Source: Gammaproteobacteria bacterium (GTDB lineage Bacteria > Pseudomonadota > Gammaproteobacteria > Xanthomonadales > Wenzhouxiangellaceae). Taken from it: 64,000 bases of DNA. Location: positions 62,001-126,000 of the forward strand of contig JAAAPE010000073.1 of NCBI GenBank assembly GCA_009908385.1. Reading direction: 5' to 3'. Made by a program: the position numbers and the translations under genes. A model generated the notes under the pieces. That model saw nothing but the letters and a program-made list of their open reading frames with translations. It did no database searches and was not told the origin of the DNA. Below, in pieces: positions 1-64,000 of the stretch (its first letter is position 1; each line of letters starts with the position of its first letter).

Positions 1-1
1 G

Positions 2-562
2 GGCGTGACGATGTTCCTGCCCGAGGAGGACAAGTACAGCCTCAACAAGACGCAGCTCGAGTCCCAGCTCGCCAGCCTGTTCGGCGGCCGCGTCGCCGAG
101 GAATTGATCTACGGCATGGACAAGGTCACCACCGGTGCGTCGAACGACATCGAGCGGGCCACCGACATCGCCCGCAACATGGTCTCCAAGTGGGGGTTGT
201 CCGACGTGCTCGGCCCGCTGTCCTACGATGAAAGCGAGGACGAGGTATTCCTGGGCCGCTCGGTGACCCAGCACAAGAACATTTCCGATGAGACACACCG
301 GCAGATCGACAAGGAAGTGCGCAAGATCATCGATTCGGCCTACCAGCGGGCCAAGCAGATCCTGACGGAAAAGGACGAGCAGCTTCATCTGATGGCCGAC
401 GCCCTGATGCGTTACGAAACCATCGATTCGAAGCAGATCGACCAGATCATGAACGGCGAGGAGCCCGATCCGCCCGAAGGCTGGGGCGACAGCGAACCGC
501 CATCGGGCGGCGACGGCGACGACAAGGGTGAGGAGCCGTCGGGGCAGCCGGCGCTGGGATAA
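2..562 (+). CDS. ftsH: ATP-dependent zinc metalloprotease FtsH, C-terminal part (5' end outside window)
   Basis: Peptidase M41 C-terminal sequence (LPEEDKYSLNKTQLESQLASLFGGRVAEELIYG...VTTGASNDIERATDIARNMVSKWGLS); open at window start. Confidence 0.95.
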   Translation, partial: GVTMFLPEEDKYSLNKTQLESQLASLFGGRVAEELIYGMDKVTTGASNDIERATDIARNMVSKWGLSDVLGPLSYDESEDEVFLGRSVTQHKNISDETHRQIDKEVRKIIDSAYQRAKQILTEKDEQLHLMADALMRYETIDSKQIDQIMNGEEPDPPEGWGDSEPPSGGDGDDKGEEPSGQPALG

Positions 563-607
563 ATCGGGTTGGCTGGTTGGCACCAGCCGACAAAAAGAAC
601 GACAGCG

Positions 608-1438
608 TCACGCGTCTCGCTCCTCCTGCGCCAACAGCGCCCGCTTCCTTTCGATCCCCCACCGATAGCCGCCGAGTCCGCCGTCTGCAGCCACCACCCG
701 GTGGCAGGGCACGATGACGGCCGCGGGGTTGGCGCCGCAGGCCTGTGCCACCGCTCGAGCGCCGCCGGGCAGGCCGACCTGCCGGGCCAGGTCCCCGTAA
801 GTGATCGTCCGGCCGGGCGGGATGTCCTGGAGCGCGTTCCAGACCTTGCGCTGGAAGATCGTGCCGCGCAGGTCCAGGTCCGGGATCGGCCGGGCGGTGG
901 ATGAGCGGTCGATCAGCGCCACTACATCGTTCAGCGTGGAGCGGAAGGGATCCCCGGCCGGTTCCAGCTTGGCTCGCGGAAACCGATGCTGCAGGTCCTC
1001 CATCAGCGACTCGTCCCTGTCGCCCAGAAGAACCGCGCAGAGGCCTTTCGGCGTCGCCGCGACGAGCACGCGCCCGAGGCTGAGCGCAGCCGTGCCGTAG
1101 TGCAGGGTCTCGCCGCGGCCGCCGCGCGCCAGCCGCGAGGGCGACATGCCGAGCCCGTCGCGCGCCGCCTCGAAGGCGCGGCTGGAAGAGCCGAATCCGG
1201 CCTCCAGCGCCGCGTCCGTCACGGCCATGCCCCGGCGCAGCAGTGCGGCGAAGCGGTCGATTCTGCCGTGCCGCAGGAATCGTCCGGGGCTGATCCCGAA
1301 GTGCCGACGAAATACCCGCTGGAAGTGACCCGGGCTGTAGCCGGCCAGTGCAGCCAGGCCGGCCACGTCGATATCGAAATCGTCGCTCGCGGCCTGCCGG
1401 AGGGCACGGGTGAGTCGCTGGCTCTGGTCGTCGTTCAT
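608..1438 (-). CDS. AraC-type helix-turn-helix + methylated-DNA-[protein]-cysteine S-methyltransferase (Ada-like, lacking the N-terminal Zn domain)
   Basis: N-terminal HTH (AALAGYSPGHFQRVFRRHFGISPGRF) and C-terminal MGMT active-site PCHRVV with GGYRWGIERKRALL; start ATG chosen within the longer ORF 608..2008. Confidence 0.88.
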   Translation of the reverse strand: MNDDQSQRLTRALRQAASDDFDIDVAGLAALAGYSPGHFQRVFRRHFGISPGRFLRHGRIDRFAALLRRGMAVTDAALEAGFGSSSRAFEAARDGLGMSPSRLARGGRGETLHYGTAALSLGRVLVAATPKGLCAVLLGDRDESLMEDLQHRFPRAKLEPAGDPFRSTLNDVVALIDRSSTARPIPDLDLRGTIFQRKVWNALQDIPPGRTITYGDLARQVGLPGGARAVAQACGANPAAVIVPCHRVVAADGGLGGYRWGIERKRALLAQEERDA

Positions 1439-1556
1439 GCGATCAGCATATCGCCGGCCGCCGGACCGCGCATTCCGATTTCTGACCGCCCGAACGATCG
1501 CTGCCCGCGCCCCGACACGATAGAATGACGGGTTGGACACTGCCTGATCCCCGCCG

Positions 1557-2405
1557 ATGCCGGAAAAGCTCGAACAGCGCCTGCAGCACGCGCATGCCGA
1601 CGGCCGCACGCTGGTCATGGGCGTGGTCAACGTCACGCCGGATTCCTTTTCCGACGGCGGGCGTTTCCTGTCGCCCGATCGCGCGGTCCGCCACGCGCTC
1701 GAGCTCGTGGCCGCCGGGGCCGATATCCTCGACGTGGGCGGCGAGTCGACCCGGCCCGGCGCGCAACCGGTGGACGAGCAGGACGAGCTCGAGCGCGTCC
1801 TGCCGGTGATAGAGGGATTGGCCGCCGCCACGGACGTGCCGGTGTCCATCGATACGGCCAAGCCCGCCGTGATGCGGCGTGCCGTCGCCGCGGGTGCCGC
1901 CATGATCAACGACGTCAACGGCCTGCGCGCCGAAGGCGCGGTCGATGCGGTGGCCGAACTCGGCGTTCCGGTCTGCATCATGCACATGCTCGGCGAGCCC
2001 CGTACCATGCAGAAGAACCCCGTCTACGAGTCGGTGCTTGACGACATTCGGGATTTCCTGCGCGAGCGCGTGCTCGCCTGCAAGGCGGCCGGCATTCCCG
2101 CTTCCCGCATCGTGCTCGATCCCGGCTTCGGCTTCGGCAAGACCCTTGATCACAATCTCGAGCTGCTCGCTCGACTCGACGAGATCGTGGCGCTGGGCCA
2201 CCCGATTCTGGCCGGGATGTCCCGCAAGTCGATGATGGGCACCATCACCGGCCGGAAAAACCCCGCCGATCGCGTCGCAGCGTCGGTCGCGGCGCACCTG
2301 ATCGCAGCGCAGAAGGGCGCTACAGTCGTGCGCGTCCACGATGTGGCCGAGACCGTCGATGCGCTCAAGACCTTGTCAGCCTTGAAAGCGCACCGCGCAG
2401 ACTGA
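1557..2405 (+). CDS. folP: dihydropteroate synthase
   Basis: MGVVNVTPDSFSDGG, DVGGESTRPGA, DPGFGFGKTLDHN, GMSRKSMMG motifs. Confidence 0.96.
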   Translation: MPEKLEQRLQHAHADGRTLVMGVVNVTPDSFSDGGRFLSPDRAVRHALELVAAGADILDVGGESTRPGAQPVDEQDELERVLPVIEGLAAATDVPVSIDTAKPAVMRRAVAAGAAMINDVNGLRAEGAVDAVAELGVPVCIMHMLGEPRTMQKNPVYESVLDDIRDFLRERVLACKAAGIPASRIVLDPGFGFGKTLDHNLELLARLDEIVALGHPILAGMSRKSMMGTITGRKNPADRVAASVAAHLIAAQKGATVVRVHDVAETVDALKTLSALKAHRAD

Positions 2406-2413
2406 CTCTTCGT

Positions 2414-2656
2414 TCAGCCAGGTGAGATGAGCGGGGCCAACGCTCGGCCGAACCAGCCGATAACAAGAGCAAGCCCGTAGCCGATGGCGATGCCGTTGAT
2501 GAGATGCTCGCGAGCCTTTCGGTGTTCCTGCGTGGGCCACCTCTTCAGGACCCACGGTTTGACCAGAAGCATCAACAAACCGATAACCGCCAAGGCTATG
2601 ACGTGAATGGCCAGCAAGAACAGTAGGTAATTGGCCACCATTAAATCAGCACTCAT
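2414..2656 (-). CDS. small predicted membrane protein (80 aa), unknown function
   Basis: Two hydrophobic helices; start ATG overlaps the stop of the upstream gene (ATGAGTGCTGA); low-GC patch. Confidence 0.6.
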   Translation of the reverse strand: MSADLMVANYLLFLLAIHVIALAVIGLLMLLVKPWVLKRWPTQEHRKAREHLINGIAIGYGLALVIGWFGRALAPLISPG

Positions 2657-3467
2657 TTCCCGGGCCTGGATACTCGGCCAGACAATCATCTGTGGCGTTG
2701 CTTGCTCTCCAGCCTTGTATCAGCAATACCACATATGATCCTGCGCAAACCAGTCCATTTGCTTGGTTCGGGGCGCGATTGAATTGCATGCAGGAACCAA
2801 GCGCGACCGAGCCTGCGCCCACTGCTAGAGCCCCTTCCGCGGCAGCGTTTTCACATACTCCGCCTTGTGTTTCGAGCCAATCACGATAGTGCTGTGCGGC
2901 GCATTCTCGCTCTGCTGGTGTATCGCCAAAGACTTCGCTGTAGCCCCCGTCCATCTGAAGTGAGTAGCCAGGTCCCATACCTCCATAACCCATGAATGGG
3001 TTGCAGGGCACAAGATCGCATTGACTGGAGCAGAGTGGGTCACCCAAAAGACAACTGCCGCTCCCGCCATTGATCGACTTGGATGGTGAATAGGGTATGA
3101 CCTCGCCAGGAGGAGGCTCAATGCTCGACGAAGGAAGTCCCCAATCCGGGTCTGGATTCTCAGAGTGAAATGAACGTGCGACTCCTGGGGAGGCGATCGC
3201 CAAATGCAACTCATTCAAGATCTGCGAAGTCTCCGCTGGAGAACTCGATAGATCCGAAGCGACTTCGGAAAATGTGAATTGATGCGAGAACCCCGATTGC
3301 AATTGGACGATTATTTCGCTTGTGGTGTTGTCGACTGTTACGGATCCGTCCGGGAAATAGAGTACAGCCTCCTGATCGGTTGTGTTGACGTAGTGCGAGT
3401 AAGAACTGGCGGCCGTGTAATTCGTGGCCAGAAGGGCGAAAGCCGAGACAAGGACTCTCCAGTACAT
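2646..3467 (-). CDS. predicted secreted Cys-containing protein (273 aa), unknown function
   Basis: N-terminal signal-peptide-like MYWRVLVSAFALLATNYTAASS; Cys-rich C-terminal half; low GC relative to neighbours. Confidence 0.65.
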   Translation of the reverse strand: MYWRVLVSAFALLATNYTAASSYSHYVNTTDQEAVLYFPDGSVTVDNTTSEIIVQLQSGFSHQFTFSEVASDLSSSPAETSQILNELHLAIASPGVARSFHSENPDPDWGLPSSSIEPPPGEVIPYSPSKSINGGSGSCLLGDPLCSSQCDLVPCNPFMGYGGMGPGYSLQMDGGYSEVFGDTPAERECAAQHYRDWLETQGGVCENAAAEGALAVGAGSVALGSCMQFNRAPNQANGLVCAGSYVVLLIQGWRASNATDDCLAEYPGPGNEC

Positions 3468-3722
3468 GCAAGCCTCCTCAAGTTTTCATAAGCCGGACAA
3501 GTTGAAAAAGCGATAGTTGAGTCATACGAACTACCACTTGGACTCCAGGCTGGCAGAATCTGCCCCCCAAGACCATTGATCAAATTCGCCAACGCTTTCA
3601 AATTACAATACTGATGATAATTGGGTCAACCCGGCTACCGGCGCCAGGTGAGCCGTGGTCGGGCCATTGGATGTGAACCGTGATTTTTTCTGTTATTCAA
3701 TGCTTTGGAAGACGCTGATTCT

Positions 3723-5069
3723 ATGAAATACTTCGGAACCGACGGCATTCGCGGCCGGGTGGGCGAGCCGCCGATCACGGTCGACTTCGTGCTCAAGCTG
3801 GGCTGGGCTGCCGGCAGCGTGCTGATCGAGGAGTTCGGCGAGGACGCCGCCGTGGTGATCGGCAAGGACACGCGGATTTCGGGCTACCTGCTGGAATCGG
3901 CGCTCGAGTCGGGATTTTCGGCCGCCGGCGTCGATATCCTCCTGCTCGGGCCCATGCCGACGCCGGCCGTTGCTCACCTGACGCGCAGCATGCACGCGGC
4001 TGCCGGTATCGTGATTTCGGCCTCGCACAATCCCTACGAGGACAACGGCATCAAGTTCTTCTCGCGCGAGGGCCAGAAGCTCGGGGATGAGCTTCAGGCG
4101 GCGATCGAGGCGCGGATGGACGATCCCATCGTACAGGTCGAGCCCGAGCGACTCGGCAAGGCCCGTCGCATCGACGACGCCGTGGGCCGCTATGTCGAGT
4201 ACTGCAAGGGCACGGTGACCTGGGGCACGCGGCTGGACGACCTGAAGATCGTCGTCGATTGCGCCAACGGCGCGACCTACCGCATCGCCCCGGAGGTCTT
4301 TCGCGAACTCGGGGCGGAGGTGATCAGCATCTTCGACCGGCCGGACGGACTCAACATCAACCGCGAGTGCGGCTCGACCCATCCGGACAACCTGGCTCGC
4401 ATGGTCACCGCCGAGCGCGCCGACCTGGGCGTGGCATTCGACGGCGACGGCGATCGCGTGGTGATGGTCGATCACCGGGGCGAATTGGTCGACGGCGACC
4501 AGATCCTCTACGTGCTGGCCGAGGCGCGCCACGCCGACGGCGGGCTCCAGGGCGGCGTGGTCGGCACCGTGATGAGCAATTTCGGGCTCGAGCAGGCCCT
4601 CGGCGAGCGCGATATCGAATTCGTTCGCAGCGCCGTCGGCGACCGTCACGTTCACGAGGCCCTGGCCGAGAGAGGTTGGGTGCTCGGGGGCGAGTCTTCC
4701 GGGCACATCCTCTGCCTCGACCGCGCCTCGACCGGCTGCGGCATCGTCAGCGCGCTTCAGGTGCTGGAAGTCGTGGCCCGCAGCGGCCGCCGGCTGGCCG
4801 ACCTGACGGCCGGCATGACCAAGTGCCCCCAGGTGATGATCAATGTGCCCAGCGGCGCCGGCGGGCGTGATGCGCTCGACGGCAATGACCGGATCCGCTC
4901 GGCCGTGCGCCGCACCGAGGAGGCGCTCGACGGCAGGGGACGCGTCATTCTTCGACCGTCCGGCACCGAACCCGTGGTCCGCGTCACGGTCGAAGGTTTC
5001 GATTCGCAGCAGGTTCAACGGCTGGCCGAGGAACTGGCCGGCTCCGTCCAGCAGGAACTGGCGCCATGA
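3723..5069 (+). CDS. glmM: phosphoglucosamine mutase
   Basis: MKYFGTDGIRGRVGEPPIT; active site GIVISASHNPYEDNGIKFF; GDGDR; RPSGTEPVVRV. Confidence 0.96.
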   Translation: MKYFGTDGIRGRVGEPPITVDFVLKLGWAAGSVLIEEFGEDAAVVIGKDTRISGYLLESALESGFSAAGVDILLLGPMPTPAVAHLTRSMHAAAGIVISASHNPYEDNGIKFFSREGQKLGDELQAAIEARMDDPIVQVEPERLGKARRIDDAVGRYVEYCKGTVTWGTRLDDLKIVVDCANGATYRIAPEVFRELGAEVISIFDRPDGLNINRECGSTHPDNLARMVTAERADLGVAFDGDGDRVVMVDHRGELVDGDQILYVLAEARHADGGLQGGVVGTVMSNFGLEQALGERDIEFVRSAVGDRHVHEALAERGWVLGGESSGHILCLDRASTGCGIVSALQVLEVVARSGRRLADLTAGMTKCPQVMINVPSGAGGRDALDGNDRIRSAVRRTEEALDGRGRVILRPSGTEPVVRVTVEGFDSQQVQRLAEELAGSVQQELAP

Positions 5070-6016
5070 CCACCCACGACACCGGTATTCCGGTACTGTC
5101 CCTCGCCGACTTCGACGGCCGCCGGGGCGACTTCAGCGACCGGCTCGGCCAGGCCTGGCGCGAGTTCGGCTTCGTCGGCATCACCCACCACGGCATCGAC
5201 CAGGGGATCATCGACGAGGCCTACGACGCCTTCCGGGAGTTCTTCGCCCTGCCGGAGGAGACCAAGCTTCGCTATCACCAGCCGGGCAAGGGTGGGGCGC
5301 GCGGCTACACCGGATTCGGCGTCGAGCACGCCAAGGGGCGCGAGGTGCCGGATCTCAAGGAATTCTGGCACGTCGGCCGGGAAATTCCGGACGCCGAGAA
5401 CCCGCACCCGGAGATCCTGATGCCCAACCTCTGGCCCGAGGAAGTACCGGGTTTCCGCGATAAGGCGCTCGCGATCTACAACGCGCTCGAGCGGGTCGGT
5501 GACCGGGTGCTGTCGGCCGCGGCCTGCGACCTCGGCCTGGAGCCCGACTGGTTCGCCGACAAGACCCACTACGGCAACTCGATCCTGCGGCCGCTGCACT
5601 ATCCGCCGATCGACAATGCGCCGGAAGGCGCCGTGCGCGCGGCGCAGCACGAAGACATCAACCTGATCACGCTGCTGGTGGGCTCGCGCGAGCAGGGCCT
5701 GGAGATCCTCACGCGCGACGGCCGCTGGATCGCCGTGACCACGCTGCCGGGCACGATCGTGGTCAACGTCGGCGACATGCTGCAGCGCCTGACCAACCAC
5801 GTCTACCCGTCGACGACCCACCAGGTGGTCAACCCGCCGGGTAAAGCGGCCAGGCGCTCGCGCTACTCGATTCCGTTCTTCCTGCATCCCAATCCCGACT
5901 TCGTCATCGAGACCCTCCCGGGCTGCGCAGGCGAGGGCAACCCCGACCGCTACGAGCCGATCGCCTCGCACGATTACCTGCTCGAGCGACTGCGCGAAAT
6001 CGGGCTGTTGAAGTAG
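5066..6016 (+). CDS. isopenicillin N synthase-like 2-oxoglutarate/Fe(II) oxygenase
   Basis: IPNS-family fold sequence (GFVGITHHGID...HEDINLITLLVG...YPSTTHQVVNP...RYSIPFFLHPNPD); ATGA overlap with glmM. Confidence 0.9.
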   Translation: MTTHDTGIPVLSLADFDGRRGDFSDRLGQAWREFGFVGITHHGIDQGIIDEAYDAFREFFALPEETKLRYHQPGKGGARGYTGFGVEHAKGREVPDLKEFWHVGREIPDAENPHPEILMPNLWPEEVPGFRDKALAIYNALERVGDRVLSAAACDLGLEPDWFADKTHYGNSILRPLHYPPIDNAPEGAVRAAQHEDINLITLLVGSREQGLEILTRDGRWIAVTTLPGTIVVNVGDMLQRLTNHVYPSTTHQVVNPPGKAARRSRYSIPFFLHPNPDFVIETLPGCAGEGNPDRYEPIASHDYLLERLREIGLLK

Positions 6017-7497
6017 GAAGTTGGAGCCGCAGACTCTCGCTCGTAGGCCTCGGGATCGAAGCGCCGGAGGCGGCGCCTGAAGTCGAATGTAAAGCCCGGC
6101 CAGATGGTGGTGTTGCGCCCGCTGGTCGGATGCAGGTACCAGCTGCGGCAGCCGCCGGCGTTCCAGACCGACCGCGAAAGGCGACGCTCCACCCAGTCGT
6201 TCCAGGCCCGCTCGGCCGACTCGTTCACCTCCAGCGGGGTGCGGTTCTTTTCGAGATGGTCCAGGGCCGAGAGCAGATAGCGGATCTGCGACTCGATCAT
6301 CAGCAGCACCGAACTGTGGCCCAGGGCGGTGTTGGGGCCGAGCAGGATGAACAGGTTGGGAAAGCCGTGCACCGTCGTGCCCTTGTAGGCGGCCGGGCCC
6401 TCGCGCCATTGCCGGGCCAGGTCGCGGCCATCGCGGCCGATGATCAGGCCGGCCGGAACGGGCTCGGTGGCGCGAAAACCCGTGGCGAGGATCAGGATGT
6501 CGGCGGCGTGCTGCCGGCCGTCGGCGTCGATCACGCCGTCTTCGGTCACGCGTTCGACGGCCCGGTCGACCAGTGCGACGTTGTCGCGGTTGAAGGTCGG
6601 GTAGAAGTCGTCGGAAAGAATCACGCGCTTGCAGCCGATGTCGTAGTCCGGCCTGAATTTTTCCCGCAGCACCGGGTCCCGCACCTGGCGCCGGCGGTGG
6701 CGATGCGCCAGCCAGCGATGGCCGGCCGCGAGCCAGTGCCAGCGCATCAGGGCCGGCACGCGCATCTCGTTGCGGGTCCAGATGGCGAAGCGGGCCAACC
6801 GGAGGAGCATCGGGAAACGCCGGAAGAGGCGCCGTTTCAGCGGGCCGATCGGCCGGTCCCTTCGCGGAATGATCCATGCCGGCGTGCGCTGGAACACGGT
6901 CAGCTGCCGGGCGTGGCGCGCCACTTCCGGAACGAGCTGGGCGGCCGAGGCGCCGGTGCCGACGACGGCGATGCGCTTGTCGTCCAGGTCGAGCGATTCG
7001 GGCCACTGCTGCGAGTGAACGACGTCGCCGCCGAAATCGTCCAGGCCCGGCAGGTCGGGCCAGGAAGGCCGCGACAGGCCGCCCAGGGCGCTGATGAGTA
7101 CCTCGGCCGTGTACGTCCGGCCCCGGCCGTCGGTCAGCCGCCAGCGATTCGATTCATCGAGCCACGCGGCCTCCACGATTTCGGTGCCGGTCTCCAGGTG
7201 GGGCCCGAGCCCGTGCTCGGCGACGAGGCGTTCGAGGTAGGCCTGGATTTCGGCCCGCGGCGCGAAGTGCCGGGTCCAGTCCGGGTTGGGCGCGAACGAC
7301 AGCGAATACAACCGCGAGGGCACGTCGCAGGCGCATCCGGGATAGCGATTGACCCACCAGGTGCCGCCGACCCCCGCGGACTTCTCGAAGATCCGGAAAT
7401 CGCGTTCGCCGCGCTGTCGCAGACGAATCGCCGTGCCGATGCCGGCGAAGCCGGCGCCGATGACGGCGATCCGGTAATGGCTGACGGGCGTGGGCAT
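5974..7497 (-). CDS. flavin-containing monooxygenase (Baeyer-Villiger-type NAD(P)/FAD protein)
   Basis: GAGFAGIGTAIRL, GGTWWVNRYPGCACDVPS, GTGASAAQLVPEVA, ATGFRATEP. Confidence 0.9.
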   Translation of the reverse strand: MPTPVSHYRIAVIGAGFAGIGTAIRLRQRGERDFRIFEKSAGVGGTWWVNRYPGCACDVPSRLYSLSFAPNPDWTRHFAPRAEIQAYLERLVAEHGLGPHLETGTEIVEAAWLDESNRWRLTDGRGRTYTAEVLISALGGLSRPSWPDLPGLDDFGGDVVHSQQWPESLDLDDKRIAVVGTGASAAQLVPEVARHARQLTVFQRTPAWIIPRRDRPIGPLKRRLFRRFPMLLRLARFAIWTRNEMRVPALMRWHWLAAGHRWLAHRHRRRQVRDPVLREKFRPDYDIGCKRVILSDDFYPTFNRDNVALVDRAVERVTEDGVIDADGRQHAADILILATGFRATEPVPAGLIIGRDGRDLARQWREGPAAYKGTTVHGFPNLFILLGPNTALGHSSVLLMIESQIRYLLSALDHLEKNRTPLEVNESAERAWNDWVERRLSRSVWNAGGCRSWYLHPTSGRNTTIWPGFTFDFRRRLRRFDPEAYERESAAPTSYFNSPISRSRSSR

Positions 7498-7507
7498 CGA
7501 ATCCAGT

Positions 7508-8149
7508 CTATCCCAGCGCAACGACGCGGTGGCCCGCCGCGGCCAGGCACTGCCAATGCCGGTCGTCTCCTAGGTTATACCCACCGGTGAATCGGCCGAA
7601 GGCCGGCAGGATCAGGTGCTGGTCCCGACGGGCGAAGACCGGCAGCCGCAGTCGCTCGGCTCCCGAGCGGATTCGCGCAACCGGATGGACATGGCCGGAC
7701 AGTCCCGGTTCGGGCCGATCGAGGTTCGTTTCGTGCATGAGGGTGAGGCCGTCGCGCTCGTGGCGGGCGCCGAGGTCGATCATGTCCCAGGACTTCAGCT
7801 GAGGAGCCAGCGCGCGGTCGTGGTTGCCCGGAACGACCCCGATCGCCAGGCCGGGATGGTCCCGGCGCCAGCGGGCGACGACCTCGGGCCAGTTCTCGCC
7901 CGGCTCGGGCGGCGCATGGACCAGGTCGCCCAAAACGATCAGCTCCCGGGCCGGGTGTGCGGCCAGCAGTTGATCGAGGCGCTCGAGTTCGCCGTCGAGC
8001 ACGCTCGCCGGTAAGGCCATGCCGTGGCGTCGGAAGACCTGGTCCTTGCCCAGGTGCAGGTCGGCCACGAGCAGCGCGTCGTGCGCGGGCCACCAGACGG
8101 CGCCCTCGGGCAGGAGTTCCAGGATCTGTCCGGCCAGCTCGATGCGCAT
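7508..8149 (-). CDS. pdeM: ligase-associated DNA damage response endonuclease PdeM (metallophosphoesterase)
   Basis: VADLHLGKDQVFRRHG, LGDLVHAPPE, VPGNHDR, SGHVHPVARI; adjacent to helicase/ligase/exonuclease of the same cassette. Confidence 0.88.
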   Translation of the reverse strand: MRIELAGQILELLPEGAVWWPAHDALLVADLHLGKDQVFRRHGMALPASVLDGELERLDQLLAAHPARELIVLGDLVHAPPEPGENWPEVVARWRRDHPGLAIGVVPGNHDRALAPQLKSWDMIDLGARHERDGLTLMHETNLDRPEPGLSGHVHPVARIRSGAERLRLPVFARRDQHLILPAFGRFTGGYNLGDDRHWQCLAAAGHRVVALG

Positions 8150-8155
8150 GGCCGG

Positions 8156-10585
8156 TCAGGCGGTTCGCCGCTCGGGCCGACGGTCGAGCCGGTCGAGCAT
8201 GCGTTCGACCCGGTCTTCCCATTGCTCGCTGGAGAGCTGCCCGCGCAGGCGGTCGGCCCACAGCGGGAAGGCCAGCGGCGTGAGACGGCCCGGATCGGTC
8301 AGGGCGATGTCCCGGGCGGCCAGCGCGGTCAGGCAGGTCTCGAGCCGGCTGAATTCCAGTTCGGCCTCGAGCACCTCCCGGCGCGACTGGTCGAGCAGGG
8401 GATTGGCCGGGTCGTGCTCGCTGAGCACGTCGAACATCAGTCCGCTGGAGGCCTGGACCTGGCGCGCGCCCTTCTGGCGGCCGGGGTAGCCCTGGAAGAC
8501 CAGGCCGGCGATCCGGGCGATATCGCGAAAGCGGTGCCGGGCCATCTCCGATGCATTGAGCGCGGCCAGTATGTCCTCGAGCAGCTGCCCGGGCGAGAGC
8601 AGTTCGCGCAGCGTCGGCACGTCGAGGGGCACGGGCCGCTGGCTGACGAGTTCGATGCCGTAGTCGTTGACCGTGAGCGAAAAGGTGCGGGGCGCGCGCT
8701 GGCCGATGCGCCAGGCGAGCAGGGCGGCCAGGCCCTCGTGGGCCAGCCTTCCGGCGAAGGGGAACAGATAGAGATGCGCGCCTTCGCGGCTGCTGATGCG
8801 CTCGACGACCAGTCGGCCCGGACCCGGCAGGGCGGAGCGCCTCTGCTGCTCGGCCAGGAGCGGCGCGACCACCGCCGCGTCGGCAGGCAGCGTCCGGCCG
8901 CTCTCGCATCGCTCCAGAAGCTCGAGCAGGCTGTCGGCCAGGAGGGTGGACAGGGGCAGTCGCCCGCCGGCCCAGCGCGGCACGCTGGCCTTGTTGGAAC
9001 TCGACGCCCGGACGTAGGCGGTCATGTCGCGGATGCGCTCGAGCCTGAGCGCGCGCCCGGCGAAAATGAAGGTCTCGCCGGGCTTGAGGCGCGTCAGGAA
9101 GCGCTCCTCGATATGACCCAGCCGTGCGCCGCGCCTGAAGCGTACCTGCAGGCTGGCGTCGGCGGTGATGGTGCCCACCGACATGCGGTGCATGCGCGCG
9201 ATGCGGCGATCCTTCACCCGGTAGACGCCGTCGGCATCGATTTCGACCCGCCGGAAATCGGGGTAGGCCTTCAGGGCGGGCCCACCGCGCGTGATGAAAT
9301 CCAGCAGCCATTGCCATTGTTCGGCACCCAGGCGGCGTCCCACCCGCGTGCCGGCGATCTCCTCGCGCATGGCCGCCTCCCGGAAGCCGCTGCCGAGCGC
9401 GACCGTCACAAGGTGCTGCGCGATGACGTCCAGGCAGCCGGCCGGCGGCACGCGCGCCTCGACTTCGCCGGCGGCCATCTTTTCGCGCGCGGCGGCGATC
9501 TCCAGGATTTCGAGCGCGTGCGTGGGCACGCACAGCAGCCTTGCCCGCTGCCCGGGCCGGTGGCCCGAGCGGCCGGCGCGCTGCATCAGGCGTGCGATGC
9601 CCTTCGGGCTGCCGACCTGGATGACCTGTTCGACCGGCGAGAAGTCCACGCCCAGATCGAGGCTGGAGGTGGCCACCACGCAGCGCAGGCGGCCGTCCCG
9701 AAGCCCGGCTTCGGCGTCCAGCCGCGACTTGCGATCGATGGACCCGTGGTGCAGCGCCACGCGGTCGGCGAAGGGCGCGACCGACTGGATGGCGCGGAAC
9801 CACAGTTCCGCCTGGGAGCGGGTGTTGGTGAACAGCAGGGTCGAGCTCGCCCGATCGAGGGCGTCGATCACGCCGGGCAGCTGCACCAGGCCGGTCCGGC
9901 CCGCCTGCGGAAAGCGCTCGACCGCGGGCGGCAAGAGCGTTTCCACATCGATATCGCGCCGCAGGTCGCCGGCGATCAACCGTCCCTGGCGGCCCGGTCC
10001 GATCAGGGTTTCCATCGCTTCGTCGAGGTTGCCGAGGGTGGCGGACAGGCCCCACAGCTGCAGGCCGGGGTTGAGGGCGCGCAACCTCGCCAGGGCCAGT
10101 TCGAGCAGCACGCCGCGCTTGCTGCCGAGCAGCTCGTGCCACTCGTCGACGATCACGCCGCGCAGCCGCCCCAGCCGTCGGTCGGCGTCCGCATAGGACA
10201 GCATGAGCGAGAGGCTTTCGGGCGTGGTGACCATCGCCGGCGGCGGCGCGTCGCGCAGCTTGCGCCGGGCCGATGCCGAGGTGTCGCCGGTGCGCAAGCC
10301 CACGCGCCAGTCGAAGCCGAGCACATCCAGCGGTGCGTCGAGGCTTCGGGCCGTGTCGACGGCCAGCGCCCGCAGGGGCGTGATCCACAGCCAGGCCAGG
10401 GCGCGCGGCGGATTCTCGAGGGCGTCGGCGAGCGGCCCGCCCCAGGCCGCCAGGGTCTTGCCGGTGCCGGTCGGCGCGTGGATCAGTCCGCTGTGCCCCT
10501 TCACCCAGGCCGACCAGGCTTCGCGCTGGAAGCCCTGGGGCCTGGCCCCGAGACCGTCGAGGAAACGCTCGGCCGGGTGCGTCAT
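8156..10585 (-). CDS. ligase-associated DNA damage response DEXH-box helicase (Lhr-core-like)
   Basis: HAPTGTGKTLAAWGG, TPLRALAVDT, DEWHELLGSKRG, QVGSPKGIARLMQRAGRSGHRPG; start ATG overlaps ligase stop. Confidence 0.92.
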   Translation of the reverse strand: MTHPAERFLDGLGARPQGFQREAWSAWVKGHSGLIHAPTGTGKTLAAWGGPLADALENPPRALAWLWITPLRALAVDTARSLDAPLDVLGFDWRVGLRTGDTSASARRKLRDAPPPAMVTTPESLSLMLSYADADRRLGRLRGVIVDEWHELLGSKRGVLLELALARLRALNPGLQLWGLSATLGNLDEAMETLIGPGRQGRLIAGDLRRDIDVETLLPPAVERFPQAGRTGLVQLPGVIDALDRASSTLLFTNTRSQAELWFRAIQSVAPFADRVALHHGSIDRKSRLDAEAGLRDGRLRCVVATSSLDLGVDFSPVEQVIQVGSPKGIARLMQRAGRSGHRPGQRARLLCVPTHALEILEIAAAREKMAAGEVEARVPPAGCLDVIAQHLVTVALGSGFREAAMREEIAGTRVGRRLGAEQWQWLLDFITRGGPALKAYPDFRRVEIDADGVYRVKDRRIARMHRMSVGTITADASLQVRFRRGARLGHIEERFLTRLKPGETFIFAGRALRLERIRDMTAYVRASSSNKASVPRWAGGRLPLSTLLADSLLELLERCESGRTLPADAAVVAPLLAEQQRRSALPGPGRLVVERISSREGAHLYLFPFAGRLAHEGLAALLAWRIGQRAPRTFSLTVNDYGIELVSQRPVPLDVPTLRELLSPGQLLEDILAALNASEMARHRFRDIARIAGLVFQGYPGRQKGARQVQASSGLMFDVLSEHDPANPLLDQSRREVLEAELEFSRLETCLTALAARDIALTDPGRLTPLAFPLWADRLRGQLSSEQWEDRVERMLDRLDRRPERRTA

Positions 10586-12186
10586 GGCGACTTCGCCTCG
10601 TCCGGCAGCAGGCGTTCGAGTTCGTCGAGGGAATCGGCGTCCTTGACCGACAGGTCGCGGCGCCAGCGGTGGATGCGGGGAAAGCGCATGGCGATGCCGG
10701 ACTTGTGCCGCGGCGACCGGGTGATGCCCTCGAAGGCCAGCTCGAAGACCTGCAGGGGCTCGACGGCGCGCACCGGCCCGAAGCGGTCGGTCGTGTGGGC
10801 GCGGATCCAGCGGTCGAGTTCCTCGATCTCTTCCTGGGTCAGGCCGGAATAGGCCTTGGCGACCGGAACCAGCGCGTCGGCCTGGTGGACGGCGAAGGTG
10901 TAGTCGGTGAACAGCCCGGAGCGGCGACCGTGTCCGGGCTGCGCGTAGAGGAGTACGCCGTCGAAGGTGTAGGGCTCGACTTTCCATTTCCACCAGTCGC
11001 CGCGCTTGCGGCCCACCCGGTAGGGCGAATCGGCGGCCTTGAGCATGACCCCCTCGACGCCGCGCTCGCGGGCCGAAGCCCGCAGGGCGGGCAGGTCGTC
11101 CCAGTCTTCGAAATCCACCGATTCGGGCCGGAAGATCCGCTGCCCGGGGTGGGCGTCGAACAGGGTCTGCAGGCGCCGGATGCGTTCATCCAGGACGGCA
11201 TCACGCTGGTCCTCGCCGTCCATTTCGAGCAGGTCGTAGGCGAGGAAGGCCGTGGGAGCGGTTTCGAGGGTCTTTCGCCCCACCTTCTTGCGCCCGATGC
11301 GGCGCTGCAGGACCGCGAAAGGCAGGGGGCCGTCGCGCCAGGCCATGATCTCGCCATCGAGCACCGTGCCGTCGGGCAGTGATTCGGCCTCCCGTTCGAA
11401 TTCGGGGAAGCGGCCGTCGAGGCGCTCTTCTCCGCGCGACCACAGGAAGGTCTGGCCGTCGCGCCGGATCAGCTGGGCGCGGATGCCGTCCCATTTCCAT
11501 TCGGCGCGCCACGCCTCCGCCGGGCCGAGCCGGGCCGGATCCGATTCGAGAGGCGAGGCGAGAAAGAAGGGGTAAGGCCTTGAAATGTCGAGGTCGGCAT
11601 CCGCTTCGTCGGCAAGCAGTTGCCGGAAGAAGCCGGGCGTGGGTTGCCAGTCGCCCATCAGGCGGTGGGCCATCAGGCCGCTGTCGATGCCCGCGAGTTC
11701 GGCCAGGGCCCGGGTCACGAGACGCCTCGAGACGCCCACCCGCAGGGCGCCGGTGAGCAGCTTGTTGTAGAGAAATCGCTCGGTGCCGCGCAGTTCCCCC
11801 CAGGCCTCGAGGACGCGCTCACGCTTCTCGTCCTCGGCGAGGCGGGCGAGCGGGCGAACGTCGCGCTCGATCAGCCGGTGCAGGGGCGGGGCGTCCGTCG
11901 TCCGCTCCGGTTCCGGAACGAGCAGGTTGAGCGTCTCGGCGAGATCGCCGACGTGCTGGTAGGACGACTCCAGTAGCCAGTGCGGCAGACCGGCGGCCTC
12001 CGCGCCCCACTGGCGAAGCATGCCGCTGGGCACGAGGCGCTTGAGCCGTCGGCCGGTCAGGCACCAGACCGCCCAGGCGCCGTCTTCGGCCGGCACGTCC
12101 CGGAAGTAGTCGACCATGGCCGCCACGCGGGCGTTGGTGGACGTGGTGCCGTCGAGGCGGTCGTAGAGCCGGGCGAAGCGCTGCAT
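10582..12186 (-). CDS. ATP-dependent DNA ligase
   Basis: Nucleotidyltransferase motif EWKWDGIRAQL, ERLDGRFPEFE, LDGEIMAW, EGVMLKAADSPYRVGRKRGDWWKWK. Confidence 0.93.
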   Translation of the reverse strand: MQRFARLYDRLDGTTSTNARVAAMVDYFRDVPAEDGAWAVWCLTGRRLKRLVPSGMLRQWGAEAAGLPHWLLESSYQHVGDLAETLNLLVPEPERTTDAPPLHRLIERDVRPLARLAEDEKRERVLEAWGELRGTERFLYNKLLTGALRVGVSRRLVTRALAELAGIDSGLMAHRLMGDWQPTPGFFRQLLADEADADLDISRPYPFFLASPLESDPARLGPAEAWRAEWKWDGIRAQLIRRDGQTFLWSRGEERLDGRFPEFEREAESLPDGTVLDGEIMAWRDGPLPFAVLQRRIGRKKVGRKTLETAPTAFLAYDLLEMDGEDQRDAVLDERIRRLQTLFDAHPGQRIFRPESVDFEDWDDLPALRASARERGVEGVMLKAADSPYRVGRKRGDWWKWKVEPYTFDGVLLYAQPGHGRRSGLFTDYTFAVHQADALVPVAKAYSGLTQEEIEELDRWIRAHTTDRFGPVRAVEPLQVFELAFEGITRSPRHKSGIAMRFPRIHRWRRDLSVKDADSLDELERLLPDEAKSP

Positions 12187-13187
12187 CAGGAAGCGCTCAG
12201 CGTCTCGCGCAGGTTCCAGCTTTCGGCGGCAAGGCCCTGTTCCTGAAGATATCCCGCGAGCGCGGTGCCGTCGCCGTGAATCGTGATCACGCGGCCCGAG
12301 CGCATGTCGGCCGCGGTGTCGACCAGGCCGGGCCAGTCGGCGTGGTCGGACAGCACGAAGCCGCGGTCGTAGCCGCGCCGGCGGCGATTGCCCCGGATGC
12401 GCATCCACCCGGAAACGAAGCCGGTCGAGTGATTCCTGAAGCGCTTCATCCAGGGCGAGCCGGCGGCGGAGGGCGGTGCCAGGACCAGATCCCGTCCGTA
12501 ATCCTCGCCCTTGCCCGCCTCACCGACGGCGTGGGTGTCCGGCATGGGGATGCCCTGTTCGCGATAGCAGCGGGTCAGCGCCTGCATGGCGCCGTGCAGC
12601 CAGATGCGACCCGGCCGTTCGTGCCGGTCCAGTTCCGACAGCAGGCGCTGGGCCTTGCCGAGCGCGTAGCAGAACAGGACCGCGGGCCGGCCGACGCCGG
12701 CGCACTCGCGCCACCAGTCGAGTACCTGGCCGATCACTGTCTCGGTCGGGGGCCAGCGGTAGACGGGCAATCCGAAGGTGCACTCGGTCAGCCAGACATC
12801 GCAGTCGAAGGGTTCGAAGGGGCGGCAGGTGGGGTCGGGATCGCGCTTGAAGTCGCCGGACACGCCCCAGGCGCCCTCCTCGGACTCGATGCGAACGGTC
12901 GCCGAGCCCAGGATGTGGCCGGCGGGAAAGAGGGTGATGCGCGTGTCACCCAGCTCGAAGTGTTCGCCGTAACGCCTTGAAACCAGATCATTATCCTGGC
13001 CGACCCGTTGTCGCAACACGGGCAGGCCGGCTTCGGCCGCGTAGTACTCGCCGCTGCCGGCTCTCGCGTGGTCGGCGTGGGCGTGCGTGATCACCGCGCG
13101 CGGCACCGGGCGGAGCGGGTCGATCCAGAAGTCGCCGGCGGCGCAGTACAGTCCGCCAGCGTCGGGTTTCAGCAGGTCGCCGGCCAT
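12186..13187 (-). CDS. ligase-associated DNA damage response exonuclease (metallo-beta-lactamase fold)
   Basis: THAHADHARAGS, FPAGHILGSATVRIE, VSGDFKRDPDPTCRPFEPF, SDHADWPGL. Confidence 0.88.
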   Translation of the reverse strand: MAGDLLKPDAGGLYCAAGDFWIDPLRPVPRAVITHAHADHARAGSGEYYAAEAGLPVLRQRVGQDNDLVSRRYGEHFELGDTRITLFPAGHILGSATVRIESEEGAWGVSGDFKRDPDPTCRPFEPFDCDVWLTECTFGLPVYRWPPTETVIGQVLDWWRECAGVGRPAVLFCYALGKAQRLLSELDRHERPGRIWLHGAMQALTRCYREQGIPMPDTHAVGEAGKGEDYGRDLVLAPPSAAGSPWMKRFRNHSTGFVSGWMRIRGNRRRRGYDRGFVLSDHADWPGLVDTAADMRSGRVITIHGDGTALAGYLQEQGLAAESWNLRETLSAS

Positions 13188-13269
13188 GGGAATATGGTGG
13201 CCGAGGGGGCATCAAGATGATGTCGGGGTGGGGCGTGGCGCGGCCCGCGCGGCCTGGCGTTTGGGTCGG

Positions 13270-13854
13270 TCAAATACGGGCGACTCGGGCCTGTCCCTTG
13301 GCGGCGTCTCGGAGGTGTTCGGCGAAGGACTGGCGGCTTGCGGCCGGAACGGCGACGATCAGCGTGACGCCCTCCGGGTCATAGTCTTCGTCGAGTTTTT
13401 CCCCCTCGAATTCGGACAGGGCATGGTGGGCGGCGTCGACGAATTCGAAGGGCAGGGTCAGGCGCAGCCGGATCCTGGGGATGATGGGCGCGCTTTCGGC
13501 CGTGCGCAGCGCCTCGTTGGCCGTGCCGCCGTAGGCGCGCGCCAGGCCGCCGGTGCCGAGCTTGGTGCCGCCGAAGAAGCGGGTGACCACGACGACCGTG
13601 CGGTCGTAACCCTGGCTCTCGATCGCTTGCAGGATGGGGCGCCCGGCGGTGCCGCCCGGCTCGCCGTCGTCGTCGAAACGGTAGAGGTCGCCGATCAGCC
13701 AGGCCCAGCAATTGTGGTTGGCGGCCGGGTCGCTGATGCGCTCGATGAAGGTCTTCGCTTCGGCTTCGTCGTCCACCGGGGCGGCGTGTGCGATGAAGCG
13801 GCTCTTCTTGATTTCGGCTTCGTGGGTAACGGGCGCGACCAGGCGGTAACTCAT
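13270..13854 (-). CDS. YigZ/IMPACT family protein
   Basis: SRFIAHAAPV, NHNCWAWLIGD, DDDGEPGGTAGRPIL, VVVVTRFFGGTKLGTGGLARAYG. Confidence 0.93.
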   Translation of the reverse strand: MSYRLVAPVTHEAEIKKSRFIAHAAPVDDEAEAKTFIERISDPAANHNCWAWLIGDLYRFDDDGEPGGTAGRPILQAIESQGYDRTVVVVTRFFGGTKLGTGGLARAYGGTANEALRTAESAPIIPRIRLRLTLPFEFVDAAHHALSEFEGEKLDEDYDPEGVTLIVAVPAASRQSFAEHLRDAAKGQARVARI

Positions 13855-15218
13855 TTCAGGCTCGCGTCCCTGGGGGCGGCCAAGACCTCAGCATCTACTT
13901 CGAATTCGTCCATCAATATATTGATTTTATTACCCTTGGTGAACTGTTTTCTGTCGGTCATTGCCCGGCCCCGCGAATCCCGGACGACCGCGTAGCCGCG
14001 CTCGAGAACGCTCAGCGGGCTGACGTTGTGGAGCGCACGGGCGATGGTCGCCAGCCCTTGTTCCCGTGTCTCGATCGAGTGGTTCGCGGCGCGGTCCAGT
14101 CTGGCGCGCAGCGCCATGACCTGCTGTCCGAGCTGATCGAGCTGGCGCCTCGGGTGACGGGCGAGCAGGCGGCTTTCCAGGCCCCGGAGGTGTCGCTGCC
14201 GCGAATCGAGCTGACGCTGGACGGCGAGTTCACCGCGCCGGGTCAGTTCCTTGCGACGGGTCGACAGTTCGTCCAGTCGCCGGGCGGGGTGCTGCTGTCT
14301 CAGTCGGCCGTCGGCGTGGTCGAGTCGCTGCATCTGGCGCTGCAGCGTCTGTTCGATCGCGCGGGCCAGGCGCGATTCGTTGCGGCCGAGCTGGACGAGC
14401 AGTTCCGGTCCGTCGGGCGTGGCGGCCACGGCTGCGGCGGTCGGGGTGGGTGCCCGCAGGTCGGCGACGAAGTCGGCGATGGTGAAATCGGTTTCGTGAC
14501 CGACGCCGCTGACCACCGGTGTCGAGCAGGCGTGGATGGCTCGTGCCAGGCCTTCGTCGTTGAAGGCCCAGAGGTCTTCGAGCGATCCGCCGCCGCGGGC
14601 CAGCACGATGACCTGGCCGAAGCCGTGGCGGTCGGCGGCCTGCAGCGCGCGGACCAGTTCGGCCGGCGCGGTCTCGCCCTGGACCTGGCTGGGATAGATG
14701 CGGACGCGGGCTCTCGGCCAGCGGCGTGCGAGTGTCTGCAGGATGTCCCGGATGGCGGCTCCGGACGGCGAGGTGACCACGCCGATGCGTTCGGGCCAGC
14801 GGGGCAGCGCCTGCTTGTGCGCCTCATCGAAAAGACCCTCGGATTCGAGTTTCTTCTTGAGTGCCTCGAAAGCCTGGGCCAGCGCGCCGGCGCCGGCCTC
14901 GAGCATGCCGTCGGCGATCAGCTGGTAGTCGCCCCGGGGCTCGTACAGGCTCAGGCGCCCGCGCACCAGCACCTGCATGCCGTTTTCCGGCCGGAAGCCC
15001 ATGCTCATGGCGTTGCCCTTGAACAGCGCGCAGCGGATCTGGGCGCGCTGGTCCTTGAGCGTGAAATACAAATGCCCGGAGGGCGGCCGGGCCAGGTTGG
15101 AGATTTCGCCCGAGAGCCACAGGCGGGGAAAGCCGGCCTCGATATGAAGCCGGACTTCGCGATTCAGTTCGGCAGGCCGATAGACGCGGGCTTCGGGTCC
15201 TGGGGCGGCGATGGACAT
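13851..15218 (-). CDS. xseA: exodeoxyribonuclease VII large subunit
   Basis: OB-fold WLSGEISNLARPPSGHLYFTLKD, GVVTSPSGAAIRDI, ARGGGSLEDLWAFNDE, GVGHETDFTIADFVADLRAPTPTAAA. Confidence 0.96.
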   Translation of the reverse strand: MSIAAPGPEARVYRPAELNREVRLHIEAGFPRLWLSGEISNLARPPSGHLYFTLKDQRAQIRCALFKGNAMSMGFRPENGMQVLVRGRLSLYEPRGDYQLIADGMLEAGAGALAQAFEALKKKLESEGLFDEAHKQALPRWPERIGVVTSPSGAAIRDILQTLARRWPRARVRIYPSQVQGETAPAELVRALQAADRHGFGQVIVLARGGGSLEDLWAFNDEGLARAIHACSTPVVSGVGHETDFTIADFVADLRAPTPTAAAVAATPDGPELLVQLGRNESRLARAIEQTLQRQMQRLDHADGRLRQQHPARRLDELSTRRKELTRRGELAVQRQLDSRQRHLRGLESRLLARHPRRQLDQLGQQVMALRARLDRAANHSIETREQGLATIARALHNVSPLSVLERGYAVVRDSRGRAMTDRKQFTKGNKINILMDEFEVDAEVLAAPRDASLK

Positions 15219-16246
15219 GGGGCGGGATTATACCGTCGCTCCGGGGCGGCCTCGTCGACCGGTTTGAGCAGGGCGAGGAAGCGGCGCGTGGACGCGTCCC
15301 ATGAGAATCCGGCGGCGAACTCGGCGCAGCTGTCGCCGTCGACCGACAGGGCGCGGAAGACCGCCTCGCGCAGGTCTTCGTCGAGCGCGCCGTTGCCGCC
15401 GTCGGTGATGAGGTCGGCGGGGCCGGGCACGGGGAAGGCGGCCACGGGCACACCGCAGGCCATCGACTCGAGAATGACCAGGCCCAGCGTGTCGGTCCGG
15501 CTGGGAAAGACGAACACGTCGGCCGAACTCATCAGGCCGGCAAGCTCCTCGCCGTGTCGGTATCCCAGGAAATGCACGCCGGGATAGCGCTCGCGCAGTT
15601 CGGCCAGGGCCGGCCCGTCTCCGATGACCACCCTGGAGCCCGGCAGGTCGAGTTCCAGAAAGGCCTCCAGGTTCTTTTCGACCGCCACGCGGCCGGCGTA
15701 CAGGCTGACGGGGCGCGGCAGGTGAAGCCGGTCGCGCTCGCGCGGCCTGAACAAACGGGTGTCCACGCCCCCGGGCCAGACATGCAGGTTCCGGAAGCCC
15801 CGTTCGGCCAGCAGCGACTTCTGGGTGGGCGTGCGCACGAATGTCCGGCTGGCGCGCGAATGAAACCAGCGCATGTAGGCGTAGCTGACCGCGAGCGGAA
15901 CCGGGGCGCGCATGCGCAGGTATTCGGGAAAGCGCGTGTGATACGAGGTCGTGAACGGCAGTCCGCGGCGGCGGCACCAGCGGCTCGCGGCCAGTCCCAG
16001 CGGACCTTCGGTGGCGATATGGATTGCGTCGAAGGGGCCGCCGGCCATGGCCCGGCGAACCAGCTTGCGGGGCCTTAACGCCAGGCGGATCTCCGGGTAA
16101 CCCGGGCAGGGGAGGGTTCTTCCGGCCGGCGAGAGCACGGTCACGCGGTGACCCAGTTCGGCCAGGGCGTCGCGGGTTCGCTCGAGCGTGCGCACGACGC
16201 CGTTGACCTGGGGTGTCCAGGCGTCGCTCACCAGGAGGATGTTCAT
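15164..16246 (-). CDS. glycosyltransferase family 4/1 protein
   Basis: SDAWTPQVNGVVRTLERT, SYHTRFPEYL, GGVDTRLFRP, FVFPSRTDTLGLVILESMACGVPVAAFPVPGP. Confidence 0.92.
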   Translation of the reverse strand: MNILLVSDAWTPQVNGVVRTLERTRDALAELGHRVTVLSPAGRTLPCPGYPEIRLALRPRKLVRRAMAGGPFDAIHIATEGPLGLAASRWCRRRGLPFTTSYHTRFPEYLRMRAPVPLAVSYAYMRWFHSRASRTFVRTPTQKSLLAERGFRNLHVWPGGVDTRLFRPRERDRLHLPRPVSLYAGRVAVEKNLEAFLELDLPGSRVVIGDGPALAELRERYPGVHFLGYRHGEELAGLMSSADVFVFPSRTDTLGLVILESMACGVPVAAFPVPGPADLITDGGNGALDEDLREAVFRALSVDGDSCAEFAAGFSWDASTRRFLALLKPVDEAAPERRYNPAPCPSPPQDPKPASIGLPN

Positions 16247-17073
16247 GCGGCCCTGACCGCGTCCGGCGTCGGCGAAGTCTTGCGGCGCGGCGGGAGGCGC
16301 TTGACCACTTCCTGCACGTCGCTGGAGCGGATCAGCTCGATGGTGCCGTCGTGGTGTTCGATCAGTGCCGTGCAGCTCTCCACCCAGTCGCCGCAATTGA
16401 GGTAGATGACCTCTTCGCCCACCGCGATCTCCGGGCGATGGATGTGACCGCAGACCAGCCCGTCGACGGCGTTCTTCTCGGCCGAGCGCCGGACGGCTTC
16501 CTCGAAGTTGGACATGAACTTGACCGCCTTCTTCACGCGCTGCTTGAGATAGGCGGCCAGCGACCAGTGCTCGCGCCCCATCTTCGTGCGGACCCAGTTG
16601 ACCAGTCGATTGAGCTTGAGCAGCCCGTCGTAGAGCCTCGACCCAATCAGGCCCAGCAGCGGCGAGCTGACCACGGCGGCGTCGAATTGATCGCCGTGGA
16701 GCACGAGCAGGCGACGGCCGTCGGCGGTTTCATGGATGATTTCGTTGACGACCTCGATGTTGCCGATGGTCATTCCGTCGTACTGGCGCATGGCCTCGTC
16801 GTGATTGCCGGGCACGAACACTACGCGGGTGTCGTGCTTGGCCTTGCCGAGCAGGGAGCGAATCACGTTGCTGTGGCTTTGCGGCCAGTAGCGCTTTTTT
16901 TTCAGATACCAGAAATCGACGATGTCGCCGACCAGGTAGAGCGTTTCGCAGCGCATCTCGCGAATGAAGTCGAGCAGGTAGTCCGCGCTGCATCCGGGGA
17001 AGCCCAGATGCACGTCCGAAAGCCAGATCGTGCGCACGTTGCGCTTGAACGGAAACGGGTTGCGCTGTGTCAT
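16243..17073 (-). CDS. UDP-2,3-diacylglucosamine diphosphatase-like metallophosphoesterase
   Basis: WLSDVHLG, YLVGDIVDFWYL, VPGNHDE, HGDQFDAAV, CGHIHRPEI, NCGDWVESCTALIEH. Confidence 0.88.
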   Translation of the reverse strand: MTQRNPFPFKRNVRTIWLSDVHLGFPGCSADYLLDFIREMRCETLYLVGDIVDFWYLKKKRYWPQSHSNVIRSLLGKAKHDTRVVFVPGNHDEAMRQYDGMTIGNIEVVNEIIHETADGRRLLVLHGDQFDAAVVSSPLLGLIGSRLYDGLLKLNRLVNWVRTKMGREHWSLAAYLKQRVKKAVKFMSNFEEAVRRSAEKNAVDGLVCGHIHRPEIAVGEEVIYLNCGDWVESCTALIEHHDGTIELIRSSDVQEVVKRLPPRRKTSPTPDAVRAA

Positions 17074-17205
17074 GTCGCCACCTCGGCAAGGATGTGATTG
17101 CAGGCTAGGGTCGCCTCGTGGCGGCCCGATGACGGGCGCTTGACGAAACCGTGACGGCGGTGGAGACTGGCCGGCGTTCCCCAGACTGTCCGTCAGAATT
17201 CTGCC

Positions 17206-18855
17206 ATGTCACGATCCCTTCTGCTTGCCTCGCTCCTGATCCTGTCCCTGCCGGCGGCGGCCGTCGAGCCCGGCGCCATCGTCAATGCGCGGATCCATAC
17301 GCTCGACCCGGAGTCGCCCGTGGCCCGCGCCATGGCCTGGGACCGGGACGGGCGCATCGTCTTCCTGGGTGACGCCGAAGGCCTCGAGTCCGCCCATGCC
17401 GGGCGCGAAGCCTTCGACGCCGGCGGCCGAACCTTGCTGCCGGGCCTGATCGACGCTCACGGCCATGTGATGGGCCTCGGGCTGGCCCGCCTCCAGGCCG
17501 ACCTGACGGGCGCAGGGAGCATCGACGAGGTGATCGCTCGCCTGCGTGAGCACGCCGGGCAGCTTCCCGACGGTGCCTGGCTGACGGGACGCGGCTGGGA
17601 CCAGACGCTCTGGCCGGGCCAGGCCTTCCCGACCGCGGCCGATCTCGACGAAGCCTTTCCCGACCGGCCCGTCTGGCTCGAGCGCGTCGACGGTCACGCC
17701 GGCTGGGCAAATTCGGTGGCGCTGGCCGCGGCCAGCCGCGATCTCTCGGGCGACTGGCAGCCGCAGGGGGGCGATATCCGGCGTAACGACGCGGGCGAGC
17801 CCGAAGGCGTGCTGGTCGATACGGCGATGCGGTATGTCGAGGACGCCGTTCCGGCACCCGGCCCGGAAGTCCGCGAACGCGCGCTTGACCTGGCCCTGGC
17901 CGAGATGAGCCGCTTCGGCGTCACAGGCGTGCACGACATGGGCGTGAGTCTCGAGGACTTCCGGATGTTTCGCGAGCGCGACCGGGCCGGTGACCTGTCG
18001 GTGCGCATCACCGCCTTCGCCGATGGCGACGAGGCCATGTTCGGCTGGTTGTGCGAGAACGGCCCGCACGCCGGTGATCGACTGAAGGCACGTTCGGTCA
18101 AGCTCTACGCCGACGGCGCCCTGGGCAGCCGCGGCGCGGCCCTGCTGGACGACTACAGCGACGATCCGGGCAACAGCGGCCTTCTGTTCAAGTCGGATGC
18201 CGAACTCCAGTCGCTGGTCGATCGCGCCATGGGTTGCGGACTGCAGCTGGGCATCCACGCCATCGGCGATGCCGCCAACCGCCAGGTCGTCGACGCGCTT
18301 GCTTCCGGGCAGGAAACGCACGCCGAGGCTCCCGGCCGGCATCGTATCGAGCACGTGCAGATCATTCATCCCGACGACATTCCACGCCTGGCCGACCACC
18401 ACATCATCGCGAGCATGCAGCCCATCCATGCCACTTCCGACATGCGCTGGGCGGAAGACCGGCTCGGCGCGGATCGTCTCGAAGGCGCGTACGCGTGGAA
18501 GACCATGCTCGAGCACGGCAGCCTGCTCGCGCTGGGGTCGGACTTCCCGGTGGAGCCGGTCAACCCATGGCTGGGTATCCACGCGGCGGTCACCCGCCAG
18601 CGCGACGGCCTGCCGCCGGGCGGCTGGCGCCCGCAGGAGGCCCTGACGCTCGAGCAGGCCCTGCGCGGCTTCACCATCGACGCCGCCCGCGCGGGCTTCG
18701 CCGAAGACGCCGTCGGCAGCCTGGCCGTCGGCAAGCAGGCCGATTTCATCGTCGTCGATGCCGACCCCTTCGAATCGGAAGCTTCCGGGCTGGCCGAGAT
18801 CGAGGTGCTTCGGACCGTCGTCGGCGGGGAGACCGTCTTCGAAGCGGCCGAATGA
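17206..18855 (+). CDS. secreted amidohydrolase (YtcJ-like metal-dependent hydrolase)
   Basis: signal peptide MSRSLLLASLLILSLPAAAVEPG; DAHGHVMGLG; HAIGDAANRQVVDA; HVQIIHPDDIPRLA; GSDFPVEP. Confidence 0.9.
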   Translation: MSRSLLLASLLILSLPAAAVEPGAIVNARIHTLDPESPVARAMAWDRDGRIVFLGDAEGLESAHAGREAFDAGGRTLLPGLIDAHGHVMGLGLARLQADLTGAGSIDEVIARLREHAGQLPDGAWLTGRGWDQTLWPGQAFPTAADLDEAFPDRPVWLERVDGHAGWANSVALAAASRDLSGDWQPQGGDIRRNDAGEPEGVLVDTAMRYVEDAVPAPGPEVRERALDLALAEMSRFGVTGVHDMGVSLEDFRMFRERDRAGDLSVRITAFADGDEAMFGWLCENGPHAGDRLKARSVKLYADGALGSRGAALLDDYSDDPGNSGLLFKSDAELQSLVDRAMGCGLQLGIHAIGDAANRQVVDALASGQETHAEAPGRHRIEHVQIIHPDDIPRLADHHIIASMQPIHATSDMRWAEDRLGADRLEGAYAWKTMLEHGSLLALGSDFPVEPVNPWLGIHAAVTRQRDGLPPGGWRPQEALTLEQALRGFTIDAARAGFAEDAVGSLAVGKQADFIVVDADPFESEASGLAEIEVLRTVVGGETVFEAAE

Positions 18856-19034
18856 GGGACGACCGGAGCTCACCCGGATTTGCGCGGATTTTCGAGAAAC
18901 GGCGGCTCCAGTCTCCGACTTGTTGAATTCGGGGCCGGGCTCGTGGATTTCGGGATCGATGTCGTCGCTTATTCCGATCTGCGTTAATCTGCGAGCCCTG
19001 CGGTTTCATCTGTTCCACGAACCGGGAGTGCACA

Positions 19035-20591
19035 GTGAGCACGACTGACGCCAGTTCCGAGTCGCATCGCCTGATCCTGCGCCCATCGCGCAAGGACGAC
19101 TACGACGACATCGCCGAGATCATGGAGCGGGTCTACCAGGGCCTCGACGGCGCCTGGGAGCGTGAGCAGTTCGAGTCCCAGGTCACGCGCTTTCCGGAGG
19201 GCCAGATCTGCATCGAGGATAATGGCAAGGTCGTGGCCGCGGCGATCTCGCTGATCGTCAAGTACAGCCGCTGGGGCCAGAGCCACCGCTACTGGGATAT
19301 CGTCGGCAACGGCTATCTCACTACCCACGATCCCAAGGGCGACGTGCTCTACGGCGTCGATGTCTTCGTCCATCCCGACTATCGCGACCTGCGGCTCGGC
19401 CGCAGGCTCTACGACGCCCGCAAGGAACTGTGCGAGAACCTGAACCTGCGCGGCATCGTCGTGGGTGGCCGCATTCCGGGCTACCGGCACCATGCCGACG
19501 AGATGACGCCGCAGCAGTACGTGGCCAAGGTGCGTGCCCGCGAGCTGGTCGATCCGATCCTGACCTTTCAGCTGGCCAACGAGTTCCAGGTGCGGCGCAT
19601 CGTGCGCAACTATCTGCCCGACGACCGCGATTCCGCCGGTCACGCCGTGCTGCTCGAGTGGGTGAACATCTACTACGACGAAGGCGACCAGAAGATGATC
19701 GGGGGGCGGCCCTCGGACGTGCGGGTCGGCGCGGTGCAGTGGCAGATGCGGCGCACGGATTCGCTCGAGGACCTCTACAACCAGATCGAGTACTTCGTCG
19801 ACGCGGTTTCCGGCTACCAGGCCGACGTCGTGCTGTTCCCGGAGTTCTTCAACGGCCCGATGATGGCCCCCTGGAACGACCAGGGCCCGGCCGAAGCCGT
19901 GCGCCAGCTGGCCGGCTACACCGAGGCCATCCGCGACAAGATGCAGCAGTTCGCGGTGTCCTACAACATCAACATCATCGCCGGTTCCATGGCGGAATAC
20001 GACGGTGAACGACTGCGCAACGTCTGCTACCTGCTCAGGCGCGACGGCACCTGGGATCGCCAGTACAAGGTGCACGTCACGCCCGACGAAGTCAGCTACT
20101 GGGGCCTGAAGGGCGGCGACAAAGTCAAGGTGTTCGACACCGACTGCGGCAGGATCGGCATACTGATTTGCTATGACGTGGAGTTTCCCGAGCTCCCGCG
20201 CCTGCTTGCCGACGGCGGCATGAATATCCTGTTCGTGCCCTACTGGGTGGATACCAAGAACGCTTACCTGCGGGTGCGGCGCTGCGCCCAGGCCCGGGCC
20301 ATCGAGAACGAATGTTACGTCGTGATCACCGGTTCGGTCGGCAACCTGCCGCGGGTCGAGAACATGGACATGCAATATTCGCAAGCAGCGGTGTTCACGC
20401 CTTCGGATTTCGCCTTTCCGCATGACGCCATCGCGCATGAGGCGACACCGAACACGGAGACGATGCTGATTGCCGACCTCGATCTCGACAACCTCCGAGA
20501 GATTCGCTCGCACGGCTCGGTGCGCAATCTCGCCGACCGCCGCCACGATCTCTACGAGCTGCGCTGGAAGGACGGGGGCGGGGAGTCGTAG
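19035..20591 (+). CDS. bifunctional GNAT N-acetyltransferase / carbon-nitrogen hydrolase (nitrilase superfamily)
   Basis: N-terminal GNAT (VDVFVHPDYRDLRLGRRLYDARKEL), C-terminal nitrilase with E-K-C triad context (LFPEFFNGP, KVHVTPDEVSYW, GILICYDVEFPELPRLLADGG). Confidence 0.92.
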   Translation: MSTTDASSESHRLILRPSRKDDYDDIAEIMERVYQGLDGAWEREQFESQVTRFPEGQICIEDNGKVVAAAISLIVKYSRWGQSHRYWDIVGNGYLTTHDPKGDVLYGVDVFVHPDYRDLRLGRRLYDARKELCENLNLRGIVVGGRIPGYRHHADEMTPQQYVAKVRARELVDPILTFQLANEFQVRRIVRNYLPDDRDSAGHAVLLEWVNIYYDEGDQKMIGGRPSDVRVGAVQWQMRRTDSLEDLYNQIEYFVDAVSGYQADVVLFPEFFNGPMMAPWNDQGPAEAVRQLAGYTEAIRDKMQQFAVSYNINIIAGSMAEYDGERLRNVCYLLRRDGTWDRQYKVHVTPDEVSYWGLKGGDKVKVFDTDCGRIGILICYDVEFPELPRLLADGGMNILFVPYWVDTKNAYLRVRRCAQARAIENECYVVITGSVGNLPRVENMDMQYSQAAVFTPSDFAFPHDAIAHEATPNTETMLIADLDLDNLREIRSHGSVRNLADRRHDLYELRWKDGGGES

Positions 20592-20612
20592 GGGGCGGTG
20601 GGCAGTGCTTCA

Positions 20613-20711
20613 GTGGTCCGTGCGTCCGTGGTCTGTGGTCTGTGGTCAGTGGTCTGTGGTCAGTGGTCAGTGGTCAGTGGTCAGTAGTCAGTAGTCAGTA
20701 GTCAGTAGTCC
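20613..20711. repeat. heptamer array, 14 units (consensus GTGGTCA/GTAGTCA)
   Basis: GTGGTCC GTGCGTCC GTGGTCT GTGGTCT GTGGTCA GTGGTCT GTGGTCA x4 GTAGTCA x3 GTAGTCC read directly. Confidence 0.95.
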
Positions 20712-20755
20712 GTGGCCGGTGCCGGTGCCGGTGCTGCGGCGCTCGGGACGCAAGG

Positions 20756-20816
20756 ACCACAGACGCACCGACGCACAGACGCACGGACGCACAGACGCAC
20801 GGACGCACAGACCACA
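20756..20816. repeat. octamer/heptamer array (ACGCACRG, ACCACAG), inverted relative to the array at 20613-20711
   Basis: ACCACAG, ACGCACCG, ACGCACAG, ACGCACGG, ACGCACAG, ACGCACGG, ACGCACAG, ACCACA read directly. Confidence 0.95.
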
Positions 20817-20886
20817 AGCATGCTGCCAAGGGGCCCCGACGCACACCTGTTATCATGGCTACAGGCTTCAAGGCAGGAGAATCCAC

Positions 20887-21459
20887 GTGAGCACCATTGC
20901 ATGGGCAATGATCGGCGCGATCGCCGGCGGAGCACTCGGCGCCATTGCAGTCTGGTTCTTTGCCGTCCGGCGTGCCGGACCGATGTCCGTGAACGAGATG
21001 AAGAAGGAGAACGAGCGTTTTCGCGAGGAAGTCAACGCGCATTTCGTGCAGACCGCCGAACTGATCAACGAGCTGACCGACAGCTACAAGCGCGTCTTCG
21101 ACCATCTCAGCGATGGTGCCGAAAGGCTGGTGGACAGCGAGGCCCTGCGTGACCGCATGCCGCAAGTCGGCCGCCAGGAAGTCCGGTTGCGCCATATCGG
21201 CGCCCCACGGGATGCTGGCGCCACGGGCGGTGCAACCGTTGAAACGAGTGCGGCGAAGCCCGTAAAAGCGCCGGCCGCCGGCAAGCGCGAGGTTTCTGCC
21301 AATCGCCAATCTCCGGAGGCGTCGGACCAATCGGAGAAGCCTGACTTGTCGGACAAACCCGAGCCCGAGTCGAAGGACGGGCCCTCGCAGTCCGGCGAGC
21401 CCAGCGCCGATCGGCCCGCGGCCGGACAGAGCGACAACGCGAGATCGCGAAAGGACTGA
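20887..21459 (+). CDS. zapG: YhcB/ZapG (DUF1043) family membrane-anchored protein
   Basis: N-terminal TM helix AWAMIGAIAGGALGAIAVWFF then FREEVNAHFVQTAELINELTDSYKRVFDHLSDGAERL; GTG start. Confidence 0.82.
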   Translation: MSTIAWAMIGAIAGGALGAIAVWFFAVRRAGPMSVNEMKKENERFREEVNAHFVQTAELINELTDSYKRVFDHLSDGAERLVDSEALRDRMPQVGRQEVRLRHIGAPRDAGATGGATVETSAAKPVKAPAAGKREVSANRQSPEASDQSEKPDLSDKPEPESKDGPSQSGEPSADRPAAGQSDNARSRKD

Positions 21460-21468
21460 CGCGCCGGT

Positions 21469-22005
21469 TCAGAACCGGCGGTTGTAGACCAGCGACCAGC
21501 TGTTGATGCCGCGGTTGGGTTCCTCGAAGCCGGCATTGGAGTAGTGAATCAGCCGTAGCCGCAGCGCGTCTCGCTCGCTGATCTGCACACCCAGGGCGAA
21601 CCGGTCCTCGAAATGCGCCCTGGATCCCAGTTGGCGTCCGCCGACAACGTCGCTGGTGAAATAGGCAGCCCCGATGCCGGCTTCCACGAAGGGCGCCCAG
21701 CCGTCCGCGTTGAAGCGATAGACGAGTACCGGTGAAATCGACAGTGACTGTTCGTCTCTGCCGATGTCTCCCGCTTCCCACCAGGTATAGGCGATGTTCC
21801 AGTAGCCGCCGAGATGTCCGGTATCGCTGTCGAACCAGCGTTTCTCCCAGTCGAAGGCCACGCCGATGCTGGCATTGGACTGGCCCTGGCTCGTCACGCC
21901 GGGGGCGAGCATCAGTTCGGCCGCCTGGGCCGTCCCCGCGAGCAGGCAGGCGGTCAGGATGGCCCCGGCCGCCCGGCTTGCGATCCTGGTTTTCGTCTTC
22001 TTCAC
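21469..22005 (-). CDS. acyloxyacyl hydrolase / lipid A 3-O-deacylase (PagL-like)
   Basis: signal peptide; 8-strand barrel-like sequence with catalytic-type RLIHYSNAGFEEPNRGIN motif and terminal F. Confidence 0.85.
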   Translation of the reverse strand: MKKTKTRIASRAAGAILTACLLAGTAQAAELMLAPGVTSQGQSNASIGVAFDWEKRWFDSDTGHLGGYWNIAYTWWEAGDIGRDEQSLSISPVLVYRFNADGWAPFVEAGIGAAYFTSDVVGGRQLGSRAHFEDRFALGVQISERDALRLRLIHYSNAGFEEPNRGINSWSLVYNRRF

Positions 22006-22143
22006 TTGCGAACTCCTTTGCTACCAACGTGGCAAGAGCCGTAGATTAACCCATAGGAAGCGAGTGGCCACAGTGGTCTGGATCGGGACTTTCGGCGTCG
22101 ACTCGACGCCCCGGTGTTGCCCGCCGCAACCGGCGGTCGGTCT

Positions 22144-25100
22144 TCAGCGCTCGGCCCAGCGAGCCCTCAGTTTCAAGATCGTCACCAGCAGTGCCGGGAG
22201 GAAGGTCAGGGTCACCAGGGTCGCGAACAGCAGGCCGGCGAGCACGACGACCCCCACGCCGCGGTAGAGCTCGGTGCCTTCGCCCGGGATGAATACCAGC
22301 GGCGCCAGGCCGAACAGGGTGGTGATCATCGACATCATGATCGGCCGTATACGGGTGGACACCGCCTCGCGCACCGCCTCTATGGCGTCCGTCGCGCCTT
22401 CGCGGAGGTTGCGCAGGGTGCGGTCGACGATCAGGATCGGATTGTTGACCACCACGCCGAGCAGGATCAGGAAACCCAGCATGGTGATCATGTCGAAGGG
22501 CTGGCTGACCGACGGCCCGCCGATGATCGGCAGCAGTTCGCCGATACCGTTGAGCAGCGCGAGCCCGGCAATGCCGCCCGCGATGCCCAGCGGCACCGAG
22601 GTCAGGATGACGAAGGGCCAGCCCCAGTGCCCGAAGATGGCCACCATGACCAGCGCGCAGAGTATGACGGCCACGACATAGTTGCCGCCCAGCGCGGCGC
22701 GCGTTTCCATCAGCTGGTCCGTGGCGCCCGAGATGTCCAGGCTCATGTCCTCGGCCAGGTGGCCTTCCCGAGCCAGCCAGTCGACCACCTCCGTCTGGAC
22801 TTCGCCGAGCGCGGTCTCGAGAGCGACCGATCGCGGCGGGATTATGTTGAGGGTCACCGTCCGGCGGCCGTCCAGCCGGCGGATGGCATCCGTATCGACC
22901 GTTTCCACCAGCTCGGCCAGGCTGGCCAGGGGCACGACGCCGGCCCCGGGTACGTACACGGGCAGTTCCGCGATGCGGTCGAGCCGTTGTTCGCTGCCGG
23001 CCCCGCTGAACAGGAAGACGTCGATCTTGTCGTCGCCCTCGAAGTATTCGTCGATGAAGGCGCCGTCGGTCAGCGCCGCCACGGAGAACCCGAGCTCGGC
23101 CCCGCCAATACCCATTTCCGCGGCCCGTTCCCAGTCGGGGCGAATCTCCACCAGGGGCTGGTCGAGCGAGAGCGACGAGGGCGAAGAGCCCAGGCGCGGG
23201 TTGTCGAACAGCGACTCCGCCCGGTCGTACGCCAGTCGCGCGACGCGATAGATGTCGGCGAGTTCGCGGCCGGTGATGTCGAGGTTGACGCTGCGCGTGC
23301 CTCCATCGTTGCTGGAGATGATCGAACCGCGGCTGACGAAGGGGCGCATGCCCGGATAGGTTTCGTAGTGCGCCTCGATGGCGTCCATGAGGGGCTGGAT
23401 GTGGCCCGGATCGACGGATTCGGCCAGGACCCATATGTTGTCAGGGCTGACGCGCATGTTCAGGTAGGCGAGGGCGGGCACCTCGGTCTCGCCGCGCTCG
23501 AAGCGCCGCGGGTCGTCGCCGACGAAGGGCAGCAGGAAGTCCTCGACCCGTTCGCCGATGCGTCGCATTTCCGCCAGGTTGTAGCCCGGCGGCGCGATCA
23601 TGGTGGCGAAGGTCTTCGGTTCCTCGCCTTCGGGCAGGTACTCCGCGGGCGGCGTGAGCACGACGATGATCGCGAACACGGCGGCCACGACCGTGCCCAG
23701 GGTCGCCCAGCGCCGCCTCGAGGATTCGATCAGCCAATTCACGGCGGCCAGGATGCGCTCGCGCAGGGCGTGGCCGTGCGCCCGTTCGGAATCGCGCACA
23801 CCGAAGTTCATGCGGGCGCTCAGGGTAGGCACGACGGAAATGGCCACGAGCATGCTGGCCAGGATGGAAGCGGAGATGGCCACGGCCACGTCGGAGTAGA
23901 GCTGCCCGGCCTCCTGCCGGATGAAGAAGATCGGCGCGAACACCAGCACGGTGGTCATGGTCGACGCCAGCACGGCCGGCCAGACCTGGCGCACGCCGTC
24001 GATGGCGGCGGCCATCCGGTCCAGGCCTTCGCGACGGCGCCGTTCGATCGCCTCGAGCACCACGATGCTGTTGTCGAGCGTCATGCCCACCGCGAAGGCC
24101 ACGCCGGCGAGCGAGATGACGTTGATGGTGCGGCCGGCGGCCAGCAGGCCGAGGAAGGCGGCGATGGTGCAGATCGGCACGCCGATCACGCCCACCAGGG
24201 TGGCGCCGAAGGAGCGCAGGAACAGGAACATCACCAGCGTCGCCAGCACGGCGCCGAGGATCAGGTTCTGCCAGACGTTGGCCACCGAGGCCTCGACGTA
24301 GCGGACGTCGTCGCTGGTCAGCGCCATCTGCATGCCCGCCGGCTCGAGGACCTCGTCGTTGATGCGCTCGACTTCGGGCAGGATGGCGCGCTTGATGTCG
24401 ATGACGTTCGAGCCGGGTTCGCGGTCGACCGAAATGCTCATGCTCGGCTGACCGCCTGCAAAGCTCAGGTCGCGCTGTTCGTAGTAGGCCTGCTCGACCT
24501 CGGCGACATCCTCGAGACGCACCAGGCTGTCGCCTTCGCGGGCGACGATCAGACGCCGCATTTCATCGAGGCTGTCGAAACGGCCGACGGTCCGCAACAG
24601 GTACCGGCGCTTGCCCAGTTCGACGTCGCCGGCAGAGGTGTCGCGATTGCGGCCGCGCACTGCGTCGCGCACGCTCGACAGGGTGAGGCCGCGCTCGGCC
24701 AGCGCCGCGGGGTCGATCAGGATGCGAATCTGGCGCTCGGCACCGCCGCCGATGTTGATGCGCGAGACGCCTTCGACGCGCTCCATGCGCGGGCGCACGT
24801 TGTCGTCGAGGAAGTCGTACATCAGCCGCATGTCGAGATCGAAGGGGTTGTCGGCCAGCGGCGTGATGCGGAAGTACATGAACGAGTTCTGCGAGAACGA
24901 GCTGGCTTCCAGGCGCGGTTCGTCGACGTTTTCCGGGTAGGAGGGCACCTGGCTGAGTGCGTTGTTGACGCGAATCAGCGCCTCGTTGATGTCCGTGCCG
25001 AAGGGGAACTCGAGCTCGATCCCGGCCCGGCCGTAGCTGGCCGTCGAGATCATCCGCTCCAGGCTGGGGATCGTTCGCAGGTACTGTTCCTGCTCGATCA

Positions 25101-25287
25101 GGATTTCCTTTTCGATGTCCTGCGGCGTGGCTCCGGGCCAGCTCGTTTCGACACCGATGACGCGCACCTCGAGATCCGGAATCATCTGGACGGGAATACG
25201 CAGGGCGGCGAGTACGCCGAGCACGCCGACGATCAGTACGACAACGGTCACGATGATGCCGTGGCGGATGATGCCCTCGAACATCAC
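22144..25287 (-). CDS. efflux RND transporter permease subunit (AcrB family)
   Basis: 1047 aa; GVETSWPGATPQDIEKEI, GAVLATLVMFLFLRSF, AGVAFAVGMTLDNSIVVLEAIERRR, GFLILLGVVVNNPILIVDRTL. Confidence 0.95.
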   Translation of the reverse strand: MMFEGIIRHGIIVTVVVLIVGVLGVLAALRIPVQMIPDLEVRVIGVETSWPGATPQDIEKEILIEQEQYLRTIPSLERMISTASYGRAGIELEFPFGTDINEALIRVNNALSQVPSYPENVDEPRLEASSFSQNSFMYFRITPLADNPFDLDMRLMYDFLDDNVRPRMERVEGVSRINIGGGAERQIRILIDPAALAERGLTLSSVRDAVRGRNRDTSAGDVELGKRRYLLRTVGRFDSLDEMRRLIVAREGDSLVRLEDVAEVEQAYYEQRDLSFAGGQPSMSISVDREPGSNVIDIKRAILPEVERINDEVLEPAGMQMALTSDDVRYVEASVANVWQNLILGAVLATLVMFLFLRSFGATLVGVIGVPICTIAAFLGLLAAGRTINVISLAGVAFAVGMTLDNSIVVLEAIERRRREGLDRMAAAIDGVRQVWPAVLASTMTTVLVFAPIFFIRQEAGQLYSDVAVAISASILASMLVAISVVPTLSARMNFGVRDSERAHGHALRERILAAVNWLIESSRRRWATLGTVVAAVFAIIVVLTPPAEYLPEGEEPKTFATMIAPPGYNLAEMRRIGERVEDFLLPFVGDDPRRFERGETEVPALAYLNMRVSPDNIWVLAESVDPGHIQPLMDAIEAHYETYPGMRPFVSRGSIISSNDGGTRSVNLDITGRELADIYRVARLAYDRAESLFDNPRLGSSPSSLSLDQPLVEIRPDWERAAEMGIGGAELGFSVAALTDGAFIDEYFEGDDKIDVFLFSGAGSEQRLDRIAELPVYVPGAGVVPLASLAELVETVDTDAIRRLDGRRTVTLNIIPPRSVALETALGEVQTEVVDWLAREGHLAEDMSLDISGATDQLMETRAALGGNYVVAVILCALVMVAIFGHWGWPFVILTSVPLGIAGGIAGLALLNGIGELLPIIGGPSVSQPFDMITMLGFLILLGVVVNNPILIVDRTLRNLREGATDAIEAVREAVSTRIRPIMMSMITTLFGLAPLVFIPGEGTELYRGVGVVVLAGLLFATLVTLTFLPALLVTILKLRARWAER

Positions 25288-26357
25288 CCCTCGTCCTCGA
25301 CGATCCGTACCGTCTCGCCCTCGGAGAGAATCTCGTTGCCGCGCGTCACCACGCGGGCGTCGGCCGGCAGTTCGTCCGACAGTTCGGCCATGTCACCGAC
25401 GTTGCGGCGGACGTCCACCGCGTGCTCATGGGCCTGATCGCTTCCGGCCTCGACCACCCAGACGGTCGTGGTGCCGTCGGGATAGCGCAGGATTGCGTCC
25501 CGCGGCACGCGAATCGTGGCCTCGTCGCGCTCGAGCACCAGTTCCACGCGTGCGGACATGCCGGGGGTGATGATCCCGGAATCGTCGTTGACCAGGAGTC
25601 GCAGCAGGAAAGTGCGCGCGGTCGGATCGCTGACCGGCACGCGGGCCTGGACGCGGGTGTCGAGTTCGCGATCCGGGTCGACGTCCGGCCAGGCGCGTAC
25701 CGTGACGCCATCCATGCGGCCCAGGTCGGCCCAGTAGCGCTGCGGCACGCGCACGTCCAGCCACAGCTCGTCGACCTTGACCAGCTCCACCACGGCCGTG
25801 CCGGGTTCGATCCACTCGCCGCGCTCGACGTGGCGCTGACCGATCACCCCGTCGAAGGGCGCTCGCAGGCGGTGGCGGTCGAGCCGCTCGCGCTCTCGCG
25901 AGAGCTCGCTTTCGGCGCGCGCCAGTCTCGCCTCGGCCAGCACGACGCCCGATTCGCGCGCGCGCAGTTCCGTCTCGGGAAAGAAGCGGTCGTTGCCGAG
26001 TCTGCGAGCCTCTTCGGCCAGCCGACGAGCCTCGTCGAGCGCGGCGCGGGCCTCGTCCCTGGCCGCCGTGGCGCGCGCGACATCCTGTTCGGCCAGCCCG
26101 CTGTCGAGCTCGACCAGCACCTGATCGCTTTCGACCGTGTCGCCGGCGTCGACGTGCATGGCCGCGATGAGGCCCGATTCCTGCGACGACAGCCCGGCCA
26201 CCTGCCTGGCGGTGAGATTGCCGGTGAATCGCAGGGTTTCCGCGCTCTCGCCGGTCTGCGGCCGGACCACGGAGACGGGCGTCTGGCCGGACGCCTCCGC
26301 GATCAGGCCGAGCACAAGGGCGGTGGTCAGCAGGCCGTGCGCGAACAAGCGTTTCAT
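25284..26357 (-). CDS. efflux RND transporter periplasmic adaptor subunit
   Basis: signal peptide; GLSSQESGLIAAMHVDAGDTVESDQVLVELDSGLAEQDVARA; APFDGVIGQRHVERGEWIEPGTAVVELV. Confidence 0.94.
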   Translation of the reverse strand: MKRLFAHGLLTTALVLGLIAEASGQTPVSVVRPQTGESAETLRFTGNLTARQVAGLSSQESGLIAAMHVDAGDTVESDQVLVELDSGLAEQDVARATAARDEARAALDEARRLAEEARRLGNDRFFPETELRARESGVVLAEARLARAESELSRERERLDRHRLRAPFDGVIGQRHVERGEWIEPGTAVVELVKVDELWLDVRVPQRYWADLGRMDGVTVRAWPDVDPDRELDTRVQARVPVSDPTARTFLLRLLVNDDSGIITPGMSARVELVLERDEATIRVPRDAILRYPDGTTTVWVVEAGSDQAHEHAVDVRRNVGDMAELSDELPADARVVTRGNEILSEGETVRIVEDEG

Positions 26358-26442
26358 GTCGAATACCGTCGGGCGCTCGCCCGGTGAGAACTCAAGCGGG
26401 TATCGTATGCCACCTGGGTGAACGTCAGGACCTTCTTCGACC

Positions 26443-28611
26443 ATGGGCACGCATACATGCCGGCGTTACTTCGCCACGGCGCCGAACGGCCTGCAGGATC
26501 TGCTCGCCGAGGAGCTGCGCTGGATCGGGCTGGCGGGCGTTCGCCCGCAGCGCGGCGGTGCCGCCTTCGAGGCGGCGCTTGCGGGCGGCTACCGGGCCTG
26601 CCTGTGGTCGCGGCTGGCCAATCGCGTGTTGCTGCCGATCGCGCAGTTCGAGGCCGATGACGACGACGCGCTCTATCGAGGCGCGAGCGCGATCGACTGG
26701 TCGTCGCACCTGGCGGCCGACGCGACCCTGGCCGTCGACTTCACCGGCATCAAGGCGGCCATCTCCCACAGCCGCTTTGGCGCCCAGCGCGTCAAGGACG
26801 CCGTCGTCGACCAGTTGCGCGAAGCCAGCGGCGCCCGGCCCTCGGTGGACCTGCGCACGCCGGACGTACGCATCAACGTGCACATGCACCGAAGCAGCGT
26901 CACCGTTGCCATCGACCTGTCGGGAGAAAGCCTCCACAAGCGTGGCTACCGCGAGACCGGTATTTCCGCGCCGCTGAAGGAAAACCTGGCCGCGGCCATG
27001 CTCTACCGGGCCGGTTGGCCCGAGATCGCGGCCGAGGGCGGCGGTTTCGTGGATCCGATGTGTGGTTCGGGGACGCTGGCCATCGAGGCGGCGTGGATGG
27101 CTTCGGATTCCGCCCCGGGGCTGCTCAGAACCCGATTCGGCTTCCAGCGCTGGCGCGGTCACGACGACGCGGCCTGGAAAGCGCTGGTCGACGATGCGCT
27201 CGACCGCCAGGAAGCCGGCCTCGAACGACTGCCGCCGATGGCGGCTTTCGACCACGACCGGCAGGCCGTACGGCTGGCCATGGCCAACATCGAGAAGGCC
27301 GGGCTGGAAGGCCGTATCCACGTCGAGCGGCGCGAGCTCTCGGCGGCTTCCATGCCGGCCGGTGTCGAGCGCGGGCTGGTGGCCACCAATCCGCCCTACG
27401 GTGAACGCATCGGGGAGCAGCACGAGCTTTTGCCCCTCTACCTGCGCCTGGGCGAAACCCTGCGGACCCGGTTCCCGGGGTGGCGCGCGATCGTGCTCAA
27501 CGGCGCTGCTTGCCAGATCGGGCTCAAACCCGAGAAGAGCTGGCAATTCTTCAATGGACCGCTCGAATGCCGGCTCGAACGCTTCGAGATCGGCGCCGGG
27601 TCCGCAGCGTCGCGGACCCAGCCCGCCGAGGACCTGGTCAATCGGCTGCAGAAGAACGAACGCCAGCTCAGGAAATGGCTCAAGCGGCACGGGGTGAGCT
27701 GCTACCGGCTCTACGATGCCGACATTCCCGAGTACGCGCTGGCCGTCGACGTCTACGGCAGCGAGGCGGGAGAATGGCTGCACGTGCAGGAATACGAGCC
27801 GCCCGGCAGCGTCGACGCCGGTCGAGCGCAGGCCCGGCTGCGTGCGGCCCTGAGCGCGATCCCAGCGGCGACCGGCGTTGCGCCGGAACGGATGGTCTTC
27901 AAGGTCAGACGCCGCCAGCGCGGCAGCGAGCAGTACCAGCGCATGAGCGAGCAGTCGCGCACGCTCGTGGTCCGGGAAGCTTCGTGCCGGCTGGAAGTCA
28001 ACCTGACCGACTATCTCGATACCGGGCTGTTCCTGGACCATCGGCCAGTCCGGCACTGGCTGGGCGAACACGCCCGCGACAAACGGTTGCTCAACCTTTT
28101 CTGCTACACCGGTGCGGCGACGGTGCACGCGGCGGTCGGCGGCGCCGCCGCGAGCACCAGCGTCGATTTATCGAAAACCTATCTGGCCTGGCTTCGCCGC
28201 AACCTGGCGCTCAACGATCACGACGAGCGTCGCCACCGCACGGTGCACGCCGACGCCCGCGAGTGGCTGGCGAATTGCCGCGAAAGCTTCGACCTGATCT
28301 TTCTCGATCCCCCTAGCTTTTCCAATTCGAAGCGGATGGAAGGCAGCCTCGATATCCAGCGCGACCATTCGGAGATGATCGACCGGGCCGTGGCGTGCCT
28401 TTCGACCGAGGGGGTGCTGGTCTTCTCGACCAATCTGCGCAGCTTCAGGCTCGATGCGGGCATCGCGGCGCGCCATGACGTCGATGACCGAAGCGGCTGG
28501 TCGATTCCCAAGGATTTCGAGCGCAACCGCCGAATCCATCAGTGCTGGTTCATTCGCCGTCGTCGCGGCGCTCCCGATCCTTCGGACTCGGAACGCTCGC
28601 CTGCTCGGTAG
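26443..28611 (+). CDS. rlmKL: bifunctional 23S rRNA (guanine(2069)-N(7))/(guanine(2445)-N(2))-methyltransferase RlmK/RlmL
   Basis: THUMP domain; FVDPMCGSGTLAIEAAWMA; TNPPYGERIG; LLNLFCYTGAATVHAA; DLIFLDPPSFSNSKRM. Confidence 0.96.
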   Translation: MGTHTCRRYFATAPNGLQDLLAEELRWIGLAGVRPQRGGAAFEAALAGGYRACLWSRLANRVLLPIAQFEADDDDALYRGASAIDWSSHLAADATLAVDFTGIKAAISHSRFGAQRVKDAVVDQLREASGARPSVDLRTPDVRINVHMHRSSVTVAIDLSGESLHKRGYRETGISAPLKENLAAAMLYRAGWPEIAAEGGGFVDPMCGSGTLAIEAAWMASDSAPGLLRTRFGFQRWRGHDDAAWKALVDDALDRQEAGLERLPPMAAFDHDRQAVRLAMANIEKAGLEGRIHVERRELSAASMPAGVERGLVATNPPYGERIGEQHELLPLYLRLGETLRTRFPGWRAIVLNGAACQIGLKPEKSWQFFNGPLECRLERFEIGAGSAASRTQPAEDLVNRLQKNERQLRKWLKRHGVSCYRLYDADIPEYALAVDVYGSEAGEWLHVQEYEPPGSVDAGRAQARLRAALSAIPAATGVAPERMVFKVRRRQRGSEQYQRMSEQSRTLVVREASCRLEVNLTDYLDTGLFLDHRPVRHWLGEHARDKRLLNLFCYTGAATVHAAVGGAAASTSVDLSKTYLAWLRRNLALNDHDERRHRTVHADAREWLANCRESFDLIFLDPPSFSNSKRMEGSLDIQRDHSEMIDRAVACLSTEGVLVFSTNLRSFRLDAGIAARHDVDDRSGWSIPKDFERNRRIHQCWFIRRRRGAPDPSDSERSPAR

Positions 28612-30382
28612 CGAAGTAGATCAACAGCCAGCCCTCGTCCGGCGTGAACGGATGCTCGCGTGAATAGAGGCGGAACCGGCCGTCCGGGGAAATGCTGCCC
28701 ACGAGTACCCAGTCCTCCCCCGGTTCTCCCAGCTTGTCCTCGAACTGCTCGTAGGAGAAGTTCTCGCTCAGGCGCGTGGTCTGGACGGCCCAGCCCTCGA
28801 TCATCCGCTCGTGCAGCGTATAGGCATCGATGGGAGGCTCGAAGGCGAAGTAGCCTCGCTGCTGGAGCGTCAGCCGGCGTTGCTCGTCGCTGGACTCGCT
28901 GGGCGGGGCGAGCTGGAAGGTCCGGTGATGCCCGAACTCGGCGCCAAGCGCCTTGCAGACGAGCGCGTTGTAGTAGTCGTTGTCGGTGGCGCATAGCAGG
29001 TAGCTGAGATGCTCGTCTTCGAGTTCGTGTTCCGCGTGTTCCGAGAGCACCTCGCCGTAGTAGGTCCGAACGCCGTCCATGCGGACCGGTTTGAGGCGAT
29101 ACCAGGAGCCGTCCGCCACCAGCACGTCGATATCGAGTTTCCCGAGTTCGTTGGCCAGCGAGCGCGTCCAGTCGGTGGCGCCGACGATCAGCAGGCCGTT
29201 CTCCTCCTTGGCTGCGAGGCCGAGTCCCCGTGCCAGGGGGGCGAGCGTGACGCCGTGTATGACGACGGTGACGAGGATCACCAGGAACACCAGAGGCAGC
29301 AGGATTTCGCCTTCCGGGAAACCGGACTGGACGAGGGCCGGGCCGAAGATGCTGGCCGTCGCCGCGGCGACGATGCCGCGTGGCGCGATCCAGGCGATCA
29401 GGGCCTTGTCCTGCCAGCGCATGGGCGCGCCGAGGGTCGCTAGCATGATCGTCAGCGGCCGCACCGCGAAGAGCACCACGAGCACGAACAGCAGGGCGGA
29501 TAGGTCGATCGTCCCGAGCAGGGCAGGGTCGAGTTGCGCGGGAATGACGATGAAGAGTACCGAAAGCAGGACGACCGTGAGGTTCTCCTTGAAGCGCCGA
29601 AGCGGCTCGCGCTCGACCAGGTGCATGTTGCCCAGCACCAGGCCCATCACAGTGACGGTCAGCAATCCGGCCTCGTGCTGGACCTGGTTGCTGGCCCAGT
29701 AGGCCGCTAGTACCAGGACCATCAGCATGGGTGGCTTGAGATGGGCAGGCACCACGCCACGGCGATAGAACCAGCCCGTCAGCCAGCCGCCGAGGCCGCC
29801 CAGGACGGCGGCTACCAGCACGGCCTGCCCCAGGCTCAGCAGCACCGTACCCCAGTCCTCGCCCGAGACGGTGAAGTACTGGAAGGCCAGGACGGCGAGC
29901 AGTACGCCGGCCGGGTCGTTGACGATGCCCTCCCACTTGAGCAGCGACGCCGACTCCTTGTTCAGCCGCGCCTGGCGCAGCAGGGGCAGGATGACCGTGG
30001 GGCCGGTGACCACCAGGATCGCGCCCAGCACGATGGCGACCGGCCAGGTCAGTCCCGCGACGTAGTGCGCGGCGAGCGCGCCGAGAAAGCAGGCCAGAAG
30101 CGGTCCGATCGTGGTCAGCCGGGTGACGCCGTGGCCGACGCGGCGGAACTCCCCGAGTTTCAGGTCCATGCCGCCCTCGAAAAGGATGATGGCAACGCCC
30201 AGGCCGATCAGTTCGGTCAGTTCTTCAGGCGCCAGGGCGATGTCGATCAGGCCCGTGATGGGACCGAGCGCCAGGCCGCTGGCGATGAGGATGACGATTG
30301 CAGGCAGGTGGATGCGCCAGGCGAGCCACTGGCTGGCGAGACCGGCGGCCAGGATCATCAACGTGAGTGTTGCGACGTGCAT
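28550..30382 (-). CDS. cation:proton antiporter (CPA1-type, NhaP-like) with C-terminal NAD-binding/TrkA-like region
   Basis: GVAIILFEGGMDLKLGEFR, GAILVVTGPTVILPLLRQ, IAPRGIVAAATASIF, ENGLLIVGATDWTRSLANEL. Confidence 0.92.
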   Translation of the reverse strand: MHVATLTLMILAAGLASQWLAWRIHLPAIVILIASGLALGPITGLIDIALAPEELTELIGLGVAIILFEGGMDLKLGEFRRVGHGVTRLTTIGPLLACFLGALAAHYVAGLTWPVAIVLGAILVVTGPTVILPLLRQARLNKESASLLKWEGIVNDPAGVLLAVLAFQYFTVSGEDWGTVLLSLGQAVLVAAVLGGLGGWLTGWFYRRGVVPAHLKPPMLMVLVLAAYWASNQVQHEAGLLTVTVMGLVLGNMHLVEREPLRRFKENLTVVLLSVLFIVIPAQLDPALLGTIDLSALLFVLVVLFAVRPLTIMLATLGAPMRWQDKALIAWIAPRGIVAAATASIFGPALVQSGFPEGEILLPLVFLVILVTVVIHGVTLAPLARGLGLAAKEENGLLIVGATDWTRSLANELGKLDIDVLVADGSWYRLKPVRMDGVRTYYGEVLSEHAEHELEDEHLSYLLCATDNDYYNALVCKALGAEFGHHRTFQLAPPSESSDEQRRLTLQQRGYFAFEPPIDAYTLHERMIEGWAVQTTRLSENFSYEQFEDKLGEPGEDWVLVGSISPDGRFRLYSREHPFTPDEGWLLIYFATEQASVPSPKDRERRDDGE

Positions 30383-30579
30383 GGATCGATTCTCCCCGAT
30401 CGAATGCGGCCCCTAGCTTTGAAGCAGGCCGGTGTTCGGGCGAGCATACCGAGTTTGCTTCCTCGGCGCGAACCAAACGGGCGATGCCGGCGATGGGGAT
30501 CTTTTTGCCCGCTTCGTGTAAAAACCGCCGTTCGGATGCATCCAATGAGGACGAACATGAAACGGATTGATCGATTCGC

Positions 30580-31041
30580 GTGAACCAGGCGCTCGAACAA
30601 GTGATCAGGGACCATGCCGGCCGGCTTCGGCGCATTGCCCGTCAGTACGCCGGCGAGGCCGACGAGCAGGACCTGCTGCAGGAAATCTGCCTGGCGCTCT
30701 GGCGCGGCCTCGACGGCTTCGAGGGGCGATCGAGCCTGTCGACCTGGGTATTTCGGGTTGCCGTGAATACCGCCCTGCAGTTCGTGCGCAAGCGGCAGCT
30801 GCCCACTTCGCCGCTGGCGTGCGAGCCGCCCGGGAGCAGCGATGTCGACGATCCCATGAGCCTGCTGCAGGCTTTTGTGGCTGGGCTCGATCCCGTCAAC
30901 CGGGCCGTGCTGCTGCTCGATCTCGAAGGGCTGGGTCGCCAGCAGATCGCCGACGTGCTCGGCCTGACGCCCGGTGCGGTGGCGGTTCGAATGACCCGGC
31001 TGAAACGGCGCTTCGAAGACGAATACGTGGAGGATTCCTGA
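30580..31041 (+). CDS. RNA polymerase sigma-70 family (ECF-like) factor, module 1
   Basis: EADEQDLLQEICLALWRGLDGFEGRSSLSTWVFRVAVNTAL; sigma4 GLGRQQIADVLGLTPGAVAVRMTRLKRR; GTG start overlapping an upstream 8-codon ORF. Confidence 0.88.
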   Translation: MNQALEQVIRDHAGRLRRIARQYAGEADEQDLLQEICLALWRGLDGFEGRSSLSTWVFRVAVNTALQFVRKRQLPTSPLACEPPGSSDVDDPMSLLQAFVAGLDPVNRAVLLLDLEGLGRQQIADVLGLTPGAVAVRMTRLKRRFEDEYVEDS

Positions 31042-31628
31042 TGGACTGGGACAACATGCGTGCTGAATGGCAGTCGCGCCCGGAACCGGGCCGCGGCGGC
31101 GATCTGCCGCTGCCGCGGGAAGCCCGACAACTCTGGCGAACGATCCGGCGCCGCGACTTCGTCGAGACCCTGGTGGCGCTCGGCCTGGCGCTGTTCTTCA
31201 GCGTCAGTGCCTGGCTGCTGTGGATGGGGGAGCTTGGGATTTCGGCGCTGTTCTCGGTGTGGCTGGTCGTCGCTTGCGTCGTGATCGCGATCCGCCTGCG
31301 CAACGCGCGGCGCCTGTTCCCCGAGCGTGCAAGCGATCTGCCGCTACTGGTCTTCCTGCGCGAGGAGCGCCGGGCCCTTGATCGCCAACGCCGTCTGCTC
31401 GGGACCGTTCTATGGTGGTACGTGGGTCCGATCGTCATCGGCGTGCTGGGGTTTTTCGTCGGCATCCGGGGGTTGCACTGGCATTCGCTGGTCTACACCG
31501 CGGTCGTGCTCCTGGCCGGCTTTGCCGTCGAACGCGCCAACCGCCTTGCCGTGAGCAACCGGATCGAGCCCGCCCTGGGCGCGCTCGACGAACAGATTCG
31601 ACAACTGGAGGAAGACAATGAGGAATGA
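31041..31628 (+). CDS. 195-aa four-TM protein downstream of sigma factor (candidate anti-sigma), module 1
   Basis: TGATG overlap with sigma gene; N-terminal MRAEWQ motif; two pairs of TM helices; C-terminal LDEQIRQLEE. Confidence 0.75.
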   Translation: MDWDNMRAEWQSRPEPGRGGDLPLPREARQLWRTIRRRDFVETLVALGLALFFSVSAWLLWMGELGISALFSVWLVVACVVIAIRLRNARRLFPERASDLPLLVFLREERRALDRQRRLLGTVLWWYVGPIVIGVLGFFVGIRGLHWHSLVYTAVVLLAGFAVERANRLAVSNRIEPALGALDEQIRQLEEDNEE

Positions 31629-33261
31629 CATGAAAGCATCCAGGCTCATCGACCTGCGCCTGACGACCTGTGCGCTGATGCTGCTCGTGGCCTTGTCGAG
31701 CCAGGCGCTCGCCGTCCCGGAAGGCTTGCTCGCGGACTCCCTGGAAGAGGGCGTTGCCTCCGGCAAGCTGCTCTCGGGTGTTGCAGCCACCTGGCGGGAC
31801 GGCGAGATCGCCGTGCATGCCGCTGGAGAGGCCGCGCCGGACAGCGGCTCGTCACCGAACCGCGCCAGCCGCTACCAGATCGGCTCGGTCACCAAGGCCT
31901 TCACCAACCTGCTGCTGGCCGAAATGGTCGCGCGCGGCGATGTCGGCTACGACACCACGCTGCGGGACCTGCTGGAAGACGAGGTGGCCTTCGCCAACGA
32001 GCGCGTGGGCGAGATCACCTTGATGGAGCTGGCCACGCACACCAGCGGGCTGCCTCGCCTGCCGGCCAATCTCGATCCATCCGACAACCGGGATCCCTAC
32101 GCCGACTACGATCGGCAAGCGCTCTACCGCGCGCTGGCCTCGGTCCGCGAAGGGCAGCCACTGGGCAAGGGCTACGCTTATTCCAATTTCGGGGCCGGTT
32201 TGTTGGGGCATCTGCTTGGGCGGGTCCACGGCGGGGGCTACCGCGCCGCACTGACCGAGCGGGTGCTCGACCCGATGGGGCTCGCGCGCACCGGCCTTGG
32301 AGCCGGTGAAACGGCGGCGACCGGCTTTTCCGGCGGCCAGGTCGTGATGGCCTGGACCTTCGATACACTGGCCGGCGCCGGCGCGCTGTGGAGCAACGCA
32401 GACGACCTGATGCGCCTGGCCGGCATCCAGCTCGGCGCGATGGAGCACGGCCTGGCGCACGACCTCGCCGCGGACCGGAAGATCGTCGTCGCCGAAGCGT
32501 CCCCGTTCAAGTTGACCCGGGTCTGGCACGTGGCCGAGTCGGCGGAGGGCCGAATCTTCTGGCACAACGGTGCCACCTCCGGCTACAAGAGCTTCTTCGG
32601 GTTTCGGCCGGAGACCGGCGAGGCCCTCGCCCTGCTGTTCGCGGGTGATGTCGATCCCCTGGGCGTGGCCAGCGCCTGGTTCGGCATCGAAATCGAGGTT
32701 CCGTCCGCGGGCCTTCCCGATCCGACCATTGCCGGACAGTACCGGCTCGGCCCGCAGCTGGGCATCGGGGTATTTGCCGGGGACCGGGGGCCGGTCGCCC
32801 GGCTCAGCGGGCAGCCGCCGGCCGCGCTCGAGGCCGTGGGCGACGACTGGTACGCGATCAACGTGGCCGACGCGAGCCTTCGCTTCCTGCGCGAGGATGA
32901 CCGGGTTGTGGCCGTCGAGCTGGTCCAGAACGGCACCACGCAGCGCGCCGAGAAGGTGGCCGACGAGGCCGAAGTCGTCTCCCGGGAAGAAGCCGAGCTC
33001 TCCCCGGAGGCCCTGGAAGCGTACCTGGGCGACTACGAGCTGGCGCCCCAGGCTCGTTTCACGATCCGTCGCGGCGAATCCGGCCTCGAGGCACGACTGA
33101 CCGGGCAGCCGTTCTTTCCGATCTATCCGCGTGGCGATGACGTCTTCTTCTACAAGGTTGTGGACGCCGAGCTGCACTTCGAGCGCAACGATGCCGGGGA
33201 AATCGAAGCCCTCGTGCTGCACCAGGGGGGCATGGAACAACGCGCCGAGCGCGTGGATTGA
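31618..33261 (+). CDS. serine hydrolase (class C beta-lactamase-like/PbpC family) with two C-terminal DUF3471-like repeats
   Basis: signal peptide; SVTKAFTN (SxxK); YAYSNFGAGLLG; HNGATSGYKSFFGF (HxG); duplicated C-terminal beta domains. Confidence 0.88.
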   Translation: MRNDMKASRLIDLRLTTCALMLLVALSSQALAVPEGLLADSLEEGVASGKLLSGVAATWRDGEIAVHAAGEAAPDSGSSPNRASRYQIGSVTKAFTNLLLAEMVARGDVGYDTTLRDLLEDEVAFANERVGEITLMELATHTSGLPRLPANLDPSDNRDPYADYDRQALYRALASVREGQPLGKGYAYSNFGAGLLGHLLGRVHGGGYRAALTERVLDPMGLARTGLGAGETAATGFSGGQVVMAWTFDTLAGAGALWSNADDLMRLAGIQLGAMEHGLAHDLAADRKIVVAEASPFKLTRVWHVAESAEGRIFWHNGATSGYKSFFGFRPETGEALALLFAGDVDPLGVASAWFGIEIEVPSAGLPDPTIAGQYRLGPQLGIGVFAGDRGPVARLSGQPPAALEAVGDDWYAINVADASLRFLREDDRVVAVELVQNGTTQRAEKVADEAEVVSREEAELSPEALEAYLGDYELAPQARFTIRRGESGLEARLTGQPFFPIYPRGDDVFFYKVVDAELHFERNDAGEIEALVLHQGGMEQRAERVD

Positions 33262-33309
33262 GAAACGGGTTCGACTCCCGCCGTCAAGATTGCGGATATT
33301 CCGGGCACG

Positions 33310-33332
33310 AAAAAGCCGGCACGGCGGCCGGC
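33310..33332 (-). terminator. Rho-independent terminator (minus strand; downstream of smpB-ssrA)
   Basis: minus strand GCCGGC-cgccgt-GCCGGC-TTTTT. Confidence 0.75.
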
Positions 33333-33335
33333 GCA

Positions 33336-33597
33336 CTGTTGAGGTCATTCATCAGCAGTCGCTCAGCTTGGCTCTCGGCTTGCGTAGCAAGGCGTCGGCG
33401 CGCAGGTGTAGGGGGCTTACATCAAGCGCCGAGAACGCAGTCTACGCAAGCCGAGAGACAAGCCCTTCGGGAGCTTCAGAGCCGGCCACCCGCTGCGTTC
33501 CGCTCGCTTGAAATAGTCCTGCTATTCCTGCACTCGCGCGCCTTGCCGGAGACCGGCTCTGAAGCTCTGAGCGTCTGCTGATGAACGACCTCATCAG
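33336..33597. repeat. nested palindromic element (predicted three-way junction)
   Basis: 31-nt terminal inverted repeats (28/31) enclosing a 22-nt inverted pair (21/22) and a 15-nt inverted pair (15/15). Confidence 0.9.
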
Positions 33598-33602
33598 TTT
33601 TT
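33578..33602 (+). terminator. Rho-independent terminator (plus strand; downstream of serine hydrolase gene), using the outer end of the palindromic element
   Basis: CTGATGA-acgacc-TCATCAG-TTTTT. Confidence 0.65.
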
Positions 33603-33612
33603 CGGGGGATCT

Positions 33613-33969
33613 TGGTGGAGGCGGCGGGAGTCGAACCCGCGTCCGCGAACCATCTGATCCTGGTTCTACATGCTTAGCCCGCTCGATTTTTTCTCGCCGT
33701 TACGCCGCCCGAGGGGCAGGGCATACGCAACGGCCAGTCTCTGTTTGATTTGACGCCATGCCCAGAGACGCGACATGACGCGATCCTGCTAAATGATCTC
33801 CGGTCGGAAGCGCAGGCTCAACCGGCGGAGAGCAGGCTGGTTTTTAGGCAGCCAGTGCGTAGTTGTCGTCGTTGGCAACTAACTTTGGTTCAGCTGGTTT
33901 TACGAGGTGAGCTGAGACCTCGGCATGCCCCAGGGTACGTCCGATCCGCGTCGAAGCCGGAACGCCCCC
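33613..33969 (-). ncRNA. ssrA: transfer-messenger RNA (tmRNA)
   Basis: 5' end GGGGGCGTTCCGGCTTCGACGCGGATCGGACGTACCCTGGGGCATGCCGAGGTC; tag reading frame GCCAACGACGACAACTACGCACTGGCTGCCTAA (ANDDNYALAA*); 3' end CGCGGGTTCGACTCCCGCCGCCTCCACCA. Confidence 0.97.
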
Positions 33970-34021
33970 GAAGTCGTAGGATAAGACTAGCAGCCTTTGC
34001 GAAAGTTCCGCAACAGCCGGG

Positions 34022-34483
34022 TCAATTACTCTTGAGAACCCGGGCTTTCTGCCGCTGCCAGTCCTTCTCCTTCTCGGCCCGGCGCTTGTCGTGCTGCTTC
34101 TTGCCGGTGGCCACCGCGATTTCGACCTTGACCTTGCCCTGTTTCCAGTACATGGCGGTGGGCACGATCGTCTGCCCCTTGCGTTCGACCAGGCCGATCA
34201 GACGGTCGATCTCGCGGCGGTGCATGAGCAGGCGGCGGGTGCGCGTGGGGTCGGGGTGAATGTGGGTGGACGCCGTGGGTAGCGGCGTGATGAGGCAGCC
34301 GAAGAGGAAGGCCTCGCCGTTCTTGAGCAGCACGTAGCTGTCGCCGAACTGCAGCTTGCCTTCGCGCAGCGCCTTGACCTCCCAGCCTTCCAGGGCGATG
34401 CCCGCCTCCAGCCGCTCGTCGAGCTGATACTCGAACTTCGCGCGCTTGTTCAGGGCGATCGTTGAAGAGGACTGCTTGGCCAT
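34022..34483 (-). CDS. smpB: SsrA-binding protein
   Basis: [44 protein letters not shown]-terminal [19 protein letters not shown]. Confidence 0.97.
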
Positions 34484-34539
34484 GGCTCCTGCATTCGATG
34501 GGTAAGGGGCGCAATGATAGCGCAGGGGCGGGACCAAGG

Positions 34540-34567
34540 GTTTCGGTGTTCAGGTTTCAGACTTCAG
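34540..34567. repeat. four tandem heptamers (RNTTCAG-type), left arm
   Basis: GTTTCGG TGTTCAG GTTTCAG ACTTCAG. Confidence 0.85.
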
Positions 34568-34668
34568 GATCTGCGGCTCCGGGCATTCCTTTCCGGCTCT
34601 TTCGCTCGCCGGGCGACGACCACGCCTCCACGGGTACAATCTGCCGCAGCGATCGGGGCGCCGCCGCC

Positions 34669-34696
34669 CTGAACACTGAAACCTGAACCCTGAAAC
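34669..34696. repeat. four tandem heptamers (CTGAANN), right arm, inverted relative to 34540-34567
   Basis: CTGAACA CTGAAAC CTGAACC CTGAAAC. Confidence 0.9.
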
Positions 34697-34705
34697 CTTT
34701 TCTCG

Positions 34706-35137
34706 ATGCCCGAAGTCCACCGTTCAGCGCTCGTTGCCTACACGCCCGCCCAGATGTACGGTCTGGTTCGCGACGTCGACAGTTATCCGAAATTCCTGCC
34801 CTGGGTCCGGCGTGCCGAGGTGCACCGGGAAGACGAGAGCCATCAGTTGGCGACGCTGGAGGTTCAGCTTGCCGGGTTGGTGCGGCGGTTCACGACGCGC
34901 AACACCCTGGTGCCCGACGAGCAGCTCCTGATGGAACTCGATCGCGGGCCTTTCGAGGATCTCAGCGGTCGCTGGGCCTTTGCGCCGGTGGGCGAGGGTT
35001 GCAGGGTCAGCCTGGACCTGCGCTTCCACGTCAGCGGCAGCCTGTTCCTGCGCCCCTTCCAGCGCAACTTCTCGCGCATGGCCGACCGCATGGTCGACGA
35101 CTTCACTCGGCGAGCGGACCAGGTCCATGGACGCTGA
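34706..35137 (+). CDS. ratA: RatA family ribosome-association / START-like coenzyme Q-binding protein
   Basis: YTPAQMYGLVRDVDSYPKFLPWV...LDRGPFEDLSGRWAF...FQRNFSRMADRMVDDFTRRAD; upstream of rnfH. Confidence 0.93.
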   Translation: MPEVHRSALVAYTPAQMYGLVRDVDSYPKFLPWVRRAEVHREDESHQLATLEVQLAGLVRRFTTRNTLVPDEQLLMELDRGPFEDLSGRWAFAPVGEGCRVSLDLRFHVSGSLFLRPFQRNFSRMADRMVDDFTRRADQVHGR

Positions 35138-35432
35138 CCGAATCGGCATCGAGGTCGCCGCGGCGCTGCCCGGGCGGCAGGTCGTGATCCCTCTCGAGGT
35201 GCCGGCCGGCACGACGGTGGCGCAGGCGGTGTCGATGGCCGAACTGACCGCGAGGTTGCCGGGCCTGGTCGTCGACGAGGCGCGGCTGGGCGTCTTCGGC
35301 AAGCTCAGACCGCCGGAACATGAACTGGTCGAAGGCGACAGGGTGGAGGTCTATCGCCCCCTGAGGGCCGACCCGAAGGAGGTCCGGAGGGAACTCGCTG
35401 AGCTGGCCCGGCAACGCAAGCGCGACGGCTGA
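35127..35432 (+). CDS. RnfH family ubiquitin-like protein
   Basis: VPAGTTVAQAVSMA...LGVFGKLRPPEHELVEGDRVEVYRPLRADPKEVRR. Confidence 0.93.
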   Translation: MDADRIGIEVAAALPGRQVVIPLEVPAGTTVAQAVSMAELTARLPGLVVDEARLGVFGKLRPPEHELVEGDRVEVYRPLRADPKEVRRELAELARQRKRDG

Positions 35433-35435
35433 ACC

Positions 35436-35882
35436 TCAGCCGGTCGGGTCGCGCTGGTCGGCCTGCTCGCGAATGCTGTCGAGATCCTGGACCGGTAATT
35501 CATCCGGCGACTGCAGTTCGTCGAGCGCTTCGCCGGCCACCCGTCCCTCGTCGAGATAGTCGCCCTCGATCGAAGCCAGACGGTCTCCGTCGAAACGCAG
35601 GGTGAGCACCCGTCGTTCCGGCGTTCCGCCGCGCCGGGCGTAGGTGTTCATGTAGTCCCAGCGTTCGTCGTGAAACGGACTGCTGACAGAAGGCGTGCCG
35701 AGCAGGACCTGGACCTGGCGTTTGGTCATGCCGGTCTCGAGCTGCTCGACCTTGTCGCGGTCGAGCACGTTGCCCTGCTGGATGTTCTGCTTGTAGACAA
35801 GGCTGCCGCATGCACTCACCAGCAGCAGGGCGCACAGCGCCAGGGCGGCGGCCGCGCACTTGTTGATCGGACGTATGCTCAT
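35436..35882 (-). CDS. bamE: outer membrane protein assembly factor BamE
   Basis: lipoprotein signal LLLVSACGS; LETGMTKRQVQVLLGTPSVSSPFHDERWDYMNTY. Confidence 0.93.
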   Translation of the reverse strand: MSIRPINKCAAAALALCALLLVSACGSLVYKQNIQQGNVLDRDKVEQLETGMTKRQVQVLLGTPSVSSPFHDERWDYMNTYARRGGTPERRVLTLRFDGDRLASIEGDYLDEGRVAGEALDELQSPDELPVQDLDSIREQADQRDPTG

Positions 35883-35941
35883 GGCGGGCAATGATACAAT
35901 ATCAATCCTCCTCTCAGGGTTCCATTCCACAGGTTTCGAAG

Positions 35942-36364
35942 ATGGTCGGAGAAAGCAGCGAACTGAAACGGGCCGGGCTCAAGGTGACCCATCCGCGCCG
36001 GCTCATCCTGCGGCTGCTCGAGAACACGGAGCAGAAGCACATGACGGCCGATGACATCTACAGGGCCCTGGTCGACCAGGGAGAGGAAATCGGCCTGGCG
36101 ACGGTCTACCGCGTCTTGTCCCAGTTCGAAGCCGCCCGCCTGGTACGCAAGCATCTTTTCGACGACGGCACGGGTCGTTCGCAGCAGGCCTGCTACGAGC
36201 TCGACGAAGGGGAGCACCACGATCACATGGTCTGCCTGGAAACGGGCGAAGTGGTCGAGTTCTTCGACGAGGCGATCGAGCGGCGCCAGGAAGAAATCGC
36301 CGCCGAACACGGCTTCGAGATCATCGATCATTCCATGATCCTCTACGTCCGGCCCAGGAAGTGA
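35942..36364 (+). CDS. fur: ferric uptake regulator
   Basis: LKRAGLKVTHPRRLILRLLE...MTADDIYRALVDQGEEIGLATVYRVLSQFEAARLV...HHDHMVCLETGEVVEF. Confidence 0.95.
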   Translation: MVGESSELKRAGLKVTHPRRLILRLLENTEQKHMTADDIYRALVDQGEEIGLATVYRVLSQFEAARLVRKHLFDDGTGRSQQACYELDEGEHHDHMVCLETGEVVEFFDEAIERRQEEIAAEHGFEIIDHSMILYVRPRK

Positions 36365-36365
36365 G

Positions 36366-36389
36366 CTGCGGGCTCCACTGAGCCCGCGG
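36366..36389 (+). terminator. hairpin downstream of fur (terminator-like, no U-tract)
   Basis: GCGGGCT-ccactg-AGCCCGC perfect 7-bp stem immediately after the fur stop. Confidence 0.45.
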
Positions 36390-36412
36390 GCGGGTCGTGG
36401 GGGAACGGCAGT

Positions 36413-36520
36413 GTCAGTACGGCGGTAGTCAGAGGGTCAGTACGTCAGTGCGTCAGTGGCCAGTACGTCAGTACGTCGGTAGTCAGTACGTCAGTGCGTC
36501 AGTAGTCAGTGTGTCTGGAG
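36413..36520. repeat. mixed 7/8-mer array (GTCAGTRC / GTCAGTR), left arm
   Basis: GTCAGTAC GGCGGTA GTCAGAGG GTCAGTAC GTCAGTGC GTCAGTG GCCAGTAC GTCAGTAC GTCGGTA GTCAGTAC GTCAGTGC GTCAGTA GTCAGTGT GTCTGGAG. Confidence 0.92.
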
Positions 36521-36524
36521 GCTG

Positions 36525-36585
36525 ACGCACCGACCACGGACGCACAGACCACAGGCGCACAGACGCACAGACGCACAGACCACGG
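36525..36585. repeat. mixed 8/7-mer array (ACGCACAG, ACCACAG, ACCACGG), right arm, inverted relative to 36413-36520
   Basis: ACGCACCG ACCACGG ACGCACAG ACCACAG GCGCACAG ACGCACAG ACGCACAG ACCACGG. Confidence 0.95.
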
Positions 36586-36603
36586 GCCCCGGTAGCCCGG
36601 TCC

Positions 36604-38265
36604 TCAATCCTTTTCCCCCAGCAATTCCGCGGCGTGGGCGAGGCTGCGCTCGGAGTCGGCGCTGCCGAGCATGCGCGCGATCTCGCGTCGGCGCTCGGTT
36701 TCATCCAGCGACCGTACCGACAGCGCCGTCGCCTGCTTTCCCTTCTCCTTGCGCACCTGCAGCTGGTGGTCGGCGCAGGCGGCGACCTGCGCGAGGTGGG
36801 TGACGCACATCGCCTGGCCGGACCGGGCAGCTTCGCGTAGGAAGCGGCCCACGACGTGTGCCGTCTCTCCACCGACGCCTGCGTCGACCTCGTCGAAGAT
36901 CCGTGTGCCGGGGCCCTCGTTGCGATCGGCGGCGATCATCAGCGCGAGAGCGACCCGGGACAGTTCGCCGCCCGATGCCACCCGCGCCAGGGGCTGCGGG
37001 GGCTGGCCGGGATTGGCGCTGAACTCGATCCAGACCCGGTCGACACCGTGGGGCGCCGGCTCCGCCTCGTCGTCGCGCTCGACCACGAAGCGGAGTTCGG
37101 CGCTTTCCATGCCAAGTGACTCGAGGCGCAGTCCGACGGCCTTCGACAGCTCTCCGGCCGCTTCGCGACGCGCCGAGCTGAGCGTCTCCGCTGCTTCGAG
37201 CCAGCTGTTTCGCCGCGTCTGCAGGGCCTCGATGAGCGCTTCCCGCCGCTGGCCCTGGTTCTCCAGCCGCTCGAGGCGTTCGGAGAGCTCGATGGTGAGC
37301 TCCGGCAGTCGCTCGGGTTGGATTCGGTGCTTGCGCGCGAGGTCCAGGGCGGTCTCGAGGCGGCGATTGACCTGGTCGAGGCGCTCAGGGTCGCCGCCGT
37401 CGTCGCTGGCGAGCCGATCCAGGGAAGCGAGCGCCTCGTCGACATTGATTCTCGATTCCTCGAGCATCCGTGCGCACTCTTCGAGCCCCGGCTCGACCTC
37501 CCTGACCGCATCGAGCGCCTGCAGCGCCTGGTGGAGCAGGGCGCGTGCACTCGGACCGTCGTCGCCGTCGAGCGCTGAAGCGGCACCGGCGATGGCCAGC
37601 CGGATGTCGTCGCTTCGGGCCAGGCGTTCCTGCTCCTGCTCGAGTGATTCGTATTCCCCTCCGGCCAGGTCCAGCTCGCCCAGTTCGCGCGCCTGGAAGC
37701 GCAGTAGTTCGAGCTGCTGCTCGTCACCGCTGTCACGTTCGAAGGACTCGAGATCCTCGCGCGATCCTCGCCAGTCGGCGTAGGCCCGCCGAACGGCCTC
37801 GACCAGGCCGCTTTCGACTCGCAGATCGAGCAGACGGCGCTGGACGCTCGGCTTCTCGAGCTGCTGGTGTTCGTGCTGCCCGTGAATCTCGACCAGCATG
37901 CGGCCGAGTTCGCCGAGCTGGCCGACGGTCGCCGAGCGACCGTTGATCCAGGCGCGCGAGCCGCTCGGCCTGGTGAGTACCCGCCGGATGATCAGTTCAC
38001 CGCCTTCGGCAAGTGCCTGCTCCCTCAGCCATTCCATCGCCGGCCCGGCGTCGTCGAGCTCGAAGACCGCCTCGATTTCGGCCTGGTCGCTGTCGGGCGA
38101 GATCAGGCCGCTGTCGGCCCGGGCGCCCAGGATCAGGCCCAGGGCATCCACGAGGATCGACTTGCCGGCGCCGGTTTCACCGGTGATGGCCGTGAAACCG
38201 GGCGCAACATCGATTTCGACTTCGCTGACGATCGCGAAGTGGCGGATGGCGAGATGGCGCAGCAT
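36604..38265 (-). CDS. recN: DNA repair protein RecN
   Basis: MLRHLAIRHFAIVSEVEIDVAPGFTAITGETGAGKSILVDALGLILG; FDEVDAGVGGETAHVVGRFLREAA; CVTHLAQVAACADHQLQV. Confidence 0.96.
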   Translation of the reverse strand: MLRHLAIRHFAIVSEVEIDVAPGFTAITGETGAGKSILVDALGLILGARADSGLISPDSDQAEIEAVFELDDAGPAMEWLREQALAEGGELIIRRVLTRPSGSRAWINGRSATVGQLGELGRMLVEIHGQHEHQQLEKPSVQRRLLDLRVESGLVEAVRRAYADWRGSREDLESFERDSGDEQQLELLRFQARELGELDLAGGEYESLEQEQERLARSDDIRLAIAGAASALDGDDGPSARALLHQALQALDAVREVEPGLEECARMLEESRINVDEALASLDRLASDDGGDPERLDQVNRRLETALDLARKHRIQPERLPELTIELSERLERLENQGQRREALIEALQTRRNSWLEAAETLSSARREAAGELSKAVGLRLESLGMESAELRFVVERDDEAEPAPHGVDRVWIEFSANPGQPPQPLARVASGGELSRVALALMIAADRNEGPGTRIFDEVDAGVGGETAHVVGRFLREAARSGQAMCVTHLAQVAACADHQLQVRKEKGKQATALSVRSLDETERRREIARMLGSADSERSLAHAAELLGEKD

Positions 38266-38329
38266 GCAGGATCCGGTGAGACCGCAAAGGCCAACAAACT
38301 AGCATCATGTCGACCGCCCGGCAACGGCG

Positions 38330-38358
38330 GTTGTAAAGCCCCGTGGCGGACCCCATTG
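38330..38358 (+). promoter_or_regulatory. candidate sigma32 (heat-shock) promoter upstream of grpE
   Basis: TTGTAA - 14 nt - CCCCATT, close to CTTGAA-N13-15-CCCCAT. Confidence 0.65.
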
Positions 38359-38402
38359 TTGCGCCCAGAGTGAAACCGTCAACACAAAGCAAGGCAACCG
38401 AC

Positions 38403-38960
38403 ATGGGTGACAAGCAAGAATCGGCTGGCGTCGGCGAGAGCGAAGTCGACGAAGAGGTTTCGGCGCAGGAGGCTTCCGAGGCCGAGCACGAGCAAGGCGG
38501 CGGGGAGGACGAACAGCCGGCCGCCTCCGATCCCTCCGGAGAGCTCGAAAAGCTCCGCGAGGCGCTGCTGCGAACGCGCGCCGATATGGACAACATGCAA
38601 AAGCGCGCCGAGCGCGAAATGGACCGCGCCCGCATGTATCACACCGAATCCCTGGTGCGGGATCTGCTGCCGGTCATCGATGGCCTCGAGCAGGGCCTGG
38701 AGAACTCGGCCGAAGGCGATGCGTCGCGCGAAGGCCTGGCGCTCACCTACCGCCTGCTGCTCAAGGCGCTCGAAAGCCACGGCCTGGAGGTGCTCGACCC
38801 CGAGGGCGAGCGTTTCGACCCGCAGTGGCACGAGGCGATCAGCATGCAGCCGAGCGAAGAGCGTGAGCCCGATACCGTGCTCACAGTGGTCCAGAAGGGC
38901 TTCCGCCTGCACGATCGCCTGCTGCGCGCGGCTCGGGTCATCGTCGCCAGGGCGCCCTGA
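38403..38960 (+). CDS. grpE: nucleotide exchange factor GrpE
   Basis: LLRTRADMDNMQKRAEREMDRARMY...LLPVIDGLEQGLEN...FDPQWHEAISMQPS...DRLLRAARVIVAR. Confidence 0.95.
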   Translation: MGDKQESAGVGESEVDEEVSAQEASEAEHEQGGGEDEQPAASDPSGELEKLREALLRTRADMDNMQKRAEREMDRARMYHTESLVRDLLPVIDGLEQGLENSAEGDASREGLALTYRLLLKALESHGLEVLDPEGERFDPQWHEAISMQPSEEREPDTVLTVVQKGFRLHDRLLRAARVIVARAP

Positions 38961-38984
38961 GCACCGCCACGTGGGGCGCGGCGA

Positions 38985-39010
38985 TTGAAATGAGGCCGAC
39001 GGGGCCCCAC
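38985..39010 (+). promoter_or_regulatory. candidate sigma32 (heat-shock) promoter upstream of dnaK
   Basis: TTGAAA - 14 nt - CCCCAC. Confidence 0.7.
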
Positions 39011-39073
39011 TAATCCGCTAGAGCGAGTTTTACCTAACGTACTGCAACGAATCGCAATCAGGATCGAAACATC

Positions 39074-41007
<1,934 letters not shown>

Positions 41008-41008
<1 letters not shown>

Positions 41009-41047
41009 TCGTTAGTGCGTTCTTTCGTTAGTTCGTTGAATCGTTGA
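41008..41047. repeat. five in-register octamers (consensus WTCGTTRR), left arm
   Basis: ATCGTTAG TGCGTTCT TTCGTTAG TTCGTTGA ATCGTTGA. Confidence 0.85.
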
Positions 41048-41048
41048 A

Positions 41049-41088
41049 AGCGAGGGCGGCGGCATCGTGTGATGATGCCGCCTTCGCT
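41049..41088. promoter_or_regulatory. hairpin in the dnaK-dnaJ intergenic region
   Basis: AGCGA ... GGCGGCATC-gtgtgat-GATGCCGCC ... TCGCT; 9-bp perfect plus 5-bp outer stem; no U-tract. Confidence 0.7.
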
Positions 41089-41093
41089 GTTCA

Positions 41094-41138
41094 GTGACGA
41101 AACGAATCAACGAACCAACCAACCAACGAAGCAACGAA
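41094..41138. repeat. octamer array (NCAACGAA), right arm, inverted relative to 41008-41047
   Basis: GTGACGAA (ACGAA) TCAACGAA CCAACCAA CCAACGAA GCAACGAA. Confidence 0.88.
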
Positions 41139-41145
41139 GTTGAGC

Positions 41146-42279
41146 ATGCCCGCTGACTACTACGACATCCTCGGCGTTTCGCGAGACGCCTCGACCGACG
41201 AGATCCGCAAGGCCTACCGGCGGCTCGCACGCAAGTACCATCCGGATCGCAATCCCGACGATGATGGGGCCGAGGACAAGTTCAAGGAAGTCCGCGAGGC
41301 GCACGACGTGCTCAAGGACGAGCAGAAGCGCGCGGCCTACGACCGCTTCGGCCACGCCGGCGTCAACGGCGGCATGGGCGGCATGGGCGGCGGTGGCGGC
41401 CCGCAGGGCGGCTTCGGCGACATCAACGACATCTTCGGCGACATCTTCGGTGACATCTTCGGCGGCGGTCGCAGGCGCCAGAGCCGTTCGCGACGCGGCC
41501 AGGATCTGCGATACACGCTCGAGCTCGATCTCGAGGAGGCGGTCGCCGGCATCGAGAAGGAAATCAGTCTTCCCACGTTGGGCGAGTGCCGGACCTGTGA
41601 CGGCACCGGCTCGAAGGGCGGCCGCCTCGATGTGTGCTCCACCTGCGGGGGGCAGGGCCAGGTGCGCATGCAGCAGGGCTTCTTCTCCGTGCAGCAGACG
41701 TGTCCGGCCTGCCGCGGCAGCGGGCGCTCGATCAAGGATCCCTGCGGCGACTGCAGCGGTACCGGCCAGGTCCGCGAGACCAAGACGCTGCAGATCCGGA
41801 TTCCGGCCGGTGTCGATACCGGCGACCGGATCCGCCTGGGCGGGGAGGGCAGTGCAGGCACTCAGGGCGGAATGGCCGGCGACCTTTACGTCGACGTTCA
41901 GGTTCGCCCCCATCCGCTGTTCCAGCGCGACGGCGACGACCTGCACTGCGAGGTGCCGATCACCATCACGACCGCCGCGCTCGGGGGGCAGCTGAAGGTT
42001 CCCACGCTGGACGGATCGCTCATGCTCAAGATCCCGCCCGAAACCCAGTCGGGCAAGCTCTTTCGCGTGCGCGGCAAGGGTGTCCAGTCGGTGCGATCGC
42101 GTTCCACGGGCGACCTGATCTGCCGGGTCGAGGTCGAAACGCCGGTCAATCTCAGCCGCGAGCAGAAGGATCTCCTCAAGCAGCTCCAGGAATCCCTCGA
42201 TGACCAGCCCGAGCAGAGCCCCCAGTCTTCAGGCTGGACCGACAGGGTCAAGAGTTTCTTCGACCGGATGGGTTTCTGA
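41146..42279 (+). CDS. dnaJ: molecular chaperone DnaJ
   Basis: [36 protein letters not shown]; four CxxCxGxG zinc motifs. Confidence 0.98.
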
Positions 42280-42323
42280 TCAGGGTGCTGGTGGGGCAGT
42301 GCCCGTTGCGGTAGTCTGACCGC

Positions 42324-43061
42324 ATGAGCCTGCAAGTTCTCGTCAGCGGTGCCAGCGGCGCGGTCGGCCGGTGCCTGCTCGAAGTGATCGAATCGGACGA
42401 CCGCCTGGCGCTTGCCGGCGAGGCGAGCCGGCGGCGCTTCTTCGAACCCGACGTCGACGCCGACGTCATCATCGACTTCTCGCATACCGAACTCCTCGAG
42501 CGGGTGGCGCACTTCGCCGCGCGCCGCCGCATTCCGCTCGTCACCGGCACGACCGACGTCGGCGAGGCGGTCCAGGGTCTGCTGTCCGAGGCCTCGGGAC
42601 AGGTCGCGATCTGTCAGGCCGCCAATTTCAGCATCGGCGTCAACCTGCTCGTTCGGCTGGCGGCACAGGCCGGTCAGGCGCTCGGCGCGGATTTCGACGT
42701 CGAGATTCTCGAAGCGCATCACCGCCGCAAGATCGACGCGCCATCGGGCACCGCGCTCTGGCTCGGCGAGGCCGTGGCCCGCTCGCGCGGGCACAGCCTG
42801 GAAGAGCGGGCGGTGTACGACCGAACCGGCCGGCGGCGGGCCCGCGCGGCCGGGGAAATCGGAATCCAGGCCATTCGCGGCGGTGACGTGGCCGGCGAGC
42901 ACACGGTCTACTTCCTGGCCGATGGCGAGCGGCTCGAACTTTCGCACCGTTCCAGCGATCGCCGCGTTTTCGCACGCGGCGCACTGCTGGCGGCGCGTCG
43001 CATCGTCGACCGTCGACCGGGCCTGATCGAGTTCTCGGAACTGGTCCTGGGCTCGGCCTGA
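42324..43061 (+). CDS. dapB: 4-hydroxy-tetrahydrodipicolinate reductase
   Basis: VIIDFSHTELLERV, LVTGTTD, ILEAHHRRKIDAPSGTALWLGEAV, RAAGEIGIQAIRGGDVAGEHTVYF. Confidence 0.95.
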   Translation: MSLQVLVSGASGAVGRCLLEVIESDDRLALAGEASRRRFFEPDVDADVIIDFSHTELLERVAHFAARRRIPLVTGTTDVGEAVQGLLSEASGQVAICQAANFSIGVNLLVRLAAQAGQALGADFDVEILEAHHRRKIDAPSGTALWLGEAVARSRGHSLEERAVYDRTGRRRARAAGEIGIQAIRGGDVAGEHTVYFLADGERLELSHRSSDRRVFARGALLAARRIVDRRPGLIEFSELVLGSA

Positions 43062-43079
43062 AAAATCGACGCAAGGGGT

Positions 43080-43108
43080 TTGACACCCTGTAGAAGCTCG
43101 CTTAAAAT
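43080..43108 (+). promoter_or_regulatory. consensus sigma70 promoter for the tRNA operon, GC-rich discriminator
   Basis: TTGACA - 17 nt - TAAAAT followed by GCGCGGC. Confidence 0.85.
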
Positions 43109-43122
43109 GCGCGGCTTGTTGT

Positions 43123-43198
<76 letters not shown>

Positions 43199-43233
43199 AA
43201 AGGATTCTGAGAGCATCGTCCTCGACGTTTTCA

Positions 43234-43309
43234 GTCCCCATCGTCTAGAGGCCTAGGACACCGCCCTTTCACGGCGGCGACCGGGGTTCGAATCCCCGTG
43301 GGGACGCCA
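43234..43309 (+). tRNA. tRNA-Glu (anticodon TTC)
   Basis: Acceptor GTCCCCA/TGGGGAC, anticodon arm CCGCC-CTTTCAC-GGCGG, T-arm GGTTCGAATCC, encoded CCA. Confidence 0.96.
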
Positions 43310-43319
43310 ATCCGGGAAC

Positions 43320-43346
43320 GGCCCGCCATCGTGCGGGCCTTTTTTG
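43320..43346 (+). terminator. Rho-independent terminator after tRNA-Glu
   Basis: GGCCCGC-catcgt-GCGGGCC-TTTTTT. Confidence 0.93.
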
Positions 43347-43411
43347 TTTGCTTCACCGGCGTTCCGGGCCGGCCGCTCGCCGGTCCATGCCGGCGGCGGT
43401 AAGATGCCTTC

Positions 43412-44872
43412 ATGCTGATTCTGCCGCTGCACCGCAAGCCCACGCGCGAGAGCTTCCCTGTCGTCACCGTTCTGCTCGTGCTGGCCAACGTCCTGGTCTT
43501 CTTCGCGCTGCAGTCCGGTGACGCCAGGCAGGAACTGCGCGCCGCGGAGCGGTACGTCGACAGCGGCGTGCTCGCTCTGGAATGGCGCTGGTTCGAGGAC
43601 TGGGCCGAAACCGTTGCCCGGCCCGAGGTGGATCCCGAGTCGATCGATCGGGTGGCGCCGCCGGTGGGACAGGACGATCGGGCCGATCTCCTGCGCCTGA
43701 TGGCGATCGAGCGTCACCCGAGCTTTCACGAAGCGGTTCGCGAGGGCTGGTTCGCGCCCCTGGACAGCCCGGCCTACGCGCGCTGGGCCAGCGCCCGCGA
43801 TCGCCTTGAGGCCGATCGCGAATTGAGCTTCACGCGCCGCCACATGCTCGGCTATGACGAGCCCCGTCCGACGGCGCTGCTCGCCCACATGTTCATGCAC
43901 GGCAGCGTCGCCCATCTCCTCGGCAACATGCTCTTCCTGGTCGTGCTCGGGCTCTTGCTGGAACCCGCGCTGGGCGCCGGCCGTTACCTGCCTGCCTACC
44001 TGCTCGGCGGGTTGGGAGCCGCCGGCGTGTCCCTGGGCATTCACTGGGGCGAGGTTGGCGGCATGGTCGGCGCTTCCGGCGCCATCGCTTGCTTGATGGG
44101 GCTGATGGCCGTCGTCTACGGCACGCGGCGGATCCGCTTCTTCTACTGGTTCTTCGTCTATTTCGACTACGTGCGCGCCCCGGCACTGGTCCTGCTGCCG
44201 CTCTGGCTCGGATGGGAAGTGCTCGCTTTCTTCATCGACGAGGGTAGCAACGTCGCCTACGATGCCCATATCGGCGGCATCGTGGCGGGTGCGCTGCTGG
44301 GATTGCTGCTGGTGAAAACCGGTCAGGTTCGGAGCGCCTGGCTCGACAGCGTGGAGGCCGACGACCGGGCCGGCGAGCTCCTGCATTCGGATCGCCGGGC
44401 CGTCCAGTCGGCGCAGTCCGCGCTCGACGCGCTCGACGCCGCCTCGGCGAAAAAGCGCCTGCGCCCGCTGCTGGGTCGCCACGGACGGGATCCGGATCTA
44501 CTCAGGCTCTACCTGGCGGCCTGTCAGCTGGGTGCGGACGATCCCGAATTGCACGGGGCGGCCGCCCGGATCTTCCGTCTGTCCGGCGAGACCGAAGCGG
44601 AGCGCCAACTGATCGAGGAAACGCTCCAGCGCTATCTCGACGCCACGAGTGATCGCCCGCGATTGCAGGTGGCACAGGCCGTCGACCTGGCTCGAAGACT
44701 GATCGCCTGGCGGCGGCTCGCGCCGGCGCGGCGTCTGGTCGACCTCCTGGCTCGGGCGCGACGACCCGTACCCGGCCTGGCCGATCTGGCGGCCGAGCTC
44801 GTTCGGCTGATGGACAGCGAGGGGCTTCCGGACGCCGAAACGGCCCGCTATCGTCGCCTTTCGGCGGCGTGA
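43412..44872 (+). CDS. rhomboid family intramembrane serine protease with C-terminal helical-repeat tail
   Basis: LAHMFMHGSVAHLLGNMLFLVVLG, GGMVGASGAIACLMG, AYDAHIGGIVAGALLG; long hydrophilic alpha-helical C-terminus. Confidence 0.92.
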   Translation: MLILPLHRKPTRESFPVVTVLLVLANVLVFFALQSGDARQELRAAERYVDSGVLALEWRWFEDWAETVARPEVDPESIDRVAPPVGQDDRADLLRLMAIERHPSFHEAVREGWFAPLDSPAYARWASARDRLEADRELSFTRRHMLGYDEPRPTALLAHMFMHGSVAHLLGNMLFLVVLGLLLEPALGAGRYLPAYLLGGLGAAGVSLGIHWGEVGGMVGASGAIACLMGLMAVVYGTRRIRFFYWFFVYFDYVRAPALVLLPLWLGWEVLAFFIDEGSNVAYDAHIGGIVAGALLGLLLVKTGQVRSAWLDSVEADDRAGELLHSDRRAVQSAQSALDALDAASAKKRLRPLLGRHGRDPDLLRLYLAACQLGADDPELHGAAARIFRLSGETEAERQLIEETLQRYLDATSDRPRLQVAQAVDLARRLIAWRRLAPARRLVDLLARARRPVPGLADLAAELVRLMDSEGLPDAETARYRRLSAA

Positions 44873-44887
44873 GAGCCAGCGCCTTGA

Positions 44888-46156
44888 TCAAGGTCGAGTC
44901 GGGGCGAAACTTCGTTCGAATCGGGCCATCTCGTCGGCCAGGGGATGATCGGGGAAGCGATCCTGCAGCTGACGGACCGTGCGGACCGCCTTTTCAGGGT
45001 TGCCACCGGTTTCGATCAGGCTCTGCGCGGCGCGAAAGTAGATTTCGGGCAGGTCCGGATGCCTCGGCTGCGACTTGCCGAAGCCGCTGGCCAGGTGAAG
45101 GGCGAGCCGATGCCGGTTGGTTTCGTGGGCTCGGCGGACCAGCGGAAGCACGTCTCCGGGGGCCCGCGGCCTGAATTTCGGGTCGGCCTCGAGGCTTTCC
45201 CCGGCCACTTCGAGTGCGCGGTCGTGGTCCTCGACGGCGTGCAGCAGCACCGGGATCCAGGCTTGGCCGTGTTCGGCCAGGCGGGTCTGATCGGCGCGGT
45301 TTCGCAGGAGCTTTCGATAGTATTCGTGCACTTCCGGCGCCACGCCACGGCGCGCGATCTCTTCCTCGATCAGATCGACCGCCTCCTCGGCCCGGCCCTC
45401 GCGAATGCGTTCGTTCGCCGCGGCGATCAGGGGGTCTTCCCTCGCTTCTGGTGTTGAGCGCTGCGGTCCTGCCCCTTCGATGCCCAGCTCTTCGTGGAAC
45501 TGGTAGAGCAGGTATCCCATGAGATGGAAGCTGGCGGCCATGAAGTAGCCGCTGATGAACCACGAGACCATGTTGAGCAGGAAGAACGTCTCGCCCACCA
45601 TCGGCAGCAGCAACTGCTCGATCCATGCCTGGCTGAACAGCATCAGCAGCAGGAATACCGAGGTCAGCACGTAAGCCATTCCGGTCACCCGCATGATCTT
45701 CAGCCAGGTGGATGGATTGAGCGCGGCCATCAGGCTCTGGGTCATTGCCAGCGTCATCATGGCGGCGGGCGTGGCCAGCAGCACGAACGCGCCCAGCAGG
45801 ATGGCCAGCAGAGGCGAACCGATAAGCGAGATGACGAATACGTAGCCTCCGGCCAGCGCGAGCAGCAGGCCGATGTGCTTGAACATGATGGCGCCCGAGA
45901 CCTCGGTGACATCGGGCGGTCCTTCCATCTGGCCGGTCGCGGTCGACGAGAGAATCTCGTAGCTGATCTTGAACAACATGGCCCAGAGCATCAGCCAGGC
46001 GACGATGCCGAGCACCGGGATCATCGTCAACAGAGAACCCAGGCTGATGAACAGCAAGGTGGGAAGGACACGGGACTTGAAGGGGTAGCGGAAGAACTGC
46101 GGTATGACGTTCCATACCGGCTCGATCTTCTCGTGCTTGTCGAACAGTTCACTCAT
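44888..46156 (-). CDS. DUF4013-like membrane protein with C-terminal TPR-like region
   Basis: Multiple TM helices; C-terminal [24 protein letters not shown]...[42 protein letters not shown]. Confidence 0.7.
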
Positions 46157-46289
46157 CGGCGACGGCAGTCCGGGTCATTCTTCGTGTCGAAAGAGTCTAC
46201 ATGCTCTTCGGGCAGGCCAACGCGAATTTGCCGCCGGCCCCTTTCGGAGCGATGATGCCCGCAACGATTCGATCACGAGGAGCTGGAAC

Positions 46290-46661
46290 ATGCAACTGGG
46301 CGCCTTTTCGGTCAGCCTCGCCGTCAGCGACCTGTCGGCATCGAGGGCCTTCTACGAGAAATTCGGTTTCGAAGCCTTTGCCGGCGATCACGATCACCAC
46401 TACCTGATGATGCGAAACGGCGATGCGGTGATCGGATTGTTCGAGGGCATGTTCGAGAAGAACATCCTCACCTTCAACCCCGGCTGGGACGGCCGTTGCA
46501 ATGAGCTGGCCGACTTTCAGGACGTGCGCGAGATTCAGAAGCATCTGGAAGCGAAGGGCGTTGCCCTGGTCGAGAAAGCCGACGCGTCGGGCAGCGGCCC
46601 GGCCTATCTCACGGCGGTCGATCCGGACGGCAATCCGATCCTTATCGACCAGCACGTCTGA
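46290..46661 (+). CDS. VOC (glyoxalase/bleomycin-resistance) family protein
   Basis: [25 protein letters not shown]...[19 protein letters not shown]. Confidence 0.9.
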
Positions 46662-46668
46662 CCCCGGT

Positions 46669-48114
46669 TCAGGGATTCTCCCGGACTTGGGCTTCGGCCG
46701 GCGCCGGGGTCGAGAGCGATACGGCGACGTAGAGCAAGACAGAGGCCATCGCACCCACGACGATGACCGGGAACCCGCCGATCAGCGGCACGCCGGAAAA
46801 ATCGATCAACGCCAGCTCGCCGGCCACGCCCACGCCCGAACCGCCCAGTATGGCGGCGATCGCGCCGGCGGCATTGCCACGCCGCCAGTACAGGCCGAGC
46901 ACGACGGGAATGAACACGCCCGCGGCATAGAGGGTGTACGACATCAGCAGCAGGTCGATGATGGCCTCGAAGGCGAGCGCCATCCACAGCGCCAGCACAC
47001 CGATGGCGACGGTGGCCATTCGGGACAGCCGCAGCATGCGCCTGCTGTCCATGTCGGCGCCGGGCTCGATGAATCGAGCGTAGAGGTCATTGGTGACGTG
47101 CGATGCGCCGGCCATCAGCAGCGAGTCGGCGGTGGACATGATTGCCCCGATGATTGCGGCGATCACGATGGCGGCGGCCGAGGCCGGGAGCACCTCGCTG
47201 ATCAGCTGCGGGATGGCCTGCGAGGCCTCGACCCCGTCTCCGAACAGCGCCCGGGCCGCCATGCCGGTCAAAACGGGAAAGGCGGCGAAGAGCACCAGCA
47301 GCGCGCCCGCGAGAATCGCGGCGCGCGACGCGATTCGCTCGTTCCGGGCGGCAAACAGGCGCTGGTAGAAATCCTGACCGATGAGCGTGTACATCATGGT
47401 CGGCACGACCGCGGCCAGGACCAGCCCGAGGCCGGCCCCGAGCGGGCTGAAGTAGGCATCCGTACCTGCCGACAGGTCCAGACTGTCGATCCCGGCGCGA
47501 ATTCCGGTCATGCCGCCGGCCTCGTTGACGGCCATCACGGCCGCCACCGGTACGCCGATGAATACGATCGCCAGCTGAACCGCGTCGGTCAGCGTGACGC
47601 CCCACAATCCCGAAAGCGCGGTATAGACGATGAACAGCAGGGTCGCCGCGATGGCCGCCCAGGTCGGATCGAGCCCGACGATCGAAAGCGCCCCCTGGGC
47701 CGCCCAGACCTGGGCGCCGATGATGCCTACGATGGCCACCAGCGACAGCAGACTGCCCAGCAATCTCACCGCTTCGCTGCCGTATCGCAGCCCTAGGTAG
47801 TCGGGCACCGTGAACATGGCGAGGCGTCTCATGCGCCGCGCGGCCACCAGGCCGAGCACGACGAGAGACAGGCCCACCCCGGCCGCGTAGGCGATGCCGG
47901 TCAGGCCGTGCTCGAATCCCCATTCTCCCGACCCCATGACGAAGCCGCCGCCGAAATGCGTGGCGCACAGCGTTGCCGTCGCGAGCGGCAGGCCGAGACG
48001 ACGCCCGGCCAGTAGGAAGTCGGTGGTATCGCCGATGAATCGCGTCGCGTAGACGCCGACGCCGAATATGACCAAGAAGTAGGCGGCAAGAATGATCAGC
48101 GGCAGGTCGGGCAT
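46669..48114 (-). CDS. sodium:solute symporter (SSS) family transporter
   Basis: FLLAGRRLGLPLATATLCATHFGGGFVMGSGEWG; 12+ TM helices; SGLWGVTLTDAVQLAIVFIG. Confidence 0.92.
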   Translation of the reverse strand: MPDLPLIILAAYFLVIFGVGVYATRFIGDTTDFLLAGRRLGLPLATATLCATHFGGGFVMGSGEWGFEHGLTGIAYAAGVGLSLVVLGLVAARRMRRLAMFTVPDYLGLRYGSEAVRLLGSLLSLVAIVGIIGAQVWAAQGALSIVGLDPTWAAIAATLLFIVYTALSGLWGVTLTDAVQLAIVFIGVPVAAVMAVNEAGGMTGIRAGIDSLDLSAGTDAYFSPLGAGLGLVLAAVVPTMMYTLIGQDFYQRLFAARNERIASRAAILAGALLVLFAAFPVLTGMAARALFGDGVEASQAIPQLISEVLPASAAAIVIAAIIGAIMSTADSLLMAGASHVTNDLYARFIEPGADMDSRRMLRLSRMATVAIGVLALWMALAFEAIIDLLLMSYTLYAAGVFIPVVLGLYWRRGNAAGAIAAILGGSGVGVAGELALIDFSGVPLIGGFPVIVVGAMASVLLYVAVSLSTPAPAEAQVRENP

Positions 48115-48393
48115 GGCGATCGGGTTCCTTGTTTTCCCGGCCCGCACCAGCGCGGGGCTTCGGGAAGCAACGTCGGGTGTCCAGGGAACACTCTAACCGC
48201 TCGATGAAGGATGGAGGACGAGTCGAGCCCACTTCACCGCAGGATTCACGGCGGTCTTGCAGCGGATATCGAAGCGTGCACGCATTGCCCGAACGCGTGC
48301 CCGGAGCGGTTCATGCCTGAGTCGGTGTAAGGTTTCGGCCGCATGCCGGACTGGAAAGAGTGACGACCCGAACTTTCCAATCCGGAGTGAACC

Positions 48394-50286
48394 ATGAAAA
48401 CCGACCGCTGGATCGAAGGCCTCGCGGGGCCGCTTCTGCTGGTAATGCTGCTCTGGTCCCAGGACGCCTGCTCTGCCTCGGCGGAACGCTGGCACGTCGT
48501 GCGGATCGGTGACGCCACCGTTGGCTCGATGCACGAAACGGAGCGCCGCGAAGCGACCGGCTGGCGCAGCACCGAGTCTTCACGCATTGTCATCAACCGC
48601 CTGGAGTCGAAGATCGAGATTTCGACTTTCCACGAGGCCCTGGAGGACGAGCGCGGCCGCTTGCGGTCCGTCCGCCAGGAAGTGAACACTTCGCAGCGCA
48701 CCCAGACGACCCGGGGGCGCAGGGAGGGCGACGAGTGGCTGATCGTAAGCGGTGACGAAGGTTCCGGCCCGACGCGCAGCCTTCCGATCGAAGACGACCT
48801 GCTCGGCCCGCGCGGTGTGCGCGAGCGCCTGGATTCGCTCGAGCAGCCCGGCGACATCGTTTCCTACCACGCCTTCTTGCCGCACCTCGGTCGGCCGGGC
48901 CATGTCCAGGCCGAGCTGACGGGCTTCGAGGCTTTCGGCGATCGCGAGCTTCGTGTGATCAGCGAGAAGATGAGCGGCATGCCGGCGCCCATGACGCGCC
49001 TGATCGACGGGGACGGCTACTCGGTCGTCACCCGCATGCCGGGTCCGTTCGGGCAGACCGAGACGGTGCTGGCGGACAGGGCTGCGGCCCGCTTGGCCGA
49101 CGCCGGCGGAGAACTGGGCGAGGAGGTGTTCGAGTCGACCCTGGTGCGGACCGGCGTGCGCCTGCCCAATCCCCGATCGATCGAATACCTGGAAGTCGAA
49201 CTGCATCATCGCAACCCGGCGCTCGGCTGGCCCGAATTCGACAGCGCGCACCAGACGGTGCTGGAAGAACGCGCCGAGCGCCTGGTGCTGGCGATCGAGC
49301 GGCGGCATCCCCGCCAGAGCGTGTCTCTGGATGCGGACGCGGCCGGAGCGATCGACCGGCACCTGGCTTCCAACGACCTGCTGCGGGCCGACCAGCCCGA
49401 ATTGGTCGAACTGGCAGAAGACATCGTCGGCGATGAACGTGACGCCTGGCAGGCCGCCCGGCGTCTCGAGCGATGGGTATCGGACAACATGTCGGTCGAC
49501 ATGGGCGTGGCCCTGGCGCCGTCGGACGAGATTCTCGAGCAGCGCCGCGGCACCTGCACCGAGTACGCCATCCTCCTGACCGCGCTGGCACGAGCCGCCG
49601 GCATACCGGCCCGCTACGTGGGCGGTTACGTCTACGCCCACGGGATGTTCGGCGGCCACGCCTGGACAGAAGTGCGGATCGGCGATCGGTGGCTGGCGCT
49701 CGACGCGGCCATTCCGGCCGACGGACCGGCGGACGCGGCGCGCATTGCCTTCGTATGGACTGATCTGGACGACGGCATGGCGGCGCTCAACAGCGGCGCG
49801 GTCATGCAGATGTACGGGCAGATCGACGCCCGCGTCCTGGCCTGGCGCCATGCCGACGGTACCGAGCGGCGTTTCCCCGGCGGCGCGCCGTCACCCGGCG
49901 TGGTCGACGGGCGTTTCGTCGACCGCATCCAGGGGGTCGAATGGTCGGTTCCCGAAGACTGGCGTATCGTGGACTACGAGGAGACTTGGCCCAGCAACCG
50001 GCTGGCCGGGGCCGTGAACGATGACGGGGGACGCGTCGATCTTCGCTGGATTGCCGCCAGTCCCTGGGAGAGCGCCGGCGAAGACGCCGCTGCGGCCATT
50101 CGTGCCAGGGTCGGGGAATGGGGCGGTCGATCGATCGATGTCGGTGGCCGCTCCGGGTGGCTGGTGGAACGCCATGGACGGGCCGCGATTGCGGTGTCCG
50201 GTCCGGCCGGGTTCTGGCTACTCGAGGGTGAATCCCGGGACGAGTTGCAGCGCCTCGCCGCCGGCCTGTCGCTTCCGTCGGCATGA
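48394..50286 (+). CDS. transglutaminase-like domain protein with signal peptide
   Basis: QRRGTCTEYAILLTALARAAGIPARYVGGYVYAHGMFGGHAWTEVRIGDRWLALDA. Confidence 0.9.
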   Translation: MKTDRWIEGLAGPLLLVMLLWSQDACSASAERWHVVRIGDATVGSMHETERREATGWRSTESSRIVINRLESKIEISTFHEALEDERGRLRSVRQEVNTSQRTQTTRGRREGDEWLIVSGDEGSGPTRSLPIEDDLLGPRGVRERLDSLEQPGDIVSYHAFLPHLGRPGHVQAELTGFEAFGDRELRVISEKMSGMPAPMTRLIDGDGYSVVTRMPGPFGQTETVLADRAAARLADAGGELGEEVFESTLVRTGVRLPNPRSIEYLEVELHHRNPALGWPEFDSAHQTVLEERAERLVLAIERRHPRQSVSLDADAAGAIDRHLASNDLLRADQPELVELAEDIVGDERDAWQAARRLERWVSDNMSVDMGVALAPSDEILEQRRGTCTEYAILLTALARAAGIPARYVGGYVYAHGMFGGHAWTEVRIGDRWLALDAAIPADGPADAARIAFVWTDLDDGMAALNSGAVMQMYGQIDARVLAWRHADGTERRFPGGAPSPGVVDGRFVDRIQGVEWSVPEDWRIVDYEETWPSNRLAGAVNDDGGRVDLRWIAASPWESAGEDAAAAIRARVGEWGGRSIDVGGRSGWLVERHGRAAIAVSGPAGFWLLEGESRDELQRLAAGLSLPSA

Positions 50287-50348
50287 ACTTCGGCGCATCC
50301 GGCAAGCCCCTTGCCGCGGCGAGCGGTCAGTGGAGGGACGAGGGAACC

Positions 50349-50840
50349 ATGAACGATGCCGCAGCAATGGAAGCCATTATCGAGCGCTACGGCGCCGCGC
50401 TATGGCGCCTGGCCGGCAGTTTCGAGTTCGACGCCGCGCGCCGCGAGGACCTGTTGCAGGACATGCTGGTCGCCATCTGGCGCGCGCTGCCCAGGCTCGA
50501 GGATCCGGCGCGGCTCAAGGCCTATGTCTTCCGAATCGGCCGCAACCGTGCGGTCAGCCACGTCGCGAGCCAGGCCCGCCACCCGCGCAATGAGACGCTG
50601 TCAGGCGAATTCGAGCTGCCGGGGTCCACGCCCTATGAGGCGCTCGAGCAAACCGAACGCCAGCGCCGCCTGCGCCGCGTGGTCAACAGCCTGCCGTTGG
50701 GGCAGCGCGAGGCGATCACCCTGTTCCTGGAGGGCTTTTCGCACGCCGAGATCGCCGAGGTTCTTGCCATTTCCGAAAACAACGTCGCGGTGCGCGTCAA
50801 TCGCGCCCGCCGATTCCTGACCGAGAGGCTTGCACGATGA
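50349..50840 (+). CDS. RNA polymerase sigma-70 family (ECF-like) factor, module 2
   Basis: ARREDLLQDMLVAIWRALPRLEDPARLKAYVFRIGRNRAVSHV; LPLGQREAITLFLEGFSHAEIAEVLAISENNVAVRVNRARRFL. Confidence 0.9.
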   Translation: MNDAAAMEAIIERYGAALWRLAGSFEFDAARREDLLQDMLVAIWRALPRLEDPARLKAYVFRIGRNRAVSHVASQARHPRNETLSGEFELPGSTPYEALEQTERQRRLRRVVNSLPLGQREAITLFLEGFSHAEIAEVLAISENNVAVRVNRARRFLTERLAR

Positions 50841-51424
50841 ATGACTCGATCGACGAACTCGAAGCAATACGAGAGGACTGGCAGGATGGCGCCTCACGGC
50901 CGCCCCAGGTCACCCTGGCGTCGCTGCGCCGCCGCCTGTCGCGCGGCTGGCTCGTGGCCGCCTTGGAGGCACTGGGGCTGATGGCCGCCTGCGCGCTGCT
51001 CACCGTCGTCGCCCTCGACACGCGCGGGCTCATGGGCTGGATCTACTGGGGATTCTTCACCGTCTTCTTCCTGATCATGGCCACCATCAGCGTGCGGCTG
51101 CGCCTGCGGACCCTGTTCCGCGACGACGACTCGGGGCAAGCCGTCCTCGCCCAGGCCCGGCGCGATGCCGTCGCACGCCGGACCGGCGGGGCCGTGGTCT
51201 TGTGGACCTGCCCGGTGGTCTGGTCGTTCGCCTCGCTCTGGCTGGTGGCCGACGGGCTGCTCCAGGGGATGAGCGCCAGCGCCATCGCGGGCGAGTCATG
51301 GCCGTCCTTCGCTTTCGTGACTTTATGGTGCCTGATGGCCGCCGCGCTCGGCGCCTGGCTGCGCGAGAAGGGACAGCGCCAGTTGCTCGAACTCGATCAG
51401 CTCGTTCGGGAGCTCGGTGGCTAG
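50837..51424 (+). CDS. 195-aa four-TM protein downstream of sigma factor (candidate anti-sigma), module 2
   Basis: ATGA overlap with sigma gene; IREDWQ motif; same length and topology as 31041..31628. Confidence 0.75.
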   Translation: MNDSIDELEAIREDWQDGASRPPQVTLASLRRRLSRGWLVAALEALGLMAACALLTVVALDTRGLMGWIYWGFFTVFFLIMATISVRLRLRTLFRDDDSGQAVLAQARRDAVARRTGGAVVLWTCPVVWSFASLWLVADGLLQGMSASAIAGESWPSFAFVTLWCLMAAALGAWLREKGQRQLLELDQLVRELGG

Positions 51425-51477
51425 GCGTTCTCTGATCGACCCGGCGCAGGCGCTTCTCGGGGGCAGGTTGCGGCCTT

Positions 51478-51948
51478 TTACCAGCCGAGTGTGCCGGGCC
51501 CGCCCTTGAACGGCCCCTTCACCCAGGACAGGATCCATCCGCCGTAGAAGTCGCCCGCCTGCGGCTGGACGCGCTCGCCGTTCACGTAGCAGGCGTCCAC
51601 CCGACCGGCGTAGAAGGACACGAAATCCCTGATGGCCGGGTCGGTGGGATCGGGGTAGGCCCAGCAGGCATCACGGATCAGCCCCGCTTCGGTCCTGAGA
51701 TGCCAGTAGCGGGCCTGTCCCTTCCACTCGCAGAAGGTACGCGTGTCGCTGGGCTCGAGGCGGGTGAAATCGACGTCTTCGGGCGGAAAGTAGAAGCAGG
51801 GCGGGTGCGATGTCTCGAGGATACGCACCCCGTGCGTCGTCTCGCCCAGTATCCCACCCCCATGCTCGACCCTCAGGGTCCAGTCGACGGGCTCGAGTCG
51901 CGGCGGTCGGGGATAGTCCCACACGGATTCGGAGTGCTTGCCGTTCAT
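51478..51948 (-). CDS. DUF427 domain-containing protein
   Basis: PVDWTLRVEHGGGILGETTHGVRILETSHPPCFYFPPEDV...CEWKGQARYWHL. Confidence 0.88.
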   Translation of the reverse strand: MNGKHSESVWDYPRPPRLEPVDWTLRVEHGGGILGETTHGVRILETSHPPCFYFPPEDVDFTRLEPSDTRTFCEWKGQARYWHLRTEAGLIRDACWAYPDPTDPAIRDFVSFYAGRVDACYVNGERVQPQAGDFYGGWILSWVKGPFKGGPGTLGW

Positions 51949-52059
51949 GGAGCGGATCGATGTTCGTGCCGATGAACAGTGTCCCGCCGCGGCGTGAAGA
52001 ATCCGTGCCGCCTTCCGGTAGAAGACGGCACGGCCACCCGGTTGGGTGGGGCAAATGGT

Positions 52060-53886
52060 TCAGGCGCTGCGCTCGGCCTCGATCCAGTCGTCGACGACTT
52101 CCTCGAGCAGGGTCAGCGGCAGGGCGCCGTTGCCGAGCACCTGGTCGTGAAATTCGGGCAGGCTGAAGTCCTCGCCGAGTTCCCGCCGGGCGCGTTCGCG
52201 CAGTTCGAGGATCTTCATCATGCCGACCTTGTAGGCCAGCGCCTGACCGGGCATGACCAGGTAGCGCTCGATCTCGGCCTCGACTTCGCCTTCGCCCATG
52301 CCGGTGTTGGCCAGCATGTAGTCGATGGCTTCTTCGCGCGTCCAGCGCTTGTGGTGCATGCCGGTATCGACTACCAGGCGGACCGCGCGGAACATTTCGG
52401 CCTGCAGGCGACCCAGGTTGTCGAGCGGATCGTCCTGGAACCCGATTTCCCAGGCCAGTCGTTCCGCGTAGAGCGCCCAGCCCTCGGAATAGGCGGTGAA
52501 GGGCACCAGGCGGCGGAACATCGGAATGCCCTCGAGCTGCTGGGTGATGGCGATCTGGAAGTGGTGGCCGGGGATGGCCTCGTGGTAGGCCAGCGTGCGC
52601 ATCCCGAACCTGGGTATCTCGGAGACGTCGCGCAGGTTGGCGAAGAAGGTGCCCTTGCGCTTGCCGTCGAGGGAGGGGCGCTGGTAGTAGGCGCCCGCCG
52701 AGGTCTCCTCGGAAAACTCGGGGACGCGCTTGACCTGCACGCCGGTCTCCGGCCGCAGATTGAAATACTCGTCCATCGCCGGGTCGATTTCGTCGATGAT
52801 CGTCTGGTAGTCGGCCAGGATCCGTTCGCGGCCGGCCTCGGTATCGGCGTAGAGCTGGTCCGGTCGCTGGGCGAGTTGCTGGACACGTTCGCCGATCGTG
52901 CCTTCGGTCAGTCCCTCCGCGCGCAGGATGGCGTCCATCTCGCGGCCGATGCGCTCCACTTCGGCCAGGCCGATCTCGTGGATCTCATCGGCCGACATGT
53001 CGGTGGTCGTGTGCTGGCGAATGGCCTGCTGATAGAAGGCGTCACCGTCGGGCAGGCGCCACACGCCGCCGTTGCTCGTGGCTTTCGGCGAGAGTTCTCG
53101 CAGGTAGGCCAGCAGGTTTTCGTAGGCCGGGTAGACCGACTGCTCCACCGCCTCGACCACCTGCGCGCGCAGTTCATCGCGACGATCCTGTCCGAGCTCG
53201 GATTCGTCGATGGCATCGAGCTTCTCGTCGAACTGCGCCACCAGCAGGTGTCTTTCGGGCGCGCTGTCGAGAAAGCCCTCGACCTGCTCGATGACCTTGG
53301 TCACGGCGAAGGCCGGCGGCAGGATACCGCGTTCCTCGCGGATTCTCAGGCCTTCGAGAACGCCGTCGAATTTCTCGTCGAACTGGCTCAGGCGCGCGAT
53401 GTAGTGCTCGGCGCCGAGTTCGTCCTCGACCACGTGCTGCTGCACCATGAAGTCGGGCAGGGTGCTCTGCACGCCGAAGAGCTGGTTGACCGGGAAGTTG
53501 TGGAAGCGCCAGCGGTCGGCGTCGGCCATCTGGTTCGACATGAAAAAGTCGAAGACGTCATAGGAGAGAAGATCCTGGCCTTCGTAGTCGCTGCGGTCGT
53601 AGCGCCTGAAGGTCTCATACTCGTCGCGCCAGTAGGCGAGCATTTCCTCGCCCGCCTCGGGCGAGGCGTCGCCGAGCTCGGCGTTGTGGCCGCGGATCCC
53701 GAACTGGTCCAGGATGCGCAGCGAGGTGAGCATCTCCGGCTGCTGCAGGCTGAATTTCAGGAAGGCCCGGGAATAGAACCAGTCGATCGAGAGCGGCTTG
53801 AAGTACCAGAAGTTGGCGAAGAGCAGGCCGCCGGCCAGCACCAGGACAGCCAGGCCGGCACCGCCCCATTTGAGAAATCGTTTCAT
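52060..53886 (-). CDS. DUF885 family metallopeptidase-like protein, membrane anchored
   Basis: N-terminal TM; LAYHEAIPGHHFQIAI (HExxH); AYSEGWALYAERLAWEIG; MPGQALAYKVGMMKI. Confidence 0.9.
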   Translation of the reverse strand: MKRFLKWGGAGLAVLVLAGGLLFANFWYFKPLSIDWFYSRAFLKFSLQQPEMLTSLRILDQFGIRGHNAELGDASPEAGEEMLAYWRDEYETFRRYDRSDYEGQDLLSYDVFDFFMSNQMADADRWRFHNFPVNQLFGVQSTLPDFMVQQHVVEDELGAEHYIARLSQFDEKFDGVLEGLRIREERGILPPAFAVTKVIEQVEGFLDSAPERHLLVAQFDEKLDAIDESELGQDRRDELRAQVVEAVEQSVYPAYENLLAYLRELSPKATSNGGVWRLPDGDAFYQQAIRQHTTTDMSADEIHEIGLAEVERIGREMDAILRAEGLTEGTIGERVQQLAQRPDQLYADTEAGRERILADYQTIIDEIDPAMDEYFNLRPETGVQVKRVPEFSEETSAGAYYQRPSLDGKRKGTFFANLRDVSEIPRFGMRTLAYHEAIPGHHFQIAITQQLEGIPMFRRLVPFTAYSEGWALYAERLAWEIGFQDDPLDNLGRLQAEMFRAVRLVVDTGMHHKRWTREEAIDYMLANTGMGEGEVEAEIERYLVMPGQALAYKVGMMKILELRERARRELGEDFSLPEFHDQVLGNGALPLTLLEEVVDDWIEAERSA

Positions 53887-53972
53887 TGTCGTCCGGTGGG
53901 TTGTTGACTCGAACGACGACTTTAAACCGCCGACGCACGAGAAATCATGCGCCAGAAGTCATGTGTTGCAGC

Positions 53973-54332
53973 TTAATCGTTGCCTTCGTCGAGTCGAATC
54001 TCGAAGCGCCCGCCGAAAGTCGAGGCAATCCGCGCCTTCCAGACCGTATCGCCCTGGCAGACGACAACGAGCTCTTCGCCGATATTACTGCTGGTGAAGG
54101 CTTTCATCCGCTCGGCCGCGGGATTCTCGAGCGAGATCATCAATCGCGAACCGTCCTCCGCGCGGCGGGAGACGCCCTGAATGTCGTCCCCATCGACGAG
54201 CGCGTCGTTGCTCGCTTGCCCTTCGACGTATGCGTGAACCGCGAAGTCGGAACCGCAGGGCGCGGGCAGCCCCGTCTGGGCGCTCGCGGTCTGGATGCAA
54301 AGCGCCAGCAAGGCGATCGTCAGAATTCTCAT
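53973..54332 (-). CDS. small secreted protein resembling the SecD P1/head subdomain
   Basis: signal peptide MRILTIALLALCIQTASAQ; ISLENPAAERMKAFTSSNIGEELVVVCQGDTVWKARIASTFGGRFEIRL. Confidence 0.6.
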   Translation of the reverse strand: MRILTIALLALCIQTASAQTGLPAPCGSDFAVHAYVEGQASNDALVDGDDIQGVSRRAEDGSRLMISLENPAAERMKAFTSSNIGEELVVVCQGDTVWKARIASTFGGRFEIRLDEGND

Positions 54333-54403
54333 GGCTCCCTCCGGAAAGTCGTGTGTACCGACAGCTTTCGGGTCAAGAGCGTTGAGTTTCAAGTCACCCG
54401 CTT

Positions 54404-55378
54404 TCAGGGCTGGACGACCACGCTCCCGGTCGAAGCACGTCCGAAAAGCGCTTCGAAAGCCTTCCCGGCTTCTTCCAGGGGATGGATGCTGGTCGGCGTC
54501 GGATCGATCCGACCGGACAGCGTCCATTCCGCGAGCGTGCGAATGACGGGCGGCACGACGCTCGGATCGGCCATGACCGTCCCGCCCCAGTTGACGCCGT
54601 GAATCGAGCAGCGCTTGAGAAGCGGTAGATTCATGGGCATCCTGGCGATGCCCGCCACGAAGCCAACCACCAGGAAGCGCCCGCCGGGCGCCATCAGGCG
54701 CAGCGCTGCCTCCGACGTTTCGCCGCCGACCGGGTCGTAGACCACGTCGACGCCGCGCTTGTCCGTCGCCGCCTTGATCTCGTCCCGCCAGCCTTCGACC
54801 GTGTAGTCGACGACCTTGTCAGCGCCGTGATCCAGGCAGTGCCGACGCTTGTCCTCGCTGGAAGCGCAGGCGATCACTCTCGCGCCGAGTGCCTTGGCAC
54901 ATTCGATTGCCGTCGTGCCTGTGCTTCCGGAAGCACCCAGTACCAGGACGGTTTCACCTTCGGTGACCTGCCCGATCTCGCGCAGGCCGTAGAGGCTGGT
55001 CGCCCAGGATATGAAGAAATTGGCGGCCTTGACCGGCTCGATGCCCGGCGGCATCGGAGCACAGGAACTGGCCGGCACAACGACCTGTTCGGCCATGCCG
55101 CCGTGGAGCGCGAACGCGGCAACCAGATCCCCCGGCTTCAGGTGCGTAACGCCTTCTCCGACGGATTCGACCACGCCGGCAAGCGAACTGCCGGGCACGA
55201 ACGGCAGGTCGGGTCGGATCTGGTAGTCGCCGCGAATCAGCAGGCCGTCGAAGAAGCCGACGCCGATACCCCCGACGTCGAGTCGTACTTCATTGCTTTC
55301 CGGTGCTGCCGGCGCATCGATTTCCCTGACCCGAATGCCTGACGGGTCGCCGAACTCGCTGATCAGGATGGCGCGCAT
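54404..55378 (-). CDS. zinc-type alcohol dehydrogenase-like / NADPH:quinone oxidoreductase
   Basis: PFVPGSSLAGVVESVGEGV; VLVLGASGSTGTTAIECAKALGARVIACASSEDK; GVDVVYDPVGGE. Confidence 0.93.
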   Translation of the reverse strand: MRAILISEFGDPSGIRVREIDAPAAPESNEVRLDVGGIGVGFFDGLLIRGDYQIRPDLPFVPGSSLAGVVESVGEGVTHLKPGDLVAAFALHGGMAEQVVVPASSCAPMPPGIEPVKAANFFISWATSLYGLREIGQVTEGETVLVLGASGSTGTTAIECAKALGARVIACASSEDKRRHCLDHGADKVVDYTVEGWRDEIKAATDKRGVDVVYDPVGGETSEAALRLMAPGGRFLVVGFVAGIARMPMNLPLLKRCSIHGVNWGGTVMADPSVVPPVIRTLAEWTLSGRIDPTPTSIHPLEEAGKAFEALFGRASTGSVVVQP

Positions 55379-55444
55379 GGATCACTCGACAATGTGAAAA
55401 CGGATCCCATTGTCCATGAGCGATCGCGATCACGTCCAGGCCGA

Positions 55445-55588
55445 TTACTGGCCCCGCAATTTCGCGACTCCGGCATCGGGCTTGTAGGTGCCTTCCCTTT
55501 TCGCAGCCTTGTCGGCTCGCTTCTCTTTCAGCGTCTTGGCCGGCTTCTTCTTTCCTTCCCTTGTCTGCGTGTCTCTGCCCTTGGTCAT
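55445..55588 (-). CDS. 47-aa very basic small protein (not in supplied ORF track)
   Basis: MTKGRDTQTREGKKKPAKTLKEKRADKAAKREGTYKPDAGVAKLRGQ* read on minus strand. Confidence 0.6.
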   Translation of the reverse strand: MTKGRDTQTREGKKKPAKTLKEKRADKAAKREGTYKPDAGVAKLRGQ

Positions 55589-55927
55589 GTCGGTCTCCAC
55601 TTCGACCCGTTATTGTCACGATGACGCAAATCGGGTTGTCATTACTGAGACCTCGATTCGAGGCGTTCATTCGACCGGCCTCAACGAAAAGGCATGGGTT
55701 CAAGTTCATACCAAGACGTTCACGAATCCTGCCACATTCAGAGTCTCGGAATTGCTCGCTCGCAAGGCGCCTCGAGCCCGGTCCGTTGGTATACAATACG
55801 CGCCGCTTCGATTGCGGTCCATCCAGGGCGGGTTTCGGCTCGTTCCGGCCCCGTCTTTCCGATTTGACCCCTTGATCTTCTCGAACGGCCCGGCCTTCGC
55901 GTCCCGGCCGAGCCAAGGTATTGCTGA

Positions 55928-57409
55928 ATGAATGTCCTGTACGCCATCCGCCGAGACTGGCTTTCCAATCTGCGCGGCGACGTGCTGGCCGGCCTGGTCG
56001 TCGCGCTGGCGCTGATCCCGGAAGCCATCGCGTTCTCCCTGATCGCCGGTCTCGATCCGCGGGTGGGCCTTTATGCGTCGTTCTGCATTGCCGTGACGAT
56101 CGCTTTCACCGGCGGCCGCCCGGGCATGATCTCCGCGGCCACCGGCGCCATGGCGCTGCTGATGGTCACGCTGGTGCGCGAGCATGGACTCGAGTATCTC
56201 CTGGCGGCGACGGTTCTCACCGGCCTCCTGCAGATCATCGCCGGTTACCTGAAGCTGGCCGACCTGATGCGCTATGTTTCGCGCTCCGTGGTCACCGGTT
56301 TCGTCAACGCGCTGGCCATCCTGATTTTCCTGGCCCAGTTGCCCGAACTGATCGGCGTACCGGTCGCCGTCTACCCGATGGTCGCCGTGGGCCTGGTCAT
56401 CATCTACGGTCTGCCCCGGCTGACCCGTGCGGTCCCCTCGCCACTGGTCGCCATCGTGCTGTTGACTGCCGCCGCGGTCGCGCTCGGCATCCAGGTGCCG
56501 ACCGTCGGCGACAAGGGCGAATTGCCGGATGCCCTTCCGACCTTCCTGCTGCCGGACATTCCGTGGTCGCTCGAGACCCTGATGATCATCCTGCCGGTCT
56601 CGTCGACCATGATGGTCGTCGGTCTGCTCGAATCCTTCCTGACCGCACAGATCGTCGACGACCTGACCGACACGCCCAGCAACAAGCACCGCGAGGCTCG
56701 GGGGCAGGGTATCGCCAATATGGTCTCGGGCTTCTTCGGCGGCATGGCCGGATGCGCCATGATCGGCCAGTCGGTCATCAACGTGAAGTCCGGCGGCCGC
56801 GGTCGCTTGTCGAGCCTGGTGGCCGGTGTGTTCCTGCTGCTGATGGTCGTCTTCCTGGGCGATTACGTCGGCATGATCCCGATGGCGGCGCTGGTCGCGG
56901 TCATGATCATGGTCGCCGTCGGCACCTTCAGCTGGCAGTCGATCGCCGACCTGCGGCACCATCCGAAGACCTCCAGCCTGGTCATGATCGGCACCGTGGT
57001 CGTGACGGTGTTCACCCATGACCTGGCCAAGGGAGTGCTGACCGGCGTGCTGCTCTCTGCGCTGGGCTTCGCCCGCAAGGTGGGCCAGGTGCTCGTGGTC
57101 GGCAAGCACCTGGAAGACGGCGGTCGGACTCGCGGCTACACCGTCACCGGGCAGGTCTTCTTCGCGTCCGCCGGTGAATTCCTCGCCGCCTTCGATTTCC
57201 GCGAGGTCATAGAATGCGTCCGCATCGATGTCAGCGGCGCCCACTTCTGGGATCTGAGCGCCGTCGGCGCGCTCGATCGCGTCATACTGAAATTCCGCCG
57301 CGAGGGCGTGGCAGTCGATGTCGTCGGCATGGACGAGGCCAGCCGCACGCTGGTCGACCGGCTCGGCGTGCACGACAAGCCCGACGCCGAAAAACTGCTC
57401 GGGCACTGA
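55928..57409 (+). CDS. SulP family inorganic anion transporter with STAS domain
   Basis: [33 protein letters not shown]-terminal [31 protein letters not shown]. Confidence 0.93.
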
Positions 57410-57420
57410 GGAGATCCGCA

Positions 57421-58305
57421 ATGAGCAAGAGCGCCTACAAGATTCCCGCTGACGGCAAGGTCATGGCCTGCCTGGACAACTCGATCTACGCCGATTCGGT
57501 CGTCGATTACGCGGCCTGGGCATCCGGGCGGCTGGATTCGCAGTTGATCTGCCTGCACGTGCTTGATCGGGAAACGGCCTACGCGTCCCGCGCCGATTAC
57601 AGCGGGAGTATCGGCATCGACAGCCAGTCCGAGCTGCTCGAGGAACTGGTGGAGCTCGACGCCCAGCGATCTCGACTGGCAATGAACCAGGGGCGCGCGT
57701 TGCTCGAGCGTGCGACCAGGCGGGCCGCCGGCGCCGGGGCGGTCAGGCCGGAAGGTCTGCAGCGCCACGGCACGCTCGTCGAGACGGCCGCGGAGCTCGA
57801 GGACGATGTGCGTTTGTTCGTCATCGGCAAGCGGGGGGAGTCGGTCGACTTCAACAGGGGACACCTGGGCGCCAATCTCGAGCGCACCGTTCGCGGGGTT
57901 CACCGTCCCTTGCTCGTGACGTCCCGGAAGTTTCGCCCCGTCGAGCGCTTCGCGATTGCCTTCGACGGCAGCGACACCACCCGGAAATGCGTCGAGATGG
58001 TCTGCCAGAGCCCCCTTCTGAAAGATATCGACTGTCACCTGATCGCCGCCGGCAGCGAAGACGGCAAGCTGCGCGGGGGCCTTGACTGGGCAAGGCTGGC
58101 ACTCGAGTCGGCGGGCTTTGCTCCGAACACAGTCGTACAATCCGGCGACGCGGAGCGTGTCATCTTGGACCAGATCGGGCAGCTGGATATCGACCTGCTG
58201 GTCATGGGTGCCTACGGGCATTCGCGCATTCGCCATCTGATTGTCGGCAGCACGACCACGGCCATCCTGCGCAGCTGCGCCATTCCGGTGTTGCTGCTTC
58301 GCTGA
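57421..58305 (+). CDS. universal stress protein (tandem UspA domains)
   Basis: VMACLDNSIYADSVVDYAAWAS; IDLLVMGAYGHSRIRHLIVGSTTTAILRSCAIPVLLLR. Confidence 0.9.
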   Translation: MSKSAYKIPADGKVMACLDNSIYADSVVDYAAWASGRLDSQLICLHVLDRETAYASRADYSGSIGIDSQSELLEELVELDAQRSRLAMNQGRALLERATRRAAGAGAVRPEGLQRHGTLVETAAELEDDVRLFVIGKRGESVDFNRGHLGANLERTVRGVHRPLLVTSRKFRPVERFAIAFDGSDTTRKCVEMVCQSPLLKDIDCHLIAAGSEDGKLRGGLDWARLALESAGFAPNTVVQSGDAERVILDQIGQLDIDLLVMGAYGHSRIRHLIVGSTTTAILRSCAIPVLLLR

Positions 58306-58311
58306 GCTTCC

Positions 58312-59199
58312 CTAGTTTTCTTTCGTCGGTTTTCCCGCGGTCGAGTAGTTCTTTCCGGAGAGCACCTCTTGCAGAACGGCCTGCTCCACGGAGCTTCGCT
58401 GTCCGGCGGGAACGGGCAGCCGCACGACCAGGTGCACCTCGGTGGCACTGGGCAGGTGGATCGTCACGCGAGGCTCTACCGGCGGCAGGCCGAGCCCCCG
58501 TAGGTCGCTGACCCGGCCCATGTGCGTACGTACCTGCTCGATGAAGGGTGCGCAGTGGCGTTCGGCCGCCTCGAGAAAGGCCTTGCGGGCGGCGTCCCAA
58601 TCGTCCTCGCGCTTGAACGGCACGGTCAGGACGTGAAAGCCGAACTTTTCGGTGAAACTCTCGTTGACGACCGGTTCGGACACGAAAATCGCATTGGGAA
58701 CGATGATCATGCGACCCGTGCGCTGATGCATCGACTTGCCCGGGCCGACTTCCATGACGGTCGTGGTCAGCAGGTTGTGGTCGATGACATCGCCGCGGAA
58801 GTCCTTGACCTGGATCCTATCGCCCAGGTTGAACGCGCCGGCGCTGCTCTTCAGTAGCGAGCCGGTCAGGCACAGGATCAGTTCCTTGGTGGCGACCACG
58901 AAGGCCACGGCGATGGCGACGATAGACAGCGCCAGGGTGCGCAGTTCGTTGCCCCAGATCATGACCAGGCCGAGGAGAAGCAGCAGCAGAAGGCCGTTGC
59001 GCGAGTTGACCAGCCACTTGCGGCGCAGGTCTGCTGTCGCCACGTTGCGGCGGATGTAGCGCGCTGACATCCGTCGCAGGACCATGATCGCAACGATCAG
59101 CACGAGCGTACTGACGACCAGGCTCAGCACGGAGTCGGGGATCGAGAAGTTCGGCAGCCAGTCCATGTTCATCTCATTCGCATCCGCGGTTCCGCTCAA
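58312..59199 (-). CDS. mechanosensitive ion channel (MscS-like) family protein
   Basis: TM helices then AFNLGDRIQVKDFRGDVIDHNLLTTTVMEVG...GRMIIVPNAIFVSEPVVN. Confidence 0.9.
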   Translation of the reverse strand: MSGTADANEMNMDWLPNFSIPDSVLSLVVSTLVLIVAIMVLRRMSARYIRRNVATADLRRKWLVNSRNGLLLLLLLGLVMIWGNELRTLALSIVAIAVAFVVATKELILCLTGSLLKSSAGAFNLGDRIQVKDFRGDVIDHNLLTTTVMEVGPGKSMHQRTGRMIIVPNAIFVSEPVVNESFTEKFGFHVLTVPFKREDDWDAARKAFLEAAERHCAPFIEQVRTHMGRVSDLRGLGLPPVEPRVTIHLPSATEVHLVVRLPVPAGQRSSVEQAVLQEVLSGKNYSTAGKPTKEN

Positions 59200-59353
59200 T
59201 TGATGTCGGCAAAGGGAGAATAGCAGTCTTGGCGGGCCGCCTTGACCGGGATGGGTCTGGCGACTAGTCTCTTCGGCAAGTGCCGGCCAGCGGCAAGGGG
59301 GCGAGCCTGGCGGCTGCGATTCGACTGCAACCTACCGTGACCGAGGGAGCGGA

Positions 59354-60487
59354 GTGGTGTCGGCGAAACGGAAAGTGGCGGAACTGTTCGAAGCCGCGGG
59401 CGTGGCCATCGACGGCGACCGGCCCTGGGATATACAGGTTCACGACGATCGTCTCTATCGGCGTGTCCTGGCAGAGGGATCGATCGGCGCCGGCGAGTCG
59501 TACATGGTCGGCTGGTGGGATGTCGAGCGACTCGACCAGTTCTTTCAGCGCGTCCTGGGCGCGCAGCTCGATCAGGTCATCCGAACCCCGTCGACCCTGT
59601 GGCAGGTTTTGCTAAGCAGGTTCGCCAACCTGCAGAGCCGGCGACGTTCACGACAGGTCGCCGAGCAGCATTACGACCTGTCGAATCGTCTCTACGAGGC
59701 CATGCTCGGGCCGACCATGCAGTACACCTGTGCCTACTACGGCGCCGACGGTTCCGGAACCGGCCTCGACGAGGCGCAGCGCGCCAAGCTTTCCCTGATC
59801 GCTAGAAAGCTGCATCTCGAGCCCGGCATGCGGGTGCTCGAACTGGGCGGCGGTTTCGGTGAACTGGCCCGTTACCTTGCCGCCGAGCACGGCTGCGAAG
59901 TGGTCAGCTTCAACATCAGCCGCCAGCAGGTCGACTACGCGCGCCGTATCTGCGAGGGGCTGCCGGTCGATGTCAGGCCCAAGGACTATCGAGAGGCGAT
60001 GGATCTGCCCGAAAGCTTCGACCGGGTCGTGAGCGTCGGCCTGATGGAGCACGTCGGTCCGAAGAACTATCGCGGGTTCTTCGAGCTGATCAGGGCGCGG
60101 CTGAAGGCCGGTGGCCTGGCGCTGGTGCATACCATCGGCGGCAACGTCAGCCGCAGCATGGCCGATGCCTGGATCACGAAGTACATTTTCCCCGGCGGCG
60201 TGATCCCTTCGGAGGCTCAACTGACCAGCGCGAAGGAGGGTCTCCTCGTGCTGGAGGACTGGCACAACTTCGGACCCGACTACGACCGCACGCTGATGGC
60301 CTGGGAAGCGAACTTCCTCGAGGCCTGGCCGAGACTGGCCGAGCGGGACAACCTGGACGAACGCTTCTACCGGATGTGGCGCTACTACCTCAACTGCTCC
60401 GCTGGCGCGTTCCGCTCGCGCGGGCTCAATCTCTGGCAGATGGTGCTCAGTCGAGGCGACGTGGCGCGCTATGTGCCGGTCCGCTAG
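59354..60487 (+). CDS. cyclopropane-fatty-acyl-phospholipid synthase family SAM methyltransferase
   Basis: QHYDLSNRLYEAMLGPTMQYTCAYY; GMRVLELGGGFGELARYLA; FDRVVSVGLMEHVGPKNYRGFFELI; IFPGGVIPSEAQL. Confidence 0.93.
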   Translation: MVSAKRKVAELFEAAGVAIDGDRPWDIQVHDDRLYRRVLAEGSIGAGESYMVGWWDVERLDQFFQRVLGAQLDQVIRTPSTLWQVLLSRFANLQSRRRSRQVAEQHYDLSNRLYEAMLGPTMQYTCAYYGADGSGTGLDEAQRAKLSLIARKLHLEPGMRVLELGGGFGELARYLAAEHGCEVVSFNISRQQVDYARRICEGLPVDVRPKDYREAMDLPESFDRVVSVGLMEHVGPKNYRGFFELIRARLKAGGLALVHTIGGNVSRSMADAWITKYIFPGGVIPSEAQLTSAKEGLLVLEDWHNFGPDYDRTLMAWEANFLEAWPRLAERDNLDERFYRMWRYYLNCSAGAFRSRGLNLWQMVLSRGDVARYVPVR

Positions 60488-60495
60488 GTGGTGAC

Positions 60496-61833
60496 ATGAC
60501 CGAAGCTGCCTGGCAGCGCCATCGACGCCGCGTGGCAGAACTGTCGCGGGGATTGACCGGTTCCCGCGGGGCGGTTCGCCTGCGCAAGCGCACCAGCAAC
60601 CTGTTCCGCCCACGCGAAGACGTCGAGCGCACCGAGCTCGACGTCACTGCGCTCGACCACGTCATCGAGATCGACGAGGAAGCCCGATTCGCCGACGTGG
60701 AGGGCATGACCCCCTACGCCGACTTGGTCGATGCCACGCTACCCCACGGACTGGCGCCGGCCATCGTGCCGGAACTCAGGAGCATCACCGTCGGCGGCGC
60801 AATGACCGGGCTGGGCATCGAGTCCATGGCGTTCCGCCACGGCCTGGTGCACCACACGGTCCGGGAGATGGACGTACTCGTCGCCGATGGGCGGGTGCTG
60901 AGTTGCTCGCCCAAGGAACGCCCGGAACTCTTCTTCGGCTTTCCCAACTCTTTCGGTAGCCTGGGTTACGCGACCCGGCTTCGCGTGGGCCTGGTTTCGG
61001 TCGAGAAATACCTGCGCCTGGAGCACACCCGATTCAGCGATTCGGAAAGCCTGTTCGCGGAGATCGCGGAGGAATGCAACCAGCCGAGCTGCGACTACCT
61101 CGACGCGGTGTATTTTGCGCCCGGCGAGGTCGTGCTGACCCGCGCGGGATTCGTCGATTCGCTACCGGCGGAAACCGCGGCGAGCGACTACACCTGGATG
61201 CGGCAGTACTGGAAGAGCCTGCGTGAGAAGCGCGAGGACTACCTGACGATCCACGACTACCTGTGGCGGTGGGATACCGACTGGTTCTGGTGCAGCAAGA
61301 GCCTGGGCATGAATTTCAAGCCCCTGCGCTTCGTCATGGGTCGAAAGCGGCTTAACAGCATCACTTACCAGAAGATCATGCGTGCAAGCCATCACTGGCC
61401 GCTGAGCATGCTCCAGTACGTCCGGCCTCGAACCGAGTCCGTCATCCAGGATGTCGACATCCCGATCGACAATGCCGCGGCCTTCCTGGCCGATTTCGAA
61501 GCGCACATCGGCATCCGCCCGGTATGGATCTGCCCCTTCGTCGTGCCCGACGGCCGATTCTCCCTGTTCGAACTGCGCACCGATACGCCATACATCAATT
61601 TCGGCTTCTGGGACATGGTGCGATCGTGCGAGCCCGACGGTCACTACAACGCCCTTGTCGAGGACCTGGTGGCCAGGCACGGCGGGAAGAAGAGCCTTTA
61701 CTCGCGAAGCACCTACGACGAGTCGAGATTCTGGCAGGAGTTCGACCGCGCCACCTACGAATCCCTCAAGCGCGAGTGCGATCCTCACGGCCGATTTCCC
61801 GGGCTTTACGAAAAGGCGGTCAAGAGCCGTTGA
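60496..61833 (+). CDS. FAD-binding oxidoreductase (DIMINUTO/24-dehydrocholesterol reductase-like; TmsA-like candidate)
   Basis: FADVEGMTPYADLVDATLPHGLAPAIVPELRSITVGGAMTGLGIESMAFRHGLVHHTVREMDVLVADGRVL; PNSFGSLGYATRLRV. Confidence 0.85.
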   Translation: MTEAAWQRHRRRVAELSRGLTGSRGAVRLRKRTSNLFRPREDVERTELDVTALDHVIEIDEEARFADVEGMTPYADLVDATLPHGLAPAIVPELRSITVGGAMTGLGIESMAFRHGLVHHTVREMDVLVADGRVLSCSPKERPELFFGFPNSFGSLGYATRLRVGLVSVEKYLRLEHTRFSDSESLFAEIAEECNQPSCDYLDAVYFAPGEVVLTRAGFVDSLPAETAASDYTWMRQYWKSLREKREDYLTIHDYLWRWDTDWFWCSKSLGMNFKPLRFVMGRKRLNSITYQKIMRASHHWPLSMLQYVRPRTESVIQDVDIPIDNAAAFLADFEAHIGIRPVWICPFVVPDGRFSLFELRTDTPYINFGFWDMVRSCEPDGHYNALVEDLVARHGGKKSLYSRSTYDESRFWQEFDRATYESLKRECDPHGRFPGLYEKAVKSR

Positions 61834-61903
61834 ATGCGCTGCGCTCCATTCGGCGCTAGGATAAGGCCGGGAAGGGTTGGCTCACGGCAAGAGGGACAAT
61901 CCG

Positions 61904-62959
61904 ATGAACGAGATGACATTCGTCGCTCCGACGCTAACGTCGAGGCTGACTTGTGCCTGCAATTGCGCCTACGGCATCGACAAGCAATCGGGTAAGTACG
62001 AGCCCCCGGCGATCTACCACGATGGCGCCGGTTGGACCGACGGGCCCGCGGCGATATCCGCGCCCGAATCCGGTCAGCCCGACGGCCCGCGCATCAACGC
62101 CTGCCTCGTGGGGCGCAATCAGGACGGCATCATCCTGGCCTTCCGGGGCACCCTGCCGCCGGCCTGGACGGTGGCCAGCCTGGAGGACTGGTGGCAGGAT
62201 ATCGTCGACGCCGAGCCGGTGGCTGCGCCGCCGCTTCCCGGCGCGGTTCATTCCGGCTTCCTGGCTGCGCTGGAGACCCTCTGGCAGAATGTCGTGCAGG
62301 AGGTTCAGCGCCTGCGAGCCGAGCATCCTTCGGCCCCCGTCCTCGTCACCGGTCACAGCAAGGGCGGGCCGATGGCAAGCATTGCGGCCGCCCGGCTTTA
62401 CCTGTCCGAGGGGCTCTCCATCGGCGGCGTCACGACTTTCGCCTCGCCCCACCCCGGTGATCGCGACTTCGTGCACGGCTATCCGTCGGACATCGAGGTC
62501 ACGCGTTACGAGAACTACCTCGACCTCGTGCCCTTTCTGCCGCCGACCGACGCGTTCTTTGCGGTATGGAAGGGCTTGCCCACCAGCTGGAAGAAGTCGT
62601 TCTGCGACTGGCTCGAGCCGATCTGCAAGGTCCTGGATGCCGCCGGGAACTGGCACTACGAGTCGCTGGGCAAGCTGCTGTTCGTCACTCGGGAGGGAAC
62701 GGTCGTGGGATCCGGCAATGGACAGGCCGATCCGGAGTATCGCATCGGGCAGATCGTCATGGCGCTGTTCGGGTTCGAAAGCGTCGAGGCCATGAACGCC
62801 GCCGCGCGAGCCGGTCGCGATGTCCAAGGCTCCGAGAGCGGTCTTCAGCGCATCGGCGCCGCCCATTGCATCGCGTGCCCATGCAGTCAGCCGGGCAAGC
62901 TGTGTGCAGGCGGCTACATGACCGGCGCCGGTGGCAAGCCGATCTGCCCCGCCGACTGA
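61904..62959 (+). CDS. class 3 lipase-like protein with Cys-rich C-terminus
   Basis: DGIILAFRGT, VLVTGHSKGGPMASIAAARL, VTTFASPHPGDRDF; tail CIACPCSQPGKLCAGGYMTGAGGKPICPAD. Confidence 0.85.
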   Translation: MNEMTFVAPTLTSRLTCACNCAYGIDKQSGKYEPPAIYHDGAGWTDGPAAISAPESGQPDGPRINACLVGRNQDGIILAFRGTLPPAWTVASLEDWWQDIVDAEPVAAPPLPGAVHSGFLAALETLWQNVVQEVQRLRAEHPSAPVLVTGHSKGGPMASIAAARLYLSEGLSIGGVTTFASPHPGDRDFVHGYPSDIEVTRYENYLDLVPFLPPTDAFFAVWKGLPTSWKKSFCDWLEPICKVLDAAGNWHYESLGKLLFVTREGTVVGSGNGQADPEYRIGQIVMALFGFESVEAMNAAARAGRDVQGSESGLQRIGAAHCIACPCSQPGKLCAGGYMTGAGGKPICPAD

Positions 62960-63011
62960 CCAGCGAAGCGTTTGGCGGCGGTAGCGGGACGGGAAGCGTT
63001 CTGGAGTCGAA

Positions 63012-63656
63012 GTGATGGGTGTCAAGGAAGCCTACGACCGCTGGGCCAGGCTGTACGACGACAACGACAACCGCACGCGTGATCTGAATAGGCAGTGCCT
63101 GCGGCAGGCCGGGCTTCCACTGACCGGTGGTCGCGTGTTCGAGGCTGGCTGCGGGACGGGGCTGAATACCGAGTACCTGGCTGGCCACGCTGACCATGTC
63201 GTGGCGATGGATTTTTCCGAGGGCATGCTCGAGCGTGCTCGTCGTCGCGTCGAATCGTCCTCGGTGCGCTTCGAGTCCGGAGACATCACCCAGGCCTGGC
63301 CGGTCGAAGACGCATCCTGTGACCTGGTCGTGATCACCCTGGTGCTCGAGCACATCGACAACCTCGGCCGCGTGCTTGCGCAGGCCCGGCGCGTTCTGAA
63401 CGGAAATGGACTGCTCTACGTTGCAGAGCTGCACCCTTACCGGCAGTTGATCGGCAAGCAGGCAAGATTCACGCCCGAAGGCAGTGAGCGCGAAGAGCTG
63501 GTTCCGACCTGGAGGCATTCGATTTCGGAGTACGTTTCCAGTGCGATGGGTGTAGGCCTCGTTCTGCGAGGGATGGCCGAACCCAGGGCCGAAGGGGACG
63601 AGGTGCCGCGATTGCTGCAGCTGTGGATGTCCCCTTCCTTCAAGCCTGACGCGTGA
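63012..63656 (+). CDS. class I SAM-dependent methyltransferase
   Basis: YDRWARLYDDNDNRTRDL; VFEAGCGTGLNTEYLAGHADHVVAMDFSEGMLERA; DLVVITLVLEHI. Confidence 0.9.
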   Translation: MMGVKEAYDRWARLYDDNDNRTRDLNRQCLRQAGLPLTGGRVFEAGCGTGLNTEYLAGHADHVVAMDFSEGMLERARRRVESSSVRFESGDITQAWPVEDASCDLVVITLVLEHIDNLGRVLAQARRVLNGNGLLYVAELHPYRQLIGKQARFTPEGSEREELVPTWRHSISEYVSSAMGVGLVLRGMAEPRAEGDEVPRLLQLWMSPSFKPDA

Positions 63657-64000
63657 TGACGGGCGGCGGTCGGCGCGATTGACTGAGGGCGACGCCCCCG
63701 AGGATCAGCGCGCCGGCGATCAGCATGCCCGAGGTGATGGGTTCTGCCAGCACCAGCCAGGCCCAGGCGACGCCGAAGAGTGGGACCAGGTAGGTCACCG
63801 TGGCCGTCCCACTCGGGCCGATCTTTTCGAGCAGCCTGAACAGCAAGGCGTACGCGACGCCGGTGCACAGTACACCCAGCGTGACGGCGCTGGCCCAGAC
63901 CGCAGCCGACAGGGTCTGCTCCGGCCAGTGCCAGACAGCCATGGGCGAGAGCACGACAGCGCTGCACGACAGGGTGGCGCCGCCGAGCGCCACGGGGGGC
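63640..64000 (-). CDS. EamA/DMT family transporter, C-terminal part (truncated by window end)
   Basis: AVTLGVLCTGVAYALLFRLLEKIGPSGTATVTYLVPLFGVAWAWLVLAEPITSGMLIAGALILGGVAL. Confidence 0.85.
   Translation of the reverse strand, partial: PPVALGGATLSCSAVVLSPMAVWHWPEQTLSAAVWASAVTLGVLCTGVAYALLFRLLEKIGPSGTATVTYLVPLFGVAWAWLVLAEPITSGMLIAGALILGGVALSQSRRPPPVITRQA

Follow-up and report, generated by a model that had tools for sequence, protein, structure and literature searches.

The window, by which we mean the whole stretch of 64,000 nucleotides that was analysed, carries the tmRNA gene ssrA on its minus strand, and a palindromic element of 264 bp lies in the 3' trailer of this gene (Table 1). Read along the ssrA strand, the mature end of the tmRNA is followed by 14 nt, then by the element and finally by the intrinsic terminator (33332-33315). 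The position of the element downstream of the tmRNA gene had already been recognised in an earlier, sequence-only reading of this DNA; the terminator beyond it had not. The element has no transposase gene and is crossed only by short or overlapping chance open reading frames of this G+C-rich region. The host probably belongs to the Wenzhouxiangellaceae, since its ssrA region shares 79-80% identity with named members of that family but 67-72% with other bacteria.

Three pairs of arms at 33335-33598 close a tight three-way junction, as seen both by direct reading and by RNA folding. The outer arms a and a' pair at 29 of 32 positions and the outer arms of module b at 21 of 22, while those of module c (33471-33485 with 33553-33567) pair at 15 of 15 positions and can be extended imperfectly to 23 nt. 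All arms that the sequence-only reading had described were recovered in place, the fold reproduced the junction topology that it had proposed, and the inner stems TCGGCGC/GCGCCGA and AATAG/CTATT are present as well. Two properties had escaped it: the hairpin modules b and c are mutually inverted copies of each other, and the CCTTCGG between them is the centre of a conserved CCC-NNN-GGG mini-stem (33463-33471). The plus strand of the element folds as RNA with -158.2 kcal/mol (z -11.8) and the minus strand with -162.8 kcal/mol (z -11.9); none of 200 dinucleotide shuffles folded as stably, and folding as DNA yielded a z of -11.4. Values of about -12 on both strands are what a palindrome is expected to give. 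Since both strands fold equally well, folding alone separates neither RNA from DNA nor one strand from the other.

Table 1. Features of the ssrA locus and parts of the inserted element (positions in the window; R1, covariance model of the hairpin of the element)
Feature	Position	Strand	Match to R1
ssrA (tmRNA), host gene with the insertion in its 3' trailer	33613-33969	-	
Intrinsic terminator of ssrA, parted from the gene by the insertion; directly after the gene in element-free relatives	33315-33332	-	
Outer arm a, left terminal inverted repeat of the degenerate ACTAATGAGGTCGTTAATCAGCAGACATTCAG type, conserved junction CTCAG at its end	33335-33366	+	
Hairpin module b	33367-33461	+	76.8 bits, E 5e-19
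Module b, variable outer stem	33366-33387/33442-33463	+	
Module b, conserved core GCAAGGCG...GAACGCAG	33387-33440	+	
Linker CCC-TTC-GGG; nearly all branches have it as a 3-bp mini-stem whose loop varies	33463-33471		
Hairpin module c, inverted divergent copy of module b	33472-33566	-	81 bits, E 4e-20
Module c, core GCAAGGCG...GAACGCAG	33493-33546	-	
Outer arm a', right terminal inverted repeat, junction CTGAG at its start	33567-33598	+	

Complete elements were found in relatives, and hairpins also occur elsewhere in the genome of origin, in which BLAST returned nine matches with the self-complementary arms of the element itself counted in. Matches at the DNA level were present in 24 of 60 relatives. 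With the covariance model R1, copies were detected in 34 of the 43 genomes from the same family, with a maximum of 55 hairpins in one genome. The model also matched 51 of 274 genomes sampled across the class and 36 of 399 genomes of the phylum, some of them outside the class; at the level of the phylum the distribution is patchy. A DNA pattern scan of named genomes gave at least 120 stretches; Stutzerimonas, Azotobacter, Pseudomonas, Sedimenticola, Salinisphaera, Nitrosovibrio, Polaromonas, Wenzhouxiangella and one Sphingorhabdus are among the matches listed. One Stutzerimonas genome holds about 50 copies, as judged from about 100 termini. According to rough calls of open reading frames, convergent genes are not preferred as neighbours, and about half of the 3' ends of neighbouring genes are no more than 20 bp away from an element.

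The palindrome is missing from ten further ssrA loci of the genus (L072, L073, L075, L076, L078, L079, L082, L087, L090 and L091). In these, a terminator of the same kind comes within about 10-20 nt of the CCA end; the empty site of L073, for example, reads CCACCA GATCCCCGAGAGGAA GCCGGCCACCGTGCCGGCTTTTT. It follows that the element was inserted between the gene and its terminator. The copy in the window is an old insertion that entered the ssrA trailer of an ancestor and is decaying: its arms are 91% paired, and it is flanked by CA and TT, so that neither a TA nor a target duplication is recognisable at this site. The sequence-only reading had also considered a processing or protection element of the smpB-ssrA transcript, that is, a junction that protects or processes the tmRNA precursor as a structured RNA. 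The location in the trailer, ahead of the terminator and on the strand that encodes ssrA, would suit such a function, as would the very stable RNA fold on that strand. However, the ten ssrA genes named above do without the element, dozens of unrelated loci carry it on either strand, and both of its strands fold equally well. We therefore regard this explanation as highly improbable and close to refuted. What stands of the related proposal of a structured 3'-UTR RNA is its passive part, as the ssrA transcript probably runs through the element; anything beyond that fell. No Rfam family scored above threshold within the element, at gathering or at relaxed thresholds, so an Rfam structured RNA was discarded as a candidate, and the sequence of the window showed no similarity to phages and plasmids.

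To compare copies, 64 non-redundant complete elements were drawn from the fetched loci by means of their outer arms and linker. All 64 have the junction fold; their median length is 268 bp, and the 5-95% range spans 264-275. Arm a and the partner from the same copy pair at 16.8 of 18 positions, vs 9.1 of 18 for partners taken from other copies, and the sequence identity of arm a between copies is only 38% on average. Because the set had been chosen by outer arms and linker, unbiased tests are limited to the pairing of b and c, which had not been used for selection, and to a sample collected by the core pattern. Arms b and c pair at 15.2 of 18 positions within a copy vs 8.5-8.6 of 18 between copies. 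In the core-only sample, 51 of 83 assessable matches lie in complete elements and 10 of 83 in shortened ones, whereas among 83 windows placed at random in these loci, 8 contained an inverted repeat of such strength. Three elements (L003, L033 and L035) illustrate the principle: their three stems differ in sequence and pair equally well. Homologues with compensatory changes, on which the sequence-only reading had let its proposal depend, are abundant and their stems co-vary. Conserved across copies are the linker CCCNNNGGG, the junction YTCAG/CTGAR and the core gCAAGGCgc....cGC...AACGC.G, and in 52 of 60 copies module b is in forward and module c in reverse orientation. RNAalifold on a MAFFT alignment of the hairpins found double changes in 10 of 15 core pairs and missed the outer stems, as their sequences do not align. 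A count of wobble pairs, meant to tell RNA from DNA, did not separate the two: read in its own orientation, each of the hairpins b and c tends towards T-G mismatches, which places them on opposite strands, and the copies are not independent of each other. In most copies of module c the second core stem is CGCGAGC/GCGAGCG (e.g. in the core listed for module c in Table 1) and contains G-A mismatches in tandem; in other branches the corresponding pairs are of the Watson-Crick type.

In the pairs L036/L105 and L014/L041 one hairpin is 94-95% identical, yet the second hairpin and the ends are unrelated; in L041/L105 and L038/L039 both hairpins are 88-93% identical, yet the ends are unrelated. The modules combine independently. 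How both ends could be replaced jointly is most readily imagined for the folded form, in which a and a', though located at opposite sides of the element, make up one duplex. An apparent full replacement of the ends in L225/L239 turned out to be a register artefact. Rearrangements within stems were observed too. Shortened copies consist of the outer arms only (L168 and L308), L023 lacks hairpin c, and the element of L022 (1494-1762) differs from other copies in that the stem arms of hairpin c enclose the core in reverse orientation, which suggests an inversion inside a stem. Palindrome-driven rearrangement is therefore active in the family. This would fit an alternative in which the family is mobile and the fold itself has no role: template switching at palindromes would passively re-establish arm pairing, and the conserved core would be a plain protein binding site or reflect shared descent. 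Quasi-palindrome correction, not selection, could maintain the pairing of arms in old copies. However, length (264-275), junction, linker and unpaired core positions are the same across lineages that share little stem similarity, and passive repair by itself would not fix length and junction. We consider this alternative less probable, but it deserves to be taken seriously.

Direct traces of mobility are found in the closed genome G018, in which an element with the ends TTAACCCGG...CCGGGTTAA is nested in the terminus of another element with an exact TA duplication. The nested junctions read TTACTA-[element]-TAATGCGG at three places (L163, L164 and L165). In Stutzerimonas (L307), two tandem copies have one TA in common. 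We also observed that the TTAACCCGG-ended branch sits repeatedly at the same TA within the terminus of the other branch (TTACTA^ATG; L163-L165 and L169), from which the elements appear to target each other's ends.

Bacterial MITEs (Correia/NEMIS, ERIC, RUP, QMITE and others) resemble the element in being short, non-coding and multi-copy, with terminal inverted repeats and TA duplication, and also in their stable folded transcripts and a presumed transposase acting in trans, according to two reviews (PMC2229807, PMC10969869). The element has the same attributes: it is shorter than 500 bp without a transposase gene, has terminal inverted repeats (mostly 30-36 bp in relatives) and is interspersed in multiple copies with empty sites; nested and tandem members of the family show a TA duplication, which is not visible at the copy in the window. 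A non-autonomous palindromic mobile element with terminal inverted repeats of about 31 nt, one of the options of the sequence-only reading, is strongly supported. Differences exist nevertheless. As described in these reviews (PMC2229807, PMC10969869), each MITE is one sequence family of one or a few related genera, whereas the element represents one three-armed architecture with a fixed length of about 268 bp that occurs, with unrelated arm sequences, in many bacterial families and in more than one class, is not A+T rich and has exchangeable modules. For Coxiella QMITE1/2, Correia/NEMIS and ERIC, the comparison drew on their published descriptions. The Tn3-derived TIMEs of Pseudomonas are similar in size (about 262 bp), long terminal repeats, folded transcripts and mobilisation in trans, but their 38-bp Tn3-type ends and 5-bp duplications contrast with the TA duplication and other ends of the element and rule out identity (PMC4133298).

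A relation to REPINs was weighed in the same way, i.e. a REP/REPIN-like element that is moved by a REP-associated Y1 (HUH) transposase. REPINs (PMC3116915, PMC8266576) likewise consist of two inverted hairpins treated as one mobile unit, in which the head motif is conserved and the stems vary, and recognition of a single-stranded hairpin would account for selection of shape. In contrast to REPINs, the element shows no link to a Y1 transposase, has larger units and is closed by terminal repeats of about 33 bp with a TA duplication; long terminal repeats and TA duplication are DDE-type features. No Y1 gene was found in the draft assemblies G019 and G030, which have 24 and 52 hairpin matches, respectively, and the presence of Y1/RAYT transposase genes (PF01797) is unrelated to copy number. 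As the units also measure about 95 nt instead of 20-40 nt, identity with REP or REPIN sequences was rejected and mobilisation of this type seems very unlikely.

Termini shared with an autonomous insertion sequence were seen in one branch. Copies of the Stutzerimonas/Azotobacter/Halomonas branch end in CTAGGGTCTGTTGACGTTT or near variants and use a TA/CTAG target, and such ends, with the same target, bound an 862-bp IS5-family insertion sequence on an Aeromonas caviae plasmid (L315; CTAGGGGCTGTTGACGTTT, 16 of 16 positions between the ends; transposase NF033580, E 1e-79) and an 844-bp IS5-family insertion sequence on a Paracoccus liaowanqingii plasmid (L312). The interior of the element, however, has no evident relation to the transposase gene, and the termini in the window differ: its branch ends in ACTAATGAGGTCGTTAATCAGC, for which no matching IS5-family insertion sequence was found, and the window copy was not classed as an IS5-family derivative. 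No pair of window-branch termini spaced about 1 kb apart and flanking a transposase gene was found in 12 genomes, and no autonomous element with such termini in plasmids. Two wider pairs, of 1.65 kb in Stutzerimonas and of 5.5 kb in G018, were dismissed as autonomous elements; each consists of two separate elements, in the Stutzerimonas case flanking ordinary genes. IS5_3-type transposases are nearly absent from the host family, and a partial IS5_3 transposase copy in the genome of origin has different ends.

Taken together, the feature is very probably a copy of a MITE-type, non-autonomous DNA transposon that belongs to a three-armed superfamily of conserved architecture and became inserted between the tmRNA gene and its terminator. 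In the model that we propose, the outer arms a and a' are the terminal inverted repeats, at which a transposase encoded by an insertion sequence would cut in trans, presumably one of the IS5-family kind for the branch in the window. The element of 260-270 bp would then insert at a TA, often within CTAG, and duplicate it. Its interior is a fixed chassis of two mutually inverted hairpin modules with the CCC-NNN-GGG joint between them, closed by arm a to a three-way junction, which is cloverleaf-like when the mini-stem is included. In an ancestor, this copy reached the trailer of ssrA between CCA end and terminator, and it has been decaying since. We assume that the fold is kept as an aid to moving or to surviving replication as folded single-stranded or cruciform DNA. 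The persistence of the same three-armed fold despite almost completely different arm sequences suggests that selection acts on the shape itself. A further-reaching idea, which we put forward tentatively and hold to be possible rather than probable, is that of a mobile superfamily spanning classes, in which the folded three-way DNA junction is the selected trait, the transposase acts on folded DNA and arms are swapped at the junction. In the folded form both transposon ends would be one duplex and could be the target of a transposase on single-stranded or cruciform DNA; swapping of whole arms, both ends together, at the conserved junction would allow the chassis to take on the ends of different insertion sequences.

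The usual view treats a MITE as the sequence remnant of a particular insertion sequence. In the present family, distant lineages retain a single architecture, although their arm sequences are replaced and swapped as modules. Two questions thereby become accessible to experiment: whether ordinary DDE transposases act with the participation of a folded form of the DNA (or RNA), and how passenger elements switch their driver. The repeats also explain why draft assemblies of proteobacteria break into contigs at such sites. The freely accessible literature searched, which included PMC4133298, PMC3852290, PMC2229807, PMC10969869 and PMC5896051, holds no description of a three-armed family spanning classes; neither there nor in Rfam was a named family matched, and a search of papers for the literal terminus sequences gave nothing relevant.

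The surroundings of ssrA show further features. Beyond the ssrA terminator, the T-arm of the tmRNA recurs over 18 nt as a perfect inverted copy (CGGGTTCGACTCCCGCCG; 33266-33283, with its counterpart at 33622-33639). Similar inverted T-arm copies follow ssrA in L082, L083, L085 and L088, and L083 has behind it a second, directly oriented copy of the 3' end of the tmRNA, as after an integration event. At two further loci (L081 in G026 and L086 in G018) the tmRNA gene is immediately followed by the start of a reading frame that by eye resembles a P4-type integrase, for which reason ssrA is probably an attachment site of genomic islands in this genus.
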